A stretch of DNA of 64,000 nucleotides from Verrucomicrobiota bacterium (GTDB lineage Bacteria > Verrucomicrobiota > Verrucomicrobiia > Opitutales > UBA953), in the NCBI GenBank assembly GCA_030830965.1, contig JAURLX010000004.1, positions 1 through 64,000 of the forward strand. The letters are read 5' to 3'. Positions 1-64,000 of the stretch are shown in pieces. The notes beneath the pieces are model-generated. The model had not been told where the DNA came from. It made no database searches and was given only the letters and a program-made list of their open reading frames with translations. Made by a program: the position numbers and the translations under genes. How positions within the stretch are numbered: position 1 is the first letter of the stretch; each line of letters starts with the position of its first letter.

Positions 1-330
1 CAGACCGCGCTCGGCGTCAGCCGCGACGACATGGGCAACTTCCTCGGCGCCTACACCGAGAACGAGATCTTCAAGAAGAACCCGTTCGCCACGCTCGACC
101 AGACCGGCGTCGGCCAGCTCGTCCAGACCGCCATCGAGAAGGGGCGCAGGACCCGGCCCGACATCAAGCTCGGCATCTGCGGCGAGCACGGCGGCGAGCC
201 CGAGTCCGTCAAGTTCTGCCACCGCGTGGGCCTGTCCTACGTCTCCTGCTCGCCCTACCGCGTGCCCGTCGCCCGTCTCGCCGCCGCCCAGGCCGCGATC
301 GAGGAGAAGCGCGCGGCGAAGAAGAAGTGA
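1..330 (+). CDS. ppdK: Pyruvate, phosphate dikinase, C-terminal fragment (5' end outside window)
   Basis: Open frame from base 1 ([16 protein letters not shown]...) ending [42 protein letters not shown], typical PPDK C-terminus. Confidence 0.93.
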
Positions 331-355
331 GCCGGGACTGACGTCCGGACGTGAC

Positions 356-388
356 GAGGGCGCGCCGCCAGGCGCGCCCTCCTTGTTT
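356..388 (+). terminator. Rho-independent terminator downstream of ppdK
   Basis: 11-bp perfect stem gagggcgcgcc-gcca-ggcgcgccctc followed by cttgtttt. Confidence 0.75.
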
Positions 389-399
389 TCAGGCCGCCG

Positions 400-747
400 T
401 CACTGGGTGGACAGCCAGGCGAGGAACGCCAGGCCGGCCGCCAGGAAGAACAGCAGGTAGAGCAGCGTCGTGCCGAGGCCGGGGAGGAGCCCGGACCGTG
501 CGGGGTCGGACTTGACCCTGACGAGCCGCCGACCGCGCGAGCTGACACGGGAGATCTCGACGTCGGGCCAGCCGCGCCCCTCGACCTCCTGCACGGATCC
601 GTAGACGAGCCCGGCGCGGACAAGCTGGGCGTAGGCGAGGGCCTTGCGTTCCGGACTGAGTTTGTCGAAGCCGTTGCACTCGCGCCCGACGACCAGACGC
701 TCCAGTCCCTGTCGCGCGTCATCCGTGATATCAGGCGCTTCGGCCAT
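400..747 (-). CDS. Hypothetical protein with C-terminal transmembrane helix
   Basis: 115-aa ORF; C-terminal hydrophobic segment LLYLLFFLAAGLAFLAWL; fits the gap between ppdK and thiD. Confidence 0.6.
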   Translation of the reverse strand: MAEAPDITDDARQGLERLVVGRECNGFDKLSPERKALAYAQLVRAGLVYGSVQEVEGRGWPDVEISRVSSRGRRLVRVKSDPARSGLLPGLGTTLLYLLFFLAAGLAFLAWLSTQ

Positions 748-849
748 GATGAAGCATTACCAGCGCGCCCGTCGCGTCCTCAAGTCCTATCCAATCCGTG
801 CGCCAAAAATAATCTTTTGCAGACGTCGGCCGGGTGACAGCATGGCGAC

Positions 850-1632
850 ATGCCCGAGACGACGCCCGTCGCGCTGACCATCGCGGGCTCCGACAGCGGA
901 GCCGGCGCGGGGGCGCAGGCCGACCTGCTCACGTTCGCGGCCAACGGCGTCTTCGGCACCAGCGCGCTGACCTGCCTCACGGCGCAGAACCCGGCGGGCG
1001 TCTCCGGCGTGCGGTCGGTCGGGGCTGACTTCGTGCTCGCGCAGTGCGAGCAGGTGCGTGCGCACTTCCGGCCGACCGCGGCCAAGACCGGCATGCTGCT
1101 GGACGCGGACGTCGTGCGCGCCGTCGCGGGCTTCCTCCGCACCGCGGGCATCCCGGTCGTGGTCGACCCCGTGATGGTCGCCACCAGCGGCGCCACCTTG
1201 CTCCGGCCCGACGCGATCGAGGCGCTGCGCGGGGAACTGATCCCGCTCGCGGCGGTCGTGACGCCCAACCTCGACGAGGCCTCGATCCTCCTCGGCCGCC
1301 GGGCCGTCGGCGGCAAGGAGGCCGCCGGGGAGGCCCTCGGGCTCGCTCGGACCTTCGGCGTGCCGTTCCTGGTGAAGGGCGGCCACGGCGAGGGCGACGC
1401 GCTGGTCGACGCCCTGGCCTGGCCCGACGGGCGGACGCTCGAGCTCGCCTCGCAGCGCGTGCACGGCGTCGACACCCACGGGAGCGGCTGCACCCTCTCC
1501 GCCGCCCTTGCGGCGGGTCTGGCCAAGGGCCTTGACCTCGCGCAGGCGACGCAGGCGGCGCACGCCTACCTTCAGGCCGGAATCCGAAACCCGCTGCAGG
1601 TGGCGGGACTTCGCTGCATTCGGCACATTTGA
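850..1632 (+). CDS. thiD: Hydroxymethylpyrimidine/phosphomethylpyrimidine kinase
   Basis: [28 protein letters not shown]...TAAKTGML...[11 protein letters not shown]...[23 protein letters not shown]; ribokinase-like ThiD motifs. Confidence 0.93.
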
Positions 1633-1763
1633 GCCGAGGAAGGGCCAAGAAGGCCCCAAAAACCGGGCTTCCGGTCCCGTCGGCGGGTTATTCACACTTG
1701 CCCAGCCGGAGGTCAGTCCTTTCCTAACCCCTTCCCTCGGCCCCCCGGCCGGGCCCCCTGACC

Positions 1764-3572
1764 ATGAGCAAGAAGCACGCCGCGAAGCAGTCCCAAGCCA
1801 AGGCCCCCTCGGCCGTATCCGCCCGCACGGGCGTCAAGATGCGCGGCTGCGACGTCATGGTCCGCTGCCTCGAGAACCTCGGCGTCGACACCATCTTCGC
1901 CTACCCGGGCGGCGCCTCGATGGAGCTGCACCAGGGCCTGACCCGCTCCAAGAAGATCCGCACCATCCTGCCCCGCCACGAGCAGGGCGGCGCCTTCATG
2001 GCCCACGGCTACGCCCGAGCCACCGGGAAGCCCGGCGTCTGCATGGCCACCTCCGGCCCCGGCGCGACCAACCTCGTGACCGCAATCGCCGATGCGCACA
2101 TGGACAGCATCCCGCTGATCTGCATCACCGGCCAGGTCTACCAGCAGTTCATCGGCCGCGCCGCCTTCCAGGAGACCGACTTCTACGGCATGACCCTGCC
2201 GATCGTGAAGCACTCGTTCCTCGTCCTCGACTACAACGAGCTCCCCTCGATCATCTACAAGGCCTTCAAGATCGCCACCACCGGCCGCCCGGGCCCCGTG
2301 GTGATCGACATCCCCAAGGACGTCCAGCAGCACGAGTGGGTGCCCGTCTTCCCGAAGTCGCCCGACGACGTCGAGATCCCCGGCCTCGCCGTCCCGCCCA
2401 AGGCCCCGGACGCCGAGCTGACGCAGGTCCTGCGCCTCATCGAGAAGGCCAAGCGCCCCGTCCTCTACGTCGGCGGCGGCATCCTCTCCAGCAACGCCCA
2501 CCGTGAACTGCGGGCCTTCGCCGAGGCCACCGGCATCCCCGTGGCCTCCACCCTGATGGGCCTGGGCGCCTTCCCCGCCAGCCACCCCCAGTCCCTCTAC
2601 TGGTACGGCATGCACGGCACCGTCGCCGGCAACTGGGCCGTCTGCAAGAGCGACCTCCTCATCGCCCTCGGCGCCCGCTTCGACGACCGCATCACCGGCG
2701 CCATCGAGAAGTTCGCCCCGGACGCCACCATCGTCCACGTCGACATCGACCGCTCCGAGCATCACAAGAACAAGTTCGCCGACTACCCGGTCCACTCGGA
2801 CGTCCGCTACGCGCTCGCCCGCCTCACCGCGCTCGCCAGGAAGGGATTCCGCAAGCCCGACCTCAAGGCGTGGTACACGACCATCAACGGCTGGAAGAAG
2901 CAGCACCCCTTCCCCTTCAGCTACGACCACTCCAAGACCAAGCACATCCTCCCCCAGGAGGCCGTGCAGGTGCTCTTCGAGGAGTCCAAGGGCAAGGCGA
3001 TCATCTCCACCGGCGTGGGCCAGCACCAGATGTGGGCCCCGCAGTACTACCACTTCGACGAGCCCCGCGCCTTCGTCAGCTCGCTCGGCGCAGGCACGAT
3101 GGGCTTCGGCCTGCCCGCGGCCATCGGCGCCAAGGTCGCCCGTCCTGACCGGCAGGTGATCGACATCGACGGCGACGGCTCGTTCCTGATGAACATTCAG
3201 GAGCTGGCGTGCATGAAGATCGAGAAGATCGGCGCCAAGGTCCTCCTGCTCAACAACCAGCACCTCGGCATGGTCGTGCAGTGGGAGGACCGGTTCTACG
3301 CCGGCGTCCGCGGCCACACCATCCTCGGCGACGCGAAGAACATCGGCAGCCCCGACAACCCGGGCGGCCTGTATCCCGACTTCGTGAAGATCGCCCAGGG
3401 CTTCGGCATCAAGGCGCGCCAGGTCATGCGCCGCGAGGACCTGCGCGAGGCCGTCCGCGAGATGCTCGCCCACGACGGCCCCTACCTCCTCGACGTGGTC
3501 GTGCCCTACACCGAGCACGTCCTGCCCTTCATCCCGCAGAAGAAGTCGGCGATGGAGATCCTGACGGACTGA
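1764..3572 (+). CDS. ilvB: Acetolactate synthase, large (catalytic) subunit
   Basis: 602 aa ThDP enzyme: [91 protein letters not shown]. Confidence 0.95.
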
Positions 3573-3599
3573 AGGCCCCCCGGACCGCCCGGGGCGGGC

Positions 3600-4517
3600 T
3601 CAGTGCCCCGCCAGCCAGCGCTCGGCCTCGATGGCCGCGCGGCAGCCCATGCCGGCCGCGGTGATGGCCTGGCGGTAGACGTGGTCGGAGCAGTCGCCCG
3701 CGACGAACACGCCCGGGACGCGGGTCGAGACGGTGTTGGGGCCGGCCACGAAGTATCCGTTGTCGTCGACTTCGAGGGCCGGCGTGAAGGGTCCGCTGTT
3801 GGGGACGTGGCCGATGGCGACGAAGACGCACTTCACGGCCAGGTCGCGCTCGGCGCCCGACCGGTCGGCCACCCGCAGCGTGTGGACCTTGGCGTCGCCG
3901 AGGACCGCCACCGGCGAGACGTTGAGCACGAGCTCGATCTTCGGGTGCGACTTGACCCGCTGCACCATGATGTCGGAGGCGCGGAAGGTCTCGCGACGGT
4001 GCACGAGGAGGACCCGGGAGGCAAAGCGCGTGAGGAACAGCGCCTCCTCGCAGGCCGAGTCGCCGCCGCCCACGACGGCCACGGGCACGTCACGGTAGAA
4101 GGCGCCGTCGCAGGTCGCGCAGGTCGTGACGCCGTTGCCGCCGTAGTACTCCTTCTCGCCCGGGATGCCGAGCAGGCGGGGCGAGGCGCCGGTCGCGATG
4201 ATGACGGCCTTGGCCTCGTAGGTCGCCTCGCCGCCGACGAGCTTCTTCACGGGACCCGAGAAGTCCACCGAGGCGATGCGGTCCCAGGCGAAACGCGCGC
4301 CGAAGCGCTCGGCCTGGCCCTTCATGCTGCCGATGAGTTCGTTGCCGTCCACGCCGTGCGTGAAGCCGGGGAAGTTCTCCACCTCGGAGGTCGTGGTGAG
4401 CTGCCCGCCCGGCTGGCCGCCTTCGAGCACCAGCGGCGAGAGCCCTGCCCGGGCGGCGTAGATGGCGGCGGTGAGGCCGGCGCAGCCGGTGCCGAGGATG
4501 AGGACGTTCTCTGCCAT
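3600..4517 (-). CDS. trxB: Thioredoxin-disulfide reductase
   Basis: [33 protein letters not shown]...[38 protein letters not shown] redox motif. Confidence 0.95.
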
Positions 4518-4644
4518 GGGGATGCGCCCCATCTTGCCCTTGGGAAGCCCGCGGCAAGGCGGAAAAACCCGCCGTGAACAACATCAGACAAGGCTTGCCC
4601 CGGGGGGGCCGTTCGGGGTTTGCTGACCGCTCGCGTCCGGAGCC

Positions 4645-7622
<2,978 letters not shown>

Positions 7623-7626
<4 letters not shown>

Positions 7627-9218
7627 CGGGGACGCCGACCAGCGCGCGCCGCGCCTGGCTCGGCAACGCCGCCACGGCCGTCCTGCTTTTCCTCTCCTTC
7701 CCGCCGATCGGACATCCGTTCCTCGGCTTCATCGCGCTCGTCCCGGCCGCGCTCGCCGCCGCGTCGCGTCCGGACTGGCGCGGATGGTCCCGTTCGGCGT
7801 TCACCTGCTCCTGGCTGCTCTGGGTCGGGCTGCTGATCTGGCTGCGCCACGTGCACCCGCCCCTCGGCCCGCTCGGCCTGCTGCTGCTCACGGCCTGGTG
7901 CGCGCTCTTCCTCTGGGCCTGGCTCATGCTGCTGCGCTGGATCCTGCCGGCCTGCGCCGACGCAGGGCTACCGGCCCGCCTGCTGGCGATGCTCGGGCTG
8001 GCCGGCGGCTGGGCCCTGCTCGAGTGGGCGCGCTCCGTCGCGCTCACGGGCTTCGGCTGGCTGCCGCTCGCGGCCTCGCAGACGGGCAACCCCGTGATGC
8101 TCTCGCTCTGCGCTTGGGCGGGGCCCGCTGGGCTTTCGGCCTCGCTGGTGCTGCTCAACCTCGGCCTCGTGCGCTGGACGACCCGCCTCGCCGCGCTGCG
8201 CACGGAGCCGCCCTCCCCCGCCGGGCCGGCGGGATGGCTCTCGCGCCTCACGCCCGAACTCTACCTCGGCCTCGCCCCGGTCGGGCTCGCCTTCCTGTCG
8301 TTCGTCTCCACCGGGGCGAAGATGACCACGGAGGGCCACGACGAGCTCCGGGTGGGCGTCGTGCAGACCGACTTCGACCCCTACCTCAAGTGGGACCCGT
8401 CGCGCCTGCAGGAGAACATCGCGCTGACGCGCAGGCTGACCCTCGAGGCCGCCGGACCAGGCGAGGCCGACGTGGTCCTCTGGCCGGAGGCCGCGCTGCC
8501 GCTCGCGCTCGAGGACCCAGGCTACGTCCCGATGCTGCGCGAGACGGCCCGCCAGGCCGGGGCGACGCTCATCGTGGGCGCAGTCGAGCGCCGCGGCGCC
8601 GGCTACGCCAACTCGGTCACGGCGGTGTCGTCGGAAACGGCCTCGCCCGCCTACGCCAAGCGCCACCTGGTGCCCTTTGGCGAATACGTGCCGCTGGCGG
8701 ACTACCTGCCCCTGCGCAAGGTGGTGCCGATCGCGGAGGACTGCGTCCCGGGCGAAGGGCCGACGCTCCTGCCCGTGACCACGGCCAGAGGGCGCACCTT
8801 CGCGGTCGGGCCGCTGGTCTGCTACGAGGACGTCTTCCCCGCGCTGGCCCGGGACCACGCGCTGGCCGGCGCCGATGTGCTGGCGGTCGTGACCAACGAT
8901 GCCTGGTACGGCCGGGAGGCCGGCGCCCACCAGCACGCGGCCCACTCCGCGCTGCTCGCGGCGGCGACGGGCCTGCCCGTCATCCGCTGCGGCAACGCGG
9001 GCTGGAGCGGGACCATCGACCGCCTGGGCCGACCCTCCCCGGTGAGGAGCCCGTCCGACGGCACGATCTATTTCCGCGGCGGAGCGCGGGCCACGCCGGT
9101 GAGGATCCCGCTGCGCCATGAGCCTACGTTCTGGGTGCGGCACGGCGACTGGGCACCGGGGCTGGGCGGCCTTTTCCTGGCCGGTGCGTACGTCTGGCGG
9201 CGCCGCCGGCAGGCCTGA
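7623..9218 (+). CDS. lnt: Apolipoprotein N-acyltransferase
   Basis: Start ATG overlaps the secA stop (ATGA). Polytopic N-terminus, then nitrilase domain: LWPEAALPL, KRHLVPFGEYVPL, GPLVCYEDVFP, VVTNDAWYG. Confidence 0.93.
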
Positions 9219-9284
9219 GGGAAAAAGAGAAGGTCGGTGTCGACCTCCGCCGTCTTCCGGTCAACATCGCGGCGCCCCTGGGTC

Positions 9285-10166
9285 ATGCGCGCCGCTCCGG
9301 CCATCCTTCTGACGCTCCTCGCGTCCCTCCTCCCCGCGCAGCAGGTGAAGAAACCGCGTTCGGAATGGCCGGACTCCGGGCTCGCCACGTTCCCCTTGCG
9401 CGTCCGGGCGATCCCGACCGTGCGGCTCAAGGTCAACGGCACCGAGCTGCTCTTCGGCGTGGACACCGGCTGCCAGGGCGTGGGCGTGCTCACCCCGGCC
9501 GGCGCCGCGCTCGCGAAGGTGACGCCGGCCTTCAGCCTGCCGACCATGGGCAACTCCGGCCGCAGCGAGTCCGTCTACGGACTGATCGAGACGCTCGAGG
9601 GGGGCGGCATCACGTGGCGCGACTTCCACATCACCGTCATGCCGCTCGACGGCATGAACATCCACGGCTTGCTGGGGGCGGACCTGCTCTTCGAACGCCC
9701 GTTCTACATGGACCTGACGAACAAGGTCATGACGCTCGGCAAGATTCCCGACACCTCCGCCGCCCACGAGGTGCCCTGCTACAGCCGCGGCGGGCACTGC
9801 GGGGTCAACATCATGGTCGACGGGGCGAAGATCCCGATGATCATCGATTCAGGCGCCTCGAAGTCCTACCTCTGCTCCCTGCGGTTCAAGGGCGCCACGA
9901 AGTTCCTCGGCCACCTGCCCGTGGCCACCGTGCGGGGGACCTCGCTCGCGCGCGTGGAGGTCTGCGAGATCAAGGACCTCCGCATCGGCAACGCCCCCCT
10001 CACGGGCGTGGAGTTCCTCCGGGACAAGGAGCACAACCTGCTCGGCAACGACTTCTTCCGCAGCCATCCGGTGGCCGTCGACATGCCCTCCCGGCGCATG
10101 TGGCTGTTCGAGTCGCAGGGCAAGGCGCCCGTGCCCGGGGCGAAACCCGCGGAACCGGCGCGCTGA
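9285..10166 (+). CDS. Secreted retropepsin-like aspartic protease with two lobes
   Basis: Signal peptide MRAAPAILLTLLASLLPAQ; two Asp motifs (LLFGVDTGCQG and IPMIIDSGASKS), each followed by a hydrophobic-Gly motif (GLLGADLLF, NLLGNDFFR). Confidence 0.72.
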   Translation: MRAAPAILLTLLASLLPAQQVKKPRSEWPDSGLATFPLRVRAIPTVRLKVNGTELLFGVDTGCQGVGVLTPAGAALAKVTPAFSLPTMGNSGRSESVYGLIETLEGGGITWRDFHITVMPLDGMNIHGLLGADLLFERPFYMDLTNKVMTLGKIPDTSAAHEVPCYSRGGHCGVNIMVDGAKIPMIIDSGASKSYLCSLRFKGATKFLGHLPVATVRGTSLARVEVCEIKDLRIGNAPLTGVEFLRDKEHNLLGNDFFRSHPVAVDMPSRRMWLFESQGKAPVPGAKPAEPAR

Positions 10167-10170
10167 ACCG

Positions 10171-10917
10171 TCAGCGCTTGCGGCGCGAACGGGAGGACCG
10201 GCCTTCCCCCTCGCCCTCCTCGCCGCCTTCGGCGGGCTCCTCCTCGTCGTCCCAGCGGAGGGAGCCGACCTTCTTGTCAACGGCCTTGTCATCCTCGACC
10301 TCGGGGAGGTCCTCGATGTCGTCATCGGCGGCGACCGGCCTGGCGGGCTTGTCGTCGTCGTCGTCCTCGCCGGGGATCTCGTGGCCATGGGGGACGAACT
10401 CGAGGATGTCCGTGATCTCGTCGAAGGGGTGGATGTCCCGGCCCTCGATGATCGCCTGGTTGCGCAGTTCGCTGAGCTGCTCATCCACGTCCTCGACGGT
10501 CAGCTTCTGCTCGAGCTTGATGGTGTCGTTGATGAGCTTCACGCGCAGGCGCATGATGTGCTCGAGGAAGTCAGCGTAGGCGCCCTTGTCGCCGTCCTTG
10601 ATGTTGGGCAGGGCGAAGAGCGGCTCCTCGGAGTCGAGGATGTGCTCGGAGACGCGCTTGAGGGTGGCGACCCCGTCTTTCTTCAGCTCGACGGGCTGGA
10701 AGGGCACGAAGGCGGCCTCGAGGATCTCGTTGGACAGGCCGTACTCCCGGAGGGGGTCCATCATGTCCAGGATCCAGGGGAACTGATAGGGATCCAGGAT
10801 CCCCAGGCCATCCGGGTCGTAGTGCTTGGGGTCCGAGGTGTCGGTCACCCACCAGCAGCCTTCCTTTTCGCTGAAACGGATGCTGCAGTCCACGAGCTTC
10901 GAGGTCGTCACGGCCAT
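10171..10917 (-). CDS. Conserved-looking hypothetical protein with acidic low-complexity C-terminus
   Basis: Long ORF with non-random composition; tail EDDDDDKPARPVAADDDIEDLPEVEDD...EEEPAEGGEEGEGEGRSSRSRRKR. Confidence 0.65.
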   Translation of the reverse strand: MAVTTSKLVDCSIRFSEKEGCWWVTDTSDPKHYDPDGLGILDPYQFPWILDMMDPLREYGLSNEILEAAFVPFQPVELKKDGVATLKRVSEHILDSEEPLFALPNIKDGDKGAYADFLEHIMRLRVKLINDTIKLEQKLTVEDVDEQLSELRNQAIIEGRDIHPFDEITDILEFVPHGHEIPGEDDDDDKPARPVAADDDIEDLPEVEDDKAVDKKVGSLRWDDEEEPAEGGEEGEGEGRSSRSRRKR

Positions 10918-11017
10918 GGCAGGGGGTTTGCCCAAGTCCCGCCGGGAGTCAAGAGGGGTCGGCTCGCCACCGGGGCTTCCCGCTTCCCTTCAAGCCCGGG
11001 GGCGTTATTCAGACGGC

Positions 11018-12070
11018 ATGTCCTTCCTCTACGAGAATGTGGTCGCTCCCGCGCTCTACCGGATGGACCCCGAGACGGCCCACCAGGTCGGCCTTCGGGC
11101 GATGGGCCTGCTCGGCGCGACCGCGCCGCTGCGGGCCCTGCTGGAACGTGCGCTGACGCCGGCCGGCGCCCGCGCGGTGGAGGCCTTCGGGCTGAAGTTC
11201 CCCAACCATGTGGGGCTCGCGGCGGGCTTCGACAAGGACGGGCTCGGCTGGCGCGGGGCGGCCGCGCTCGGTTTCGGCCACGTCGAGGTCGGCACCGTCA
11301 CGCCCCGCGGCCAGCCCGGCAACGAGAGGCCCCGCGTCTTCCGCTACCCGGCGCTGAAGGCCGTCGTGAACGCCTACGGCTTCCCCAACGCCGGCATGGA
11401 CGCGCTGCACGCGCGGCTCTCCGCCGGCCCCGCGCGCGGGCGGCGCAAGGCGCCGCTCGGCGTCAACATCGGGCGCAACAAGGACACGCCGAACGAGCGG
11501 GCGCACGAAGACTACCTCGCGTGCTTCAGCCGGCTCGCGCCGCTCGCCGACTACGTCGCGGTCAACATCAGCAGCCCCAACACCTCGGGCCTGCGGGCGC
11601 TGCAGGACCGCGGGCCGCTGGTGCGGCTGCTCTCCGCGGTCTCCGCGGCCAACCGCGACGTGGCGGGCGGGCCCGTGCCGCTGCTCCTCAAGGTGGCCCC
11701 GGACCTCAACCCGGCCCAGCTCGCCGACATCGTGTCCGTGGTCGGGGAGACCGGCTTCTCCGGCATCATCGCGACGAACACGACCATCGCCCGCCCCCCG
11801 GGAACAGAGCGCTGCGAGACGCGCGGCGGCCTCAGCGGCGCGCCGCTGCTCGAGCGTTCGCTCGGAGTGGTGCGCTTCCTCGTGAAGGAGTCCGGCGGAC
11901 GTATTCCCGTGGTCGGCTGCGGCGGCATCACGGGCGCCGCGGACGCCGCCCGGTTCATGGACGAGGGGGCCTGCCTGGTGCAGGTCTACTCCGGCCTGAT
12001 CTTCAAAGGGCCCGGCCTCGCCCGCGAGATCGGGGAAGGCCTCGCGTGGCGCGCGCGCCCGTGGGCCTGA
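11018..12070 (+). CDS. pyrD: Dihydroorotate dehydrogenase (quinone), class 2
   Basis: MSFLYENVVAPALYRMDPETAHQVGLRAM; KFPNHVGLAAGFDKDG; VNISSPNTSGLR; GCGGITGAADAARFMDEGACLVQVYSGLIFKGPGLAREI. Confidence 0.95.
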   Translation: MSFLYENVVAPALYRMDPETAHQVGLRAMGLLGATAPLRALLERALTPAGARAVEAFGLKFPNHVGLAAGFDKDGLGWRGAAALGFGHVEVGTVTPRGQPGNERPRVFRYPALKAVVNAYGFPNAGMDALHARLSAGPARGRRKAPLGVNIGRNKDTPNERAHEDYLACFSRLAPLADYVAVNISSPNTSGLRALQDRGPLVRLLSAVSAANRDVAGGPVPLLLKVAPDLNPAQLADIVSVVGETGFSGIIATNTTIARPPGTERCETRGGLSGAPLLERSLGVVRFLVKESGGRIPVVGCGGITGAADAARFMDEGACLVQVYSGLIFKGPGLAREIGEGLAWRARPWA

Positions 12071-12613
12071 TCACTTGGCGGGCGCGACGGGGACGTGCAC
12101 TTCCGACTGCTTGAGGAAGAAGGGCACGAAGGGGCTGTTCCAGTACACCGCATAGGGCTGGCCGGAGGCCCTGACATCGGTCCGCTTCGCGAGCCAGGCG
12201 CGCAGTTCGGCCAGCGCCTCCTCGTAGTTCTCGCGGCTGTAGGAGCCGCGGATGCCGACGGCGGCGACGCGCCGTTCGGGCACGGAGGACAGCTTGACCT
12301 GCGCGGTCTCCGCCAGGTCGGCGCGCTTCGCCGAAGCCGCGTCCATGTAGAACACCATCGTGCCAGGCGAGATGCCGGCCTCGACCGGCGCGGTCATCGG
12401 GATCTTGTTGGAGTCGATGTAGCGGAAGAGGCGCATGAACAGCCCGTTGTCCGAGGCGAAGTAGTCCTTGGAGGACTCCGTGCGCATCCACCGGGCCGCC
12501 GGCAGGGTCTTGAGCTCGATGTTGCCGGGCGAAGTACGGGGATAGGCCTCCTCGACGCCGGAGACTGAGGATGGAAGGAAGGGGGCCATGAGGAGGAGCA
12601 GCAGGCTGCGCAT
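12071..12613 (-). CDS. SOUL-family heme-binding-like protein, exported
   Basis: Signal-like N-terminus MRSLLLLLMAPFLPSSVSG; YPRTSPGNIELKTLPAARWMRTES...LFRYIDSNKIPMTAPVEAGISPGTMVFYM...YAVYWNSPFVPFFLKQSEVHVPV typical of the SOUL/HEBP family. Confidence 0.82.
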   Translation of the reverse strand: MRSLLLLLMAPFLPSSVSGVEEAYPRTSPGNIELKTLPAARWMRTESSKDYFASDNGLFMRLFRYIDSNKIPMTAPVEAGISPGTMVFYMDAASAKRADLAETAQVKLSSVPERRVAAVGIRGSYSRENYEEALAELRAWLAKRTDVRASGQPYAVYWNSPFVPFFLKQSEVHVPVAPAK

Positions 12614-12698
12614 GCGGGAACCCTAAGCGGCGGGGCCGCTTTGGCAAACGTCGTCCGCATCCTTGCCAGCGGGGCCGGGCCGGGTTTGATGGGAGGTC

Positions 12699-13391
12699 AT
12701 GAGCGAACAGCCCGAACAGCCCGAACAGACCACCCTGGCCTCCCGTACCGGGCACAACTTCCTCACGGGCCTGTTCCTGTTCCTTCCGGTCAGCCTGACC
12801 CTCTACATCGTCTCGGTCCTGCTCGACCTCATCGGGAAGCCGGTCCAGTCGATCGCCAAGGAGGTCATCCGCCTGGTCTACCAGGGCTCGGGACGCCCCA
12901 TGCCCGACCTGAGCGCGGGCAGCCTCAGCGTACTGCTCATGATCGTGAGCGCCCTGGTGATGGTCGTGCTGCTCACGCTCGTGGGCTGGCTCTCCAAGCG
13001 CCTCTTCGGGCGATTGCTCGAACGCTGGTTCACCCGGCTGCTCGAACGCATCCCCGGGCTCGGTTCGCTCTACACGTCGATCCGCCAGATGGTCGACGCG
13101 CTCAGCGGACGCAACAAGGCCACCTTCCGTCGTGTCGTGATGGTCGAGTTCCCCCGCCCGGGGAGCTGGACCTTCGGCTTCGTCACGCACGAGCAGCCGG
13201 CGATCTTCTCCGAAGCCCTCGGCCGTCCGGTCGTCAACGTGTTCATCCCGGCGGCCCCCGCCCCGACCACCGGCGTCATCCTCGCGGTGCCGCCCGAGGA
13301 CGTCCGGGAGACGAAGCTGTCGGTGACCGAGGCGCTCGGCCTCCTCATGAGCTTCGGCGCGGTGATGCCCAGGCAGGAAGAGAAGCCCTGA
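12699..13391 (+). CDS. DUF502 family membrane protein
   Basis: FLTGLFLFLPVSLTLYIVSVLLDLIGKP...IPGLGSLYTSIRQMVDALSGRNKATFRRVVMVEFPRPGSWTFGFVT...FIPAAPAPTTGVILAVPPEDV; two TM helices. Confidence 0.85.
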   Translation: MSEQPEQPEQTTLASRTGHNFLTGLFLFLPVSLTLYIVSVLLDLIGKPVQSIAKEVIRLVYQGSGRPMPDLSAGSLSVLLMIVSALVMVVLLTLVGWLSKRLFGRLLERWFTRLLERIPGLGSLYTSIRQMVDALSGRNKATFRRVVMVEFPRPGSWTFGFVTHEQPAIFSEALGRPVVNVFIPAAPAPTTGVILAVPPEDVRETKLSVTEALGLLMSFGAVMPRQEEKP

Positions 13392-13394
13392 CGG

Positions 13395-13997
13395 ATGCCG
13401 GGACACGCGCTGCGCTGCCTGGTGCTCGGACGCGACGCTTCCGGGGAGTCGCACGACCTGCTCACGTTGCTCGAGCCCGCGGAGGGCCTGGCGCGCTGCC
13501 TGCTCCGGCGGCGCCGCGCGGGCGCCGGGGACTCCCCCGACCTCTTCGACGAGGCCGAGGTCACGCTGGAGAAGTCCAAGGACGGCGGCACGCGCTTCGC
13601 CCGCGACTACCGGCTGCTGCGCCGCCGCACGGGCATCGGGCGCGACCGGCGCGCGCTGGAACGCGCCAGCCGGCTGGCCGGCATCCTGCGCCGCAACCCG
13701 CCGCCGCCCGAGTCGGCCCCGGTCTGCTGGAAAATCGCGCAGGAGACCTTCGACGCCATTGCGACGCGGCCGCGCCCCGACGCGGCATACTTCAAGGCGC
13801 TCTGGCTCATCCTCAAGGACGGCGGCTGGCCGGTGCATGAGCACTGGTTCTCGCGCCTGGGCGGCCGCCAGGCCGACGCCGCCGCGGTGCTGGCCGCGCC
13901 GCTCGACGCGCAGACGTCCGACGAGGAGATGGTGATGGCGCTCTCCGCCGACCTCGAGCGCTGGGCGGCGGGCGAGGTCCACTACGTCCTGCCCTGA
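13395..13997 (+). CDS. recO: RecO-like DNA repair protein (short form)
   Basis: CLVLGRDASGESHDLLTLLEPAEGLARCLLRRRRAG resembles the RecO N-terminal OB fold; rest divergent. Confidence 0.6.
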   Translation: MPGHALRCLVLGRDASGESHDLLTLLEPAEGLARCLLRRRRAGAGDSPDLFDEAEVTLEKSKDGGTRFARDYRLLRRRTGIGRDRRALERASRLAGILRRNPPPPESAPVCWKIAQETFDAIATRPRPDAAYFKALWLILKDGGWPVHEHWFSRLGGRQADAAAVLAAPLDAQTSDEEMVMALSADLERWAAGEVHYVLP

Positions 13998-16291
13998 TGC
14001 GCATCGACGTCCAGGCCCGGCGCATCGAGCTGAGCGCGCAGGAATTCGCCACGTTCCGCCCAGGCCCGGGCGCGGGAGCCGGCGGCTCGCCCTGGCGCGC
14101 CGAAGCGGGACGGCAGTGGCACGAATCGCTGCGCCTCGAGGCCGAGAAGGAGGGCGCGGGCTGGGAATTCGAGAAGGGGGTGGCCTGCGAGATCGGCGCA
14201 CTGGGCTGGAAGGTGGCGGTCACGGGCCGGACCGACCAGTGGCGAGAATGCGGGGGACTGACGGAAATCCGCGAGGTCAAGACCGTCACGTGCACCCTGC
14301 CCCGGCGTCCCGAATGGCTGCTGCAGCGCTACCCGCACCACTTCCTGCAGCTCGCGGCCTACTGCCACGCCGCCCGCCTGCGGCCCGGCACCTCGCGCGT
14401 GGCCGGCGAACTCGTGTTCGTCGACCCTGCGGACGGCACGCGCCAGAAGGTCCCCCTGCCCGAGGCCGCCGAGGCCGACCTGCTGCGGCAGGCCGAGCAG
14501 GTCGCGGCCCACGCGGAGAACCGCCGCGCGAGCCACGCCAGGCTGCTCGCGCTGCCCGACCGGACACCCTTCGCCGAGCCGCGGCCGGAATGGCGGGGCT
14601 GCTGCGCCGACCTCGATCACGCGGCGCTCGAGTCGCCGACCCGCCTGCTCGTGGCGCCGACGGGCTTCGGCAAGACCTCCGCCGCCCTGCGCCACGGGCT
14701 GGCGCTCCTGCGCGGAGGGAGGGCCGGACGCCTGCTCTACCTCACGGGCAAGGGCACGGGGCAACTTCAGGTGCTCCGCGAGCTCCGCCGGATGGCCGGG
14801 CCCGGGGAGCTCCGTGCGCTGGTCCTGCGGCCGCGCGCGGAACACGAGGTCGACGGGCTCAGCGACGACCCCGAGGTGATCCGCCGCAACTGGACGCTGG
14901 CGAAGATCGACCCGGCCTCGCTGCTCGACGCAGGCGCCGACCTCCGGAAGGTCCGCGAGCTCGGCCGCATCGCCGGCGTGCCGCCCTGGGACATCACCAA
15001 GGCGATGCTGGTCCATGCGGACGCGGTCATCTGCGACTACAACTACGTCTTCTCGCCCCGCAACCGCGCGGCGCTCGAGACCGTGCCCGGCTGGGACGAA
15101 TCCGACACGGCGCTCGTCGTCGACGAGGCCCACAACCTCCCCGACCGCGCGGCCGAATGCCTCTCGCTGCGCGACGACGCGCAGTCGGCCGCCGACTTCG
15201 CGCACGCCCTGCTCTCCCACCGCGCGCCGGCCGGCTGGATCTCCGCCGCGCAATCCTGGGCCGACTTCCTCGGACGACTCCCCGCGGCGGACGCCGCCTC
15301 GCCCGACGACCGGCTGGAGGCGATGGCGATCGCCGACCGCTTCGCCCTGCTCGCCGCCGAGCAGCCCTTCAACACCGACGGCCTGCCGGACGACGCCCGC
15401 CAGGCGGCCTGGGACATGGCCGCCTGGTCCGAGCGGCTGGAGTCGTCGGACCTGGGCTGGCTGCTGTGGTCGCCCAAGCCCGGGACGCTCAGCCTCGACT
15501 GCCTCACGGCCGCGCGCACGACGGGCGAACGGCTGCGCGCGTTCGGCCACGCGCTGCTCATGACCGCCACGCCCGGCCCGAAGGGAGCGCTCGCGGCCGA
15601 CTGCGGCCTCGACGGCGAAGCGCTCACGCGCGTGGACGCGGCGGCCCCTTGGCGGCAAGGAGCCTACTCGGTGGCCATCGACGCGCGCGCCGACACGCGG
15701 CTCAAGGCCCGGGAATCGACGATGGCGCTCACGGCCGCGAGCCTCCGCCGGCTGTCGGAGGACGGCGCGGTGGCGGCGTTCTTCCCCTCCTACCGCTACG
15801 CGGAGGCGGTGGTGGCAGAGCTGCGGAGGACGGAACCCGACATCGACGTCGCCCTGCAGCCCCGCGGGCTGGGGCCGGACGGGACGGCCAGGTTCGTGGA
15901 AGACTCGCTGAACCGCTTCACCGTGCTCTGCCTCATCCTCGGGGGGTCGCTGGGCGAAGGGGTCGACATGCTGGGCGGCCGGATCCGCTCGGCGGTGGTC
16001 GTCGGCCCGGCGCTGCCCGAGGTGAACGCGCTGCAGGAGGCCCGCCGCAGGATGTTCGTCGCGGACGGGGCCGAGGACGCCTTCTCGCTCGCCTACGTGC
16101 GGCCGGGGATGCGCAAGGTCAACCAGGCGCTGGGCCGTCTCGTGCGCGCGCCGGGCCATTCCGCGCGCGTGCTCCTGCACTGCCGCAGGTTCGCCGACGA
16201 GACCTACCGGGGACTGCTTTCGGGCGAATACGGGGACCCGCCGGTCCTCGCGGACGACGGCGACTTCGCGCGCTGGGCGGAACGGAGCTGA
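13997..16291 (+). CDS. PD-(D/E)XK nuclease - XPD/DinG-type superfamily 2 helicase fusion
   Basis: ATG overlaps the recO-like TGA by 1 nt. N-terminus: TGRTDQW...GGLTEIREVKTV...HHFLQLAAYCHAARL (D...ExK, QxxxY). Helicase: APTGFGKTSAALRHG, VVDEAHNL, LLMTATP, GGSLGEGVDMLGGRIRSAVVVGPALPEVN, NQALGRLVRAPGHSARVLLHCRRF. Confidence 0.85.
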   Translation: MRIDVQARRIELSAQEFATFRPGPGAGAGGSPWRAEAGRQWHESLRLEAEKEGAGWEFEKGVACEIGALGWKVAVTGRTDQWRECGGLTEIREVKTVTCTLPRRPEWLLQRYPHHFLQLAAYCHAARLRPGTSRVAGELVFVDPADGTRQKVPLPEAAEADLLRQAEQVAAHAENRRASHARLLALPDRTPFAEPRPEWRGCCADLDHAALESPTRLLVAPTGFGKTSAALRHGLALLRGGRAGRLLYLTGKGTGQLQVLRELRRMAGPGELRALVLRPRAEHEVDGLSDDPEVIRRNWTLAKIDPASLLDAGADLRKVRELGRIAGVPPWDITKAMLVHADAVICDYNYVFSPRNRAALETVPGWDESDTALVVDEAHNLPDRAAECLSLRDDAQSAADFAHALLSHRAPAGWISAAQSWADFLGRLPAADAASPDDRLEAMAIADRFALLAAEQPFNTDGLPDDARQAAWDMAAWSERLESSDLGWLLWSPKPGTLSLDCLTAARTTGERLRAFGHALLMTATPGPKGALAADCGLDGEALTRVDAAAPWRQGAYSVAIDARADTRLKARESTMALTAASLRRLSEDGAVAAFFPSYRYAEAVVAELRRTEPDIDVALQPRGLGPDGTARFVEDSLNRFTVLCLILGGSLGEGVDMLGGRIRSAVVVGPALPEVNALQEARRRMFVADGAEDAFSLAYVRPGMRKVNQALGRLVRAPGHSARVLLHCRRFADETYRGLLSGEYGDPPVLADDGDFARWAERS

Positions 16292-16292
16292 C

Positions 16293-16943
16293 TCAGACGC
16301 GCACGACGACCTGGTCGAGGGGCCGGCGGATCTTGACGAAGCCCGCGTGCTTGTCGGCGGCGGAACGGTAGCCGGCGGCGCAGGCCACGACAGTCTCGTG
16401 CCGGGTGCCCTTCAGGCCGAGGATCTCGTCATACTTGGCGGGGTCGATGCCCTCGAGCGGGCAGGTGTCCACGCCGAGGACCGCCGCGGCGGCCATGAAC
16501 TGGCCCAGGGCGATGTAGACCTGGCGCGCGGCCCACTCGCGCTGGCGCTCCGCGGGCATGCCCTGGGCGACGTTCTGGAGCATCATCTGCCGGTAGGGCT
16601 CCAGCTTGACGGGATCGGCGCGACGCTCCGCCACCATCTGGTCGAAGAACGCCTGCACGTCGGCCTCGATCACGGACGTCTGGCGCGTGAACACCACAAG
16701 ATGCGAGGCGTCGGTCACCTGAGACTGCCCCCAGGAGTTCGGCCGCAGGAGCGCGCGCTTCGCCGCGTCGACCACGACCACGAATTTCCAAGGCTGGAGG
16801 CCGTAGGACGAGGGCGCCAGCTGCAGGGAGTGCTCGAGGGCCTTCCAGACGTCGGCCGGAATCGGCCGTGGGTCGAAGGTCTTGGTCGCGTAGCGCCAGC
16901 GCAGGGCGGCGTCGAGCTGGGCGGGAGTCGTGGCGGGGGTCAT
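16293..16943 (-). CDS. Nitroreductase-family NAD(P)H-dependent oxidoreductase
   Basis: ALRWRYATKTFDPRPIPADVWKALEHSLQLAPSSYGLQPWKFVVVVD...GQFMAAAAVLGVDTCPLEGIDPAKYDEILGL. Confidence 0.88.
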   Translation of the reverse strand: MTPATTPAQLDAALRWRYATKTFDPRPIPADVWKALEHSLQLAPSSYGLQPWKFVVVVDAAKRALLRPNSWGQSQVTDASHLVVFTRQTSVIEADVQAFFDQMVAERRADPVKLEPYRQMMLQNVAQGMPAERQREWAARQVYIALGQFMAAAAVLGVDTCPLEGIDPAKYDEILGLKGTRHETVVACAAGYRSAADKHAGFVKIRRPLDQVVVRV

Positions 16944-16982
16944 GAGGACGCCAGCCAACCGCCGGGGCCGCCCGGTGTCAAA

Positions 16983-17654
16983 TCACGCGGGCGAGAGCAC
17001 GCCACCCGAGAGCACGTAGCGGCGGGACGCCCTTTCGGCGAACTCGCGGCTGTGCGTGACGAGCACCAGCGCCGTGCCGAGCGTGGCGACCACGCCGAGC
17101 ATGAGCGACATGACCTCCTCGGCCGTGCGTTCGTCGAGATTGCCCGTGGGCTCGTCGGCCAGCAGCACCGGCGGACGGTTCACCAGCGCGCGGGCGAGCG
17201 CGACCCGCTGGCATTCGCCTCCCGAAAGCTTCGACGGCAGGTGGTCCGCCCGGGCGGAGAGACCGACCTGGCCGAGCAGTTCGCCGGCGCGGCGGGCGGC
17301 CTCGGCGGCGTCGATGCCGGCGATGCGCGCAGCGAGCGCGACGTTTTCCTGCGCGGTGAGCTCGGGCATCAGCTGGTAGTTCTGGAAGACGAAGCCCACG
17401 CCGCGGCCGAGCGCCAGGCGGGGCGGACACAGGCCCAGCCCGGGCAGCAGCACCTCGACCACGCCGGCATCGGGCTGGTCAAGTCCGCCGAGGATCTGCA
17501 GCAGCGTCGTCTTGCCCGAACCGGAGGAGCCTCGGACCGACACCGACTCGCCCGCCCGGACGTCCAGCGAGACGCCGTTGAGGACGCACAGCGGCCCCGC
17601 GGGCGAGGCGTAGGAGCGGACCAGCCCGGCGGCTCGCAGGACGGAATCAGGCAT
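16983..17654 (-). CDS. lolD: Lipoprotein-releasing ABC transporter ATP-binding protein
   Basis: Walker [24 protein letters not shown]; signature [39 protein letters not shown]. Confidence 0.92.
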
Positions 17655-18867
17655 CGCGCATGGCCTCCGAGGGCTTGCGGCCGGCGGCCCAGATCGCGGG
17701 GAAGAGCCCCGCGGCCGCCGTGGTGACCAAGGTGAAGAACGCCGCGACCAGGAAATCGGAGGCGTCGTAGTGCAGGGGCACCCGCGAGAACTGGTAGACG
17801 TTGGCGACCATGTCGCCGTCGCCGAAGAGCCGGTTCACCGCGCCGAGGATGCCGTCGCGGAAGGTGAGGATCGTCCACGTGAGCCCGAAGCCGGCGAGCG
17901 TGCCGATGAGCCCGATGAGCAGCCCCTGCAGCGCGAAGATCAGCACCAGCTCGGCGCGGCCCGCGCCCAGTGCGGCGAGCACGCCGACCTCGCGCGCGCG
18001 GCGGATGACCGCGGAGAAGAGCGTGCTGCCGATGGAGAACGAAGCCACCAGCGTGATGATGAACATCAGAAAGAAGAGCATGGTCTTCTCGAAGCGGATA
18101 GCCTCGAGGAAGTTGCGTTTCACGTGCTGCCACGGGATGAAGGCGAGGCCCGGACGCGCGGCGGAGAGCCGTTCGGCGACGGATTCGGCCGCCGCGGGCT
18201 CCTTCAGGCGCAGCGTGAGACCGTGGGCGCGGCCGCCCAGCGCCCAGAGGTCGTCGAACCGGCGCAGCGGAATGAGCGCCGCGCGGTCGTCGACCTCCGT
18301 GAAGCCCGTGCGGATGACCGCGCAGACCTCGAGCTCGACCGGCAGGGGCGCCCGGCCCTTCTCCGCGCGCTCGGCCATGGCGGGCGACCAGAGTTCGACC
18401 TTGTCGCCCACCCGCACGCGGAGCGCGCGGGCGAGCCCGGCGCCGAGGGCCACGCGGCCGTCATCGATCTCGTCGAAGGAGCCGAAGGCGACGTAGCGGC
18501 GCGCCGGCTGGGCGGGGTCCGACGGATCGATGCCGCGCACGCCGGCCACCGCGGAGAAGTCGCCATTGCGGACCAGGGCCGGGCCTTCGGCGTAGGGCGA
18601 GGCCGAACGCACCGCAGGGTCGGCTCCGAGGGTCCGGGCGAGCTCCGCGGGACGCTCGATCGGCGCGGAGGCAGTGACCACGCAGTCGCCGAACGACTCG
18701 CGGATGCGGAGGCGGTGCTCCTCGCCGAAGCCGTTCATCACCGTCTGCACCACCAGCAGCGAGGCCACGCCGAGCGCCACCCCGAGGATGGACACCGTGG
18801 CGAAGGCCGGGAACCGCCGGCCCGGGGGGAAGAGCTGCCTCAGCGCGAGATGGAGGAACCAGGGCAC
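17647..18867 (-). CDS. lolC: LolC/LolE-type lipoprotein-releasing ABC permease
   Basis: HLALRQLFPPGRRFPAFATVSILGVALGVASLLVVQTVMNGFGEEHRLRI; MacB_PCD-like periplasmic domain; C-terminal FtsX core. Overlaps lolD. Confidence 0.9.
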   Translation of the reverse strand: MPWFLHLALRQLFPPGRRFPAFATVSILGVALGVASLLVVQTVMNGFGEEHRLRIRESFGDCVVTASAPIERPAELARTLGADPAVRSASPYAEGPALVRNGDFSAVAGVRGIDPSDPAQPARRYVAFGSFDEIDDGRVALGAGLARALRVRVGDKVELWSPAMAERAEKGRAPLPVELEVCAVIRTGFTEVDDRAALIPLRRFDDLWALGGRAHGLTLRLKEPAAAESVAERLSAARPGLAFIPWQHVKRNFLEAIRFEKTMLFFLMFIITLVASFSIGSTLFSAVIRRAREVGVLAALGAGRAELVLIFALQGLLIGLIGTLAGFGLTWTILTFRDGILGAVNRLFGDGDMVANVYQFSRVPLHYDASDFLVAAFFTLVTTAAAGLFPAIWAAGRKPSEAMRDA

Positions 18868-18876
18868 CTGCGTCGG

Positions 18877-20361
18877 TCAGGGATTCGCGGACGGCCGGAG
18901 CGTCGGGAACAGGATCACGTCGCGGATGTTGGCCGCGCCCGTGAGCAGCACCGCCAGGCGGTCGATGCCCACGCCCAGTCCGCCCGCGGGCGGCATGCCA
19001 TGCTCGAGCGCGAGCAGGAAGTCCTCGTCGACCTTGTGCTGTTCGGCGCCGGCCTGGATCTGGAACATCTCGCGCTGCACGCCCGGGTCGTTCTGCTCGG
19101 AGTAGGCCGGAGCGATCTCCTGGCCGTTGATGCAGAGCTCGAAAACGTCGATCGTCGTGGCGTCGCCGCGGGTGATCTTGGCGAGCGGGCAGAGCTCCTT
19201 GGGCACGTGGGTGACGAAGGTCGGCTGGATGAGCGTCGGCTCGATCAGCTTGCCGAAAACCTCGTTGGTGACCTCGTAGTCCTCCCAGTCGGCGCGAGGC
19301 TCCTCGAGCCCGAGCACGCGGCAGGCGGCGATCTTCTCCTCCTTGGTGCGCGAGAACCACTGCGGGTCGCCCGTGCGCTCGAGGATGAGGTCCTTGTACT
19401 TCGCCTCGCGCCATTCGCCCCCGAGCTCGATGACCGTGCCGTCGTGCCGCGCGATGGAGGTGGTGCCGAGGGCCTCGCGGGCCGCGGTCTGGATGAGCGA
19501 GCGCACCAGCTCCATCATGCCGCGGTAGTCGCTGTAGGCCTGGTAGGCCTCGAGCATGGTGAACTCCGGGCTGTGGCGGGGCGAGTAGCCCTCGTTGCGG
19601 AAGACCCGGCCGATCTCGAACACGCGGTCAAGACCGCCCACGAGGCAGCGCTTGAGGTGCAGCTCCAGGGCGATGCGCAAGTTGAAGTCGCAGTCGAGCG
19701 CGTTGAAGTGCGTCTGGAACGGACGGGCCGCCGCGCCGCCGGCGACCGAGTGCAGCGCAGGCGTCTCGACCTCGAGGAAGCCCCGGCTCCAGAGAAAGCG
19801 GCGGATCGACTCGATGATGCGGCTGCGCGCCATGAGGCGGCGGCGAGACTCCTCGTTCACCACGAGGTCAAGGTAGCGCTGACGGTAGACCTGGTCCTGG
19901 TCGGCCAGGCCGGCCCACTTCTCCGGGAGCGGCCGCAGGGCCTTGGCGAGCAGACGATACTCCGTCACGCGCACCGTGACCTCGCCGGTCTTAGTCCGGA
20001 ACAGACGGCCGCGCACCCCGACGAAGTCGCCGAGGTCGAGCAGCTTCTTGAAATGGGCGTCGTAGCGGTCGCCGAGGGCGTCGCGCGTGAAGTAGCACTG
20101 CTGGACGCCGGAACGGTCCAAGACCTTGACGAAGCTGGCCTTGCCCATGACGCGCAGCGCGACGATGCGGCCGGCCACGGAGACCTCGGGACCCTCCTCG
20201 ACGCCCTCGGGCAGGAGCGACGGGCAGTCGGCGGCGACATGCGTCTGGTCCCACTCGGCCCGGAAGGGGTCCTCCCCCGCCGCCCGGAGCTGGGCGAGCT
20301 TCTCCAGACGCACGGCCCGGAGGTCGTGCGAGATGGCGTTGAGGTCGGGCTTTTCGCTCAT
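18877..20361 (-). CDS. lysS: Lysine--tRNA ligase (class II)
   Basis: VNEESRRRLMARSRIIESIRRFLWSRGFLEVETPALHSVAGGAAARPFQTHFNALD...VFEIGRVFRNEGYSPRHSPEFTMLEAYQAYSDY...GGLGVGIDRLAVLLTGAANIRDVILFPTLRP. Confidence 0.97.
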   Translation of the reverse strand: MSEKPDLNAISHDLRAVRLEKLAQLRAAGEDPFRAEWDQTHVAADCPSLLPEGVEEGPEVSVAGRIVALRVMGKASFVKVLDRSGVQQCYFTRDALGDRYDAHFKKLLDLGDFVGVRGRLFRTKTGEVTVRVTEYRLLAKALRPLPEKWAGLADQDQVYRQRYLDLVVNEESRRRLMARSRIIESIRRFLWSRGFLEVETPALHSVAGGAAARPFQTHFNALDCDFNLRIALELHLKRCLVGGLDRVFEIGRVFRNEGYSPRHSPEFTMLEAYQAYSDYRGMMELVRSLIQTAAREALGTTSIARHDGTVIELGGEWREAKYKDLILERTGDPQWFSRTKEEKIAACRVLGLEEPRADWEDYEVTNEVFGKLIEPTLIQPTFVTHVPKELCPLAKITRGDATTIDVFELCINGQEIAPAYSEQNDPGVQREMFQIQAGAEQHKVDEDFLLALEHGMPPAGGLGVGIDRLAVLLTGAANIRDVILFPTLRPSANP

Positions 20362-20474
20362 GCTGCTGGCAGAAATGGGTGCCTTCCGGAGGGCCGGGAG
20401 GCAAGGGCGAAAGGGCCGCCAAGGCGGGCGTTTCCGTGTTGCGATGGAACGGCGGCGAGGGATAACCAGACTTC

Positions 20475-21320
20475 ATGAAGGCGTACCTCGACCTGCTCGG
20501 CCACGTGCGGCGGAACGGCGAGCGGCGCGTCGACCGGACGGGCGTGGGGACGCTGGGGATCTTCGGCGCGCAGATGCGCTTAGACCTCGCCGAGGGCTTC
20601 CCGCTCGTGACCACCAAGAAGGTCCACCTCAAGTCCGTGGTGCACGAGCTACTTTGGTTCCTCGCGGGCAGCACCGACAACGCCTGGCTCAACGAGCGCG
20701 GCGTCAGCATCTGGAACGAGTGGGCCACGGCGGAGCAGTGCGCGAAGTTCGGACGGGGCCCCGGAGACCTCGGCCCGGTCTACGGACACCAGTGGCGCCG
20801 CTTCGGCGCGTCGCGCCTTCCGGACGGCTCCTACGCCGACGACGGCGTCGACCAGGTGCGCCGGCTCGTCGAGGAGATCCGCCGCAACCCCTCCAGCCGC
20901 CGGCTCATCGTGACGGGCTGGAACCCGAAGGAGGCGGACCAGGTCGCGCTCCCGCCCTGCCACACGCTCTTCCAGTTCCACGTCTCCGGCGACGGGCGCC
21001 TCAGCTGCCAGCTCTACCAGCGCAGCGCGGACCTTTTCCTCGGCGTGCCCTTCAACATCGCGAGCTACTCTATCCTGACCCACATGGTCGCGCAGGTGAC
21101 CGGCCTGCGTCCGGGCCATTTCGTGCACACCTTCGGCGACGCCCACGTCTACCTCAACCACCTCGAGCAGGTGGACCTGCAGCTCACGCGCGAGCCGCGC
21201 GCCCTGCCCCGGCTGGTCCTGAACCCCGAGGTGAAGGACCTGTTCGCCTTCAGGTTCGAGGACATTTCGGTCGAGGGCTACGACCCGCATCCGGCGATCA
21301 AGGCCCCGGTGGCCGTCTGA
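20475..21320 (+). CDS. thyA: Thymidylate synthase
   Basis: [91 protein letters not shown]. Confidence 0.97.
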
Positions 21321-21321
21321 C

Positions 21322-21801
21322 GTGGACCTCGGCCGTCCGCTCATCGCCATCGCCGCCGTCGCGCGCAACCGCGGCATCGGCCTGGCTAACCGGCTGCCGT
21401 GGCGGATCCCGGAGGACTTCGCGTTCTTCAAGGCGGCGACGATGGGCCACGTCCTGCTGATGGGACGCAAGACCTACGCGTCCATCGGACGGCCCCTGCC
21501 CGGCCGGACGACAGTCGTGCTCAGCCGGTCCGGCTTCGCCGCGCCGGGCGTGACGGTGGCCAGGGACTGGGCGGAGGCCGCCGCGGTAGCCCCGGACCGG
21601 AAACTTTTCCTCGCCGGAGGGGCCGCGCTCTACACGGAGGCGCTCCCCTGGTGCTCCGAGCTCATCCTGACGCATGTCGACCTCGAGCCCGAGGCGGACG
21701 CATTCTTCCCCGACTGGCGCGACCATTTCGATGACGGCCAAGTGCTCGAATGCCACCCGACCTGCACCATGCGCCGCCATCTGCCCCTGAGGCGGGGGTG
21801 A
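21322..21801 (+). CDS. folA: Dihydrofolate reductase (GTG start)
   Basis: IAIAAVARNRGIGLANRLPWRIPEDFAFFKAATMGHVLLMGRKTYASIGRPLPGRTTVVLSR; 1 nt downstream of thyA. Confidence 0.94.
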   Translation: MDLGRPLIAIAAVARNRGIGLANRLPWRIPEDFAFFKAATMGHVLLMGRKTYASIGRPLPGRTTVVLSRSGFAAPGVTVARDWAEAAAVAPDRKLFLAGGAALYTEALPWCSELILTHVDLEPEADAFFPDWRDHFDDGQVLECHPTCTMRRHLPLRRG

Positions 21802-21894
21802 TCCGGGCTCGGCAGGGTCCGGCGACGCGATAAAAAGCGGTTTTTCGCTGGTTTTCTCCTTTCCAACGCATCCCCCCGTCCTAACTTCCCGACC

Positions 21895-22428
21895 ATGCCG
21901 GACGGCCTGTTCATCTTCTTTGCCGCCCTGACGCTGGGGGCGGCGTCCCTCCTCGTCCTGAGCCGCAACGCGGTCACCTCCGCGATGGGGATGATCCTCG
22001 CCCTCGTAGGCGTCGCGGCCGACTTCTTCCTGTTGGACGCCTACTTCCTCGGCGTCCTGCAGGTGCTCGTCTACGCCGGAGCCGTAATGGTCCTCTTCTT
22101 GTTCATCATCATGCTCCTCGACACCGAGGACCCCGCGGGCGCGTACCCCTGGAAGAAGGCGGCCGGAGGGCTCGCCCTGTTCTTCCTCCTGGCCGCCGGC
22201 GTCCTGTGGCTCTTCCACTGGTCCGGCGCCGTGCCCGCGACCCCCGCCGGAGCGACCCCGCCCGAGCTGACCGCCGCGCCCGCCGAGTTCGCGACCGCGG
22301 CGAAGGCCTTCGGTCGCCTCCTCTACACCAAGTACCTCCTGCCGCTGGAGATCGCCGGCCTGCTGCTCCTGACGGCGCTCGTGGGCGTCGTCTCGCTGAG
22401 CAAGGACGCCTCCGACGAGCGGGCCTGA
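21895..22428 (+). CDS. nuoJ: NADH-quinone oxidoreductase subunit J
   Basis: [71 protein letters not shown]. Confidence 0.93.
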
Positions 22429-22432
22429 AGCC

Positions 22433-22741
22433 ATGGAAAACACCTCCCTCGCCCACCATCTCCTCCTCGCGGGGCTCCTCTTCGCCCTCGGCCTGGTCGG
22501 CGTGCTCGTGCGCCGCAACCTGCTCGTCGTCTACATGTGCCTCGAGCTCATGCTCGCGGCGGCGACCCTCGCCCTCGTGGCCTTCTCGCGCTTCAACCGC
22601 ACGATGGACGGCGCGGTGCTCGTCTTCTTCGTCATCACCGTCGCCGCCGCCGAGGTGGCCGTCGGGCTCGCGCTCATCGTCGCCCTCTACCGGCGCCGGG
22701 GCACGGTGAGCTCCGACCGTCTCGACGTCCTCCGCCCCTGA
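22433..22741 (+). CDS. nuoK: NADH-quinone oxidoreductase subunit K
   Basis: [79 protein letters not shown]. Confidence 0.95.
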
Positions 22742-22751
22742 CACTCCGAAG

Positions 22752-24593
22752 ATGTCCGCCGACCTCCCTGTCCTCGTCCACTGGATCCTCTTCCTGCCCC
22801 TCGGGGCGGCGGCGCTGCAGGCCCTCCTGCTCCGCCGGCAGGGCGCCCTCGCCTCGTGGCTCTCCACCGGCGCGGCGTTCGTCGGCGCGGGTCTCGCCCT
22901 GCGCATCCTGCTGACCTCGGAGGCCGACGTGCGCTGGCACGCCGAGCTCGCCCGTCTCGGCGAGATCTCGGTCGGCGTCGGCTACCTCGTCGACGCCCAT
23001 GCGCGCCTGATGCTCTTCGTCGTCACCTTCGTCGGGGCCCTCATCCACCTCTTCTCCGTCGGCTACATGGCCGACGACGGCGCGCGCGGCCGCTTCTTCG
23101 CCGGACTTTCCGTATTCATGTTCTCGATCCTGGGGATCGTCGTGGCGGACAACCTGCTGATGACCTTCGTCTTCTGGGAGCTCGTGGGCTTCAGCTCCTA
23201 CATGCTGATCGCACACTACTTCGACCGCGACTACGCCGCGGCCGCGTCGCGCAAGGCCTTCGTCGTGAACCGCGTCGGGGACCTTGGCTTCATCCTCGGC
23301 CTCGCCTTCTGCCTCTCCCGGTTCGGCACCCTGCAGTTCGAGGAGCTCCGCGCCCTCTCCCCCGCCGGCGGCTGGCCCTTCGCGCTCGGCGCGCTCCTCG
23401 CCTGCGGCTTCGTCGGCAAGTCCGCGCAGTTCCCCCTGCATGTCTGGCTGACCGACGCCATGGCCGGCCCGACGCCCGTCTCCGCCCTGATCCACGCCGC
23501 GACGATGGTCGCCGCAGGCGTCTACTTCATGGCGCGGATCTTCTTCCTGCTCGACCCGTCGCTCCTGCAGATCGTCGCCGTCTCCGGCGCGGGCATGGCC
23601 GCGCTGGGCGGCCTCTGCGCGCTGGCCCAGACCGACATCAAGAAGTCGCTGGCCTACTCGACCCTCGCGCACCTCGGCATCATGGCCTGCGCGCTCGGGC
23701 TCGGCCGTCCCGAACTCGCGCTGCTGCACATGGCGATGCACGCCTTCTTCAAGGCCACGCTCTTCCTCGGGGCCGGCTCGGTGATCCACGGGTGCCATCA
23801 CGAGCAGGACATGCTGAAGATGGGCGGGCTGCTGCGGAAGATGCCTGTCACCGCGGCGGCCTTCATCGCGGCCACGCTCTCCAACTGCGCCGTGCCGTTC
23901 CTCGCCGGATGGTATTCCAAGGACGCCGTCATCGAGGCGGCCTTCCATTCCGGCCGCGTCGCCGAGGCCGCCCTGCTCTCCGTCGCCGCGGTCGCCACGT
24001 GCCTCTACAGCGCGCGCATGATCCGCCTGGTCTTCCTCGGGACGCCCGCCTCGGAAGAGGCCTCCCACGCCCATGAATCGCCCTGGACGATGACCCTGCC
24101 GCTCGTGGTGCTGGGCCTCGGCTACTCGGTCTTCGGCGGCATGCTCGCGACGGCGATGGTGCCCGCCTCCGCGCTCTCGACCGTGGCCGGGCCGCTGGGC
24201 GCGATGACCTTCCACGCCGCGGCCCCGGCGACCGTCGTCGGGCTGGCCGCGCTCGTCCTCGGCGTCCTCGCCCTGAGGTTCTACACCGCGGAGCCCGGGC
24301 GTGACGCCCTGCGCGACCGCATGCCGCGCTTCTACGCCCTGCTCGAGCACCGCTGGATGGACGGACTCTACCGGTGGTACGTCGACTCCGTGCAGCGCCG
24401 CGTCGCCGAACTCGTCGCCTTCCTGGACCTGCTGCTGATCAACGGCGTCCTCGTGCGCTGGGTCGGCGCCGGCATCCCCGCCCTGCTCGGGTTCCTCTCC
24501 GGACGCGCCTTCCACGGCGGGCAGGCCCGCGCGTACGCGGCGTGGACCGCGGCCGGCGTGATCTTCATCGCCTGGATCCTCATCGCCCGCTGA
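22752..24593 (+). CDS. nuoL: NADH-quinone oxidoreductase subunit L
   Basis: FFAGLSVFMFSILGIVVADNLLMTFVFWELVGFSSYMLIAHYF...KAFVVNRVGDLGFILGL...VGKSAQFPLHVWLTDAMAGPTPVSALIHAATMVAAGVY. Confidence 0.96.
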   Translation: MSADLPVLVHWILFLPLGAAALQALLLRRQGALASWLSTGAAFVGAGLALRILLTSEADVRWHAELARLGEISVGVGYLVDAHARLMLFVVTFVGALIHLFSVGYMADDGARGRFFAGLSVFMFSILGIVVADNLLMTFVFWELVGFSSYMLIAHYFDRDYAAAASRKAFVVNRVGDLGFILGLAFCLSRFGTLQFEELRALSPAGGWPFALGALLACGFVGKSAQFPLHVWLTDAMAGPTPVSALIHAATMVAAGVYFMARIFFLLDPSLLQIVAVSGAGMAALGGLCALAQTDIKKSLAYSTLAHLGIMACALGLGRPELALLHMAMHAFFKATLFLGAGSVIHGCHHEQDMLKMGGLLRKMPVTAAAFIAATLSNCAVPFLAGWYSKDAVIEAAFHSGRVAEAALLSVAAVATCLYSARMIRLVFLGTPASEEASHAHESPWTMTLPLVVLGLGYSVFGGMLATAMVPASALSTVAGPLGAMTFHAAAPATVVGLAALVLGVLALRFYTAEPGRDALRDRMPRFYALLEHRWMDGLYRWYVDSVQRRVAELVAFLDLLLINGVLVRWVGAGIPALLGFLSGRAFHGGQARAYAAWTAAGVIFIAWILIAR

Positions 24594-24595
24594 CC

Positions 24596-26116
24596 ATGGC
24601 CGCCCTTCCCGCCCAACTCCTGCAGGCCGTCGTCGCCACGCCCGTCGCGACGGGCCTGCTGCTCATCGCCGGCCGCAGGCTGCCGCGCGCGCTCGGCGAC
24701 TGGATCGCGCTCGCAGGCTTCGTCCTGCCGGCGGCGCTCGCGCCCTGGCTGCTTCTGACGTGGACCGACCTCTCAATCCCCCCGGAGGCCTTCCGCTCCG
24801 GAGGGCCCTGGGGGTTCGGCCTCTCCCTCAACGGCTTCAGCGCGCCGCTGCTGGCCATGACCTCGATCGTGGGGCTCGCGGCCGGCATCAAGGCGATGAC
24901 GCAGGACGTCGAGGCGCGTCACGCCTACCTGGGCCTGCTGCTGTTCATGCTGGGCGGCACGCTGGGCGTCTTCGCCACCGACCACGTCGTCGGCTTCTAC
25001 TTCTTCCACGAGTTCGCGCTCATCCCCACCTTCATCCTCACGCTCTTCTGGGGCGGCGAAGGCCGGCGGCCGGCGGCGATGCAGATGGCGATCTACCTGA
25101 CCGTGGGCGCGATGGCCTCGCTGGCCGGCATCCTCCTCGCCGTCGACGCCGCAGGCCTCGATTGGGCCGGAGCCACCTTCGAAGGCGTGGCCGACGCGCT
25201 GCTCGCCAAGGGGGCCCCGCGTGCCGCCGGGGCGCTGACGCTCTTCGGCCTCGGCACCTTGGCCTCGCTCTTCCCGTTCCATTCCTGGGCCGCATCCGGG
25301 TACTCGGCGGCGCCCACCCCCGCCGCGATGCTCCACGCAGGGGCGCTGAAGAAATTCGGCCTCTACGGCCTGGCGCTGCTCGGCCTCACCTCCCTGCGCG
25401 TGACCGAGGGCGCGCTCGGCGGCTGGCTGCTCTGGCTTGCCCTGGGCAACACCGTGCTGATCGGTCTCGTCTGCTTGACCCAGGTCGACCTCAAGCGCCT
25501 CGTCTCGTGGAGCTCGGTGGCGCACATGGGTCCGGTGTTCCTCGGCCTGTGGGTCGCGGGCGCCCGCGGCTCCGCCTCGGGGCTCGACGCCGCGGTCCTC
25601 CTGATGACCGCGCACGGGCTCTCCTGCGCCGCGCTGTTCCTGCTCTCCAACGACGTGCGCGTCCGCGCCGGCTCCTACCGTTTCGAGGAGATGGGCGGAC
25701 TCGCCTCCCGCGCGCCGGTGCTGGCCGCCATGTTCGTGGCCGCCTCGATGGCCTCCCTCGGCCTGCCCGGCTTCGGCAACTTCTGGGGTGAGATCGGCGT
25801 CTTCCTCTCCCTGCGGGCGGAGCCGCTCTGGATCCAGGCGCTCGCCGCCTCCACGGTGGTCATCACCGCGGTCTACACCCTGCGCGCCGTCGCGGCCGCG
25901 TTCTTCGGACCTGAGTCCGCGGCGTTGGCGCGACGGGCGGAGGCCGCGCCGTTCGGAGACATCGGCTGGACCTCGCGTCTGGCCGCCGGACTGCTGCTGG
26001 CCGCCCTCGTCGCCGTCGGCTTCATGCCCTCCCTTGTGACCGACTCCACCAACCGCGTCTCCGCTGACGTCGTGAAGTACGCGCGTCCCGCGGCCAAGAC
26101 CCCCTCCGCCCGATGA
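24596..26116 (+). CDS. nuoM: NADH-quinone oxidoreductase subunit M
   Basis: FFHEFALIPTFILTLFWGGEGRRPAAMQMAIYLTVGAMASLAGI...FPFHSWAASGYSAAPTPAAMLHAGALKKFGLYGL; in-frame ATG at 24596. Confidence 0.94.
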   Translation: MAALPAQLLQAVVATPVATGLLLIAGRRLPRALGDWIALAGFVLPAALAPWLLLTWTDLSIPPEAFRSGGPWGFGLSLNGFSAPLLAMTSIVGLAAGIKAMTQDVEARHAYLGLLLFMLGGTLGVFATDHVVGFYFFHEFALIPTFILTLFWGGEGRRPAAMQMAIYLTVGAMASLAGILLAVDAAGLDWAGATFEGVADALLAKGAPRAAGALTLFGLGTLASLFPFHSWAASGYSAAPTPAAMLHAGALKKFGLYGLALLGLTSLRVTEGALGGWLLWLALGNTVLIGLVCLTQVDLKRLVSWSSVAHMGPVFLGLWVAGARGSASGLDAAVLLMTAHGLSCAALFLLSNDVRVRAGSYRFEEMGGLASRAPVLAAMFVAASMASLGLPGFGNFWGEIGVFLSLRAEPLWIQALAASTVVITAVYTLRAVAAAFFGPESAALARRAEAAPFGDIGWTSRLAAGLLLAALVAVGFMPSLVTDSTNRVSADVVKYARPAAKTPSAR

Positions 26117-27624
26117 CGACCATGTCCGCCGGCATCGACCTCGCCTTCAAGTCGCTCGCGCCGCGCGCGTCCGACTGGGCCGCGATCCTGCCCGAGCTCG
26201 GCGTGGCCGCGCTCTCGCTCTTCGCCCTTCTGCAGGCCATGGTGGTCCCCGCCCGCCTGCGCTGGCTCATCCCGGCGACCGCCCGGGCCGGGCTAGTACT
26301 CGTCGCCGTCATGGCCGTCACGGGCGACGGGGGCGTCGTCCGGCCCGCCGACGAAGCCCTCTTCGGCGGCCTGCTCCGGCACAACCTGCCGATGGCGGGA
26401 GTACGCCTGGTGTTCCTCTCCTCCGCGCTGCTCACCAGCCTGATGGCGGGGCGCTTCCTCGCCGCGCGCGGAGCCGGGCTGGCGGACTACCACCACGTGC
26501 TGCTCGTCGTGACGGCGGCCTTCATGCTGCTCGTGCAGTCCGACCACTTCGTGCCGTTCTTCGTCTCCCTCGAGACGGCCGCCGTCGGGCTCTACGTGCT
26601 CGTCGGCTACCTGCGTCGCAGCGAAGCCTCGCTCGAGGCGGGCGTGAAGTTCCTGGTCGCGGGCGGACTGAGCTCGGCGTTCCTGCTGATGGGCATGGTG
26701 CTCGTCTACGGCACGCTCGGCGGCCCCGGCGCAGGCGACTCGCTCTCGTTCCCGGCGATCGCCCGGGCCCTCGCCGCCGGCAAGGGCACCGTCCTCACCC
26801 TTGCGGGTGCGGCCATGATCGTTGGCGGGGCCGCCTTCAAGCTCGGCGCGTTCCCCTTCCACTCCTGGATCCCGGACGTCTACCAGGGCGCGCCGACCCC
26901 GACCACCGCCTACCTCGCGACGGCCTCCAAGGCCGCCGGGGCGCTCTCGCTCCTCCTGCTCGTGACCGGACCTTTCGCGCCTCTTGCGGCCAAGGTCGCC
27001 CCCGCCCTCGCCGGGCTGGCCCTGCTCACCCTGCTCGCAGGCAACCTGGCCGCGCTGGCCACGGCCGACATCAAGCGCGCGCTGGCGCTCTCCGGCGTCT
27101 CCCATGCCGGCTTCCTGCTCGCCGCGATCACGGCGGCGGTGGCCAGGACGGACGCGGAGGCTTTCAGCTACCCGGCCGAGAACGTGGTGGTGCTCTACCT
27201 GCTCGCTTATGTGGCGGGGACTTTCCTCACCCTGCATTCGCTCTCCGCGGTGCCGGCGAGGGAGGACCACGAACGGCCTTTCATCTCCCTGCGCGGCCTG
27301 ATACGCCGCTCCCCGGCGGCGACGGCGGGACTCTGCTTCGGCGTCGGCTCGCTGGCGGGCGTACCGCCCTCGGTCGGCTTCGTCACCAAGCTGCTCGTGC
27401 TCGCGCTGCTCGTGAAAGCCGGCCTCTGGTGGGTACTCGGGGCCGCCCTCGTCGGCGTCGCGATCAGCATCCATTACTACTTCGGCATCCTCCGGGAGGC
27501 GGTCTCCCGTCCCGGCGAGGACCGCGAGGACGCCGCCCCGCTCGAGGTCGGCGCGGTCTCGCGCTTCATCATCGGAGCCCTCTCGCTCAGCACACTGGCC
27601 GCCGGGGTCTTGATCCTGCTCTGA
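26113..27624 (+). CDS. nuoN: NADH-quinone oxidoreductase subunit N
   Basis: VGLYVLVGYLRRSEASLEAGVKFLVAGGLSSAFLLMGMVLVYGTLGG...GAAFKLGAFPFHSWIPDVYQGAPTPTTAYLATASKAAG; overlaps nuoM stop. Confidence 0.94.
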   Translation: MTTMSAGIDLAFKSLAPRASDWAAILPELGVAALSLFALLQAMVVPARLRWLIPATARAGLVLVAVMAVTGDGGVVRPADEALFGGLLRHNLPMAGVRLVFLSSALLTSLMAGRFLAARGAGLADYHHVLLVVTAAFMLLVQSDHFVPFFVSLETAAVGLYVLVGYLRRSEASLEAGVKFLVAGGLSSAFLLMGMVLVYGTLGGPGAGDSLSFPAIARALAAGKGTVLTLAGAAMIVGGAAFKLGAFPFHSWIPDVYQGAPTPTTAYLATASKAAGALSLLLLVTGPFAPLAAKVAPALAGLALLTLLAGNLAALATADIKRALALSGVSHAGFLLAAITAAVARTDAEAFSYPAENVVVLYLLAYVAGTFLTLHSLSAVPAREDHERPFISLRGLIRRSPAATAGLCFGVGSLAGVPPSVGFVTKLLVLALLVKAGLWWVLGAALVGVAISIHYYFGILREAVSRPGEDREDAAPLEVGAVSRFIIGALSLSTLAAGVLILL

Positions 27625-27627
27625 CCG

Positions 27628-28575
27628 TCAGCCGCCCCTTCCCCGCCCGCGCGGGTGATGGCGGCGATGGGAGTCCGCCAGGGCCGAGCGTTCGACGGAG
27701 GCGTAGATCTGGGTCGTGGAGATGTCGGCATGGCCGAGCATCTCCTGGATCGAACGCAGGTCGGCCCCGCCCGCCAGCAGGTGCGTGGCGAACGCATGCC
27801 GGAGCAGGTGGGGCTTGACCGGAGCGTCGACCCCGGCGCGGCGCGCCGCGGCGCGGACGCCCAGCCAGAAGGTCTTGCGGGAGATCGCCACGCCTCGGGC
27901 GCTGAGGAAAAGCGCGCTGCCCGTGCGCGGTCCGGCCAGTGCCGGACGCGCGTCCTTCAGGTAGCGGGCCAGCGCGCGGAGCGCCAGGGCCCCTACCGGC
28001 ACGACGCGATCCTTCGAGCCCTTGCCGCGCACCCGGACGAGCGCCTCACGCTCGTCGACGGACTGGAGCTCGAGGCCGCAGAGCTCCGAGACGCGCAGGC
28101 CGGAACCGTACATCAGCTCGAGCATGGCGCGGTCGCGCAGCCCTTGGGGAGTCCGTTCGTCGGGCGCGGTCATGATGCGCGCGGCGTCCTCGGGCGAGAG
28201 CCGGCCGGGCAATCCGCGCCGGAAGCGCGGTCCCCGGGCCAGTTCGGAGAAGTCGTCGCGCCTGAGGCCGGTGCGCACGAGCTGGGCGGAGAACGACCGG
28301 ACGGCGGACAGACGGCGAGCGAGCGAGGCCGGCGCGTGGCCCCGTCGGCCCATCGAGCGCACCCATGACTCGAGATCCGCCAGCGTCACATCCGGCCAGC
28401 CGGCCCGACCGGCCCGGCCGCAGTGACGGGCGAACTCGGTCAGGTCCGACTCGTAGGCGGAGACGGTCAGGCGGGAGAGCCCCCGCTCCAGCGCAAGGTG
28501 GGCGAGGAACGCCTCCAGCGGCTCGGAAAGCCCGGCCGGCGCCGCCGGCGCACGTGGTTTCGCTCTTTTCGGCAT
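27628..28575 (-). CDS. xerD: Tyrosine recombinase XerC/XerD-like
   Basis: FLAHLALERGLSRLTVSAYESDLTEF...LMYGSGLRVSELCGL...VKPHLLRHAFATHLLAGGADLRSIQEMLGHADISTTQIYASV; R..HxxR..H..Y catalytic residues. Confidence 0.9.
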   Translation of the reverse strand: MPKRAKPRAPAAPAGLSEPLEAFLAHLALERGLSRLTVSAYESDLTEFARHCGRAGRAGWPDVTLADLESWVRSMGRRGHAPASLARRLSAVRSFSAQLVRTGLRRDDFSELARGPRFRRGLPGRLSPEDAARIMTAPDERTPQGLRDRAMLELMYGSGLRVSELCGLELQSVDEREALVRVRGKGSKDRVVPVGALALRALARYLKDARPALAGPRTGSALFLSARGVAISRKTFWLGVRAAARRAGVDAPVKPHLLRHAFATHLLAGGADLRSIQEMLGHADISTTQIYASVERSALADSHRRHHPRGRGRGG

Positions 28576-28623
28576 CCTTCATCAGTATTGCCCCGCCTTC
28601 CGCGGAGTCCATAAGGTTCGGGC

Positions 28624-29949
28624 ATGCCGAGCCCGCGCGAACGCGCCATGAAACCGACGGACCTGCGGGGAATCCTCCGCTACGTCCCGATGTTCCGCGA
28701 CCATGTCTTCGTGGTCGCGGTCGACGGCTCGGTCGTGGCCCACGAGAACTTCCTCAACATCGTGACCGACATCGCGGTGCTGCGCAGCCTCTCGATCAAG
28801 GTCGTCCTCGTCCACGGCATCGGCCACCAGCTGGTCGGGCTGGCGGGCGAGCACAACATCGCGCTCTCCGACGTGCAGGGCGAGGGCGTGACGGACGCCT
28901 CGACGATGTCGCTGGCCCGCGAGGCCTCGGCCCTCGTCTCGCAGACGGTGCTGGAGGCGCTCTCGCAGGCCGGGCTCCGCTGCGCCATCACCAACGCCGT
29001 GCGTTCGACCAAGGTCGGCGTCATCCGCGGCAAGGACCACCTCTACACCGGCAAGGTCGAGAAGGTGGACGCGACGCTATTCAAATCGATGCTCTCCCAG
29101 GACGTGCTGCCGCTCGTCACGCCGATCCTCTGCGACCGCGAGGGGCTCTCCCTCCGCGTGAACAGCGACCACCTGGCCATGGAGCTGGCGACGGCCCTCG
29201 GGGCCTCCAAGCTGATCTACCTCACGCCCTTCCCGGGCCTGCAGGTCGACGGCCAGGTGCAAGTCAATCTGCCGGAGGACGACCTCAAGCGCCTCCTCGC
29301 CGACAAGACGGCGAAGCTCGACCCCCGCGTCCGGAGCAAGGCCGTCCAGGCCGCGAAGGCCCTGGACCAGGACGTCCCCCGGGCGCACCTCCTCGACGGA
29401 CGCGTCTTCGGCTGCCTTCTGACCGAGATCTTCGACAAGGTCGGCCTCGGCACGATGATCCACGCCAACGACTACGACCGCATCCGGCAGGCCAGGAAGA
29501 AGGACGCCCAGGCGCTCTACAACCTCTCCAAGCATGGGGCCCGGTCGGAGGCCCTGGTCTCGCGGACGCGTCAGCAGATCGAGCAGTCCATCGGTCAGTT
29601 CTACGTCTACGAGATCGACGACAGCATCATCGGCTGCGCCTCGCTGCGCCCCTACGGCGACGGCAAGGTGATGGAGCTCGGCGCGGTCTACGTGCAGCCC
29701 TTCTACCACGGCCGCGGGGTGGGCCGAAAACTGGTCGAGTTCGCGAAGCGGCGCGCCAAGCAGATGGGCGCCAGGAAGCTGCTGGCGCTGACGACGCAGA
29801 CGCAGGGCTTCTTCCAATCCGCCTGCGGCTTCGTGACGGCCTCCGCCAAGGACCTCCCCGCGGAACGCCGCACCGAGCTCAAGAGCAGCGGGCGGAACTC
29901 CCTGGTGCTCTCCTTCCCGCTCTCCCGGCTCTCGGATTCGGTCCGCTGA
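28624..29949 (+). CDS. argA: Amino-acid N-acetyltransferase (N-acetylglutamate synthase); start possibly 28648
   Basis: Amino-acid-kinase-like domain (VVLVHGIGHQLVGLAGEH...VTDASTMSLAREA) plus GNAT domain (ELGAVYVQPFYHGRGVGRKLVEFAKRRAKQMGARKLLALT). Confidence 0.9.
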   Translation: MPSPRERAMKPTDLRGILRYVPMFRDHVFVVAVDGSVVAHENFLNIVTDIAVLRSLSIKVVLVHGIGHQLVGLAGEHNIALSDVQGEGVTDASTMSLAREASALVSQTVLEALSQAGLRCAITNAVRSTKVGVIRGKDHLYTGKVEKVDATLFKSMLSQDVLPLVTPILCDREGLSLRVNSDHLAMELATALGASKLIYLTPFPGLQVDGQVQVNLPEDDLKRLLADKTAKLDPRVRSKAVQAAKALDQDVPRAHLLDGRVFGCLLTEIFDKVGLGTMIHANDYDRIRQARKKDAQALYNLSKHGARSEALVSRTRQQIEQSIGQFYVYEIDDSIIGCASLRPYGDGKVMELGAVYVQPFYHGRGVGRKLVEFAKRRAKQMGARKLLALTTQTQGFFQSACGFVTASAKDLPAERRTELKSSGRNSLVLSFPLSRLSDSVR

Positions 29950-29950
29950 G

Positions 29951-30889
29951 TCAGGCCTTGCGGCTGAAGAACCCGCGCTGCTTCTCGGTCACGGGCCGTC
30001 CCATTCGCTCCAGCAACGAGAGGAAATCGTCCCAGACGGTCCGCTTGGCGGCGTCCGACGGATTGTGGAGCAGGTAGTTGGGATGGAAGGTGGGTAGGAG
30101 CGGAAGACCGGCCACCGAGGTCCACTTGCCGCGCACCTCGTTCATCTTCACGGCCGAACCGACGAGCGCCTCCATCGCGACCGCGCCCAGCCCCACCACC
30201 GCCTTGGGCGAGACGGCCGCGATCTGGGCGAGCAGATAGGGCCGGTTGAAGGCCAGCTCCCGCGAGGTCGGGGCGCGCTTGATGAACTCGGAGGCGGACT
30301 CGGGGCGCCAGCCCATCGCAGGCAGGAGCATCACCTCCTTCTCCTGGATGCCGGCGGCGGCCAGGATCTTGCGCAGCAGAGCGCCCGAGTCTCCGCAGAA
30401 AGGCGCGCCCGCGCGGATGTCCTCGGCCGAAGGCGCCTCGCCCACGAATACGATCTCGGCGTCAGCCGGCCCCTGACCGAGCACCGGAGCCGTCCCCGGC
30501 CTGAGATGCCGGGCGGTCTCGGGGCAGGCCAGGATGCGCTCCCGAATCCAGCGAAGACGCTCCTCCTTCGTGCCGGGAGGCAGGTCGAACCGGGGCGGTT
30601 CGGCGACCGAGATCTCCTTCGAAGCCTCCGCAGCCACGGGACGGGCACGCGAAGGCTTGGAGCCGGCCGAGCCCGAGGAGGAATGCCCCGGAGCCCTGGA
30701 GACCCGGCCGCCGCCCTCGGCGGTCGGGACCGGAGCCGCGGGTCGTGAAGGCTCGGCCGGGACGGCGCCGGCGAGGGAGCGCAGCAGATGCAGCGACTCA
30801 TCCGAAACCTTCACGTACTTCTCCCCCTCCGCCTTGCGGAGACGCAGCTCCTCGAGCAGCGCTTCCAATGCCTCGGCGGGGTCCATCAC
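29951..30889 (-). CDS. Uracil-DNA glycosylase family 4-like protein
   Basis: GPADAEIVFVGEAPSAEDIRAGAPFCGDSGALLRKILAAAGI...AVVGLGAVAMEALVG...LLPTFHPNYLLHNPSDAAKRTVWDDFLSLLERM; canonical Fe-S cysteines largely absent. Confidence 0.82.
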   Translation of the reverse strand: MMDPAEALEALLEELRLRKAEGEKYVKVSDESLHLLRSLAGAVPAEPSRPAAPVPTAEGGGRVSRAPGHSSSGSAGSKPSRARPVAAEASKEISVAEPPRFDLPPGTKEERLRWIRERILACPETARHLRPGTAPVLGQGPADAEIVFVGEAPSAEDIRAGAPFCGDSGALLRKILAAAGIQEKEVMLLPAMGWRPESASEFIKRAPTSRELAFNRPYLLAQIAAVSPKAVVGLGAVAMEALVGSAVKMNEVRGKWTSVAGLPLLPTFHPNYLLHNPSDAAKRTVWDDFLSLLERMGRPVTEKQRGFFSRKA

Positions 30890-31165
30890 GACTCATCGAC
30901 ATTCGTCCGGAAACCCGGGTCAACCCGCAATCCCGAGGGGTTTTCCCGACCTAAGGGCGTTTTCTGGGAGAAACCCCCGATTGTGAATAAACTTGCCACT
31001 CGGACGGCGGCATACCTAATGACGGCTCAGGTTCAGTCCCTGAAATAACCAATATAAGGGGCTGACCCCGCAAGAATCCGGTGAGTTGACGGTCGTAAGA
31101 CGGCAAATCGAAATCCGAAGGTCGGAAACGGGCAATGCGGCGTAGGTAAGAAAACAAAGCAAAAC

Positions 31166-31603
31166 ATGGATAACAAACTGTTCGTAGGCAATCTGGCTTG
31201 GGCTTCGACCGAGGCCGACATCCGGGCTCACTTCTCCCAGGCGGGAGAGGTCGTTTCCGTCGAAGTGATGATGGACAAGTTCACGGGACGTCCCCGTGGC
31301 TTCGCCTTCGTCACGATGGGTAACGCCCAGCAGGCTCAGGACGCGATCGCCAAGACTGAAGGCGTCGAGTTCATGGGTCGTCCCCTGAAGGTCAACGTGG
31401 CCCGTCCCCGTGAGGAGCGTCCCTCCTTCGGCGGTGGCGAGCGTCGCGGCGGCTTCGGCGGCGGCGAACGCGGCGGCTTCGGCGGCGGCGGACGCGGCGG
31501 CTTCGGCGGCGGCGAACGTCGCGGCGGCTTCGGCGGTGGCGGACGCGGCGGCTTCGGCGGAGATCGCCGTGGCGGCTTCGGCGGCGACCGTGGCGGCTAC
31601 TGA
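31166..31603 (+). CDS. RRM RNA-binding protein with RGG/FGG glycine-rich tail
   Basis: KLFVGNLAWASTEADIRAHFSQAGEVVSVEVMMDKFTGRPRGFAFVTM (RNP2 and RNP1), then GGGERRGGFGGGERGGFGGGGRGGFGG tail. Confidence 0.95.
   Translation: MDNKLFVGNLAWASTEADIRAHFSQAGEVVSVEVMMDKFTGRPRGFAFVTMGNAQQAQDAIAKTEGVEFMGRPLKVNVARPREERPSFGGGERRGGFGGGERGGFGGGGRGGFGGGERRGGFGGGGRGGFGGDRRGGFGGDRGGY
31431..31600 (+). repeat. Imperfect tandem repeats encoding RGGFGG/GGERRGGF units
   Basis: Repeated ggcggcttcggcggcggcgaacg-like units in the 3' part of the RRM gene. Confidence 0.85.
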
Positions 31604-31625
31604 GACCCGTCTCCGATGACTCACC

Positions 31626-31653
31626 GGGGCGCCTCCAGGCGCCCCTTTTTTTT
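31626..31653 (+). terminator. Rho-independent terminator of the RRM gene
   Basis: ggggcgcc-tcca-ggcgcccc followed by tttttttt. Confidence 0.9.
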
Positions 31654-31720
31654 GCCGACTGGCCGTGCTTGTGCGCCGGTTCGGCATGGACATCCTTCCT
31701 CGGATGAAAGGCCGGTCGTG

Positions 31721-32440
31721 ATGTGCCGCCGGGCGATGATCTGGCTGACCGGATGTGGCGCGGTGGCCGGCGCCGCATGGCTTTGGCTCAGGCCGGCGCC
31801 CAGCCGGCTCTCCGTTTCCGGCCCCGCCGAGGCCTACGGGATGGCCGACCCTTCCGCCGCAGCGCGCACGCGCTCCGGCAGAACGGTCCTAGACGCGCTG
31901 GTGCGTTTCGCTCCGGCCGAAGGACAGGGTCGGCTCCGTCCCCTGCTTGCGAACGGCTCGCCGCGGGCCGATTTCGCCTTCGCTCCCGGCCGCAAGGCCG
32001 TGACGGCGGCCGTGCACGGCCAACCGGCGCCAGAGCCCGCGCTGACCCTCCCCTCCGAGGCGGTGCTGCAAGGACGAGGCGTGGACGACTGTTTCCTACT
32101 CATGCGATTCGAGCCGGCCTCGGGCCTGCTCGATGCGCCGGCCCGGCGCCGATGGATGGGCGGGGCGCTCGCCGAGGCCGTGCGCGAGGCGCGCTCCGCC
32201 ACCGTGGCCGTCGGAGAAGAATCCCCTCCGGCCCGCACCGTGGCGACCATCGCGCTGGAGTTCGCCGACGGCGCCCGGGCGGAGGCGGCGCTGCGCCGCC
32301 TCACGTCCTCGCCCCCCGACGGATCGCCGGTCACCTTCACCGCCACGCCTGGCGCGGCCACGAGCAGCCGCCTCAGCGGCCTGGTCGTGATCCGCCTCGA
32401 GGCCGATGTACGGCTCGTGAACGCCTCCCTCGGCCGCTGA
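31721..32440 (+). CDS. Hypothetical protein with N-terminal hydrophobic segment
   Basis: MCRRAMIWLTGCGAVAGAAWLWLRPAPSRLSV...; no recognised domain; ORF fills the space before hisI. Confidence 0.55.
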   Translation: MCRRAMIWLTGCGAVAGAAWLWLRPAPSRLSVSGPAEAYGMADPSAAARTRSGRTVLDALVRFAPAEGQGRLRPLLANGSPRADFAFAPGRKAVTAAVHGQPAPEPALTLPSEAVLQGRGVDDCFLLMRFEPASGLLDAPARRRWMGGALAEAVREARSATVAVGEESPPARTVATIALEFADGARAEAALRRLTSSPPDGSPVTFTATPGAATSSRLSGLVVIRLEADVRLVNASLGR

Positions 32441-32444
32441 CCCT

Positions 32445-32855
32445 TCAGGCCTGCTCGAGCGTGCCGTCCGCCCTGAGCCTGCGGTAGTAGCAGCCCGAGC
32501 GCGAACGTCCGTCGGCGCCCTTGGTGTGGCAGGCGCCCTGCCCCGCCGGCCTCACGCGGTAGAGGATGGAATTCTGCTCGCAGTTCACGCGCACCTCGAG
32601 GAGTTCCAGGAAATCTCCGGAGGTGAGGCCCTTGATCCAAAGTTCGTTGCGCGAGGTGCTCCAGAAAGTCGCCTTGCGCTCCTTGAGCGCGGTGGCGAGC
32701 GCCAGCTCATTGACGTAGCCGAGGATGAGCACCTCCCCGGTCGCGGCGTCCTGGGCGACGGCCGGAATCACATCCGCCTGGCCTGAGGCGATTTTCCTCA
32801 GCTTCTTGAAATCCAGCGTGAGCTGGGACCCTTCCTCGAGCGCCTTGTCTGCCAT
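32445..32855 (-). CDS. hisI: Phosphoribosyl-AMP cyclohydrolase
   Basis: VIPAVAQDAATGEVLILGYVNELALATALKERKATFWSTSRNELWIKGLTSGDFLELLEVRVNCEQNSILYRVRPAGQGACHTKGADGRSRSGCYYRRL. Confidence 0.92.
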   Translation of the reverse strand: MADKALEEGSQLTLDFKKLRKIASGQADVIPAVAQDAATGEVLILGYVNELALATALKERKATFWSTSRNELWIKGLTSGDFLELLEVRVNCEQNSILYRVRPAGQGACHTKGADGRSRSGCYYRRLRADGTLEQA

Positions 32856-32932
32856 GCGACCAATCTGGCAGGCACTCTGGCGCTCATTCAAGGCTGGAAT
32901 CCCCTGCGTTTTGGCCATACCCCGATGACATC

Positions 32933-34924
32933 ATGTCCCTCAATACCGCCGCTCTTTCCCGCGCCGCCGACGAGGCCCGCGGACTGTCCATGGACGCCGT
33001 CGCCGCATGCCACTCGGGGCACCTCGGCCTGCCCCTCGGCGCGGCCGAGATCGGCGCCGCCCTCTACGGCCATTTCCTGCGGCACGACCCCTCCGACCCC
33101 CGATGGATCAACCGCGACCGCTTTGTCCTTTCCGCCGGCCATGGCTCGATGTTCCTCTACTCCTGGCTCCACCTCGCCGGCTTCGACCTTCCCGTGGAGC
33201 AGGTGAAGGCCTTCCGCAAGCTGCACTCCAAGACCCCAGGCCATCCTGAATTCGGCGAGACGCCCGGCGTCGAGGCCACCACGGGGCCGCTGGGCCAGGG
33301 CACCGGCAACATCGTCGGCATGGCCGTCGCCGCCAAGATGGCCGCCGCCCACTTCAACACCCCCGAACACACGGTCTTCGACCACCTCGTGGTGGGCCTC
33401 GCCGGGGACGGCTGCCTCCAGGAAGGCATCTCGCAGGAGGCCGCGTCCTTCGCCGGTCGCTTCGGCTTGGACAACCTCGTCATGCTCTACGATTCCAACG
33501 ACGTCACCCTCGACGCGATGGCCTCGAAGACGCAGAACGAGGACACCGCCAAGCGCTTCGAGGCGGCGAACTGGGAGGTCATCCTGGTCAAGGACGCCAA
33601 CCAGGTCGGCCCGGTCGCGGCCGCCCTCGACCAGGCCCGCGCCAGCCGCAACGGCAAGCCCAAGCTCATCATCTGCAAGACCGTCATCGCGAAAGGCATC
33701 CCCGAAGTGCAGGGCTCGGCCAAGGGGCACGGCGAGGGCGGCGTGAAGTTCGTCGACGCCGCGCGCAAGGCGCTCGGCCTGCCGGACGAGAAGTTCTTCG
33801 TTTCGGCCGAGACCCGCGCCTTCTTCGCCGAACGCAGGGCCCGCCAGGCCGCGGAACACGCCGCCTGGAAGCGGGGCTTCGAGGCCTGGACCAAAGCCCA
33901 GCCCGCCAAGGCCGCCCTCCTCGCGAAGGCCGCCGCGGGCGAGCACGGCGACGTCGCCTCGCTCCTCGCCGCCATCCCCGAGTTCGGCAAGAACGCCCTC
34001 GCGACCCGCGTCTCCGGCGAGGCCTGCATCAACGCGGTGGCGAAGGCCGCCCCGACGGTGCTCTCCGGCTCAGCTGACCTCCACGGCTCGACCAAGAACT
34101 ACATCAAGGACGTGGGCGACTTCGACGTGGCCACGCCCGGCGGCCGCAACCTCTACTTCGGCATCCGCGAGCACGCCATGGGCGCGATCCTCAATGGCAT
34201 CGCCTACCACGGCGTGTTCAAGGGTTCGGGCGCGACGTTCCTGACCTTCTCCGACTACCTGCGTCCCTCGATCCGCGTCGCCGCGCTCTCCAAGCTGCAG
34301 ACGTTCTACATCTTCACGCACGACTCGGTGGGCGTGGGCGAGGACGGCCCCACGCACCAGCCTGTCGAGACGGTCAGCGCGCTGCGCTGCATCCCCAACC
34401 TCGACGTGGTCAGGCCCGCGGACGCCGAGGAGACGGCCGCGGCCTTCGCGCACGCGGTCTCCCGCAAGGACGGTCCGGTGGCGCTCATCCTTTCACGTCA
34501 GAACGTGCCCTCGCTCGACGCCATCCCAGTCGCCGAACGCCGCCAAGGCGCGCTCCGAGGTGCCTACGTGGCCCGCCGCGAGACGGCCGCCCTCACCCAC
34601 GTGCTCATCGGCACGGGGAGCGAGCTGCAGCACGCGCTCGCCGCGGCCGAGGAGCTCGGCGCCGGGGTCCGCGTGGTCTCGATGCCGTCGATGGAGGTCT
34701 TCGCCCGCCAGCCCGCGTCGTACCGCGACGAGGTGCTGCCCCCGTCCTGCGCCAAGCGAGTGAGCATCGAAGCCGGCGTGACCTCCACCTGGGGCCGCCA
34801 CGTGGGCCTCGGAGGCAAGGCAATCGGCACCGACACCTTCGGCCTCTCCGCCCCCGGCGACGTGGTCATGAAGGAACTCGGCATCACCAAGGAGGCCGTC
34901 GTGGCCGCCGCCAAGGCGCTCTGA
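32933..34924 (+). CDS. tkt: Transketolase
   Basis: DAVAACHSGHLGLPLGAAEIGAALYGHFLRHDPSDPRWINRDRFVLSAGHGSMFLYSWLHLAGF...GDGCLQEGISQEAASFAG...DSVGVGEDGPTHQPVE. Confidence 0.97.
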   Translation: MSLNTAALSRAADEARGLSMDAVAACHSGHLGLPLGAAEIGAALYGHFLRHDPSDPRWINRDRFVLSAGHGSMFLYSWLHLAGFDLPVEQVKAFRKLHSKTPGHPEFGETPGVEATTGPLGQGTGNIVGMAVAAKMAAAHFNTPEHTVFDHLVVGLAGDGCLQEGISQEAASFAGRFGLDNLVMLYDSNDVTLDAMASKTQNEDTAKRFEAANWEVILVKDANQVGPVAAALDQARASRNGKPKLIICKTVIAKGIPEVQGSAKGHGEGGVKFVDAARKALGLPDEKFFVSAETRAFFAERRARQAAEHAAWKRGFEAWTKAQPAKAALLAKAAAGEHGDVASLLAAIPEFGKNALATRVSGEACINAVAKAAPTVLSGSADLHGSTKNYIKDVGDFDVATPGGRNLYFGIREHAMGAILNGIAYHGVFKGSGATFLTFSDYLRPSIRVAALSKLQTFYIFTHDSVGVGEDGPTHQPVETVSALRCIPNLDVVRPADAEETAAAFAHAVSRKDGPVALILSRQNVPSLDAIPVAERRQGALRGAYVARRETAALTHVLIGTGSELQHALAAAEELGAGVRVVSMPSMEVFARQPASYRDEVLPPSCAKRVSIEAGVTSTWGRHVGLGGKAIGTDTFGLSAPGDVVMKELGITKEAVVAAAKAL

Positions 34925-34946
34925 ACAGCCAGACCGGCCGGAGGAA

Positions 34947-34971
34947 GGGCGGGCCTGAGCCCGCCCTTTTT
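34947..34971 (+). terminator. Rho-independent terminator of tkt
   Basis: gggcgggc-ctga-gcccgccc followed by ttttt. Confidence 0.85.
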
Positions 34972-34977
34972 CATCCC

Positions 34978-35883
34978 TCACCTGACCGGGCGGAGGGATG
35001 AGAGCGGCAGGCGGAAGATGTCGCCCTGTTCGCTCGCGAGGAGCAAGGTGGACGCGTCGGCCCAGGCGCAGCCTTCCAGCTGCCAGGAAAGCAGCGGCGG
35101 GGAAAGCGCCGAGCCGAGCGCGCGGCCGGAGAAGAACGCCTCCCCTTCGGCCGGAAGGTCGAACACCCAGATGAAACGGTAGGTCAGCACCGCGAGCTTC
35201 GTCCGATCGGGCGAGACGGATGCGTCGGTCACCATGCCGAGCGCGTCGAACCGGGCGAGCTTCACCGGCTCCGTCCGGTCCCCGTGCGCGGGGATCTCGA
35301 TGCGCCAGAGGTCGGTGAGGGTGTCCCGTCGGTGCTTGGTCAGCAGGTACAGCCGCCCGCGGAGCATGAAGACGGCCTCGCAATCGTGGGAGAGCTCCGG
35401 GTCGGGAAAGACCTTCTGGTCGGGCCAGGCGAAGGTGACACGACGGGCGGCCGTGGTCGCGGCGCCCCGGGCCGGCTCCTGCAGCACGTAGAGCTGGAGC
35501 TCTTTGCGCAGCGACAGGTTGTTGCCGACGTCGGCGACGATCATGCGTCCTCCTGCCTCGCCCGTGAGTCCCTCCCAGTCGTTGCGGGCGGCGCCGACGA
35601 CCTCGGTCCCCGTCCACGGGGCTCCGGCATGCTCGGCAAAAGCTCCGTCCGAACGGAGAGGGATGAGGCGGGGCCGGGGGCCGTGGTCGGAGACGGCCCA
35701 GAAGACTCCGGGCATGGAGGGACTCGCCCAGAGGCCGGAGCATTCCGGCAGCGCGGCCCTCGGCAACTTGCCCGCGGATCTCAGCTCGACCGGCGGGAAT
35801 CCGGGTGCGGCGCGCGTGACGACGGCGGGCTCGGCGCCGGCGAGGACGGAGCCGGCCAGAACGACCATGAGCGAGGACCGCAT
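34978..35883 (-). CDS. Secreted beta-propeller-like / phytase-like esterase domain protein
   Basis: Signal peptide MRSSLMVVLAGSVLAGAEP; CSGLWASPSMPGVFWAVSDHGPRPRLIPLRSDG...NDWEGLTGEAGGRMIVADVGNN; repeated blade-like segments. Confidence 0.6.
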   Translation of the reverse strand: MRSSLMVVLAGSVLAGAEPAVVTRAAPGFPPVELRSAGKLPRAALPECSGLWASPSMPGVFWAVSDHGPRPRLIPLRSDGAFAEHAGAPWTGTEVVGAARNDWEGLTGEAGGRMIVADVGNNLSLRKELQLYVLQEPARGAATTAARRVTFAWPDQKVFPDPELSHDCEAVFMLRGRLYLLTKHRRDTLTDLWRIEIPAHGDRTEPVKLARFDALGMVTDASVSPDRTKLAVLTYRFIWVFDLPAEGEAFFSGRALGSALSPPLLSWQLEGCAWADASTLLLASEQGDIFRLPLSSLRPVR

Positions 35884-35968
35884 GCGGCCAAGATGATGAA
35901 CCAAGGCCGCAAGGCAATCCGAGGCGGTTTGGGATGGCGCAAGGGCGGGCCGGCGCAAGCATCACGCC

Positions 35969-36559
35969 ATGGCCCGCTCCGCCCGCGACCTCTGGACGGC
36001 ACGCCTCAAGGGCGGGGTGTCGCGCGTATCCAGCAGCCTGCCCCGGCGCAATTCGACGGCCGTCGCGCCCGGAGCGAAACGCGGCTGCAGAGCGATCATC
36101 ATCGGCATCGATCCGTCCCTGCGCGGGACCGGGCTAGCGGTGGTCGACGCGCGCGGTCCCGCGCCCCGGCTGCTCGCGAGCACGACCCTGCGGCTGCCGG
36201 CCCGCCTCACCCAGGCCGAATGCCTCGGACGGATCGCGGCCGCCTCGGAGAAGATGGCGCGCGAACATCAGGCGACGGAAGTGGCGGTCGAGGGCACGAT
36301 CTACGTGCAGAACTTCCGCACGGCGCAGGCGATGGGGGCCTCCCGCGGCGCCGCGCTGGGAGCGGTGGCCAGGCTGGGCCTGAAAGTGACCGAATACGCT
36401 CCGGCGAGGATCAAGCAGGCGGTGGCCGGTCACGGCCGGGCCAGCAAGGACCAGGTGGGCCGCATGGTAAGCGCGGCGCTCGGCCTGACGGACGTCCTCC
36501 CCGCGGACGAGTCGGATGCGGCGGCGGCGGCGCTCTGCCACGCCTACAACGCGCGCTGA
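35969..36559 (+). CDS. ruvC: Crossover junction endodeoxyribonuclease RuvC
   Basis: IIIGIDPSLRGTGLAVVDARG...EVAVEGTIYVQNFRTAQAMGASRGAALGAVARLGLKVTEYAPARIKQAVAGHGRASKDQVGRMV...ADESDAAAAALCHAYN. Confidence 0.93.
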   Translation: MARSARDLWTARLKGGVSRVSSSLPRRNSTAVAPGAKRGCRAIIIGIDPSLRGTGLAVVDARGPAPRLLASTTLRLPARLTQAECLGRIAAASEKMAREHQATEVAVEGTIYVQNFRTAQAMGASRGAALGAVARLGLKVTEYAPARIKQAVAGHGRASKDQVGRMVSAALGLTDVLPADESDAAAAALCHAYNAR

Positions 36560-36561
36560 GC

Positions 36562-39132
36562 TCAGTCCTCCGTGACGGCGAAACGGTCCGCCCGGCCGTT
36601 CGCCTCGCTCCAACGGGCCATCAGCTCGTCGAGCGGCACGGGGCGCACCTTCTGGGCGAGGTTGGCCGCGCCGGCCTCGAGGCAGGCGCGCAGCTGGTCC
36701 CACACCGCGCCGTAGGAGCGCGAGAAACGCAGCGAGCCGTCGCGGATGAGGCTGGAGACCTGGCAGCAGCCGCCGACCTCCGTGCAGGTGAAGCGCCCCG
36801 CCTTGAACTCCTCCGTCGAGACGGCGAAGAGATCGAAGCGGGCGAAGTGCAGCCCCGGGAAACGCCGGGCGAAGGACGTCACCGCGGCCTCGAGCTCGGG
36901 CGTGAGCAGATCGGGCCGGTGGACGCAGCGGGCGCCGTGCCCGTAGCTGCCGGTGGGGTTGAGCGTCACCGTCTCTCCGGCGGCGGGCACCCGGGTGAGG
37001 GAGCGCGAGTGGCAGCGCAGGTAGAGGGCGGCCCGGGCGACCGCACGGTCGTCGAGCCAGATCAGCTCCTCCAGCGTCTGATCGCCGTCGCCGCGCACGG
37101 TCACCGCGCGCTTCTCGACGACGGCCATGACACGCCCGTCGTCGTGGCCGGGACTGCGGCGCCAGACCACCTCGAATTCACGGCCGCGGACGAGCGGCTG
37201 CAGCACCAGGTCCTCCTCCGCGCCGCGCATCAGACGCTCGAGCGCCACGCCGTCGCGGACGATGCGGAGCCCCGCGCCGTTCTCCGAGACCTCGGGCTTG
37301 CAGACGAGCGGGAAGCCGTGCGCGGAGGAGAACGAGGCGGCCTCGCGGACGCGGGCTTCGGAATCCTCGTCGACGGAGAGCGCCAGGGTCGGGCAGCAGC
37401 GGGAATCGCGCTGGAAGGGCCGCAGCAGCAGCGAACGGGAGTCGCCGGTGAAGCCCCCGATCCGGCCGAAGGAGGGATTGGCCGAGGCGAAGGCCGTCAG
37501 GCTGAGGTGACGCAGGCTGAGCAAGGCCACGCCCAGGCGCACGGGGAGGAAGAGGATGCCCGACCTCCAGCCCGAGGGCTGGAGAAATCGGCGCACCTTC
37601 ATGACGATCTCGCGACGGCCACGCCAGGTGAGGGCCGGCACCACCCAGTGCGTGAGGAACCAGATCAGGAAGAAGATCCCTATCACGATCCACGCCGCAT
37701 ACTGCTTGTAGCGCGGGAACTGCTCCATGAAGGGCGGGCCCAACGTGCTTCCCAGCAGCATGAGGAAGGGCGTCCACACCAGCGCGGCCACGAAGAGGAG
37801 GAGCGCGAGGCGCGGCAGGCCGAGCCGCAGGATGCCGGCGGTCACGAAGGTGGGCACGCGGCTCGCGGGGATGAAGCGCGAGCTGACGATCACCAGCAGC
37901 CCGCGGGGCGACCCGAACCAGCCGGCCATCCGGTCGATCTCATGCTCCTTGACGATCCACCTGAGCGGCGCGCGCCGGAGCGCGCCGCGGCCGAGCCAGC
38001 GGCCCAAGCCGTAGAGCACCATGTCGCCGATGAAGATGCCGGCCGTGCAGGCGAGCGCCGCCCACCAGAAGCTGATGATGCCCTGGGCCGAGAGCAGGCC
38101 GGAGGCCAGGCAGGTCGGATCCTCCGCGACGAAGGTGCAGAATATGATGACGAGGATCAGCATCCAGAAGCGCGCGCCGCCGGAGACGACCAGTTCGGGA
38201 TAAGGCTGGGAGGGCGGGACGGGGGCGGGGCGCACGGCGGCGCGTCCGGCCTCGGCGTCCAGGATGAAGCGGGCGACGCCGGGGGCGGCCGCCTGGGCGA
38301 CCGCGCCGCCATGACCGCCCTCCAGTTCCAGCAGCCGGGCCTGTGGCATGAGACGGGCGGAATAGCGGGCGGCGTCCACGGGCGTGATCCAGTCGGACTG
38401 GCCGTGGACGATGAGGGCCGGGCCGTTCCATGCGCGCAGCAGCTCCCTGGCGCCCGAGAGGTCGCTGTCGAAGAACACGCCCGAATAGCCGCGATTGAAG
38501 GGGATCCGGTCGGCGAGCCCGAAATGGGGCGTCGCGACGTCAAGCAGCAGGAACGGAAGATGATGGAAGAAGTAGACGAACTTGTTGGCCACCGCGTTGC
38601 CCAGCAGCGTGTACTCCTGCGCGCTGGGCGCGGAGATCATGGTCAGCGAGGCGACGTTGTCAGGATGGCGGCTGGCGATCTCAAGCGCGACGATGCCGCC
38701 CATCCCCTCCCCGACGAGATGGAACCGTCCCTTCCCCAGCCGGGACTTGATCGACTCGAGTGCATCCTCCGCGATGCGGTCGATGGCCATCGTGGGGCGC
38801 GAACGATGATTGCGCGTCGGCCAGCCGACGGCCCAGACCTCGCCCACGCCGGGCACGTCGTCGGACCTCACGGAGAGGGCGGATCGCTTCCATCCTTCGC
38901 CGTCGTCCGGCAGGCGCGGGACGACCACCACCGGCAGGGCGCCGGACGGCGCCATGCTGAAGGCCGGCAGGACCCGCTCGAAGGAGATCGCACGCACCCG
39001 CTCCGGCTTCGGCAGACGATCCTCCGCCGTGACCCAACGGGAAAGCAGGACCGCGAGGAGATAAGCCCCAAGGATAACCCACTTTCCAGGAATCCGCCGT
39101 GCGGAGCGCTTGCGATCGGCGGTCGTGGACAT
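36562..39132 (-). CDS. Three-domain membrane fusion: alpha/beta-hydrolase-like - DedA/SNARE-associated (VTT) - ATP-grasp
   Basis: From MSTTADRK (856 aa): N-terminal TM; FHLVGEGMGGIVALEIASRHPDNVASLTMISAP...GQSDWITPVDAA...LELEGGHGGAVAQ; VTT core GDMVLYGLGRWLG...SSRFIPASRVPTFVTAGIL; ATP-grasp GFPLVCKPEVSENGAGLRIV...LVLQPLVRGREFEVV...HFARFDLFAVSTEEFKAGRFTCTEVGG. Confidence 0.88.
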   Translation of the reverse strand: MSTTADRKRSARRIPGKWVILGAYLLAVLLSRWVTAEDRLPKPERVRAISFERVLPAFSMAPSGALPVVVVPRLPDDGEGWKRSALSVRSDDVPGVGEVWAVGWPTRNHRSRPTMAIDRIAEDALESIKSRLGKGRFHLVGEGMGGIVALEIASRHPDNVASLTMISAPSAQEYTLLGNAVANKFVYFFHHLPFLLLDVATPHFGLADRIPFNRGYSGVFFDSDLSGARELLRAWNGPALIVHGQSDWITPVDAARYSARLMPQARLLELEGGHGGAVAQAAAPGVARFILDAEAGRAAVRPAPVPPSQPYPELVVSGGARFWMLILVIIFCTFVAEDPTCLASGLLSAQGIISFWWAALACTAGIFIGDMVLYGLGRWLGRGALRRAPLRWIVKEHEIDRMAGWFGSPRGLLVIVSSRFIPASRVPTFVTAGILRLGLPRLALLLFVAALVWTPFLMLLGSTLGPPFMEQFPRYKQYAAWIVIGIFFLIWFLTHWVVPALTWRGRREIVMKVRRFLQPSGWRSGILFLPVRLGVALLSLRHLSLTAFASANPSFGRIGGFTGDSRSLLLRPFQRDSRCCPTLALSVDEDSEARVREAASFSSAHGFPLVCKPEVSENGAGLRIVRDGVALERLMRGAEEDLVLQPLVRGREFEVVWRRSPGHDDGRVMAVVEKRAVTVRGDGDQTLEELIWLDDRAVARAALYLRCHSRSLTRVPAAGETVTLNPTGSYGHGARCVHRPDLLTPELEAAVTSFARRFPGLHFARFDLFAVSTEEFKAGRFTCTEVGGCCQVSSLIRDGSLRFSRSYGAVWDQLRACLEAGAANLAQKVRPVPLDELMARWSEANGRADRFAVTED

Positions 39133-39207
39133 GGGGGCCACACATCCAAACCCGCCCGGAGCCGGGGGCAAGAAGGTAAGGCCGCGGGACGGGCGTTTTG
39201 GCTTCCT

Positions 39208-39627
39208 ATGCGGCTCCGGTTGGCTTGGCTGGAGCCAGTGCAACCCAGCGGAAAGGAGCTGCCCGGCCTCAGGGTCACCGTCGACAGGGTGGTGCATCAG
39301 AAACTGGCCGACCATCCTCCGGAGACCCCGCACGCCTTCGCCTATTTCCTCACCATCGTGAATCTTTCCACCGAGACCGTCCGCATCCTCGGACGCAAAT
39401 GGATCCTCCGCCCCGAGGGCGGCGGGGTGCAGGTCATCGAGGGCGATGGCGTGGTCGGCAAGTCCCCCCTGCTCGCGCCGGGCGAGAAGTTCTCCTACAG
39501 CAGCCACCACCTCGCGGCCGGCCGGGTCGTCGCGGAGGGCGCCTTCCACGGGGCGACCAGCTCCGGCGAACGGGTCTTCGTGCGCATCCCGGCCTTCGAG
39601 ATGAGCCCGCCGGAGGACGGCGCCTGA
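39208..39627 (+). CDS. apaG: ApaG/DUF525 domain protein
   Basis: PHAFAYFLTIVNLSTETVRILGRKWILRPEGGGVQVIEGDGVVGKSPLLAPGEKFSYSSHHLAAGRVVAEGAFHG. Confidence 0.92.
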   Translation: MRLRLAWLEPVQPSGKELPGLRVTVDRVVHQKLADHPPETPHAFAYFLTIVNLSTETVRILGRKWILRPEGGGVQVIEGDGVVGKSPLLAPGEKFSYSSHHLAAGRVVAEGAFHGATSSGERVFVRIPAFEMSPPEDGA

Positions 39628-39631
39628 ACGC

Positions 39632-40990
39632 ATGAGACTGACCGACCTTAACTCCGGCCGCGAAATCGGCGCGAACTGCCTGCTCGCCGAGTTCGGCGGG
39701 CTCCGCATCGCCTTCGACTGCGGCCTTCACCCGAAGCTAGAGGGACGGAAGGCCCTGCCGCGGCTCGACCTCGTGCAGGCGCCGCTGGACGCCGTGATCC
39801 TCACCCACTGCCACCTCGACCACCTCGGCTCCCTGCCCCTCCTGCTCCGCGCGCATCCTTCGGCCCGGGTGTTCGCCTCGGCGGCCTCGACGCTCTTCGC
39901 CCGCCGGCTGCTGAACAACTCCGTGCGGGTCATGATGCGCCAGCGCGAGGAGACCGGCATGGCGGACTACCCGCTGTACGTGGAGAACGACGTCGAACGC
40001 GTCGAGAACGCCCTCTCCGCGGCGCCGCTCGACGCGCCCAGGGCCATCGGGCGCGGGGGCGAGGAGCTCCGGTTCTCCTTCCACCTCGCGGGGCACGTGG
40101 CCGGGGCGGTCGGCTGCCTGGTCGAGCACCGTGGCCGCCGCCATTTCTTCACGGGTGACGTCCACTTCCAAGCCCAGCGCACGGTCGCCGGCGCCGACTT
40201 CCCCCGCCAGCCGGTCGACACCCTGGTGATGGAATGCACGCGCGGGGCGACCGCCGACTCGCCCGCCGGCGGCCGAGGATCGGAGGAGCGGCGGCTGCTC
40301 CGCAAGATCAACGAGGTCGTCGACCGGGGCGGCTCGGTCCTGCTGCCCGCCTTCGCCTTCGGGCGCATGCAGGAGATCCTGCTCATGTTGGACGAGGCGG
40401 CGGCGGCGGGCGAACTGGCCGACGTGCCGGTGTTCTGCTCCGGACTCGGGCTCGACCTCTGCGACTACATGCACGAGGCGGCGCGCAAGACGCGCCAGGT
40501 GAAGTTCGACCGCGGGATCCTGCGTGACCTGGGCGTCGTACCCCTCTCGCGCAAGCACGTGCAGCCCGGGCGCAACATGCCCGAACAGGGGATCTACGTC
40601 CTCTCCAGCGGCATGCTGGTGGAGAAGACGCCGTCGTGGCGGGTCGCGGCGAACATGCTCGACCATGCGGAGAACGCCGTGCTCTTCGTCGGCTACTGCG
40701 ACCCGGACACGCCGGGCGGCGAGCTCATCGGCATGGCTCCAGGCGGCAGGTTCAAGTTCCGCGGGCTCGACCACGAGGCCACGCTCCGCGCCGAGGTCGA
40801 ACGCTTCCACCTGAGCGGGCACGCCGACCGCGGGGAGCTCGTCGCGTTCGCCCGGGAGCTCGGGCCTAGGGACGTGGTGCTCACGCACGGCGACCCACCG
40901 GCCCGCGCATGGATGAAGGAGGCGCTGACGACGGCGCTGCCGGGAGCCAGGATCCACGACCCGGAGCCGGGCGTGCCACTGGACCTGTGA
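39632..40990 (+). CDS. Metallo-beta-lactamase/beta-CASP (CPSF-like) ribonuclease
   Basis: VILTHCHLDHLGSLPLLLRAHP...FFTGDVHFQAQRTVAGADFP...VLLPAFAFGRMQEILLML...LSGHADRGELVAFARELGPRDVVLTHGD. Confidence 0.92.
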   Translation: MRLTDLNSGREIGANCLLAEFGGLRIAFDCGLHPKLEGRKALPRLDLVQAPLDAVILTHCHLDHLGSLPLLLRAHPSARVFASAASTLFARRLLNNSVRVMMRQREETGMADYPLYVENDVERVENALSAAPLDAPRAIGRGGEELRFSFHLAGHVAGAVGCLVEHRGRRHFFTGDVHFQAQRTVAGADFPRQPVDTLVMECTRGATADSPAGGRGSEERRLLRKINEVVDRGGSVLLPAFAFGRMQEILLMLDEAAAAGELADVPVFCSGLGLDLCDYMHEAARKTRQVKFDRGILRDLGVVPLSRKHVQPGRNMPEQGIYVLSSGMLVEKTPSWRVAANMLDHAENAVLFVGYCDPDTPGGELIGMAPGGRFKFRGLDHEATLRAEVERFHLSGHADRGELVAFARELGPRDVVLTHGDPPARAWMKEALTTALPGARIHDPEPGVPLDL

Positions 40991-42258
40991 GCAGGACGCC
41001 GTCATCCGTCGAGGACTGGCGGGAGTTCACGCTGACCCGCGGACCGCGCATGGCGGCGGAGGAGTTCCTGCTCCGCCTTGCGGAGCTGTCGGGCGAGGAG
41101 CAGCGCTCCGCGCTCTGCGGCCTCCCGGATGCGCGCGAACTGGCGCATCGCTTCGAAGCCGCCTGGCCCCGGCGCGAGGCGGCCCTCGGCGGCGTGCCCT
41201 TCCTGACCAAGGACGTCTTCTTCACCCGCGGCGCCACGACCGGCGCCGGGTCGGTCTTCCTGCGGGATGAGCTGGGGCCCGCGACGCGCTCCTCGACCCT
41301 GCCCGACGCCTTTCGCGTCGACGCGGGAGCGGTCGAGTGCGGGCGCACCCAGCTCAACGAGTTCGCGCTCGGCCTCACGGGCGAGAATCCGCACTTCGGA
41401 GACTGCCCGCATCCCTCCCGACCCGGCCGGCTCGCCGGGGGCTCGAGCTCCGGCTCCGCCTTCGCGGTGGCACGCGGGCTGGCGCCCTTCGCGCTCGCGA
41501 CCGACACCGCGGGCTCGATCCGCGTGCCCTGCGGGCACTGCGGCGTCTGGGGCCTGCGTCTCTCCCCGGACGTGAACCCGATCGGCGACATCTTCCCGCT
41601 CTCACCGGGTTACGACGCGCAGGGCTGGATCGCCCGCACGCCGCGCGACCTCCGACAGGTCTCCGCCGCGGTGCTCGGCGAAGCCCCGCCGGCCGGCGCG
41701 GGACTGTGGGCCGGCGACCTCGGCGTCGGGGTCGACGGCGAAACCCTGGCCGCCGCCCGCGACCTTTCCCTGCGCGCAGGCGCGCAGGAGGACCGCGCGG
41801 CGGCCGAGCTGCTGCGGCTCGCGTCCGCCGGCGCGGCCGAAGCATGGCCCGTGATCGGCGCAGCCTCCGCGGCCCGCGTCCACGCCGCCTGGCTCGACCG
41901 CAGGAGGGAAGCCTACGATCCGGTCGTCTGGGCCAGGCTTGACGCGGGACGTCGGCGTACGCCGGAGGAGCTGCGCGCCGCCGAGGCGGTGCGCAGCCGC
42001 GTCGCGGAGGCCTTCCGGGCGGTCTTCCGGCGCCATCACTTCGTGGCGCTGGTCTCCTCGGGGCCCGCGCTCACCAAGGCCGGGGCCGACGGACGCGCCC
42101 GCGCGACGCTGCTGGCCCTCAACGCGCCCGCCTCGCTGGCCGGACTGCCCGCGGTGGCGGGCTGCGCGCGGCTGGAGGACGGAAGCACGGTCGGCGTGCA
42201 GTTCGTCTTCCCCGACATGGCCAACTTCGGGTGGGACGCGCTACTGTCCCGCCTCTGA
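40987..42258 (+). CDS. Amidase-signature family protein (GTG start)
   Basis: GTGA overlap with the beta-CASP stop. FLTKDVFFTRGATTGAGS; GRLAGGSSSGSAFAVARGLAPFALATDTAGSIRVPCGHCGVWGLR; Ser-cisSer-Lys residues present. Confidence 0.88.
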   Translation: MSRTPSSVEDWREFTLTRGPRMAAEEFLLRLAELSGEEQRSALCGLPDARELAHRFEAAWPRREAALGGVPFLTKDVFFTRGATTGAGSVFLRDELGPATRSSTLPDAFRVDAGAVECGRTQLNEFALGLTGENPHFGDCPHPSRPGRLAGGSSSGSAFAVARGLAPFALATDTAGSIRVPCGHCGVWGLRLSPDVNPIGDIFPLSPGYDAQGWIARTPRDLRQVSAAVLGEAPPAGAGLWAGDLGVGVDGETLAAARDLSLRAGAQEDRAAAELLRLASAGAAEAWPVIGAASAARVHAAWLDRRREAYDPVVWARLDAGRRRTPEELRAAEAVRSRVAEAFRAVFRRHHFVALVSSGPALTKAGADGRARATLLALNAPASLAGLPAVAGCARLEDGSTVGVQFVFPDMANFGWDALLSRL

Positions 42259-42261
42259 GCC

Positions 42262-43710
42262 TCAGAGCCGGCGGCGACGGAGATGCGCGGCGGGCTGGCC
42301 GAGGGATTCGCGGTACTTGGCGACCGTCCGGCGGGCGATCCTCACCCCGCGTTTCTGGAGCTCGGCCGTGATGGCCTCGTCGGCGAGCGGAGCGGCGGGG
42401 TTCTCGCGAGCCAGGATGTCGGCGATCATCTCTTGCACGCCTTCCTGGGCGACCGAACCGCCGTCGGCCGTGGCCACGCCGGATGTGAAGAACCAGCGGA
42501 ACTCGCGTAGCCCATGGGGCGTGAGCATCCATTTGTTCGCGGCCGCCCGGCCCACCGTGGTCTCGTGCACCTCCATCTCCCGGGCGACGTCGGACATGGT
42601 CAGCGGGCGCAGGCGCGCGGGGCCGTGCTCGAAGAAGTCGGCCTGGCGTTCGACGATGATGCGGGCGAGCCGCTCCACGGTCCGCTGGCGCTCCTCGATC
42701 GCGCCGATGAGGAACTTACCCTGCTTCATGCGCTCGAGGATGTAGGCCCGCTCCTTGTCGCCCAAGGCGGCGCCAGCGAGCATGTCCTTGTAGGCCGGGG
42801 CGAGCCGGAGGCGGGGGACATGACGGTCGTCCATGGCCACCTTCCATCCGCCCTCGCCGTCCGGCGAGACGATCGCGTCGGGCACGACGACCCGGTTGTC
42901 GTCCCGGGCGAAACGCCTCGAGGGCACGGTCTCAAGCCGGGCTAGTTCCGCGAGGGCCTCGCGCACCTCGTCGGGCGCGGCACCGAGCGTGCGTCCGCAT
43001 TCGTCGAGACGGCGCGCCATGAGCGCCTCCCAGGCGTCCGAGACCAGCCGGGCGGCGAGCGAGGCGCCCCGGCCGAGCTGGCGGAGCTGCGCGAGGAAGC
43101 ATTCGCGGAGGTCGTGGGCGCCGACCCCGGGAGGATCGAAGCCCAGCAGGAGCGCATGGGCCGTCACGACGGCCTCATAAGGCTGACCGCTGCGCAACGC
43201 CAGGGACGAGAGATCCTCCTCGAGGAACCCGCGCTCGTCGAGCGAGCCGATGAGGAGCCGGAGCGCCTCGGACACGGCCGGATCGTCGGAGGCCGTGCGT
43301 GCCTGCTCGGCGAGATGCTCGGCGAGGGAGGTTTCTCCGGCGAGGGACTCGAACATATGACGGCGCCGCTCCTCGTCTTCCTGGGAGTAGCCCTGCGAAC
43401 GCACCTCCTCGTAATAGCTCTCGTCCCAGTCCTCCTTCATCCTGCGGAGCGCGTCGAAGTCGTCTTCGCCGAGCCGCAGCTCGCCGGAGCCCTCCTCCTC
43501 GCCGGGGTCGGAAGGCGTCCCGACCTCGAAAGGCTCGGAGTCGCCGGCGTCGACCTCCTCCAGCAGCGGGTTCGCGGCCAGCTCCTCGGCGAGCTCCCGG
43601 CGCAGTTCGGCGGCCGGCACCTGCAGGATTCGCAGCGACTGCCGGAGCTGAGGCGTGAGAACGACGCCCTGCACCTGCTTCTGAGACTGATTGACGCCCT
43701 GCTCTGCCAT
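42262..43710 (-). CDS. rpoN: RNA polymerase sigma-54 factor
   Basis: VVLTPQLRQSLRILQVPAAELRRELAEELAANPLLEE; MSDVAREMEVHETTVGRAAANKWMLTPHGLREFRWFFTSGV; ITAELQKRGVRIARRTVAKYRESLGQPAAHLRRRRL. Confidence 0.96.
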   Translation of the reverse strand: MAEQGVNQSQKQVQGVVLTPQLRQSLRILQVPAAELRRELAEELAANPLLEEVDAGDSEPFEVGTPSDPGEEEGSGELRLGEDDFDALRRMKEDWDESYYEEVRSQGYSQEDEERRRHMFESLAGETSLAEHLAEQARTASDDPAVSEALRLLIGSLDERGFLEEDLSSLALRSGQPYEAVVTAHALLLGFDPPGVGAHDLRECFLAQLRQLGRGASLAARLVSDAWEALMARRLDECGRTLGAAPDEVREALAELARLETVPSRRFARDDNRVVVPDAIVSPDGEGGWKVAMDDRHVPRLRLAPAYKDMLAGAALGDKERAYILERMKQGKFLIGAIEERQRTVERLARIIVERQADFFEHGPARLRPLTMSDVAREMEVHETTVGRAAANKWMLTPHGLREFRWFFTSGVATADGGSVAQEGVQEMIADILARENPAAPLADEAITAELQKRGVRIARRTVAKYRESLGQPAAHLRRRRL

Positions 43711-43824
43711 GAAGGCACGGAGCATAGTGGGCGGCCGACCCCCTTGGCAAAGAGTAAGCGTTCCAATACGGCTTGATTAGCGGTGGAGGCCTCGCAACCC
43801 TATCGGGGGCCTCCCCTCCCAGGC

Positions 43825-45471
43825 ATGCGTCAATTCTCGCTTTTCATCAACGACCAGGTCCGCGGGCCCCACGCCGAGGCGGAGATCGTCGAGATGATTG
43901 CCCGGGGCGAGCTGACTCCGCAGACGCTCTGCGCGCCGGACGGCTCGACCGAATGGGAACCGCTCTCGAGCCATTTCAGCTTCGGCAGCAAGCTCAAGGT
44001 CAGCCGGGCGAAACAGGAGGGCGAGAGCGCCGCAGAGACCCGGGCCGACGTCGCCATCGACCAGCGGCGCAAGCTGCTGGTCTACGGCCTGGCCGATTCC
44101 GTCTCGATCGACCAGTTCGAACGCGGGCAGGCGCAGCAGATGATCGACGCCCATGAACGCAAGCTCCGTGCCCGCATCGCCCGGCATCGCTGGGCCGGCG
44201 TCGGCGGCCTGGCGGGCGGCGTCCTGCTCGGGCTCTACCTCGGCCTTCGCACCCCCCTCGACGTCCCCATTGTCGCGGCCGCCGCCACGGCGCTCAAGCC
44301 CGAGGATAAGCCGGCGCTGGTCCAGGCGCGCAACCTCGACCGCGAGGTGGCCCAGTTCGCCAAGCTCAAGGCACAGGTCGAGGCGATCAGCTTCTCGAAG
44401 CCGGCCGGCGGCATGCTCGCGGGACCGGTGCTGACCGCGCGGCTCAAGACCGACCCGGCCCGGGCCTTCCGGGTCATCGGCCATGCAAGCCTCGCCCCCC
44501 TTTCGGAGCGGGTAGGCAAGTGGAGGATCAGCCTGGATGGATCGGCCCGGGTGATCGTGCTGCCCTCCGCCATGAGCCCGGCCATCGCCGAAAAGGTGGC
44601 GGCGCAGTCGGCCGTACTGGAAACGGTGCTCTCGCCGATGCTGGACGACGCCCGCTTCGAGGAATACCGCGAGGAGCTCCTGCGCGGGCTGCCGGAGTTG
44701 GCGGGCAATTCGGACTCGGACAAGCTCCGCAACGACCTGAAGAAGCTCAAGGTCTCGGAATTGGCCACCGCCGCGGCGCGGGTCGACTTCCGCGCGGCGC
44801 AGGCGGCAGCCAACCCGGCGACCCGCGGCTGGTCCGTCGCGCTCAAGCAGTTCGCCGACAAGATCCGTGAACTGCACGCCCGCGTGCGCATCAACGTGGA
44901 CCCGGAGGCGCGGCGCAAGATGTGGAGCGACTTCAACGCTGGCCCGGGGGCCGAACTGGCCGCATGGGCGCTGGCCATCGGCGGCAAGGAGGTGATCCTT
45001 GGGTCGGACGGCATGTTCCGGCTCGAGGAGGTGGCCAAGCTCGACGAGGCCGCGGCGATCAGGCAGGTGCTGGTCGTCACCCGCATCAACGGAGACCCGG
45101 TGCACCTCCCCTGGGGCTCGCCGTTCATGATCCATCGTGAGCTCCGGAGCGAACCCCTTCCCGTCGACCACTTCCTCCTGCGCGAGCGGTACAAGGTGGT
45201 CGACAAGCCGGTGGCCGGAGATCGCCGGCTAGCGGCCAAGCTGCGCGTGGGCGGCAAGGAGCTCGTCGTCGAACGACGCTCGCCGCGCTGGTATTACCTT
45301 TCAGTGGCGCGGGAGAAGGACCCCGACACCGTCCTGCTCCTCGTGGACGAGCAGACCCAGGCCAGGTACAAGGTGGGACAGGAAGTGCCCATGTCGGTGC
45401 TCCTGAAGAGCGAGATGTTCATGCGTCCGGCCGAGTCCGCACTCCCGCCCGTCCTCTCTCCGGTCCAGTGA
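43825..45471 (+). CDS. GYF_2/DUF4339-domain membrane protein
   Basis: FSLFINDQVRGPHAEAEIVEMIARGELTPQTLCAPDGSTEWEPLSSHF (GYF_2-like); TM WAGVGGLAGGVLLGLYLGL; large C-terminal region of unknown function. Confidence 0.75.
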   Translation: MRQFSLFINDQVRGPHAEAEIVEMIARGELTPQTLCAPDGSTEWEPLSSHFSFGSKLKVSRAKQEGESAAETRADVAIDQRRKLLVYGLADSVSIDQFERGQAQQMIDAHERKLRARIARHRWAGVGGLAGGVLLGLYLGLRTPLDVPIVAAAATALKPEDKPALVQARNLDREVAQFAKLKAQVEAISFSKPAGGMLAGPVLTARLKTDPARAFRVIGHASLAPLSERVGKWRISLDGSARVIVLPSAMSPAIAEKVAAQSAVLETVLSPMLDDARFEEYREELLRGLPELAGNSDSDKLRNDLKKLKVSELATAAARVDFRAAQAAANPATRGWSVALKQFADKIRELHARVRINVDPEARRKMWSDFNAGPGAELAAWALAIGGKEVILGSDGMFRLEEVAKLDEAAAIRQVLVVTRINGDPVHLPWGSPFMIHRELRSEPLPVDHFLLRERYKVVDKPVAGDRRLAAKLRVGGKELVVERRSPRWYYLSVAREKDPDTVLLLVDEQTQARYKVGQEVPMSVLLKSEMFMRPAESALPPVLSPVQ

Positions 45472-45477
45472 CGCAGC

Positions 45478-46671
45478 TCACGGCTTGCGCGTCCAGCAGT
45501 CCGGCTGCGAGCAGCTGCCGAGCTGGGGCGGGCTCAGCCGGCTCACCTTGCCGCTGACGGTGTCCACCACCGCCAGCCAGGAGCTGCTGCGGCTCGCCTG
45601 CGTGGCCACGACGTGACGGCCGTCGGCGCACCAGGAGGCGTGGGAAAGGTCGAAGGCGCTCGCCGCCGGCACCTCCTGCACCGTGCCAGCAGAGAGGTCG
45701 GCGACGGCCAGACCGAGACGGCCGGACTGGAAGGTGAAGACCAGCTTGTTCTCCACGGGGCTCCACCGGGGCTCGGTGGCGTAGGAGTATCCGGTAGGGA
45801 CGCGCGAGGGCGTGCCGCCGGCGGCCGAGGCCAGATAGATGCCCGGACGGCCGGTGGGGCCGCTCGTGAGAGCGATGCGTGAGCCGTCCGGGGACCAAGC
45901 CGGGTCGGCGTTGACGACCTGGGAGCCGGCGGCCGCGATGAGGCGGCGCGCGCCCTTCGCGTTGGCGTCGGCCACGTAGACGTCCATGGTGCCCTTGTTC
46001 GACGAGACGAAGATGAGCCGCCCGTCGGGCCCGGAGCTCGCCGCGCCGATCGCGCCGCGCACCCCGGTGAGGAGGGCCCGAGGGGCGCCAATCCCGTTGG
46101 TGGTGTAGAGACCCGGGAATCCGTCCAGCGAGGAGATGAAGTTGATGCGCGTCCCGTCCGCGCTCCAGCGGGGGGAGATGGAGGTGTTGCGGTAGGAGGT
46201 CAGGATGAGCGTGCGGGCGCGGGCGAGCGTGGTCTTGCAGATCTCGTCGAAGCCGGAGGCGCGCGAGGTGAAGGCGACCTTGGTGCCGGCGTAGAGGGGG
46301 CGCAGGCGCAGCGGACGACCGAGGCCGACGACGATCGCGTCGGCCACCTGGAGGGCGAGATCCTCCTCGTCGCGGCCGCGCACCTCCTGCTGGAAAGCGA
46401 ACGGGGCGGCGTCGCAAGCCACGGACGCGGAAACCCCCTGGCGACTGACGACCACGCGCCGCGGGGAGTTCGCCTGCAGGACGATGGCGCCATGCAGCGA
46501 CAGCGCGAACTGCACGAGGTCGCCCAGCGCGCGGTCGTCGCTGACCACGGCGACCGTGACCTTGCCCGAAGCGATCACGGCGGTGATCTCATCGTTGACG
46601 ACCACCTTGCCCTGGGCGCGGAGTAGCAACGGAGACAGCACGACGAAGAGAAGGGAAAGGATGCGATTCAT
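45478..46671 (-). CDS. tolB: TolB-like beta-propeller translocation protein
   Basis: Signal peptide MNRILSLLFVVLSPLLLRAQG; SPRWSADGTRINFISSLDGFPGLYTTNGIG...DPAWSPDGSRIALTSGPTGRPGIYL...EPRWSPVENKLVFTFQSGRLGL. Confidence 0.85.
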   Translation of the reverse strand: MNRILSLLFVVLSPLLLRAQGKVVVNDEITAVIASGKVTVAVVSDDRALGDLVQFALSLHGAIVLQANSPRRVVVSRQGVSASVACDAAPFAFQQEVRGRDEEDLALQVADAIVVGLGRPLRLRPLYAGTKVAFTSRASGFDEICKTTLARARTLILTSYRNTSISPRWSADGTRINFISSLDGFPGLYTTNGIGAPRALLTGVRGAIGAASSGPDGRLIFVSSNKGTMDVYVADANAKGARRLIAAAGSQVVNADPAWSPDGSRIALTSGPTGRPGIYLASAAGGTPSRVPTGYSYATEPRWSPVENKLVFTFQSGRLGLAVADLSAGTVQEVPAASAFDLSHASWCADGRHVVATQASRSSSWLAVVDTVSGKVSRLSPPQLGSCSQPDCWTRKP

Positions 46672-46735
46672 GGGAGGAGAACGAAAGGGCGGTTAGCAGT
46701 TTGACCCCGAGAGGGCCCGGACTTCAATCCCGCTC

Positions 46736-47821
46736 ATGCCACTCGACCCGGAAACCGTCCGCAGGGCCCTGGCCGGAGTCCGTTACCCGGGATACAGCCG
46801 CGACATCGTCGCCTTCGGCCTGGTCAAGGGCGTAGACGTCTCGGCCGACGGCAAAGTCTCGGTCGGACTGGCGGTGACCACCGCGGATCCCGAGGTCCCG
46901 AAGAAGCTCCATGCGGACATCGAGGCGGCCCTCAAGGCCGCCGGGGCGGTCCGGCCCGAGATCGCGATCACGGTCACGGTGCCGAAATCCGGTCCGGCGG
47001 CGCCCACCGTCAAGGCCCCGGCCGATGCCGGGGTGGGCCGGGTCAGGCACATCGTGGCCGTGGCCAGCGGCAAAGGCGGGGTCGGCAAGTCCACCTTCGC
47101 CGTGAACCTGGCCTGCGCCCTCGCCCGCAGCCTGACGGAAAATGGCCGTCCGGACCGAGTCGGGCTGATGGACTGCGACATCTACGGCCCCTCCGTGCCC
47201 CTGATGATGGGACTGGGGGGCCGGCCCATGATCGACGGGGAGGTGCTGCTTCCCCCCGAGAACTTCGGGGTGAAGGTCATCTCGATGGGCCTGCTCGTCG
47301 ACGAGTCGGCTCCGGTGATCTGGCGCGGGCCGATGGTCATGAAGACCATCTCCCAGTTCGCCACCAACGTGCGCTGGGGGGAGCTGGACGTGCTCCTCAT
47401 CGACCTCCCTCCCGGCACGGGCGACGCACAGCTGTCCATCGTCCAGACGATGGCGCTCTCGGGCGCCGTGATCGTGACGACGCCCCAGACCGCCGCGGTC
47501 ACGGTGGCGCTTCGCGGGGCCTCGATGTTCGGCAAGGTGAACGTGCCCGTGCTCGGCGTGGCGGAGAACATGAGCTATCTTGAGACTGCCGACGGAGGAC
47601 GGCAGCATGTCTTCGGACAGGGCGGTGGGCTGCGCGTCGCGGAGGCGCTCGACACCGAGCTGCTCGGAGAGGTCCCGCTCGACCCGGCCGTGCGCATGGG
47701 CGGGGATCACGGCATCCCGGTCGTCATCAGCCATCCCGACAGCAATGCCGCCCGGGTCTTCCGCTCCGTCGCCCTTGCGGTACTCCGAAAACTGCAGAAT
47801 CAACCGGATGACTCGGCTTGA
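46736..47821 (+). CDS. mrp: Mrp/ApbC-family P-loop ATPase
   Basis: HIVAVASGKGGVGKSTFAVNLACALAR; GLMDCDIYGPSVPLMMG; LPPGTGDAQLSIVQTM; DUF59 N-terminal domain. Confidence 0.95.
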   Translation: MPLDPETVRRALAGVRYPGYSRDIVAFGLVKGVDVSADGKVSVGLAVTTADPEVPKKLHADIEAALKAAGAVRPEIAITVTVPKSGPAAPTVKAPADAGVGRVRHIVAVASGKGGVGKSTFAVNLACALARSLTENGRPDRVGLMDCDIYGPSVPLMMGLGGRPMIDGEVLLPPENFGVKVISMGLLVDESAPVIWRGPMVMKTISQFATNVRWGELDVLLIDLPPGTGDAQLSIVQTMALSGAVIVTTPQTAAVTVALRGASMFGKVNVPVLGVAENMSYLETADGGRQHVFGQGGGLRVAEALDTELLGEVPLDPAVRMGGDHGIPVVISHPDSNAARVFRSVALAVLRKLQNQPDDSA

Positions 47822-47854
47822 TTCCTGCCGAGGGACGCCCCATCATCTCATTCC

Positions 47855-48079
47855 ATGATCGACAGGGGCGAAACCGGAGAAGGAGGGGGCGACTTGGCCT
47901 CCCGCTCCTCGCTCTACGCCGAGTTTCTGGCCGAACGGGAGGAGATCCTCCGGCACAAGTGGATAGAATCCGAGAAGGCGGGGCACGACATCGGCTTCGA
48001 ACGGGCGCTGATCGACTGGACCCGCAACCACCGGGCACGCTGGCGGCAGGAAAGGCGCGAGCGCAGGCGAGCCTCCTAA
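47855..48079 (+). CDS. Small hypothetical protein, charged
   Basis: 74 aa: SSLYAEFLAEREEILRHKWIESEKAGHDIGFERALIDWTRNHRARWRQERRERR. Confidence 0.6.
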   Translation: MIDRGETGEGGGDLASRSSLYAEFLAEREEILRHKWIESEKAGHDIGFERALIDWTRNHRARWRQERRERRRAS

Positions 48080-48081
48080 CC

Positions 48082-48120
48082 CCAAAAGACAAGGGCCGCC
48101 GTCCCTGCGGACGACGGCCC
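48082..48120 (-). terminator. Rho-independent terminator of rpmG
   Basis: Minus strand: gggccgtcgtcc-gcag-ggacggcggccc (12 bp with one G-U) then ttgtctttt. Confidence 0.85.
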
Positions 48121-48143
48121 CTGCATCGGACAAGGAGCGGAGT

Positions 48144-48314
48144 TCAGCCCTTGATCTCCTTGTGCAGCGTGTGGCGGCGCAGGGAGGGGTTGTACTTCAG
48201 CTTCTCGACCTTCTCCTGGGAAAGCTTCTTGTTACGGGTGGTCATGTAACGGGAGGGACGCTTGCCCTCCTTGCGGGCTTCGGTGCACTCGATGATGACG
48301 GTTTCGCGGGGCAT
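48144..48314 (-). CDS. rpmG: 50S ribosomal protein L33 (cysteine-free zinc-site variant)
   Basis: Hand translation: [56 protein letters not shown] (56 aa). Not in supplied ORF track. Confidence 0.95.
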
Positions 48315-48371
48315 GATTCAGGAAGGATTGGAAGGTTGAGGATTGGGTCCGGCTTACGGGGTCGGCAAGCC

Positions 48372-48406
48372 CGAAAAAGAGCCGGGCGGCCTCACGGACC
48401 GCCCGG
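48372..48406 (-). terminator. Rho-independent terminator downstream of the COX24-like microprotein gene
   Basis: Minus strand: ccgggcgg-(9 nt)-ccgcccgg followed by ctctttttc. Confidence 0.7.
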
Positions 48407-48430
48407 AATCTGGCCGATTAGGGGCCGGAA

Positions 48431-48529
48431 TCAGCCCCAAAGGCGCTTCTTGTGACGGTTGTTCTTCGAGCGCTTACGGCGCTTGTGCTTGTTCATCTTC
48501 AGACGGCGCTGCTTCTTGAGGCTTCCCAT
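48431..48529 (-). CDS. AURKAIP1/COX24-domain (bS22-like) basic microprotein, 32 aa
   Basis: Hand translation: [32 protein letters not shown]. Not in supplied ORF track. Confidence 0.85.
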
Positions 48530-48583
48530 GGGTGTCAGATGGAAGGCATCAAGGGGCGGACATGGCGGGCAGTAAAGCCGAAA

Positions 48584-49453
48584 CTAGGCCGCGATCCTCG
48601 TTTCAATAACCCACGCATCCGGCCCCCAGCATCGACGCAGCACCGAACGCAGGGCGTCCACATCCGGCTCTCCGCGGACCAGGCAGAAGCCGGCGCTCCC
48701 GCTGCCCGTCATGCGGAAGCCCTGCCCCGTGGCCGTGCCGGCGGCCTCCAGCCCGACCGACAGGGCGAGGAACTTCCGGAACACGGGCGGCTCGAGATCG
48801 TTGCCGAGCTGGGACGGATCGGACTCGGGCCTGGCCAGCCATGCCGAGAGGAGCGCCTCGGCCTGAGCCGGGGACCGCGGCGCCCCATGCCTCGCGAAAA
48901 GCGCGTAAGCCTCAGGCGTCGGCACGCCGAAGGGCGGCTTGACGACCAGGACGCGACGGCCAGCGAGCGCCCTGCGGGGCGCGACTCCGAGCGGCTCGAT
49001 TCTCTCACCCCGGCCCCGCATCACCGCGGGCTCGCGTCTGATGAAGAAAGGGCAGTCGGAGCCGACCTCGGCCGCCACCGCGGCAAGGAACTCCGGTCCA
49101 CGCGGCGCCCCTGAGGCACGGTCGAGCAGACGAAGCGCCGCGGCCGCGTCCGAGCTTCCGCCGCCGAGTCCGGCCCCGGACGGGATGCGCTTGCTCAGCA
49201 TGAAATGTCCGCGCGGACAGTCCGGACGGGCCCGCGCGTAGGCCTCGGCCGCGCGCAGGACCAGATTGGTCGCATCGGAAGGGACGTCGGTGTCGTCGCA
49301 TCGCAAGGACCATGCGGCGGCGGGCTCGAAGGTCAGCTCGTCGGAAAGCTCGAGCGGCACGACGAGGCTCACGAGGTCGTGGAAACCGTCCTCCCGTCGT
49401 CCGACGACGGCGAGCGACAGGTTGAGCTTCGCTGGCGCGGCCTCTGCGTGCAC
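48584..49453 (-). CDS. ispE: 4-diphosphocytidyl-2-C-methyl-D-erythritol kinase (GTG start)
   Basis: AEAAPAKLNLSLAVVGRREDGFHDLVSLVVPLELSDEL; KRIPSGAGLGGGSSDAAAALRLL; VGSDCPFF; MTGSGSAGFCLV. Confidence 0.94.
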   Translation of the reverse strand: MHAEAAPAKLNLSLAVVGRREDGFHDLVSLVVPLELSDELTFEPAAAWSLRCDDTDVPSDATNLVLRAAEAYARARPDCPRGHFMLSKRIPSGAGLGGGSSDAAAALRLLDRASGAPRGPEFLAAVAAEVGSDCPFFIRREPAVMRGRGERIEPLGVAPRRALAGRRVLVVKPPFGVPTPEAYALFARHGAPRSPAQAEALLSAWLARPESDPSQLGNDLEPPVFRKFLALSVGLEAAGTATGQGFRMTGSGSAGFCLVRGEPDVDALRSVLRRCWGPDAWVIETRIAA

Positions 49454-49494
49454 GGGCCCAGATTGCCCGCGACCAAGGGCGAGGCGAGGCCTTT

Positions 49495-50439
49495 TCAGGA
49501 ACGGGGATGCGCCTTGCGGCGGACGTCCCTCAGGCGCTGCACGGAAAGATGGGTGTAGATCTGGGTGGTCGAGAGCGAGGCGTGGCCGAGCTGCTCCTGG
49601 ACGAGCCGGAGGTCGGCGCCACCCGAGAGCAGGTGCGTCGCGCAGGAGTGCCTCAGCTTGTGCGGAGTCATGTCCGCGGGCAGTCCGGCCAACGCCAGGC
49701 GGCGCTTGAGCATAAGCTGCACCGCGCGCGCGTGGAGGGGCCCGCCTCGCGCCGCAAGGAAAACGGGGGCCTGGCGGGAGGGGCGGCCGCGGAGCGCCCA
49801 ATAGGCGCGCAGGGCGGACATGGCGGCGTCGCCGGCCGGCACGTCGCGCTCCTTGGAGCCTTTGCCCAGGACACGAACCACCCCCGAGGCGAGGTCGATG
49901 TCGCGGCCGCGGAGCCCGCAGAGCTCGGACACGCGCAGGCCGGCCCCGTAAAGCACCTCGAGTATCGCCTGATCCCGGGCGGCCTCCAGCGCCTTGGCGG
50001 GCGTGGCCGCGCCGGGCGTCGTCTCCAACAGCTGCTCGGCCTGGGTCTCGGTGAGGAACTTGGGGAGCGCCTTGGGCAGCTTGGGCAGGACGAGTCCCGC
50101 GGCGGGCGTGGCGTCGATGCCCCCGCGTTCACGAAGATCGGCCAGGAACGCGCGTACGGCCGAGACCTGGTTGTGCACGGTGCGGCGACCGTGGGTGGAC
50201 TGCCGCTCGATCACGAAGTCCCGCAGATCCCGCGCCGTCAGGCGCGACCAGTCCCCGTCCCAGCCGCCATCGGAACACTTCCACAGGGCGAAGCCTTTGA
50301 GCGAACGCCCGTAGGTCGCGCAAGTGCGTGGAGAGAGCCGACGCCCCTCCCGCTGACGTGCGAGGAAATCGGTCACGGCGGCCTCGCCGGGCCAGGACCC
50401 GCCCCGCCCCGCCTCCGGCTGGGGGCGGCGGCGCTTCAC
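49495..50439 (-). CDS. xerC: Tyrosine recombinase XerC/XerD-like (GTG start)
   Basis: FLARQREGRRLSPRTCATYGRSLKGF...VLYGAGLRVSELCGLRGRDIDLASGVVRVLGKGSKERDVP...TPHKLRHSCATHLLSGGADLRLVQEQLGHASLSTTQIYTHLS; overlaps queF stop. Confidence 0.92.
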   Translation of the reverse strand: MKRRRPQPEAGRGGSWPGEAAVTDFLARQREGRRLSPRTCATYGRSLKGFALWKCSDGGWDGDWSRLTARDLRDFVIERQSTHGRRTVHNQVSAVRAFLADLRERGGIDATPAAGLVLPKLPKALPKFLTETQAEQLLETTPGAATPAKALEAARDQAILEVLYGAGLRVSELCGLRGRDIDLASGVVRVLGKGSKERDVPAGDAAMSALRAYWALRGRPSRQAPVFLAARGGPLHARAVQLMLKRRLALAGLPADMTPHKLRHSCATHLLSGGADLRLVQEQLGHASLSTTQIYTHLSVQRLRDVRRKAHPRS

Positions 50440-50846
50440 TGGGGCCTGCGGCCGTGTTCGGCGCGCACGGTGATGCCGATGCCCCCGCGCACGCCGAAGG
50501 CGCCGGTGACCTCGCACCAAACCGGGTCGAGCGCGGCGACGAGGTCGTCGAGGATCTTGTTGGTCAGGTGCTCGTGGAACACGCCCTGCTGGCGGTAGCT
50601 CCAGAAGTAGAGCTTGAGGGACTTAGACTCGACGATGCGGGGACCGGGCACGTAGCGGATGGTGATCCTGGCGAAGTCCGGCTGCCCGGTCGCTGGACAG
50701 AGGCAGGTGAACTCCTCCGTGCTGAGCTCGACGACGTAACTGCGGCCGGCGTTGCGGTTCGGGAAGGTCTCCAGAGTCTGCTGGGGCTGGTTCTGGGTGT
50801 TACCGAGATGGGAGAGGCCTTGGAGGTCCTGCGGCTGGGTCGACAT
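50436..50846 (-). CDS. queF: NADPH-dependent 7-cyano-7-deazaguanine reductase
   Basis: LETFPNRNAGRSYVVELSTEEFTCLCPATGQPDFARITIRYVPGPRIVESKSLKLYFWSYRQQGVFHEHLTNKILDDL; Cys nucleophile in TCLCPATGQPDF. Confidence 0.95.
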   Translation of the reverse strand: MSTQPQDLQGLSHLGNTQNQPQQTLETFPNRNAGRSYVVELSTEEFTCLCPATGQPDFARITIRYVPGPRIVESKSLKLYFWSYRQQGVFHEHLTNKILDDLVAALDPVWCEVTGAFGVRGGIGITVRAEHGRRPQ

Positions 50847-50949
50847 GCCACCAAGCCAATCGGGCACGGAGAACGGCGCAAGCGGAGAAGCCCGGGGCGG
50901 AACCGGCTTGCCACCCGGTCCCGGCGGGGTTGCCTCGACTCACCGCCGC

Positions 50950-52119
50950 ATGGAGCCAAGGCCTATCGCCATACTCGGGGCCTCGGGCTCGATCGGCACG
51001 ACCACGCTGGCCGTCGTCAGGGCTCACCCAAGCCTGCTCCGCGTCGCCGGGATGGCCTCGCTGAGGAACTGGCGCCGACTGGCGGGGCCGGCCCGCGAAT
51101 TCGGAGTCCCCATGGTGGCCCTGGCTGATCCCGCGGCGGCCGACGAGGCCCGCGCCTCGGGAGAGTTCCCCGCCGGCACGAGGATCCTCTCCGGCCCGGA
51201 CGGACTGAGGGAGATCGCATGCCTGCCTGAGGCGAGGACGGTCGTCTCCGCCGTCGTCGGCACGGCCGGCCTCGAGCCCACCCTAGCCGCGCTTAAGACG
51301 GGCAAGGATGTCGCGCTGGCCTCGAAGGAGCTGCTGGTGCTGGCCGGACGCTTCGTAACCGCCGCCGCCGCGCAGGGCGGCGGGCGGCTCATGCCCGTCG
51401 ACAGCGAGCACAACGCCCTGCACCAGCTGCTGCGCGGCCGGCCGCGCGCCGATGCGGTCCGGCTCGTCCTCACCGCCTCGGGCGGCGCGTTCCGCGATAC
51501 GCCGCTGGACAGTCTCGACGAGGTGACGCCCGAGCAGGCCCTGCGCCACCCGAGCTGGAAGATGGGGCCCAAGGTCACCGTGGACTCGGCCACCATGGCC
51601 AACAAGGGCCTCGAGATCGTGGAGGCCAGCTGGCTCTTCGACGTGCCGCAGGAGCGGATCGACGTCGTCGTGCACCCGCAGAGCGTGATCCACGCGATCG
51701 TCACGCTGTCAGACGGAAGCATGCAGGCGCTGCTCTCGCCCCCCTCGATGGCGTTTCCGATCCAGGACTGCCTGCTGGAGCCGCTCCGGCCACCCTGCCC
51801 CGCCCCGGGCCTCGACCTCTCCAAGGCGCTCTCGCTCACGATGAGCCCGCCCGACCCCGCGCGCTACCCCTGCCTCGGACTGGCGAGGACCGCGGCCGCC
51901 ACGGGCGCCTGCGCCCCGGCGGCCTTCAACGCGGCCAACGAAGTGGCGGTGGAAGCCTTCATGTCCGGCCGACTTCGCTTCACCGGCATCGCCGAGCTCA
52001 TCCGGCGGGTGATGGAAAAGGGGTGGACGAAGCAGCCCGCCTCCCTTGAGGATGTGCTGGCGGCCGACGCCGACGCCCGTGCCCGGGCGGCCGAACTGGC
52101 GTCGACGCTGCGAATCTGA
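50950..52119 (+). CDS. dxr: 1-deoxy-D-xylulose-5-phosphate reductoisomerase
   Basis: IAILGASGSIGTTTLAVV; ALASKELLVLAGRFVT; PVDSEHNALHQLL; LTASGGAFRDTPL; MGPKVTVDSATMANKGLEIVEASWLF; VVVHPQSVIHAIV. Confidence 0.96.
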   Translation: MEPRPIAILGASGSIGTTTLAVVRAHPSLLRVAGMASLRNWRRLAGPAREFGVPMVALADPAAADEARASGEFPAGTRILSGPDGLREIACLPEARTVVSAVVGTAGLEPTLAALKTGKDVALASKELLVLAGRFVTAAAAQGGGRLMPVDSEHNALHQLLRGRPRADAVRLVLTASGGAFRDTPLDSLDEVTPEQALRHPSWKMGPKVTVDSATMANKGLEIVEASWLFDVPQERIDVVVHPQSVIHAIVTLSDGSMQALLSPPSMAFPIQDCLLEPLRPPCPAPGLDLSKALSLTMSPPDPARYPCLGLARTAAATGACAPAAFNAANEVAVEAFMSGRLRFTGIAELIRRVMEKGWTKQPASLEDVLAADADARARAAELASTLRI

Positions 52120-52126
52120 CCCTCAC

Positions 52127-53974
52127 ATGGAAACCCTCTCCGTCAGCGACCTGCTCAGCTCCATCTGGGGCATCGCGCTCGTCGCGCTTTTCTTCGGGGG
52201 CTCGATCTTCGTCCATGAACTGGGGCACTTCCTCGCCGCCCGACGGCGCGGACTCAAGGTGGAGCGATTCTCCATCGGCTTCGGCCCGAAGATCTTCGGC
52301 TGGACGGGACAGGACGGCGTCGATTACCGCGTTTCGCTCATCCCTCTGGGCGGATACGTCGCCCTGCCCCAGCTGGCGGAGATGGAAGGCGTCGAAGGTA
52401 CGTCGGAGACGGGCGCCGAGGAACTGCCGGCCATCTCGTACGCCGACAAGATGATCGTCTCGGTGATGGGGGCGGTCTTCAACGTGATCTTCGCGTTCCT
52501 GCTGTCCTGCATCCTCTGGTTCACGGGGACCCCCGTGGCGGAAGGGTCGCTCAGCACCGTGATCGGCTACGTCCCCGAGACGGTGATCACCGGCTCGGGG
52601 CATCTGGCCGAACTGGGACTCGGCCGCACCGAGCCCGGACCAGCGCACCTGGCCGGACTCAAGGCCGGGGACCGCGTCATCGCGGTCGACGGACAGACGG
52701 TCACCACCTTCAACCAGGTGCAGGAGGCCATCATGCTCGGCAACCGGCGGGACGCCGCGGGCCAGCCGGTGGCCACGCTCACCCTCGCCCCCCTCCCGCA
52801 CGAATCCACGCCCCGCGAGGTCGAAGTGCACCCGACCCGCGCCGTCCTTAACCGTCGCAGCGGGGACCAGGTGCGCATCATCGGTATCCAGCCGGCCTCG
52901 CAGGTCGTCCTCGGCGAGCCGGTGCCCGGCTCGCCGGCGGCGACGGCGGGCATGCGGCGGGGAGATCGCGTGCTCTCGGTCGACGGCCGCGCGATCGGGA
53001 ACTTCTCCGAGTTCAGGGAGGTGCTGCGCCGGGGCGGGTCGACGGCCCGGCGCATCGAGCTGGAACGCGAGGGAACCGGGCTCGTCACCGTGATGGTGAC
53101 CCCGGCGGTCGCCCCGACGGTCAACCCCGTCGGGCTGCTGGAGTACAAGGACGGCGACCTGCTCCGCACCATCGTGCTCGTGCCGTCCACGCGCGACATC
53201 GTGACGCCCGCGGGGACCGCCCCGCGCGACAGGCTCATGGTCCTGGGCGTCTCACCCGACGACCCCGCCCTCTCGGAGACGCTCCGCATCGGCACCGCCG
53301 TGGACAAGGTCGACGGACTTGAGCTCTCCGCCGTGCGCACGCTGGAGGACATGGAGAAGGCGGCGGGCGGCGTCGCCCACGACCTCACCGTATTCTGGAC
53401 GCGGGCGGAGGGCGATGCCGGGCACGTCGTGCTCCACCAGGCGCTCTTCCGCCGGCCTCCGCCCGTCGAGCACGCGCAGATCGGCGCCGCCTTCCTGAAC
53501 CGCACCGAACTCGCCCACCTAGCCCCCTGGGAGACGTGCGCCGGCATCATCGCCTCGACCTTCCGCACCCTGCAGCGCCTCGTCGACCGCGACTCCGACA
53601 TCGAGGTCAAGCAGCTCGCCTCGGTGATCTCGATCTCCAAGACCTATTACAACCTCTCCGAGGACATCCGCCGCGTCATCTGGTTCACCGTCCTGATCAA
53701 CATCAATCTGGCGATCCTCAACCTGCTCCCGATCCCGGTCCTGGACGGGGGGCACATGCTCATCGCCACCATCCAGCGACTGACCGGCAACGCCCTCGGC
53801 GGCAAAGTCATCGTCATCATGCAGTACGCCTTCATGGGCCTGCTGCTCAGCTTCATGGCCTACGTGATGCTCCACGACGTCCGGCGCTGCTCGGGCGACA
53901 GCGAGCAGCAGCTCAAGCAGCAGCTGCTCGAGAGGCACGTCTACCGTCCGGCGCAGTTCGCCCCCCGCAAGTAG
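52127..53974 (+). CDS. rseP: RseP-family intramembrane site-2 zinc metalloprotease with PDZ domains
   Basis: FGGSIFVHELGHFLAARRRGLKVERFSIGFGPKIFGW; PDZ segments (GDRVIAVDGQTVTTFNQVQEAI, GDRVLSVDGRAIGNFSEFREVL); INLAILNLLPIPVLDGGHML. Confidence 0.94.
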   Translation: METLSVSDLLSSIWGIALVALFFGGSIFVHELGHFLAARRRGLKVERFSIGFGPKIFGWTGQDGVDYRVSLIPLGGYVALPQLAEMEGVEGTSETGAEELPAISYADKMIVSVMGAVFNVIFAFLLSCILWFTGTPVAEGSLSTVIGYVPETVITGSGHLAELGLGRTEPGPAHLAGLKAGDRVIAVDGQTVTTFNQVQEAIMLGNRRDAAGQPVATLTLAPLPHESTPREVEVHPTRAVLNRRSGDQVRIIGIQPASQVVLGEPVPGSPAATAGMRRGDRVLSVDGRAIGNFSEFREVLRRGGSTARRIELEREGTGLVTVMVTPAVAPTVNPVGLLEYKDGDLLRTIVLVPSTRDIVTPAGTAPRDRLMVLGVSPDDPALSETLRIGTAVDKVDGLELSAVRTLEDMEKAAGGVAHDLTVFWTRAEGDAGHVVLHQALFRRPPPVEHAQIGAAFLNRTELAHLAPWETCAGIIASTFRTLQRLVDRDSDIEVKQLASVISISKTYYNLSEDIRRVIWFTVLININLAILNLLPIPVLDGGHMLIATIQRLTGNALGGKVIVIMQYAFMGLLLSFMAYVMLHDVRRCSGDSEQQLKQQLLERHVYRPAQFAPRK

Positions 53975-54038
53975 CCCGGCGGCGAGGTTTTCGCCTCGTC
54001 CGGCGGAACCGGAGTCCCAAGATGCAGGTCCACCCCCC

Positions 54039-55073
54039 ATGGACCCCCAAGCCTCCCCCCGCTCCCGCCGCTCCTTCCTCAGTGGCCTCGGCGCCGCCTT
54101 CGCCACGCTCAGCCTCTCACCGGCACTCGCCGCGGCCGACGCCGCCAAGGCCGCCGAGAAGGCGATGCCCCGCAAGAAGATCTCGGATCCCTACGTCTAC
54201 AAGTTCTCCATCGGCAAGTTCGAGGCATGGTCGATCAGCGACGGGTGGGGCACGTTCAAGGAGGGCGTGACCAAGAAGATGTGGCCGCCGGCCGACCGCG
54301 CGCAGATGCAGGAGGTGATGCGCACGCGGGGCGAACGGCCCGACGACATGACCCTCTACATCAACATCCTTCTCCTGCGCAGGGACAAGGAGGTCGTCCT
54401 CGTCGATGCGGGCTTCGGCAACGTCGAGCGCGACACCTGGGGCTGGCTCGGGCAGGCCATGGCCTCGCCGGAAGTCGGCATCAAGCCCGAAGAGGTCACC
54501 CACGCCCTGCTGAGCCACTCGCACATCGACCACATCGGCGGGTTCACCTCCGGCGGCCGGCTGCTCTTCCCCAACGCCGCCGTCCATGTGCTGAAGTCCG
54601 AAGTGGACTTCTGGCGCGGCAAGGAGCCGGACTTCACGAAGTCGCACCGCACCGACAACATCCCGCAGATGATCAAGAACGTGCGGAACTCCTTCGACAC
54701 GCTCCAGCCCAACCTGGTCCTGCACAAGGACGGCGACCAGATCCTCGACGGCGCCATCACCATCCTCTCCGCCCCGGGCCACACCGACGGCCACGCGATC
54801 TTCCGCATCAAGTCCGAGGGGCAGTCCCTGCTCCACCTCTCCGACCTGGCCCACAACCACGTCCTGATGTTCGAGGATCCGGCTTGGTTCATCGACTTCG
54901 ATCACGACCCCGAGAACGCCATCGCCTCCCGCCGCAAATGGTTCGCGGAGCTCTCGGCCACCCGGGAGCGCGCCTACGGCTTCCACCTGCCCTGGCCCGG
55001 CCTCGGCGTGGTGGCCTCCAACGGACGCAAGGGCTACCAGTGGCTGCCCGAGGCCTGGCGCTGGGACTTCTGA
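54039..55073 (+). CDS. MBL-fold metallo-hydrolase with putative Tat signal
   Basis: SRRSFLSGLGAAFATLSLSPALAAADA; ALLSHSHIDHIGGFTSGG...SAPGHTDGHAIFRI...LHLSDLAHN. Confidence 0.87.
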   Translation: MDPQASPRSRRSFLSGLGAAFATLSLSPALAAADAAKAAEKAMPRKKISDPYVYKFSIGKFEAWSISDGWGTFKEGVTKKMWPPADRAQMQEVMRTRGERPDDMTLYINILLLRRDKEVVLVDAGFGNVERDTWGWLGQAMASPEVGIKPEEVTHALLSHSHIDHIGGFTSGGRLLFPNAAVHVLKSEVDFWRGKEPDFTKSHRTDNIPQMIKNVRNSFDTLQPNLVLHKDGDQILDGAITILSAPGHTDGHAIFRIKSEGQSLLHLSDLAHNHVLMFEDPAWFIDFDHDPENAIASRRKWFAELSATRERAYGFHLPWPGLGVVASNGRKGYQWLPEAWRWDF

Positions 55074-55114
55074 CGCCCGTTGACGCGGGCGCCCGCCCCG
55101 CTTGATATGTCCGC

Positions 55115-57127
<2,013 letters not shown>

Positions 57128-57143
57128 GGACGGAGGCGCTCGC

Positions 57144-57920
57144 TCACCTCACCGCCGACTCCAGCGCCTCGATCAGCGGCTTCGGGTCTGGCAGACCGTG
57201 GGGATGATGGTCGCCGCCTGCCTTGGGGAAGAGCTTCACGCGGCCGCCGTTGTCCTGCCAGAGCTTGATCACGTGCGCGGCGTTGTCCTCGAAGGGCACG
57301 GTCTTGTCGGCGGTGCCGTGACATGAGATCAGGAACACACCGGCCTTGATGGCGGGGAGCAGGCCTTCGGCCGGCTGAAGGGACTTCGCCTTGGCTTCAT
57401 CGTCCGACGCGAAACCAAACTCGGTCTTGTACATCGCCCAGTCCTTCGGACTGCCCTTGCTCTGGTGCGTCAGGGCGACGCCGCCCGGCCACGAACGGAT
57501 GTCGCACACGCCGTTGTCGAGGTAGAGCACGCTGACACGATCCGGATGCAGACGCGCCCAGGCGTTTACGTAAAGACCGCCACGGGAGATCCCCAGCAGC
57601 GCGGGCTTGGGCGAAAGGTCCCTGACGCCGTGCAGCTCATCGTAAAGCGCCTCCCAGACCTTCATCGCCCCGGGAGAGCCGAATCGGTTGACCTGACGTA
57701 CGTAGGCCACGTGCCAGCCCTTCTCGACAAGGCCGTCCTCGAGCGTGCGAAGGTGCCCCGCGAACTCCCCGACCCACAGCCACGGCCGACCGACCGCGGG
57801 CTTTTCGGGAACCTTCAGCGTCACGTCGGCTGCGGCGACATTGAACTTCTCCACTTTGATCGCCGCCGGAAGCAAGGCGGCGGCGAAGACGAGGAGGACG
57901 GCGGGGACCAGGCGGGGCAT
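57144..57920 (-). CDS. Secreted alpha/beta-hydrolase
   Basis: Signal peptide MPRLVPAVLLVFAAALLPAA; LLGISRGGLYVNAWARLHPDRV (GxSxG); SCHGTADKTVPF; GGDHHPHGL. Confidence 0.78.
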   Translation of the reverse strand: MPRLVPAVLLVFAAALLPAAIKVEKFNVAAADVTLKVPEKPAVGRPWLWVGEFAGHLRTLEDGLVEKGWHVAYVRQVNRFGSPGAMKVWEALYDELHGVRDLSPKPALLGISRGGLYVNAWARLHPDRVSVLYLDNGVCDIRSWPGGVALTHQSKGSPKDWAMYKTEFGFASDDEAKAKSLQPAEGLLPAIKAGVFLISCHGTADKTVPFEDNAAHVIKLWQDNGGRVKLFPKAGGDHHPHGLPDPKPLIEALESAVR

Positions 57921-58021
57921 GACATGATCCTGGCGCGACGGACGGCGCGGGCAAGCGCGGTCAGATGACTGCTCCTTGCCAGCCGGCCCCAAACCCACCA
58001 TCTCTGGAGGGCATTCCTTTC

Positions 58022-59572
58022 ATGAAACCCGTACTTCTGGTCATCCGAGACGGCTGGGGCGAGAACCACGACGCCCGTCACGACAAGTTCAACGCGATCA
58101 AGGTCGCGGACATCCCGGTGTCGCGTCGGCTGACCAAGGAGTGGCCGCGCACGGAGATCCTGGCCCACGGCCTGGACGTCGGCCTGCCCGTCGGGATCAT
58201 GGGCAACTCCGAGGTCGGCCACCAGAACATCGGCGCCGGCCGCATCGTCGACCAGGAGATCGTACGCATCGACAAGGGCCTCACCGACCCGGCAGCCATG
58301 CGCCGCATCCCCGCCTTCCGGGGACTCGTCGAGAACGTGAAGTCCACCGGCGGCACGGTCCACCTGATGGGCCTCTGCTCCGAGGCCGGTGTGCACTCGA
58401 CCTTGCCCCACCTCTACGCGCTGCTGCGCCTGCTCAAGGAGGAGGGCCTCGCCAAGGTCTGCGTCCACGCCTTCATGGACGGACGCGACAGCCCGCCCAC
58501 GTCCGGCCTCGGCTACCTGCGTCAGCTCGAGGCCGAACTCGTCAAGATCGGCATCGGCCGCGTGGCGAGCGTGTCCGGACGCTTCTGGGCGATGGACCGC
58601 GACAACCGCTGGGAGCGCGTCAAGACCGCTTACGACGCCCTGACCGGCGCGCCCGCGCCCGAGGCCGCGTCCGCGGCCGCCGCGGTGCAGGCCTACTACG
58701 ACCGGCCGGCCGACCCCAGCATGGTGGGCGATGAGTTCGTACCCGCCACCCGGATCCAGGGAGCTCCCTTCATCCAGGACGGCGATTCGGTGTTGTTCTT
58801 CAACTTCCGCGGCGACCGCCCGCGCGAGATCACCCGCGCCTTCATCGACCCCGCATTCAAGGGCTGGGCCCGGGCCAGGCTGCTCAAGATCTTCTACGCC
58901 ACCCTGACCAACTACGAGAAGGGACTCTGCCCGAACGTGGTCTTCGACAAGCCGCCGAAGATGGCGAACATCCTCGGCGACTGGGTGGCGAAGCAGGGCG
59001 TGGCGCAGTTCCGCACGGCCGAGACCGAGAAGTTCCCGCATGTCACCTTCTTCTTCAACGACTACCGCGAGGAGCCGTTCCCCGGGGAGGAGCGCGGCAT
59101 GGCCCAGAGCCCCAAGGACGTCGCGACCTACGACCAGAAGCCCGAGATGTCGGCCTCGCAGGTCACCGAGATGGCCAAGGCCGCCATCCTCTCCGGCAAA
59201 TACGGCCTCATCGTGGTGAACTACGCCAACCCCGACATGGTGGGCCATACGGGCTCGCTTGAGGCGGTCTGCAAGGCCTGCGAGGCGGTCGACCGCGGAC
59301 TCGGCACGCTCCTCGAAGCGGTCGATCAGGCCGGCGGCAAGGCACTCGTCACGGCCGACCACGGCAACGCCGATCAGATGTGGGAGCCGGAGGAGAATTC
59401 GCCGCACACGCGCCACACGCTCAACCCGGTCGAGGTCGTGCTCTACGGCGCCGGCTGCAAGGGCCTCAAGGTCCGCCCCTCCGGCAGGCTGGCGGACATC
59501 GCTCCGACGGTGCTGCAGCTGATGGGCCTGGCCAAACCGTCCGAGATGACGGGCGAAAGCCTCATCGCCTGA
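58022..59572 (+). CDS. gpmI: 2,3-bisphosphoglycerate-independent phosphoglycerate mutase
   Basis: [78 protein letters not shown]. Confidence 0.95.
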
Positions 59573-59575
59573 AGC

Positions 59576-61441
59576 TCAGAATCCTGTCGGGAAGACGATG
59601 CCGAGGGAGTCGCCCACGGCCCTGACCATCTCGATCTCGCCCGGCTCGGCACGGCCGTCATGGAGCATGGCCACGCCGCAGGCTCGCACGACCTCTCGAC
59701 GCTGGGCGACGCTCAGGCGCAGGAGGGCCGCGAGGGCCGCGTCGATCTCCGCGGAAGAAGGAGGCGGCCCGAAGGCCGGCGCGGACCTGCCGGGCAGATG
59801 CGTGAAGGCGCGGAGGAAGGCGCGCTCCTTCCGGGCGTCGTCCTGTTCGGAGGCATGGACAAGCGCCAGCAGCACGATGCCGTACGCCCTGCCGGCGTCT
59901 TCGCCGGAGGAGGCGATGGGCGGAGGCAGGCCGAGGTGACGGCGGAGGGCCGCCTGCAGGAGCACCTGCAGCAGGGCGTCGCCCGAAAGCGCCGTGGCCT
60001 CGGAGACGCCGTCACGGATGAGGGCGCGCTGTTCGGCGGAAAGCTGCCGCAACGTCGGCAGGGCGAGATCGAGCAACGGCAGCCGGTGGCCGCGCGGTAG
60101 AGCCCGGACCAACGTCTCGAGCCTGGCGACCTCCCGCACCACCTCCCCGCCGGCGAGCCCAGACAGCGCCTTCAGCTGACGCTCCCGCGCGGCGGCCTGA
60201 CCAGAGAGCACGAGCGTGAAGACTACGGCGAGGGATCCGACGAGGTCCGAGGCGGCCTCGACCAGCGGCAGCGGCAGAGATCCGCGGAAGGCCACCGCGT
60301 CCTGGATCTGGTGCGGGGTCGCGTCGGGACGGCCGGCCGAAGGCTCGGCCGGGACGGACGAGGCGCCGGCGAATCCGGAGACGGACGCGGGGACGGACGG
60401 ACCAGGCGCCGCCGCACGGGCGGCCGGCAGGCGCAGGTCGCCGCCGGAGGAGGGATCGATCCGCCGGAGCCGCTCTTCCAGCGGAGGATGCGTCGAGAAC
60501 AGCGCGTCAAGAAAGCTGGGCGTTGAGGCGAAGAACAGGTGCCGGGCCTCGGCCACCATGCCGTCGTGCGGGCCGTCCTCCGCGGAGACCGCGGCCCCGC
60601 GCGCGGCGATCTTGCGGAACGCCCCGGCCAGGCCCGCCGGATTGCGCGTGAACTGCACCGCCGAGGCGTCGGCGAGGAATTCACGCTGCCGGGACACGCA
60701 GGCCTGGATGATCCGGGCGAACAGCATGCCGCCCGCGCCGGCCAGGACCAGCATGAGGCCGGCCACCGCGACAAGTGCGTGGCCGCCCTTCTTGCGCCCG
60801 CCGCCCGTGAAGCCTCCGAAGCGCACCAGCAGGTAGCCAAGCTGGACGAGCGTGAGCAGGCCCGCGACGGTGCCGACGAGCCGGATGTTGAGGCGCATGT
60901 CGCCGTTGCCGATGTGACTGAACTCGTGGGCGATCACGCCCTGCAGCTCGTCCCGCGTCAGGCTCTCCAGCGCGCCGCGCGTGACGCCGACCGCGGCGTC
61001 CGCCGTGGAGTTGCCTGCGGCGAAGGCGTTGATGCCCGCGGCCCCGTCGATGACATAACACTCTGGCACGGGCAGGCCGGAGGCCAGGGCCATCTCCTGC
61101 ACGACATTCAGATAGCGGCGTTCCAGCGGGTCGGCCGCGGCGCCCACGACCAGACGTCCGCCGAGGCCGCGGGCCACGGCACCGCCGCCGGAAGAGAGCT
61201 CGGCGATGCGCACGAGGGAGCCGCCCGCGACCACGACCACGGCGGTGCCTGCGGTGGCGAGGAAAAGCTTGGGCTGCCACCAGACCGGCGCGGCGTCCTT
61301 CGCCTCGGACAGGCCGAGCACGGCGACCGCGTAGAGGGTGCCGGCCAGGACCACCAGGGCCACGGCCAGGAGGACGACGAGCAGGACCGTGCGTCCGCGG
61401 GCCTCATCCTGCGCCCGAAAGAAGTCCATCTGCGCGGTCAT
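59576..61441 (-). CDS. M48 (HtpX-like) membrane metallopeptidase with long C-terminal extension
   Basis: GVIAHEFSHIGNGDMRLNIRLVG; RQREFLADASAVQFTRNPAGLAGAFRKIA; STHPPLEERLRRI; C-terminal helical region ending VRACGVAMLHDGRAEPGEIEMVRAVGDSLGI. Confidence 0.9.
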   Translation of the reverse strand: MTAQMDFFRAQDEARGRTVLLVVLLAVALVVLAGTLYAVAVLGLSEAKDAAPVWWQPKLFLATAGTAVVVVAGGSLVRIAELSSGGGAVARGLGGRLVVGAAADPLERRYLNVVQEMALASGLPVPECYVIDGAAGINAFAAGNSTADAAVGVTRGALESLTRDELQGVIAHEFSHIGNGDMRLNIRLVGTVAGLLTLVQLGYLLVRFGGFTGGGRKKGGHALVAVAGLMLVLAGAGGMLFARIIQACVSRQREFLADASAVQFTRNPAGLAGAFRKIAARGAAVSAEDGPHDGMVAEARHLFFASTPSFLDALFSTHPPLEERLRRIDPSSGGDLRLPAARAAAPGPSVPASVSGFAGASSVPAEPSAGRPDATPHQIQDAVAFRGSLPLPLVEAASDLVGSLAVVFTLVLSGQAAARERQLKALSGLAGGEVVREVARLETLVRALPRGHRLPLLDLALPTLRQLSAEQRALIRDGVSEATALSGDALLQVLLQAALRRHLGLPPPIASSGEDAGRAYGIVLLALVHASEQDDARKERAFLRAFTHLPGRSAPAFGPPPSSAEIDAALAALLRLSVAQRREVVRACGVAMLHDGRAEPGEIEMVRAVGDSLGIVFPTGF

Positions 61442-61454
61442 CGCGCCTCGGAAG

Positions 61455-62066
61455 TCAGAAGGAGACCTTCGGGGCGGCCTTTTCCGCCTCATCCTCGACC
61501 TTGAAGAACTCCGCGGGCAGGAAGCCGAAGAGGTTCGCGATCAGGACGCGCGGGAAGGTCTCGCGTCCGTTGTTGTAGAACAGGACGTTGTCGTTGAAGG
61601 ACTGCCGGGCGAACGCGATGCGGTTCTCCGTGGAGGTGAGCTCCTCCATCAGGCCGCGCATGGTGGCGTCGGCCTTGAGCTGGGGGTAGTTCTCGGAGAC
61701 GACGAGGAGACGGCCGAGCGCCCCGCTGAGGCCGGATTCCGCGGCGACCACGTCCCGCATGGCGGCCGGGTCGGAAGGGTTGCCGGCGAGACGGACATTG
61801 GCCTGCGTGGCCTTGGCGCGGGCCTCGACGACGGCGGTGAGCGTCTGGGACTCGTGGGTCATGTAGCCTTTGGCGGTCTCGACAAGGTTCGGGATGAGGT
61901 CGTGCCTGCGTTTCAGCTGCACGTCGACCTGGGCGAAGGCGTTGCGGACGCGGTTGCGGAGCTCGACGAGACCGTTGTACATGCCGACGACGATGAAGCC
62001 GAGGACGAGGAGGAGCACGAAGACGATGAGCAGGAAGGCGATCATGGCCTGAAAGATGCCCGCCAC
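61455..62066 (-). CDS. lemA: LemA family protein (start possibly 62045)
   Basis: MYNGLVELRNRVRNAFAQVDVQLKRRHDLIPNLVETAKGYMTHESQTLTAVVEARAKA...ENYPQLKADATMRGLMEELTSTENRIAFARQSFNDNVLFYNN. Confidence 0.95.
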   Translation of the reverse strand: MAGIFQAMIAFLLIVFVLLLVLGFIVVGMYNGLVELRNRVRNAFAQVDVQLKRRHDLIPNLVETAKGYMTHESQTLTAVVEARAKATQANVRLAGNPSDPAAMRDVVAAESGLSGALGRLLVVSENYPQLKADATMRGLMEELTSTENRIAFARQSFNDNVLFYNNGRETFPRVLIANLFGFLPAEFFKVEDEAEKAAPKVSF

Positions 62067-62132
62067 GGGCTCCTGCGCAAGCGCAGCCGAGCCCCCGCCA
62101 TTAGAATTCCACCAGACTATTGGAACCCCCTC

Positions 62133-63005
62133 TCAGGGCAGTTCCGAAAGACGGGCGCAGACCTCGTCGATGAGGAAGGCCGGCGTGGAGGCGCCGGCGG
62201 TCACCCCGACCGTCCGGTAGCGGCCCACGGCGGCCAGGTCCAGCTCGGCGGCGGTCTCGACGTGGAAGCAGGGCAGCCCCTCCCGCTCGACGAGGCTGGC
62301 GAGCTTGACGGTGTTGGCGGAATGGCGGCCGCCGATGACCACGACGGCCTCGCAGCCCTGCTTCCGCAGCTCCACGACGTCGGACTGGCGGTCCTTGGTG
62401 GCCCCGCAGATGGTGTCGAAGACGAGCGCCGCAGGGAACCGCGAGCGCAGACGTGCCGCAAGCCGCTCGAACTCGTCGGTGAACATGGTGGACTGGGACA
62501 CCATGCACACCTTGTCGCCGAGGTCGGGCAGGGCGTCGATGTCGGCCTCGCCGGAGATCACCCGCCCCCTGCCCTCCGTGTAGCCCATCAGTCCGATGAC
62601 CTCGGGATGGCGGGGGTCGCCGAAGATCACCGTGGCGAAGCCCTTCTTGGCATGAAGGCGCACCTTGCCGGCGATGATGCCGACGTCGGGGCAGGTGGCG
62701 TCGCGGAACTCAAGGCCAAGGGACTTGAGGTACTCCCGTCGCTCGGGCGAGATGCCGTGCGCCCGCACGACCATGACGGCGTCACGGGCGGCGCCGGCGT
62801 CGACCTCGACCCTGGACTCGCTCCGGTAGTCGCCGACCTCGCGGATGCCCTCGCCGGTGAGCACCTCCATCATCTGACGGTTGTGGATGAGGGGGCCGTC
62901 CGTGTACACCGGATGACGCCCCTTGCGGGCGAACTCGCGGGCGATGTCGATGGCGCGCTCGACGCCCCAGCAGAAGCCCGCCGACTTGGCCCGGATGACC
63001 TTCAT
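62133..63005 (-). CDS. ispH: 4-hydroxy-3-methylbut-2-enyl diphosphate reductase
   Basis: MKVIRAKSAGFCWGVERAIDIA; DATCPDVGIIAGKVRLHAKKGFATVIFGDPRHPEVIGLMGYTEGR; FDTICGATKDRQ; IGGRHSANTVKLASL; VGVTAGASTPAFLIDEV. Confidence 0.95.
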   Translation of the reverse strand: MKVIRAKSAGFCWGVERAIDIAREFARKGRHPVYTDGPLIHNRQMMEVLTGEGIREVGDYRSESRVEVDAGAARDAVMVVRAHGISPERREYLKSLGLEFRDATCPDVGIIAGKVRLHAKKGFATVIFGDPRHPEVIGLMGYTEGRGRVISGEADIDALPDLGDKVCMVSQSTMFTDEFERLAARLRSRFPAALVFDTICGATKDRQSDVVELRKQGCEAVVVIGGRHSANTVKLASLVEREGLPCFHVETAAELDLAAVGRYRTVGVTAGASTPAFLIDEVCARLSELP

Positions 63006-63062
63006 CGGGAACAACCTGCCCGGCGGCCGGCCAGGTTCAAGCAAAGTCGGCCGAGGGGCCGC

Positions 63063-63710
63063 TCACGGGGCGGGCACGCCCCAGACCTCGGCCTCGATGT
63101 AGTCGTTGGTCGGGGACGAGGAGTTGCCCTTGGAATGGAAGCGGACGTAGCGGCCCTTCGCGCCGGCGACGGCGATCACCCTGCCCTCATGGGATTCGAA
63201 GTAGGAGTAATCCTTGCCCTTGCCGAGGCCGAGCTCGCCCTCGGCGTCGTTGTTGTAGACGGTCGTGACGTCCTTCTTGAAGTCCTTGTCGTCGGAGACC
63301 TGAACCACGACGTTGAAGTAGACGCGGGGCTCGCGGTGGAAGTGCCAGAGCGCGATGGCGTGCACGGCCGCGGTCCGGCCGAGGTCGACCTGCATCCACT
63401 GGTGGCCGCGGGGCAGCTCGACCTCGAAGCCTTCCTCGCCGCCCTTGTCGCCGTCGGTCAGGAAGGAGAAGTCGCCGGCGTTGGCCTCGCGGGCGCTGGA
63501 GGTCACGGGACGGCCGAAGGCGAGGTTCTTGGCGTCGGCCGGGACCTTGGGGAGGGCGCGCGGCCCCTTGGCGACGGGCTCCAGATTGGCGATCTTCACG
63601 GGTCGGGGCGTGCCGAGCGCGACCGACTTGGGCAGCACGAGCGGAAGGGGCTTGTCCTCGGCGGCGACGGCCAGAGGGAGGACGAGGAGGCAGAGCAGCG
63701 TGGACTTCAT
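63063..63710 (-). CDS. Secreted discoidin-like (F5/8 type C) domain protein
   Basis: Signal peptide MKSTLLCLLVLPLAVAAE; NLAFGRPVTSSAREANAGDFSFLTDGDKGGEEGFEVELPRGHQWMQVDLGRTAAVHAIALWHFH...KGRYVRFHSKGNSSSPTNDYIEAEVWG. Confidence 0.8.
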   Translation of the reverse strand: MKSTLLCLLVLPLAVAAEDKPLPLVLPKSVALGTPRPVKIANLEPVAKGPRALPKVPADAKNLAFGRPVTSSAREANAGDFSFLTDGDKGGEEGFEVELPRGHQWMQVDLGRTAAVHAIALWHFHREPRVYFNVVVQVSDDKDFKKDVTTVYNNDAEGELGLGKGKDYSYFESHEGRVIAVAGAKGRYVRFHSKGNSSSPTNDYIEAEVWGVPAP

Positions 63711-63747
63711 GGGATGAGGAGTCAGACAACCGGGCCGGACCGGAGTT

Positions 63748-64000
63748 TCAAGCCTTGGGAGCCTCGAGGGTGCGGACGCGGCGGTGGCGGAGAGGAAAGC
63801 GCAGGGTCACGGCGGTGCCGGTCCCGGGCGTGCTGCGGATGTCGACCGTCCCGCCGTGGGCCCGCATGATCCGGAGGAGGACGAGCATGCCGACGCCGGC
63901 CCCGGAGCCTTTGGTGGTGTAGTAGGCGTCGAAGACGCGCGTGAGCTTGTGGGCCGGGATGCCGACGCCGGTGTCCCGGATCTCGACCGCGACCCAGTCG
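63748..64000 (-). CDS. Sensor histidine kinase, C-terminal HATPase fragment (5' end outside window)
   Basis: Hand translation: DWVAVEIRDTGVGIPAHKLTRVFDAYYTTKGSGAGVGMLVLLRIMRAHGGTVDIRSTPGTGTAVTLRFPLRHRRVRTLEAPKA*. Confidence 0.85.
   Translation of the reverse strand, partial: DWVAVEIRDTGVGIPAHKLTRVFDAYYTTKGSGAGVGMLVLLRIMRAHGGTVDIRSTPGTGTAVTLRFPLRHRRVRTLEAPKA

Follow-up and report, generated by a model that had tools for sequence, protein, structure and literature searches.

To our knowledge, no settled account exists of the passage of non-phosphorus lipids, ornithine lipids among them, through the inner membrane, and no ATP-grasp or DedA step was found in the aminolipid literature searched. 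Among the described systems, the lysyl-phosphatidylglycerol synthase-flippase MprF combines a soluble lipid-aminoacylating domain and a lipid-translocating membrane domain in one polypeptide (PMC11980842), and resembles in this respect the fusion protein presented here. The DedA/VTT proteins of COG0586, such as UptA and YghB, carry the acidic residues E39 and D51 at the first re-entrant helix tip and Arg130 and Arg136 at the second, and the counterparts of YghB D51, R130 and R136 are essential in DedA proteins of E. coli and of B. subtilis (PMC10127716). As partners in DedA fusions, that paper names rhodanese, PAP2 and pyridine-nucleotide-disulfide oxidoreductase, and neither ATP-grasp nor alpha/beta hydrolase. 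A literature search on DedA and ATP-grasp found no paper describing a triple architecture of hydrolase, DedA and ATP-grasp, nor a published function for such a fusion, in keeping with the original prediction, which knew of no characterised system of this kind.

The window, which is the whole analysed stretch of 64,000 nucleotides, comes from a freshwater Verrucomicrobiota bacterium, and the features of its fusion gene are listed in Table 1. The frame stays open upstream of the assigned ATG, but close relatives share the start MSTxAxRKR. The single frame with an N-terminal TM helix, a hydrolase, a DedA/VTT core and an ATP-grasp domain, as originally predicted, was confirmed by the Pfam and NCBIfam profiles, by AlphaFold and Foldseek, and by the hydrophobic helix. 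Pfam detected Abhydrolase_1 (E 4e-15) and VTT_dom (E 4e-14), the latter with 53.7 bits against a curated cut-off of 33.9, which places the core in the DedA/VTT family, and the best NCBIfam profile on this part was UptA (5e-15), whereas the ATP-grasp part is weak by profile, with CPSase_L_D2 of Pfam at 0.15 and cyanophycin synthetase of NCBIfam at 1e-4. The full-length AlphaFold model is moderate (pLDDT 70.6, pTM 0.45) and does not fix the mutual placement of the domains; its Foldseek matches were esterases/lipases and CphA/GshF, and the C-terminal 317 residues modelled alone reached a pTM of 0.79 and matched CphA1, GshF and Ddl at E 1e-8 to 1e-11. The profile matches and the structural matches together establish three folds in the 856-aa protein. 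A 1447-aa open frame was also observed antisense to the fusion gene (window 35284-39627, plus strand), likely a high-GC artefact, and 31166-31603 on the plus strand encodes a small protein of RNA-binding-like type (MDNKLFVGNLAW...) that carries a Gly/Arg-rich repeat at its C-terminus.

Table 1. Features of the fusion gene, with positions in the window.
Feature	Position	Strand	Basis
Fusion gene, 856 aa: N-terminal TM helix, hydrolase fold, VTT/DedA core and ATP-grasp fold	36562..39132	-	Pfam, NCBIfam, Foldseek, family survey
Start codon (ATG); final codon; stop codon	39132; 36565; 36562-36564	-	
Hydrophobic helix, residues 18-37, 6 K/R ahead	39022..39081	-	hydropathy and charge only
Alpha/beta-hydrolase fold, residues about 60-305, catalytically defective	38218..38955	-	Pfam, Foldseek, alignment
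Codon 143: Gly; nucleophile Ser in intact fused relatives (GEGMGG vs GYSQGG)	38704..38706	-	alignment
VTT/DedA membrane core, residues about 312-505	37618..38199	-	Pfam, NCBIfam, YghB alignment, PMC10127716
ATP-grasp fold, residues about 545-840; Asn of E-x-N lost	36613..37500	-	alignment, AlphaFold, Foldseek
Codon 787: Gly at metal-ligand Asn position (TEVGGC vs IELNGV)	36772..36774	-	alignment

The fusion gene was found in 74 of the 79 genomes of the window's family, with no internal stop among the matches listed, and it occurs as two separate pieces in three family genomes (G403, G410 and G435); this distribution shows that the 856-aa fusion is real and is neither a chance frame nor an assembly artefact. 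A search of 388 Verrucomicrobiota genomes at E 1e-20 gave matches in 37 of them; some relatives possess VTT and ATP-grasp without the hydrolase, and a few possess ATP-grasp alone. In the tree of ATP-grasp domains the window's family is a single clade (SH-aLRT 99), so that losses at the base of this clade can explain the changes in both active sites described below. A split fusion gene was additionally observed in L026 (G074:C10), with query residues 6-588 and 603-762 on two contig stretches, and an Opitutae-type fusion gene with 74% identity lies on contig CALPIW020000007.1 of a Polynucleobacter meluiroseus MAG (L037), probably a mis-binned contig.

The active sites were compared in an alignment of 88 distinct sequences, comprising family members and relatives outside the family. 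The nucleophile site of the hydrolase is Gly in every window-family sequence that covers it, with motifs such as GEGMGG, GQGFGG, GFGQGG and AHGLSS, and the catalytic His is also lost in many of them; the window protein, with Gly143, thus keeps the alpha/beta-hydrolase fold without the Ser, Asp or Cys of a nucleophile elbow. Fused relatives from elsewhere in the phylum have retained the Ser in GYSQGG-type motifs, the exceptions being the broken gene of L026 and the clade L019-L021, which is a separate clade with an NGHAG motif in a degenerated hydrolase region (no hydrolase by Pfam in L019) and an intact E-x-N in its ATP-grasp domain. The E-x-N motif is likewise kept in every aligned ATP-grasp domain outside the window's family and is present in no sequence within it, where EVG, EIG, TGV or similar was observed instead, and the HCRG/HARG loop, otherwise conserved, is missing as well. 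The window protein retains the ATP-grasp fold with K612, E652, K674, D767 and E785, so that two ligands of the metal triad D, E, N are present and the third is replaced by G787. E785 is kept in most of the window's genus, genera g2 and g199 have lost the Glu, and a new pair, C789-C790, is nearly invariant among the close relatives of the window protein. Nucleotide binding may persist, as K612, E652, K674 and D767 are kept, and with these residues and mostly E785 in place, the Asn-to-Gly change in E-x-N does not prove that the ligase is dead.

In the alignment of the membrane core to E. coli YghB, D338, R419 and R425 correspond to D51, R130 and R136, an equivalent of E39 is absent, and D338, D370, R419 and R425 are near-invariant inside and outside the family. 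Median dN/dS (Nei-Gojobori, 138 close pairs within the window's family, calculated per domain) was 0.17 for the hydrolase, 0.084 for the VTT core and 0.086 for the ATP-grasp domain. Although its active site is altered, the ATP-grasp domain is under as much constraint as the membrane core. The six K/R ahead of the first TM helix and the signal-peptide-like N-termini of the VTT-first relatives L018, L022 and L027 favour an arrangement with the hydrolase outside and the ATP-grasp domain inside; hydropathy and charge suggest a cytoplasmic N-terminus, a periplasmic hydrolase and a cytoplasmic ATP-grasp domain.

The gene neighbourhoods were compared for 30 loci outside the window's family. Of these, 22 have a DinB-like gene and 20 an NRDE/TANGO2 gene; the usual order is DinB, NRDE and fusion gene on one strand, and the NRDE genes beside the fusion start with Met-Cys in most loci. 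No TANGO2/NRDE gene was found in any of the 79 genomes of the window's family. For the human TANGO2, a role as a Cys N-terminal-nucleophile hydrolase (PMC13044924) or as an acyl-CoA binder (PMC11867700) has been proposed, and for its bacterial homologs heme trafficking was proposed (PMC10470608) and disputed (PMC12782551). OlsF adjoins the fusion gene in G178, G207, G340 and G355, an OlsB-like GNAT lies beside it in four further genomes, and most fused loci have no adjacent OlsF/OlsB. The four OlsF adjacencies have a p of about 2e-6 under a simple model (17 OlsF-bearing genomes, 10 kb on either side, an assumed genome of 3.5 Mb), and the co-occurrence with OlsF across the phylum is modest (20/37 vs 111/351, Fisher p 0.01, uncorrected for phylogeny). 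OlsF was not found in the window's own genome, which is 87% complete. As a separate observation, none of the eight genomes of genus g2 (family f1) has the OlsF-type ornithine-lipid synthase, which most other family members possess.

The modules also exist unfused, such as the separate consecutive genes for VTT, ATP-grasp, DinB and NRDE in Salinivibrio kushneri; the tightly spaced order VTT, ATP-grasp, DinB, NRDE, YHS, MauE-like and OlsF on one strand in Vibrio sp. THAF191d; the ATP-grasp gene preceding an OlsB-like gene in Variovorax; and the neighbouring ATP-grasp, alpha/beta-hydrolase and VTT genes in Paracoccus denitrificans, with VTT on the opposite strand, while VTT and ATP-grasp are fused in Azospirillum. 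That the modules are fused in some genomes and separate neighbours in others argues that they work together. In the Vibrio locus L094 (10328-13043), YHS-domain, MauE-like and OlsF genes follow VTT, ATP-grasp, DinB and NRDE, and the YHS gene recurs in six Verrucomicrobiota loci. The product of V. cholerae VCA0646 functions as an OlsF, an enzyme that makes ornithine lipids, and its gene comes last in the operon VCA0649-VCA0646 (PMC12186959); a link between this operon and colony cell death has been reported (PMC11573629). An amide and lipid theme would fit these neighbour genes.

The explanation that we tentatively favour, at somewhat less than even confidence, is an ancestral aminolipid ligase-flippase-hydrolase system from which the window protein derives as a flippase with two probable pseudoenzyme domains. 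In the ancestral intact form, the cytoplasmic ATP-grasp domain would make an amide on an amino-acid-containing lipid of the ornithine-lipid type, the VTT core would carry the lipid product over the inner membrane, and the periplasmic hydrolase would trim this product or its carrier. The hydrolase and the ATP-grasp domain would, in the window's family, have lost their chemistry or had it strongly altered, and the window protein would persist as a DedA-type lipid flippase whose former enzyme domains may serve in binding, in sensing (of ATP or lipid, for example) or in gating. A broader proposal, which we regard as possible and rather doubtful, is an undescribed envelope-lipid system in which a single-chain or split set of cytoplasmic amide ligase, DedA flippase and periplasmic hydrolase makes, exports and edits an amino-acid-containing lipid, one family having turned it into a flippase with two pseudoenzyme domains. 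The coupling of ligation to lipid translocation, put forward in the original prediction, gains support in the wider family from the split neighbouring genes in Proteobacteria and the OlsF/OlsB neighbours, and is probably wrong for the window protein itself, given Gly143 and Gly787.

An active conjugate synthase-flippase in the window organism, as first read, is considered very unlikely. The architecture speaks for it, as do the gene neighbours of relatives with intact catalytic sites, but both active sites are without key residues family-wide and the partner NRDE gene was found in none of the 79 family genomes. The constraint on the ATP-grasp domain, the retention of K612, E652, K674, D767 and usually E785 in the window's genus, and the C789-C790 pair would also suit a re-specialised enzyme, in which the hydrolase alone is dead and the ATP-grasp domain still performs ATP-dependent chemistry with an altered metal site on a new substrate; this seems unlikely, as the Asn of E-x-N is gone across the family, E785 is gone in g2 and g199, and the HCRG/HARG loop is missing. 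A polyprenyl-phosphate (UndP) recycling flippase, with a COG0586-like VTT core tuned by the extra domains, is likewise improbable, although UptA is the top NCBIfam profile on the core, the Arg pair lies at the YghB spacing and no DUF368-type flippase was found in 41 family genomes. Against it stand the missing E39 equivalent and the single-domain DedA, mostly one, that accompanies the fusion in most family genomes, with typical re-entrant motifs in those examined, so that the housekeeping UndP role is probably not that of the fusion; the idea that the fusion is the sole UndP flippase is weakened by the same proteins. The losses of catalytic residues and partner genes could point to a decaying relic kept by chance, but the purifying selection on all three domains, with dN/dS far below 1, argues that there is no decay, and together with the wide retention of the uninterrupted gene it makes this reading scarcely credible; decay of the fusion gene was thus rejected. 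The window's family represents a natural experiment, as two enzyme domains have lost catalytic residues in one lineage and are still under selection.

Compared with the known systems, MprF differs in its use of aminoacyl-tRNA and another synthase domain, whereas the window protein has an ATP-grasp domain and a hydrolase with key residues missing in the family; the MprF synthase and flippase domains were not found in the Pfam or NCBIfam scans of the window protein, and the comparison concerns the manner of working. What the window protein has in common with UptA and YghB of COG0586 is the VTT core and, at the tips of the re-entrant helices, the aspartate and both arginines; it differs by lacking the E39 equivalent. 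The fold of its C-terminal part is common to the ligases cyanophycin synthetase, GshF and Ddl, whose metal ligands D, E and N are all present in the relatives outside the family, whereas the ATP-grasp domain of the window protein is attached to a membrane core and the E-x-N Asn is lost in the family. OlsF and OlsB of ornithine-lipid synthesis are separate proteins that occur as genomic neighbours of some catalytically intact relatives. A DedA core that is joined to a ligase and a hydrolase or encoded next to them, with OlsF/OlsB also nearby in some loci, offers a concrete candidate for the crossing of aminolipids over the inner membrane.
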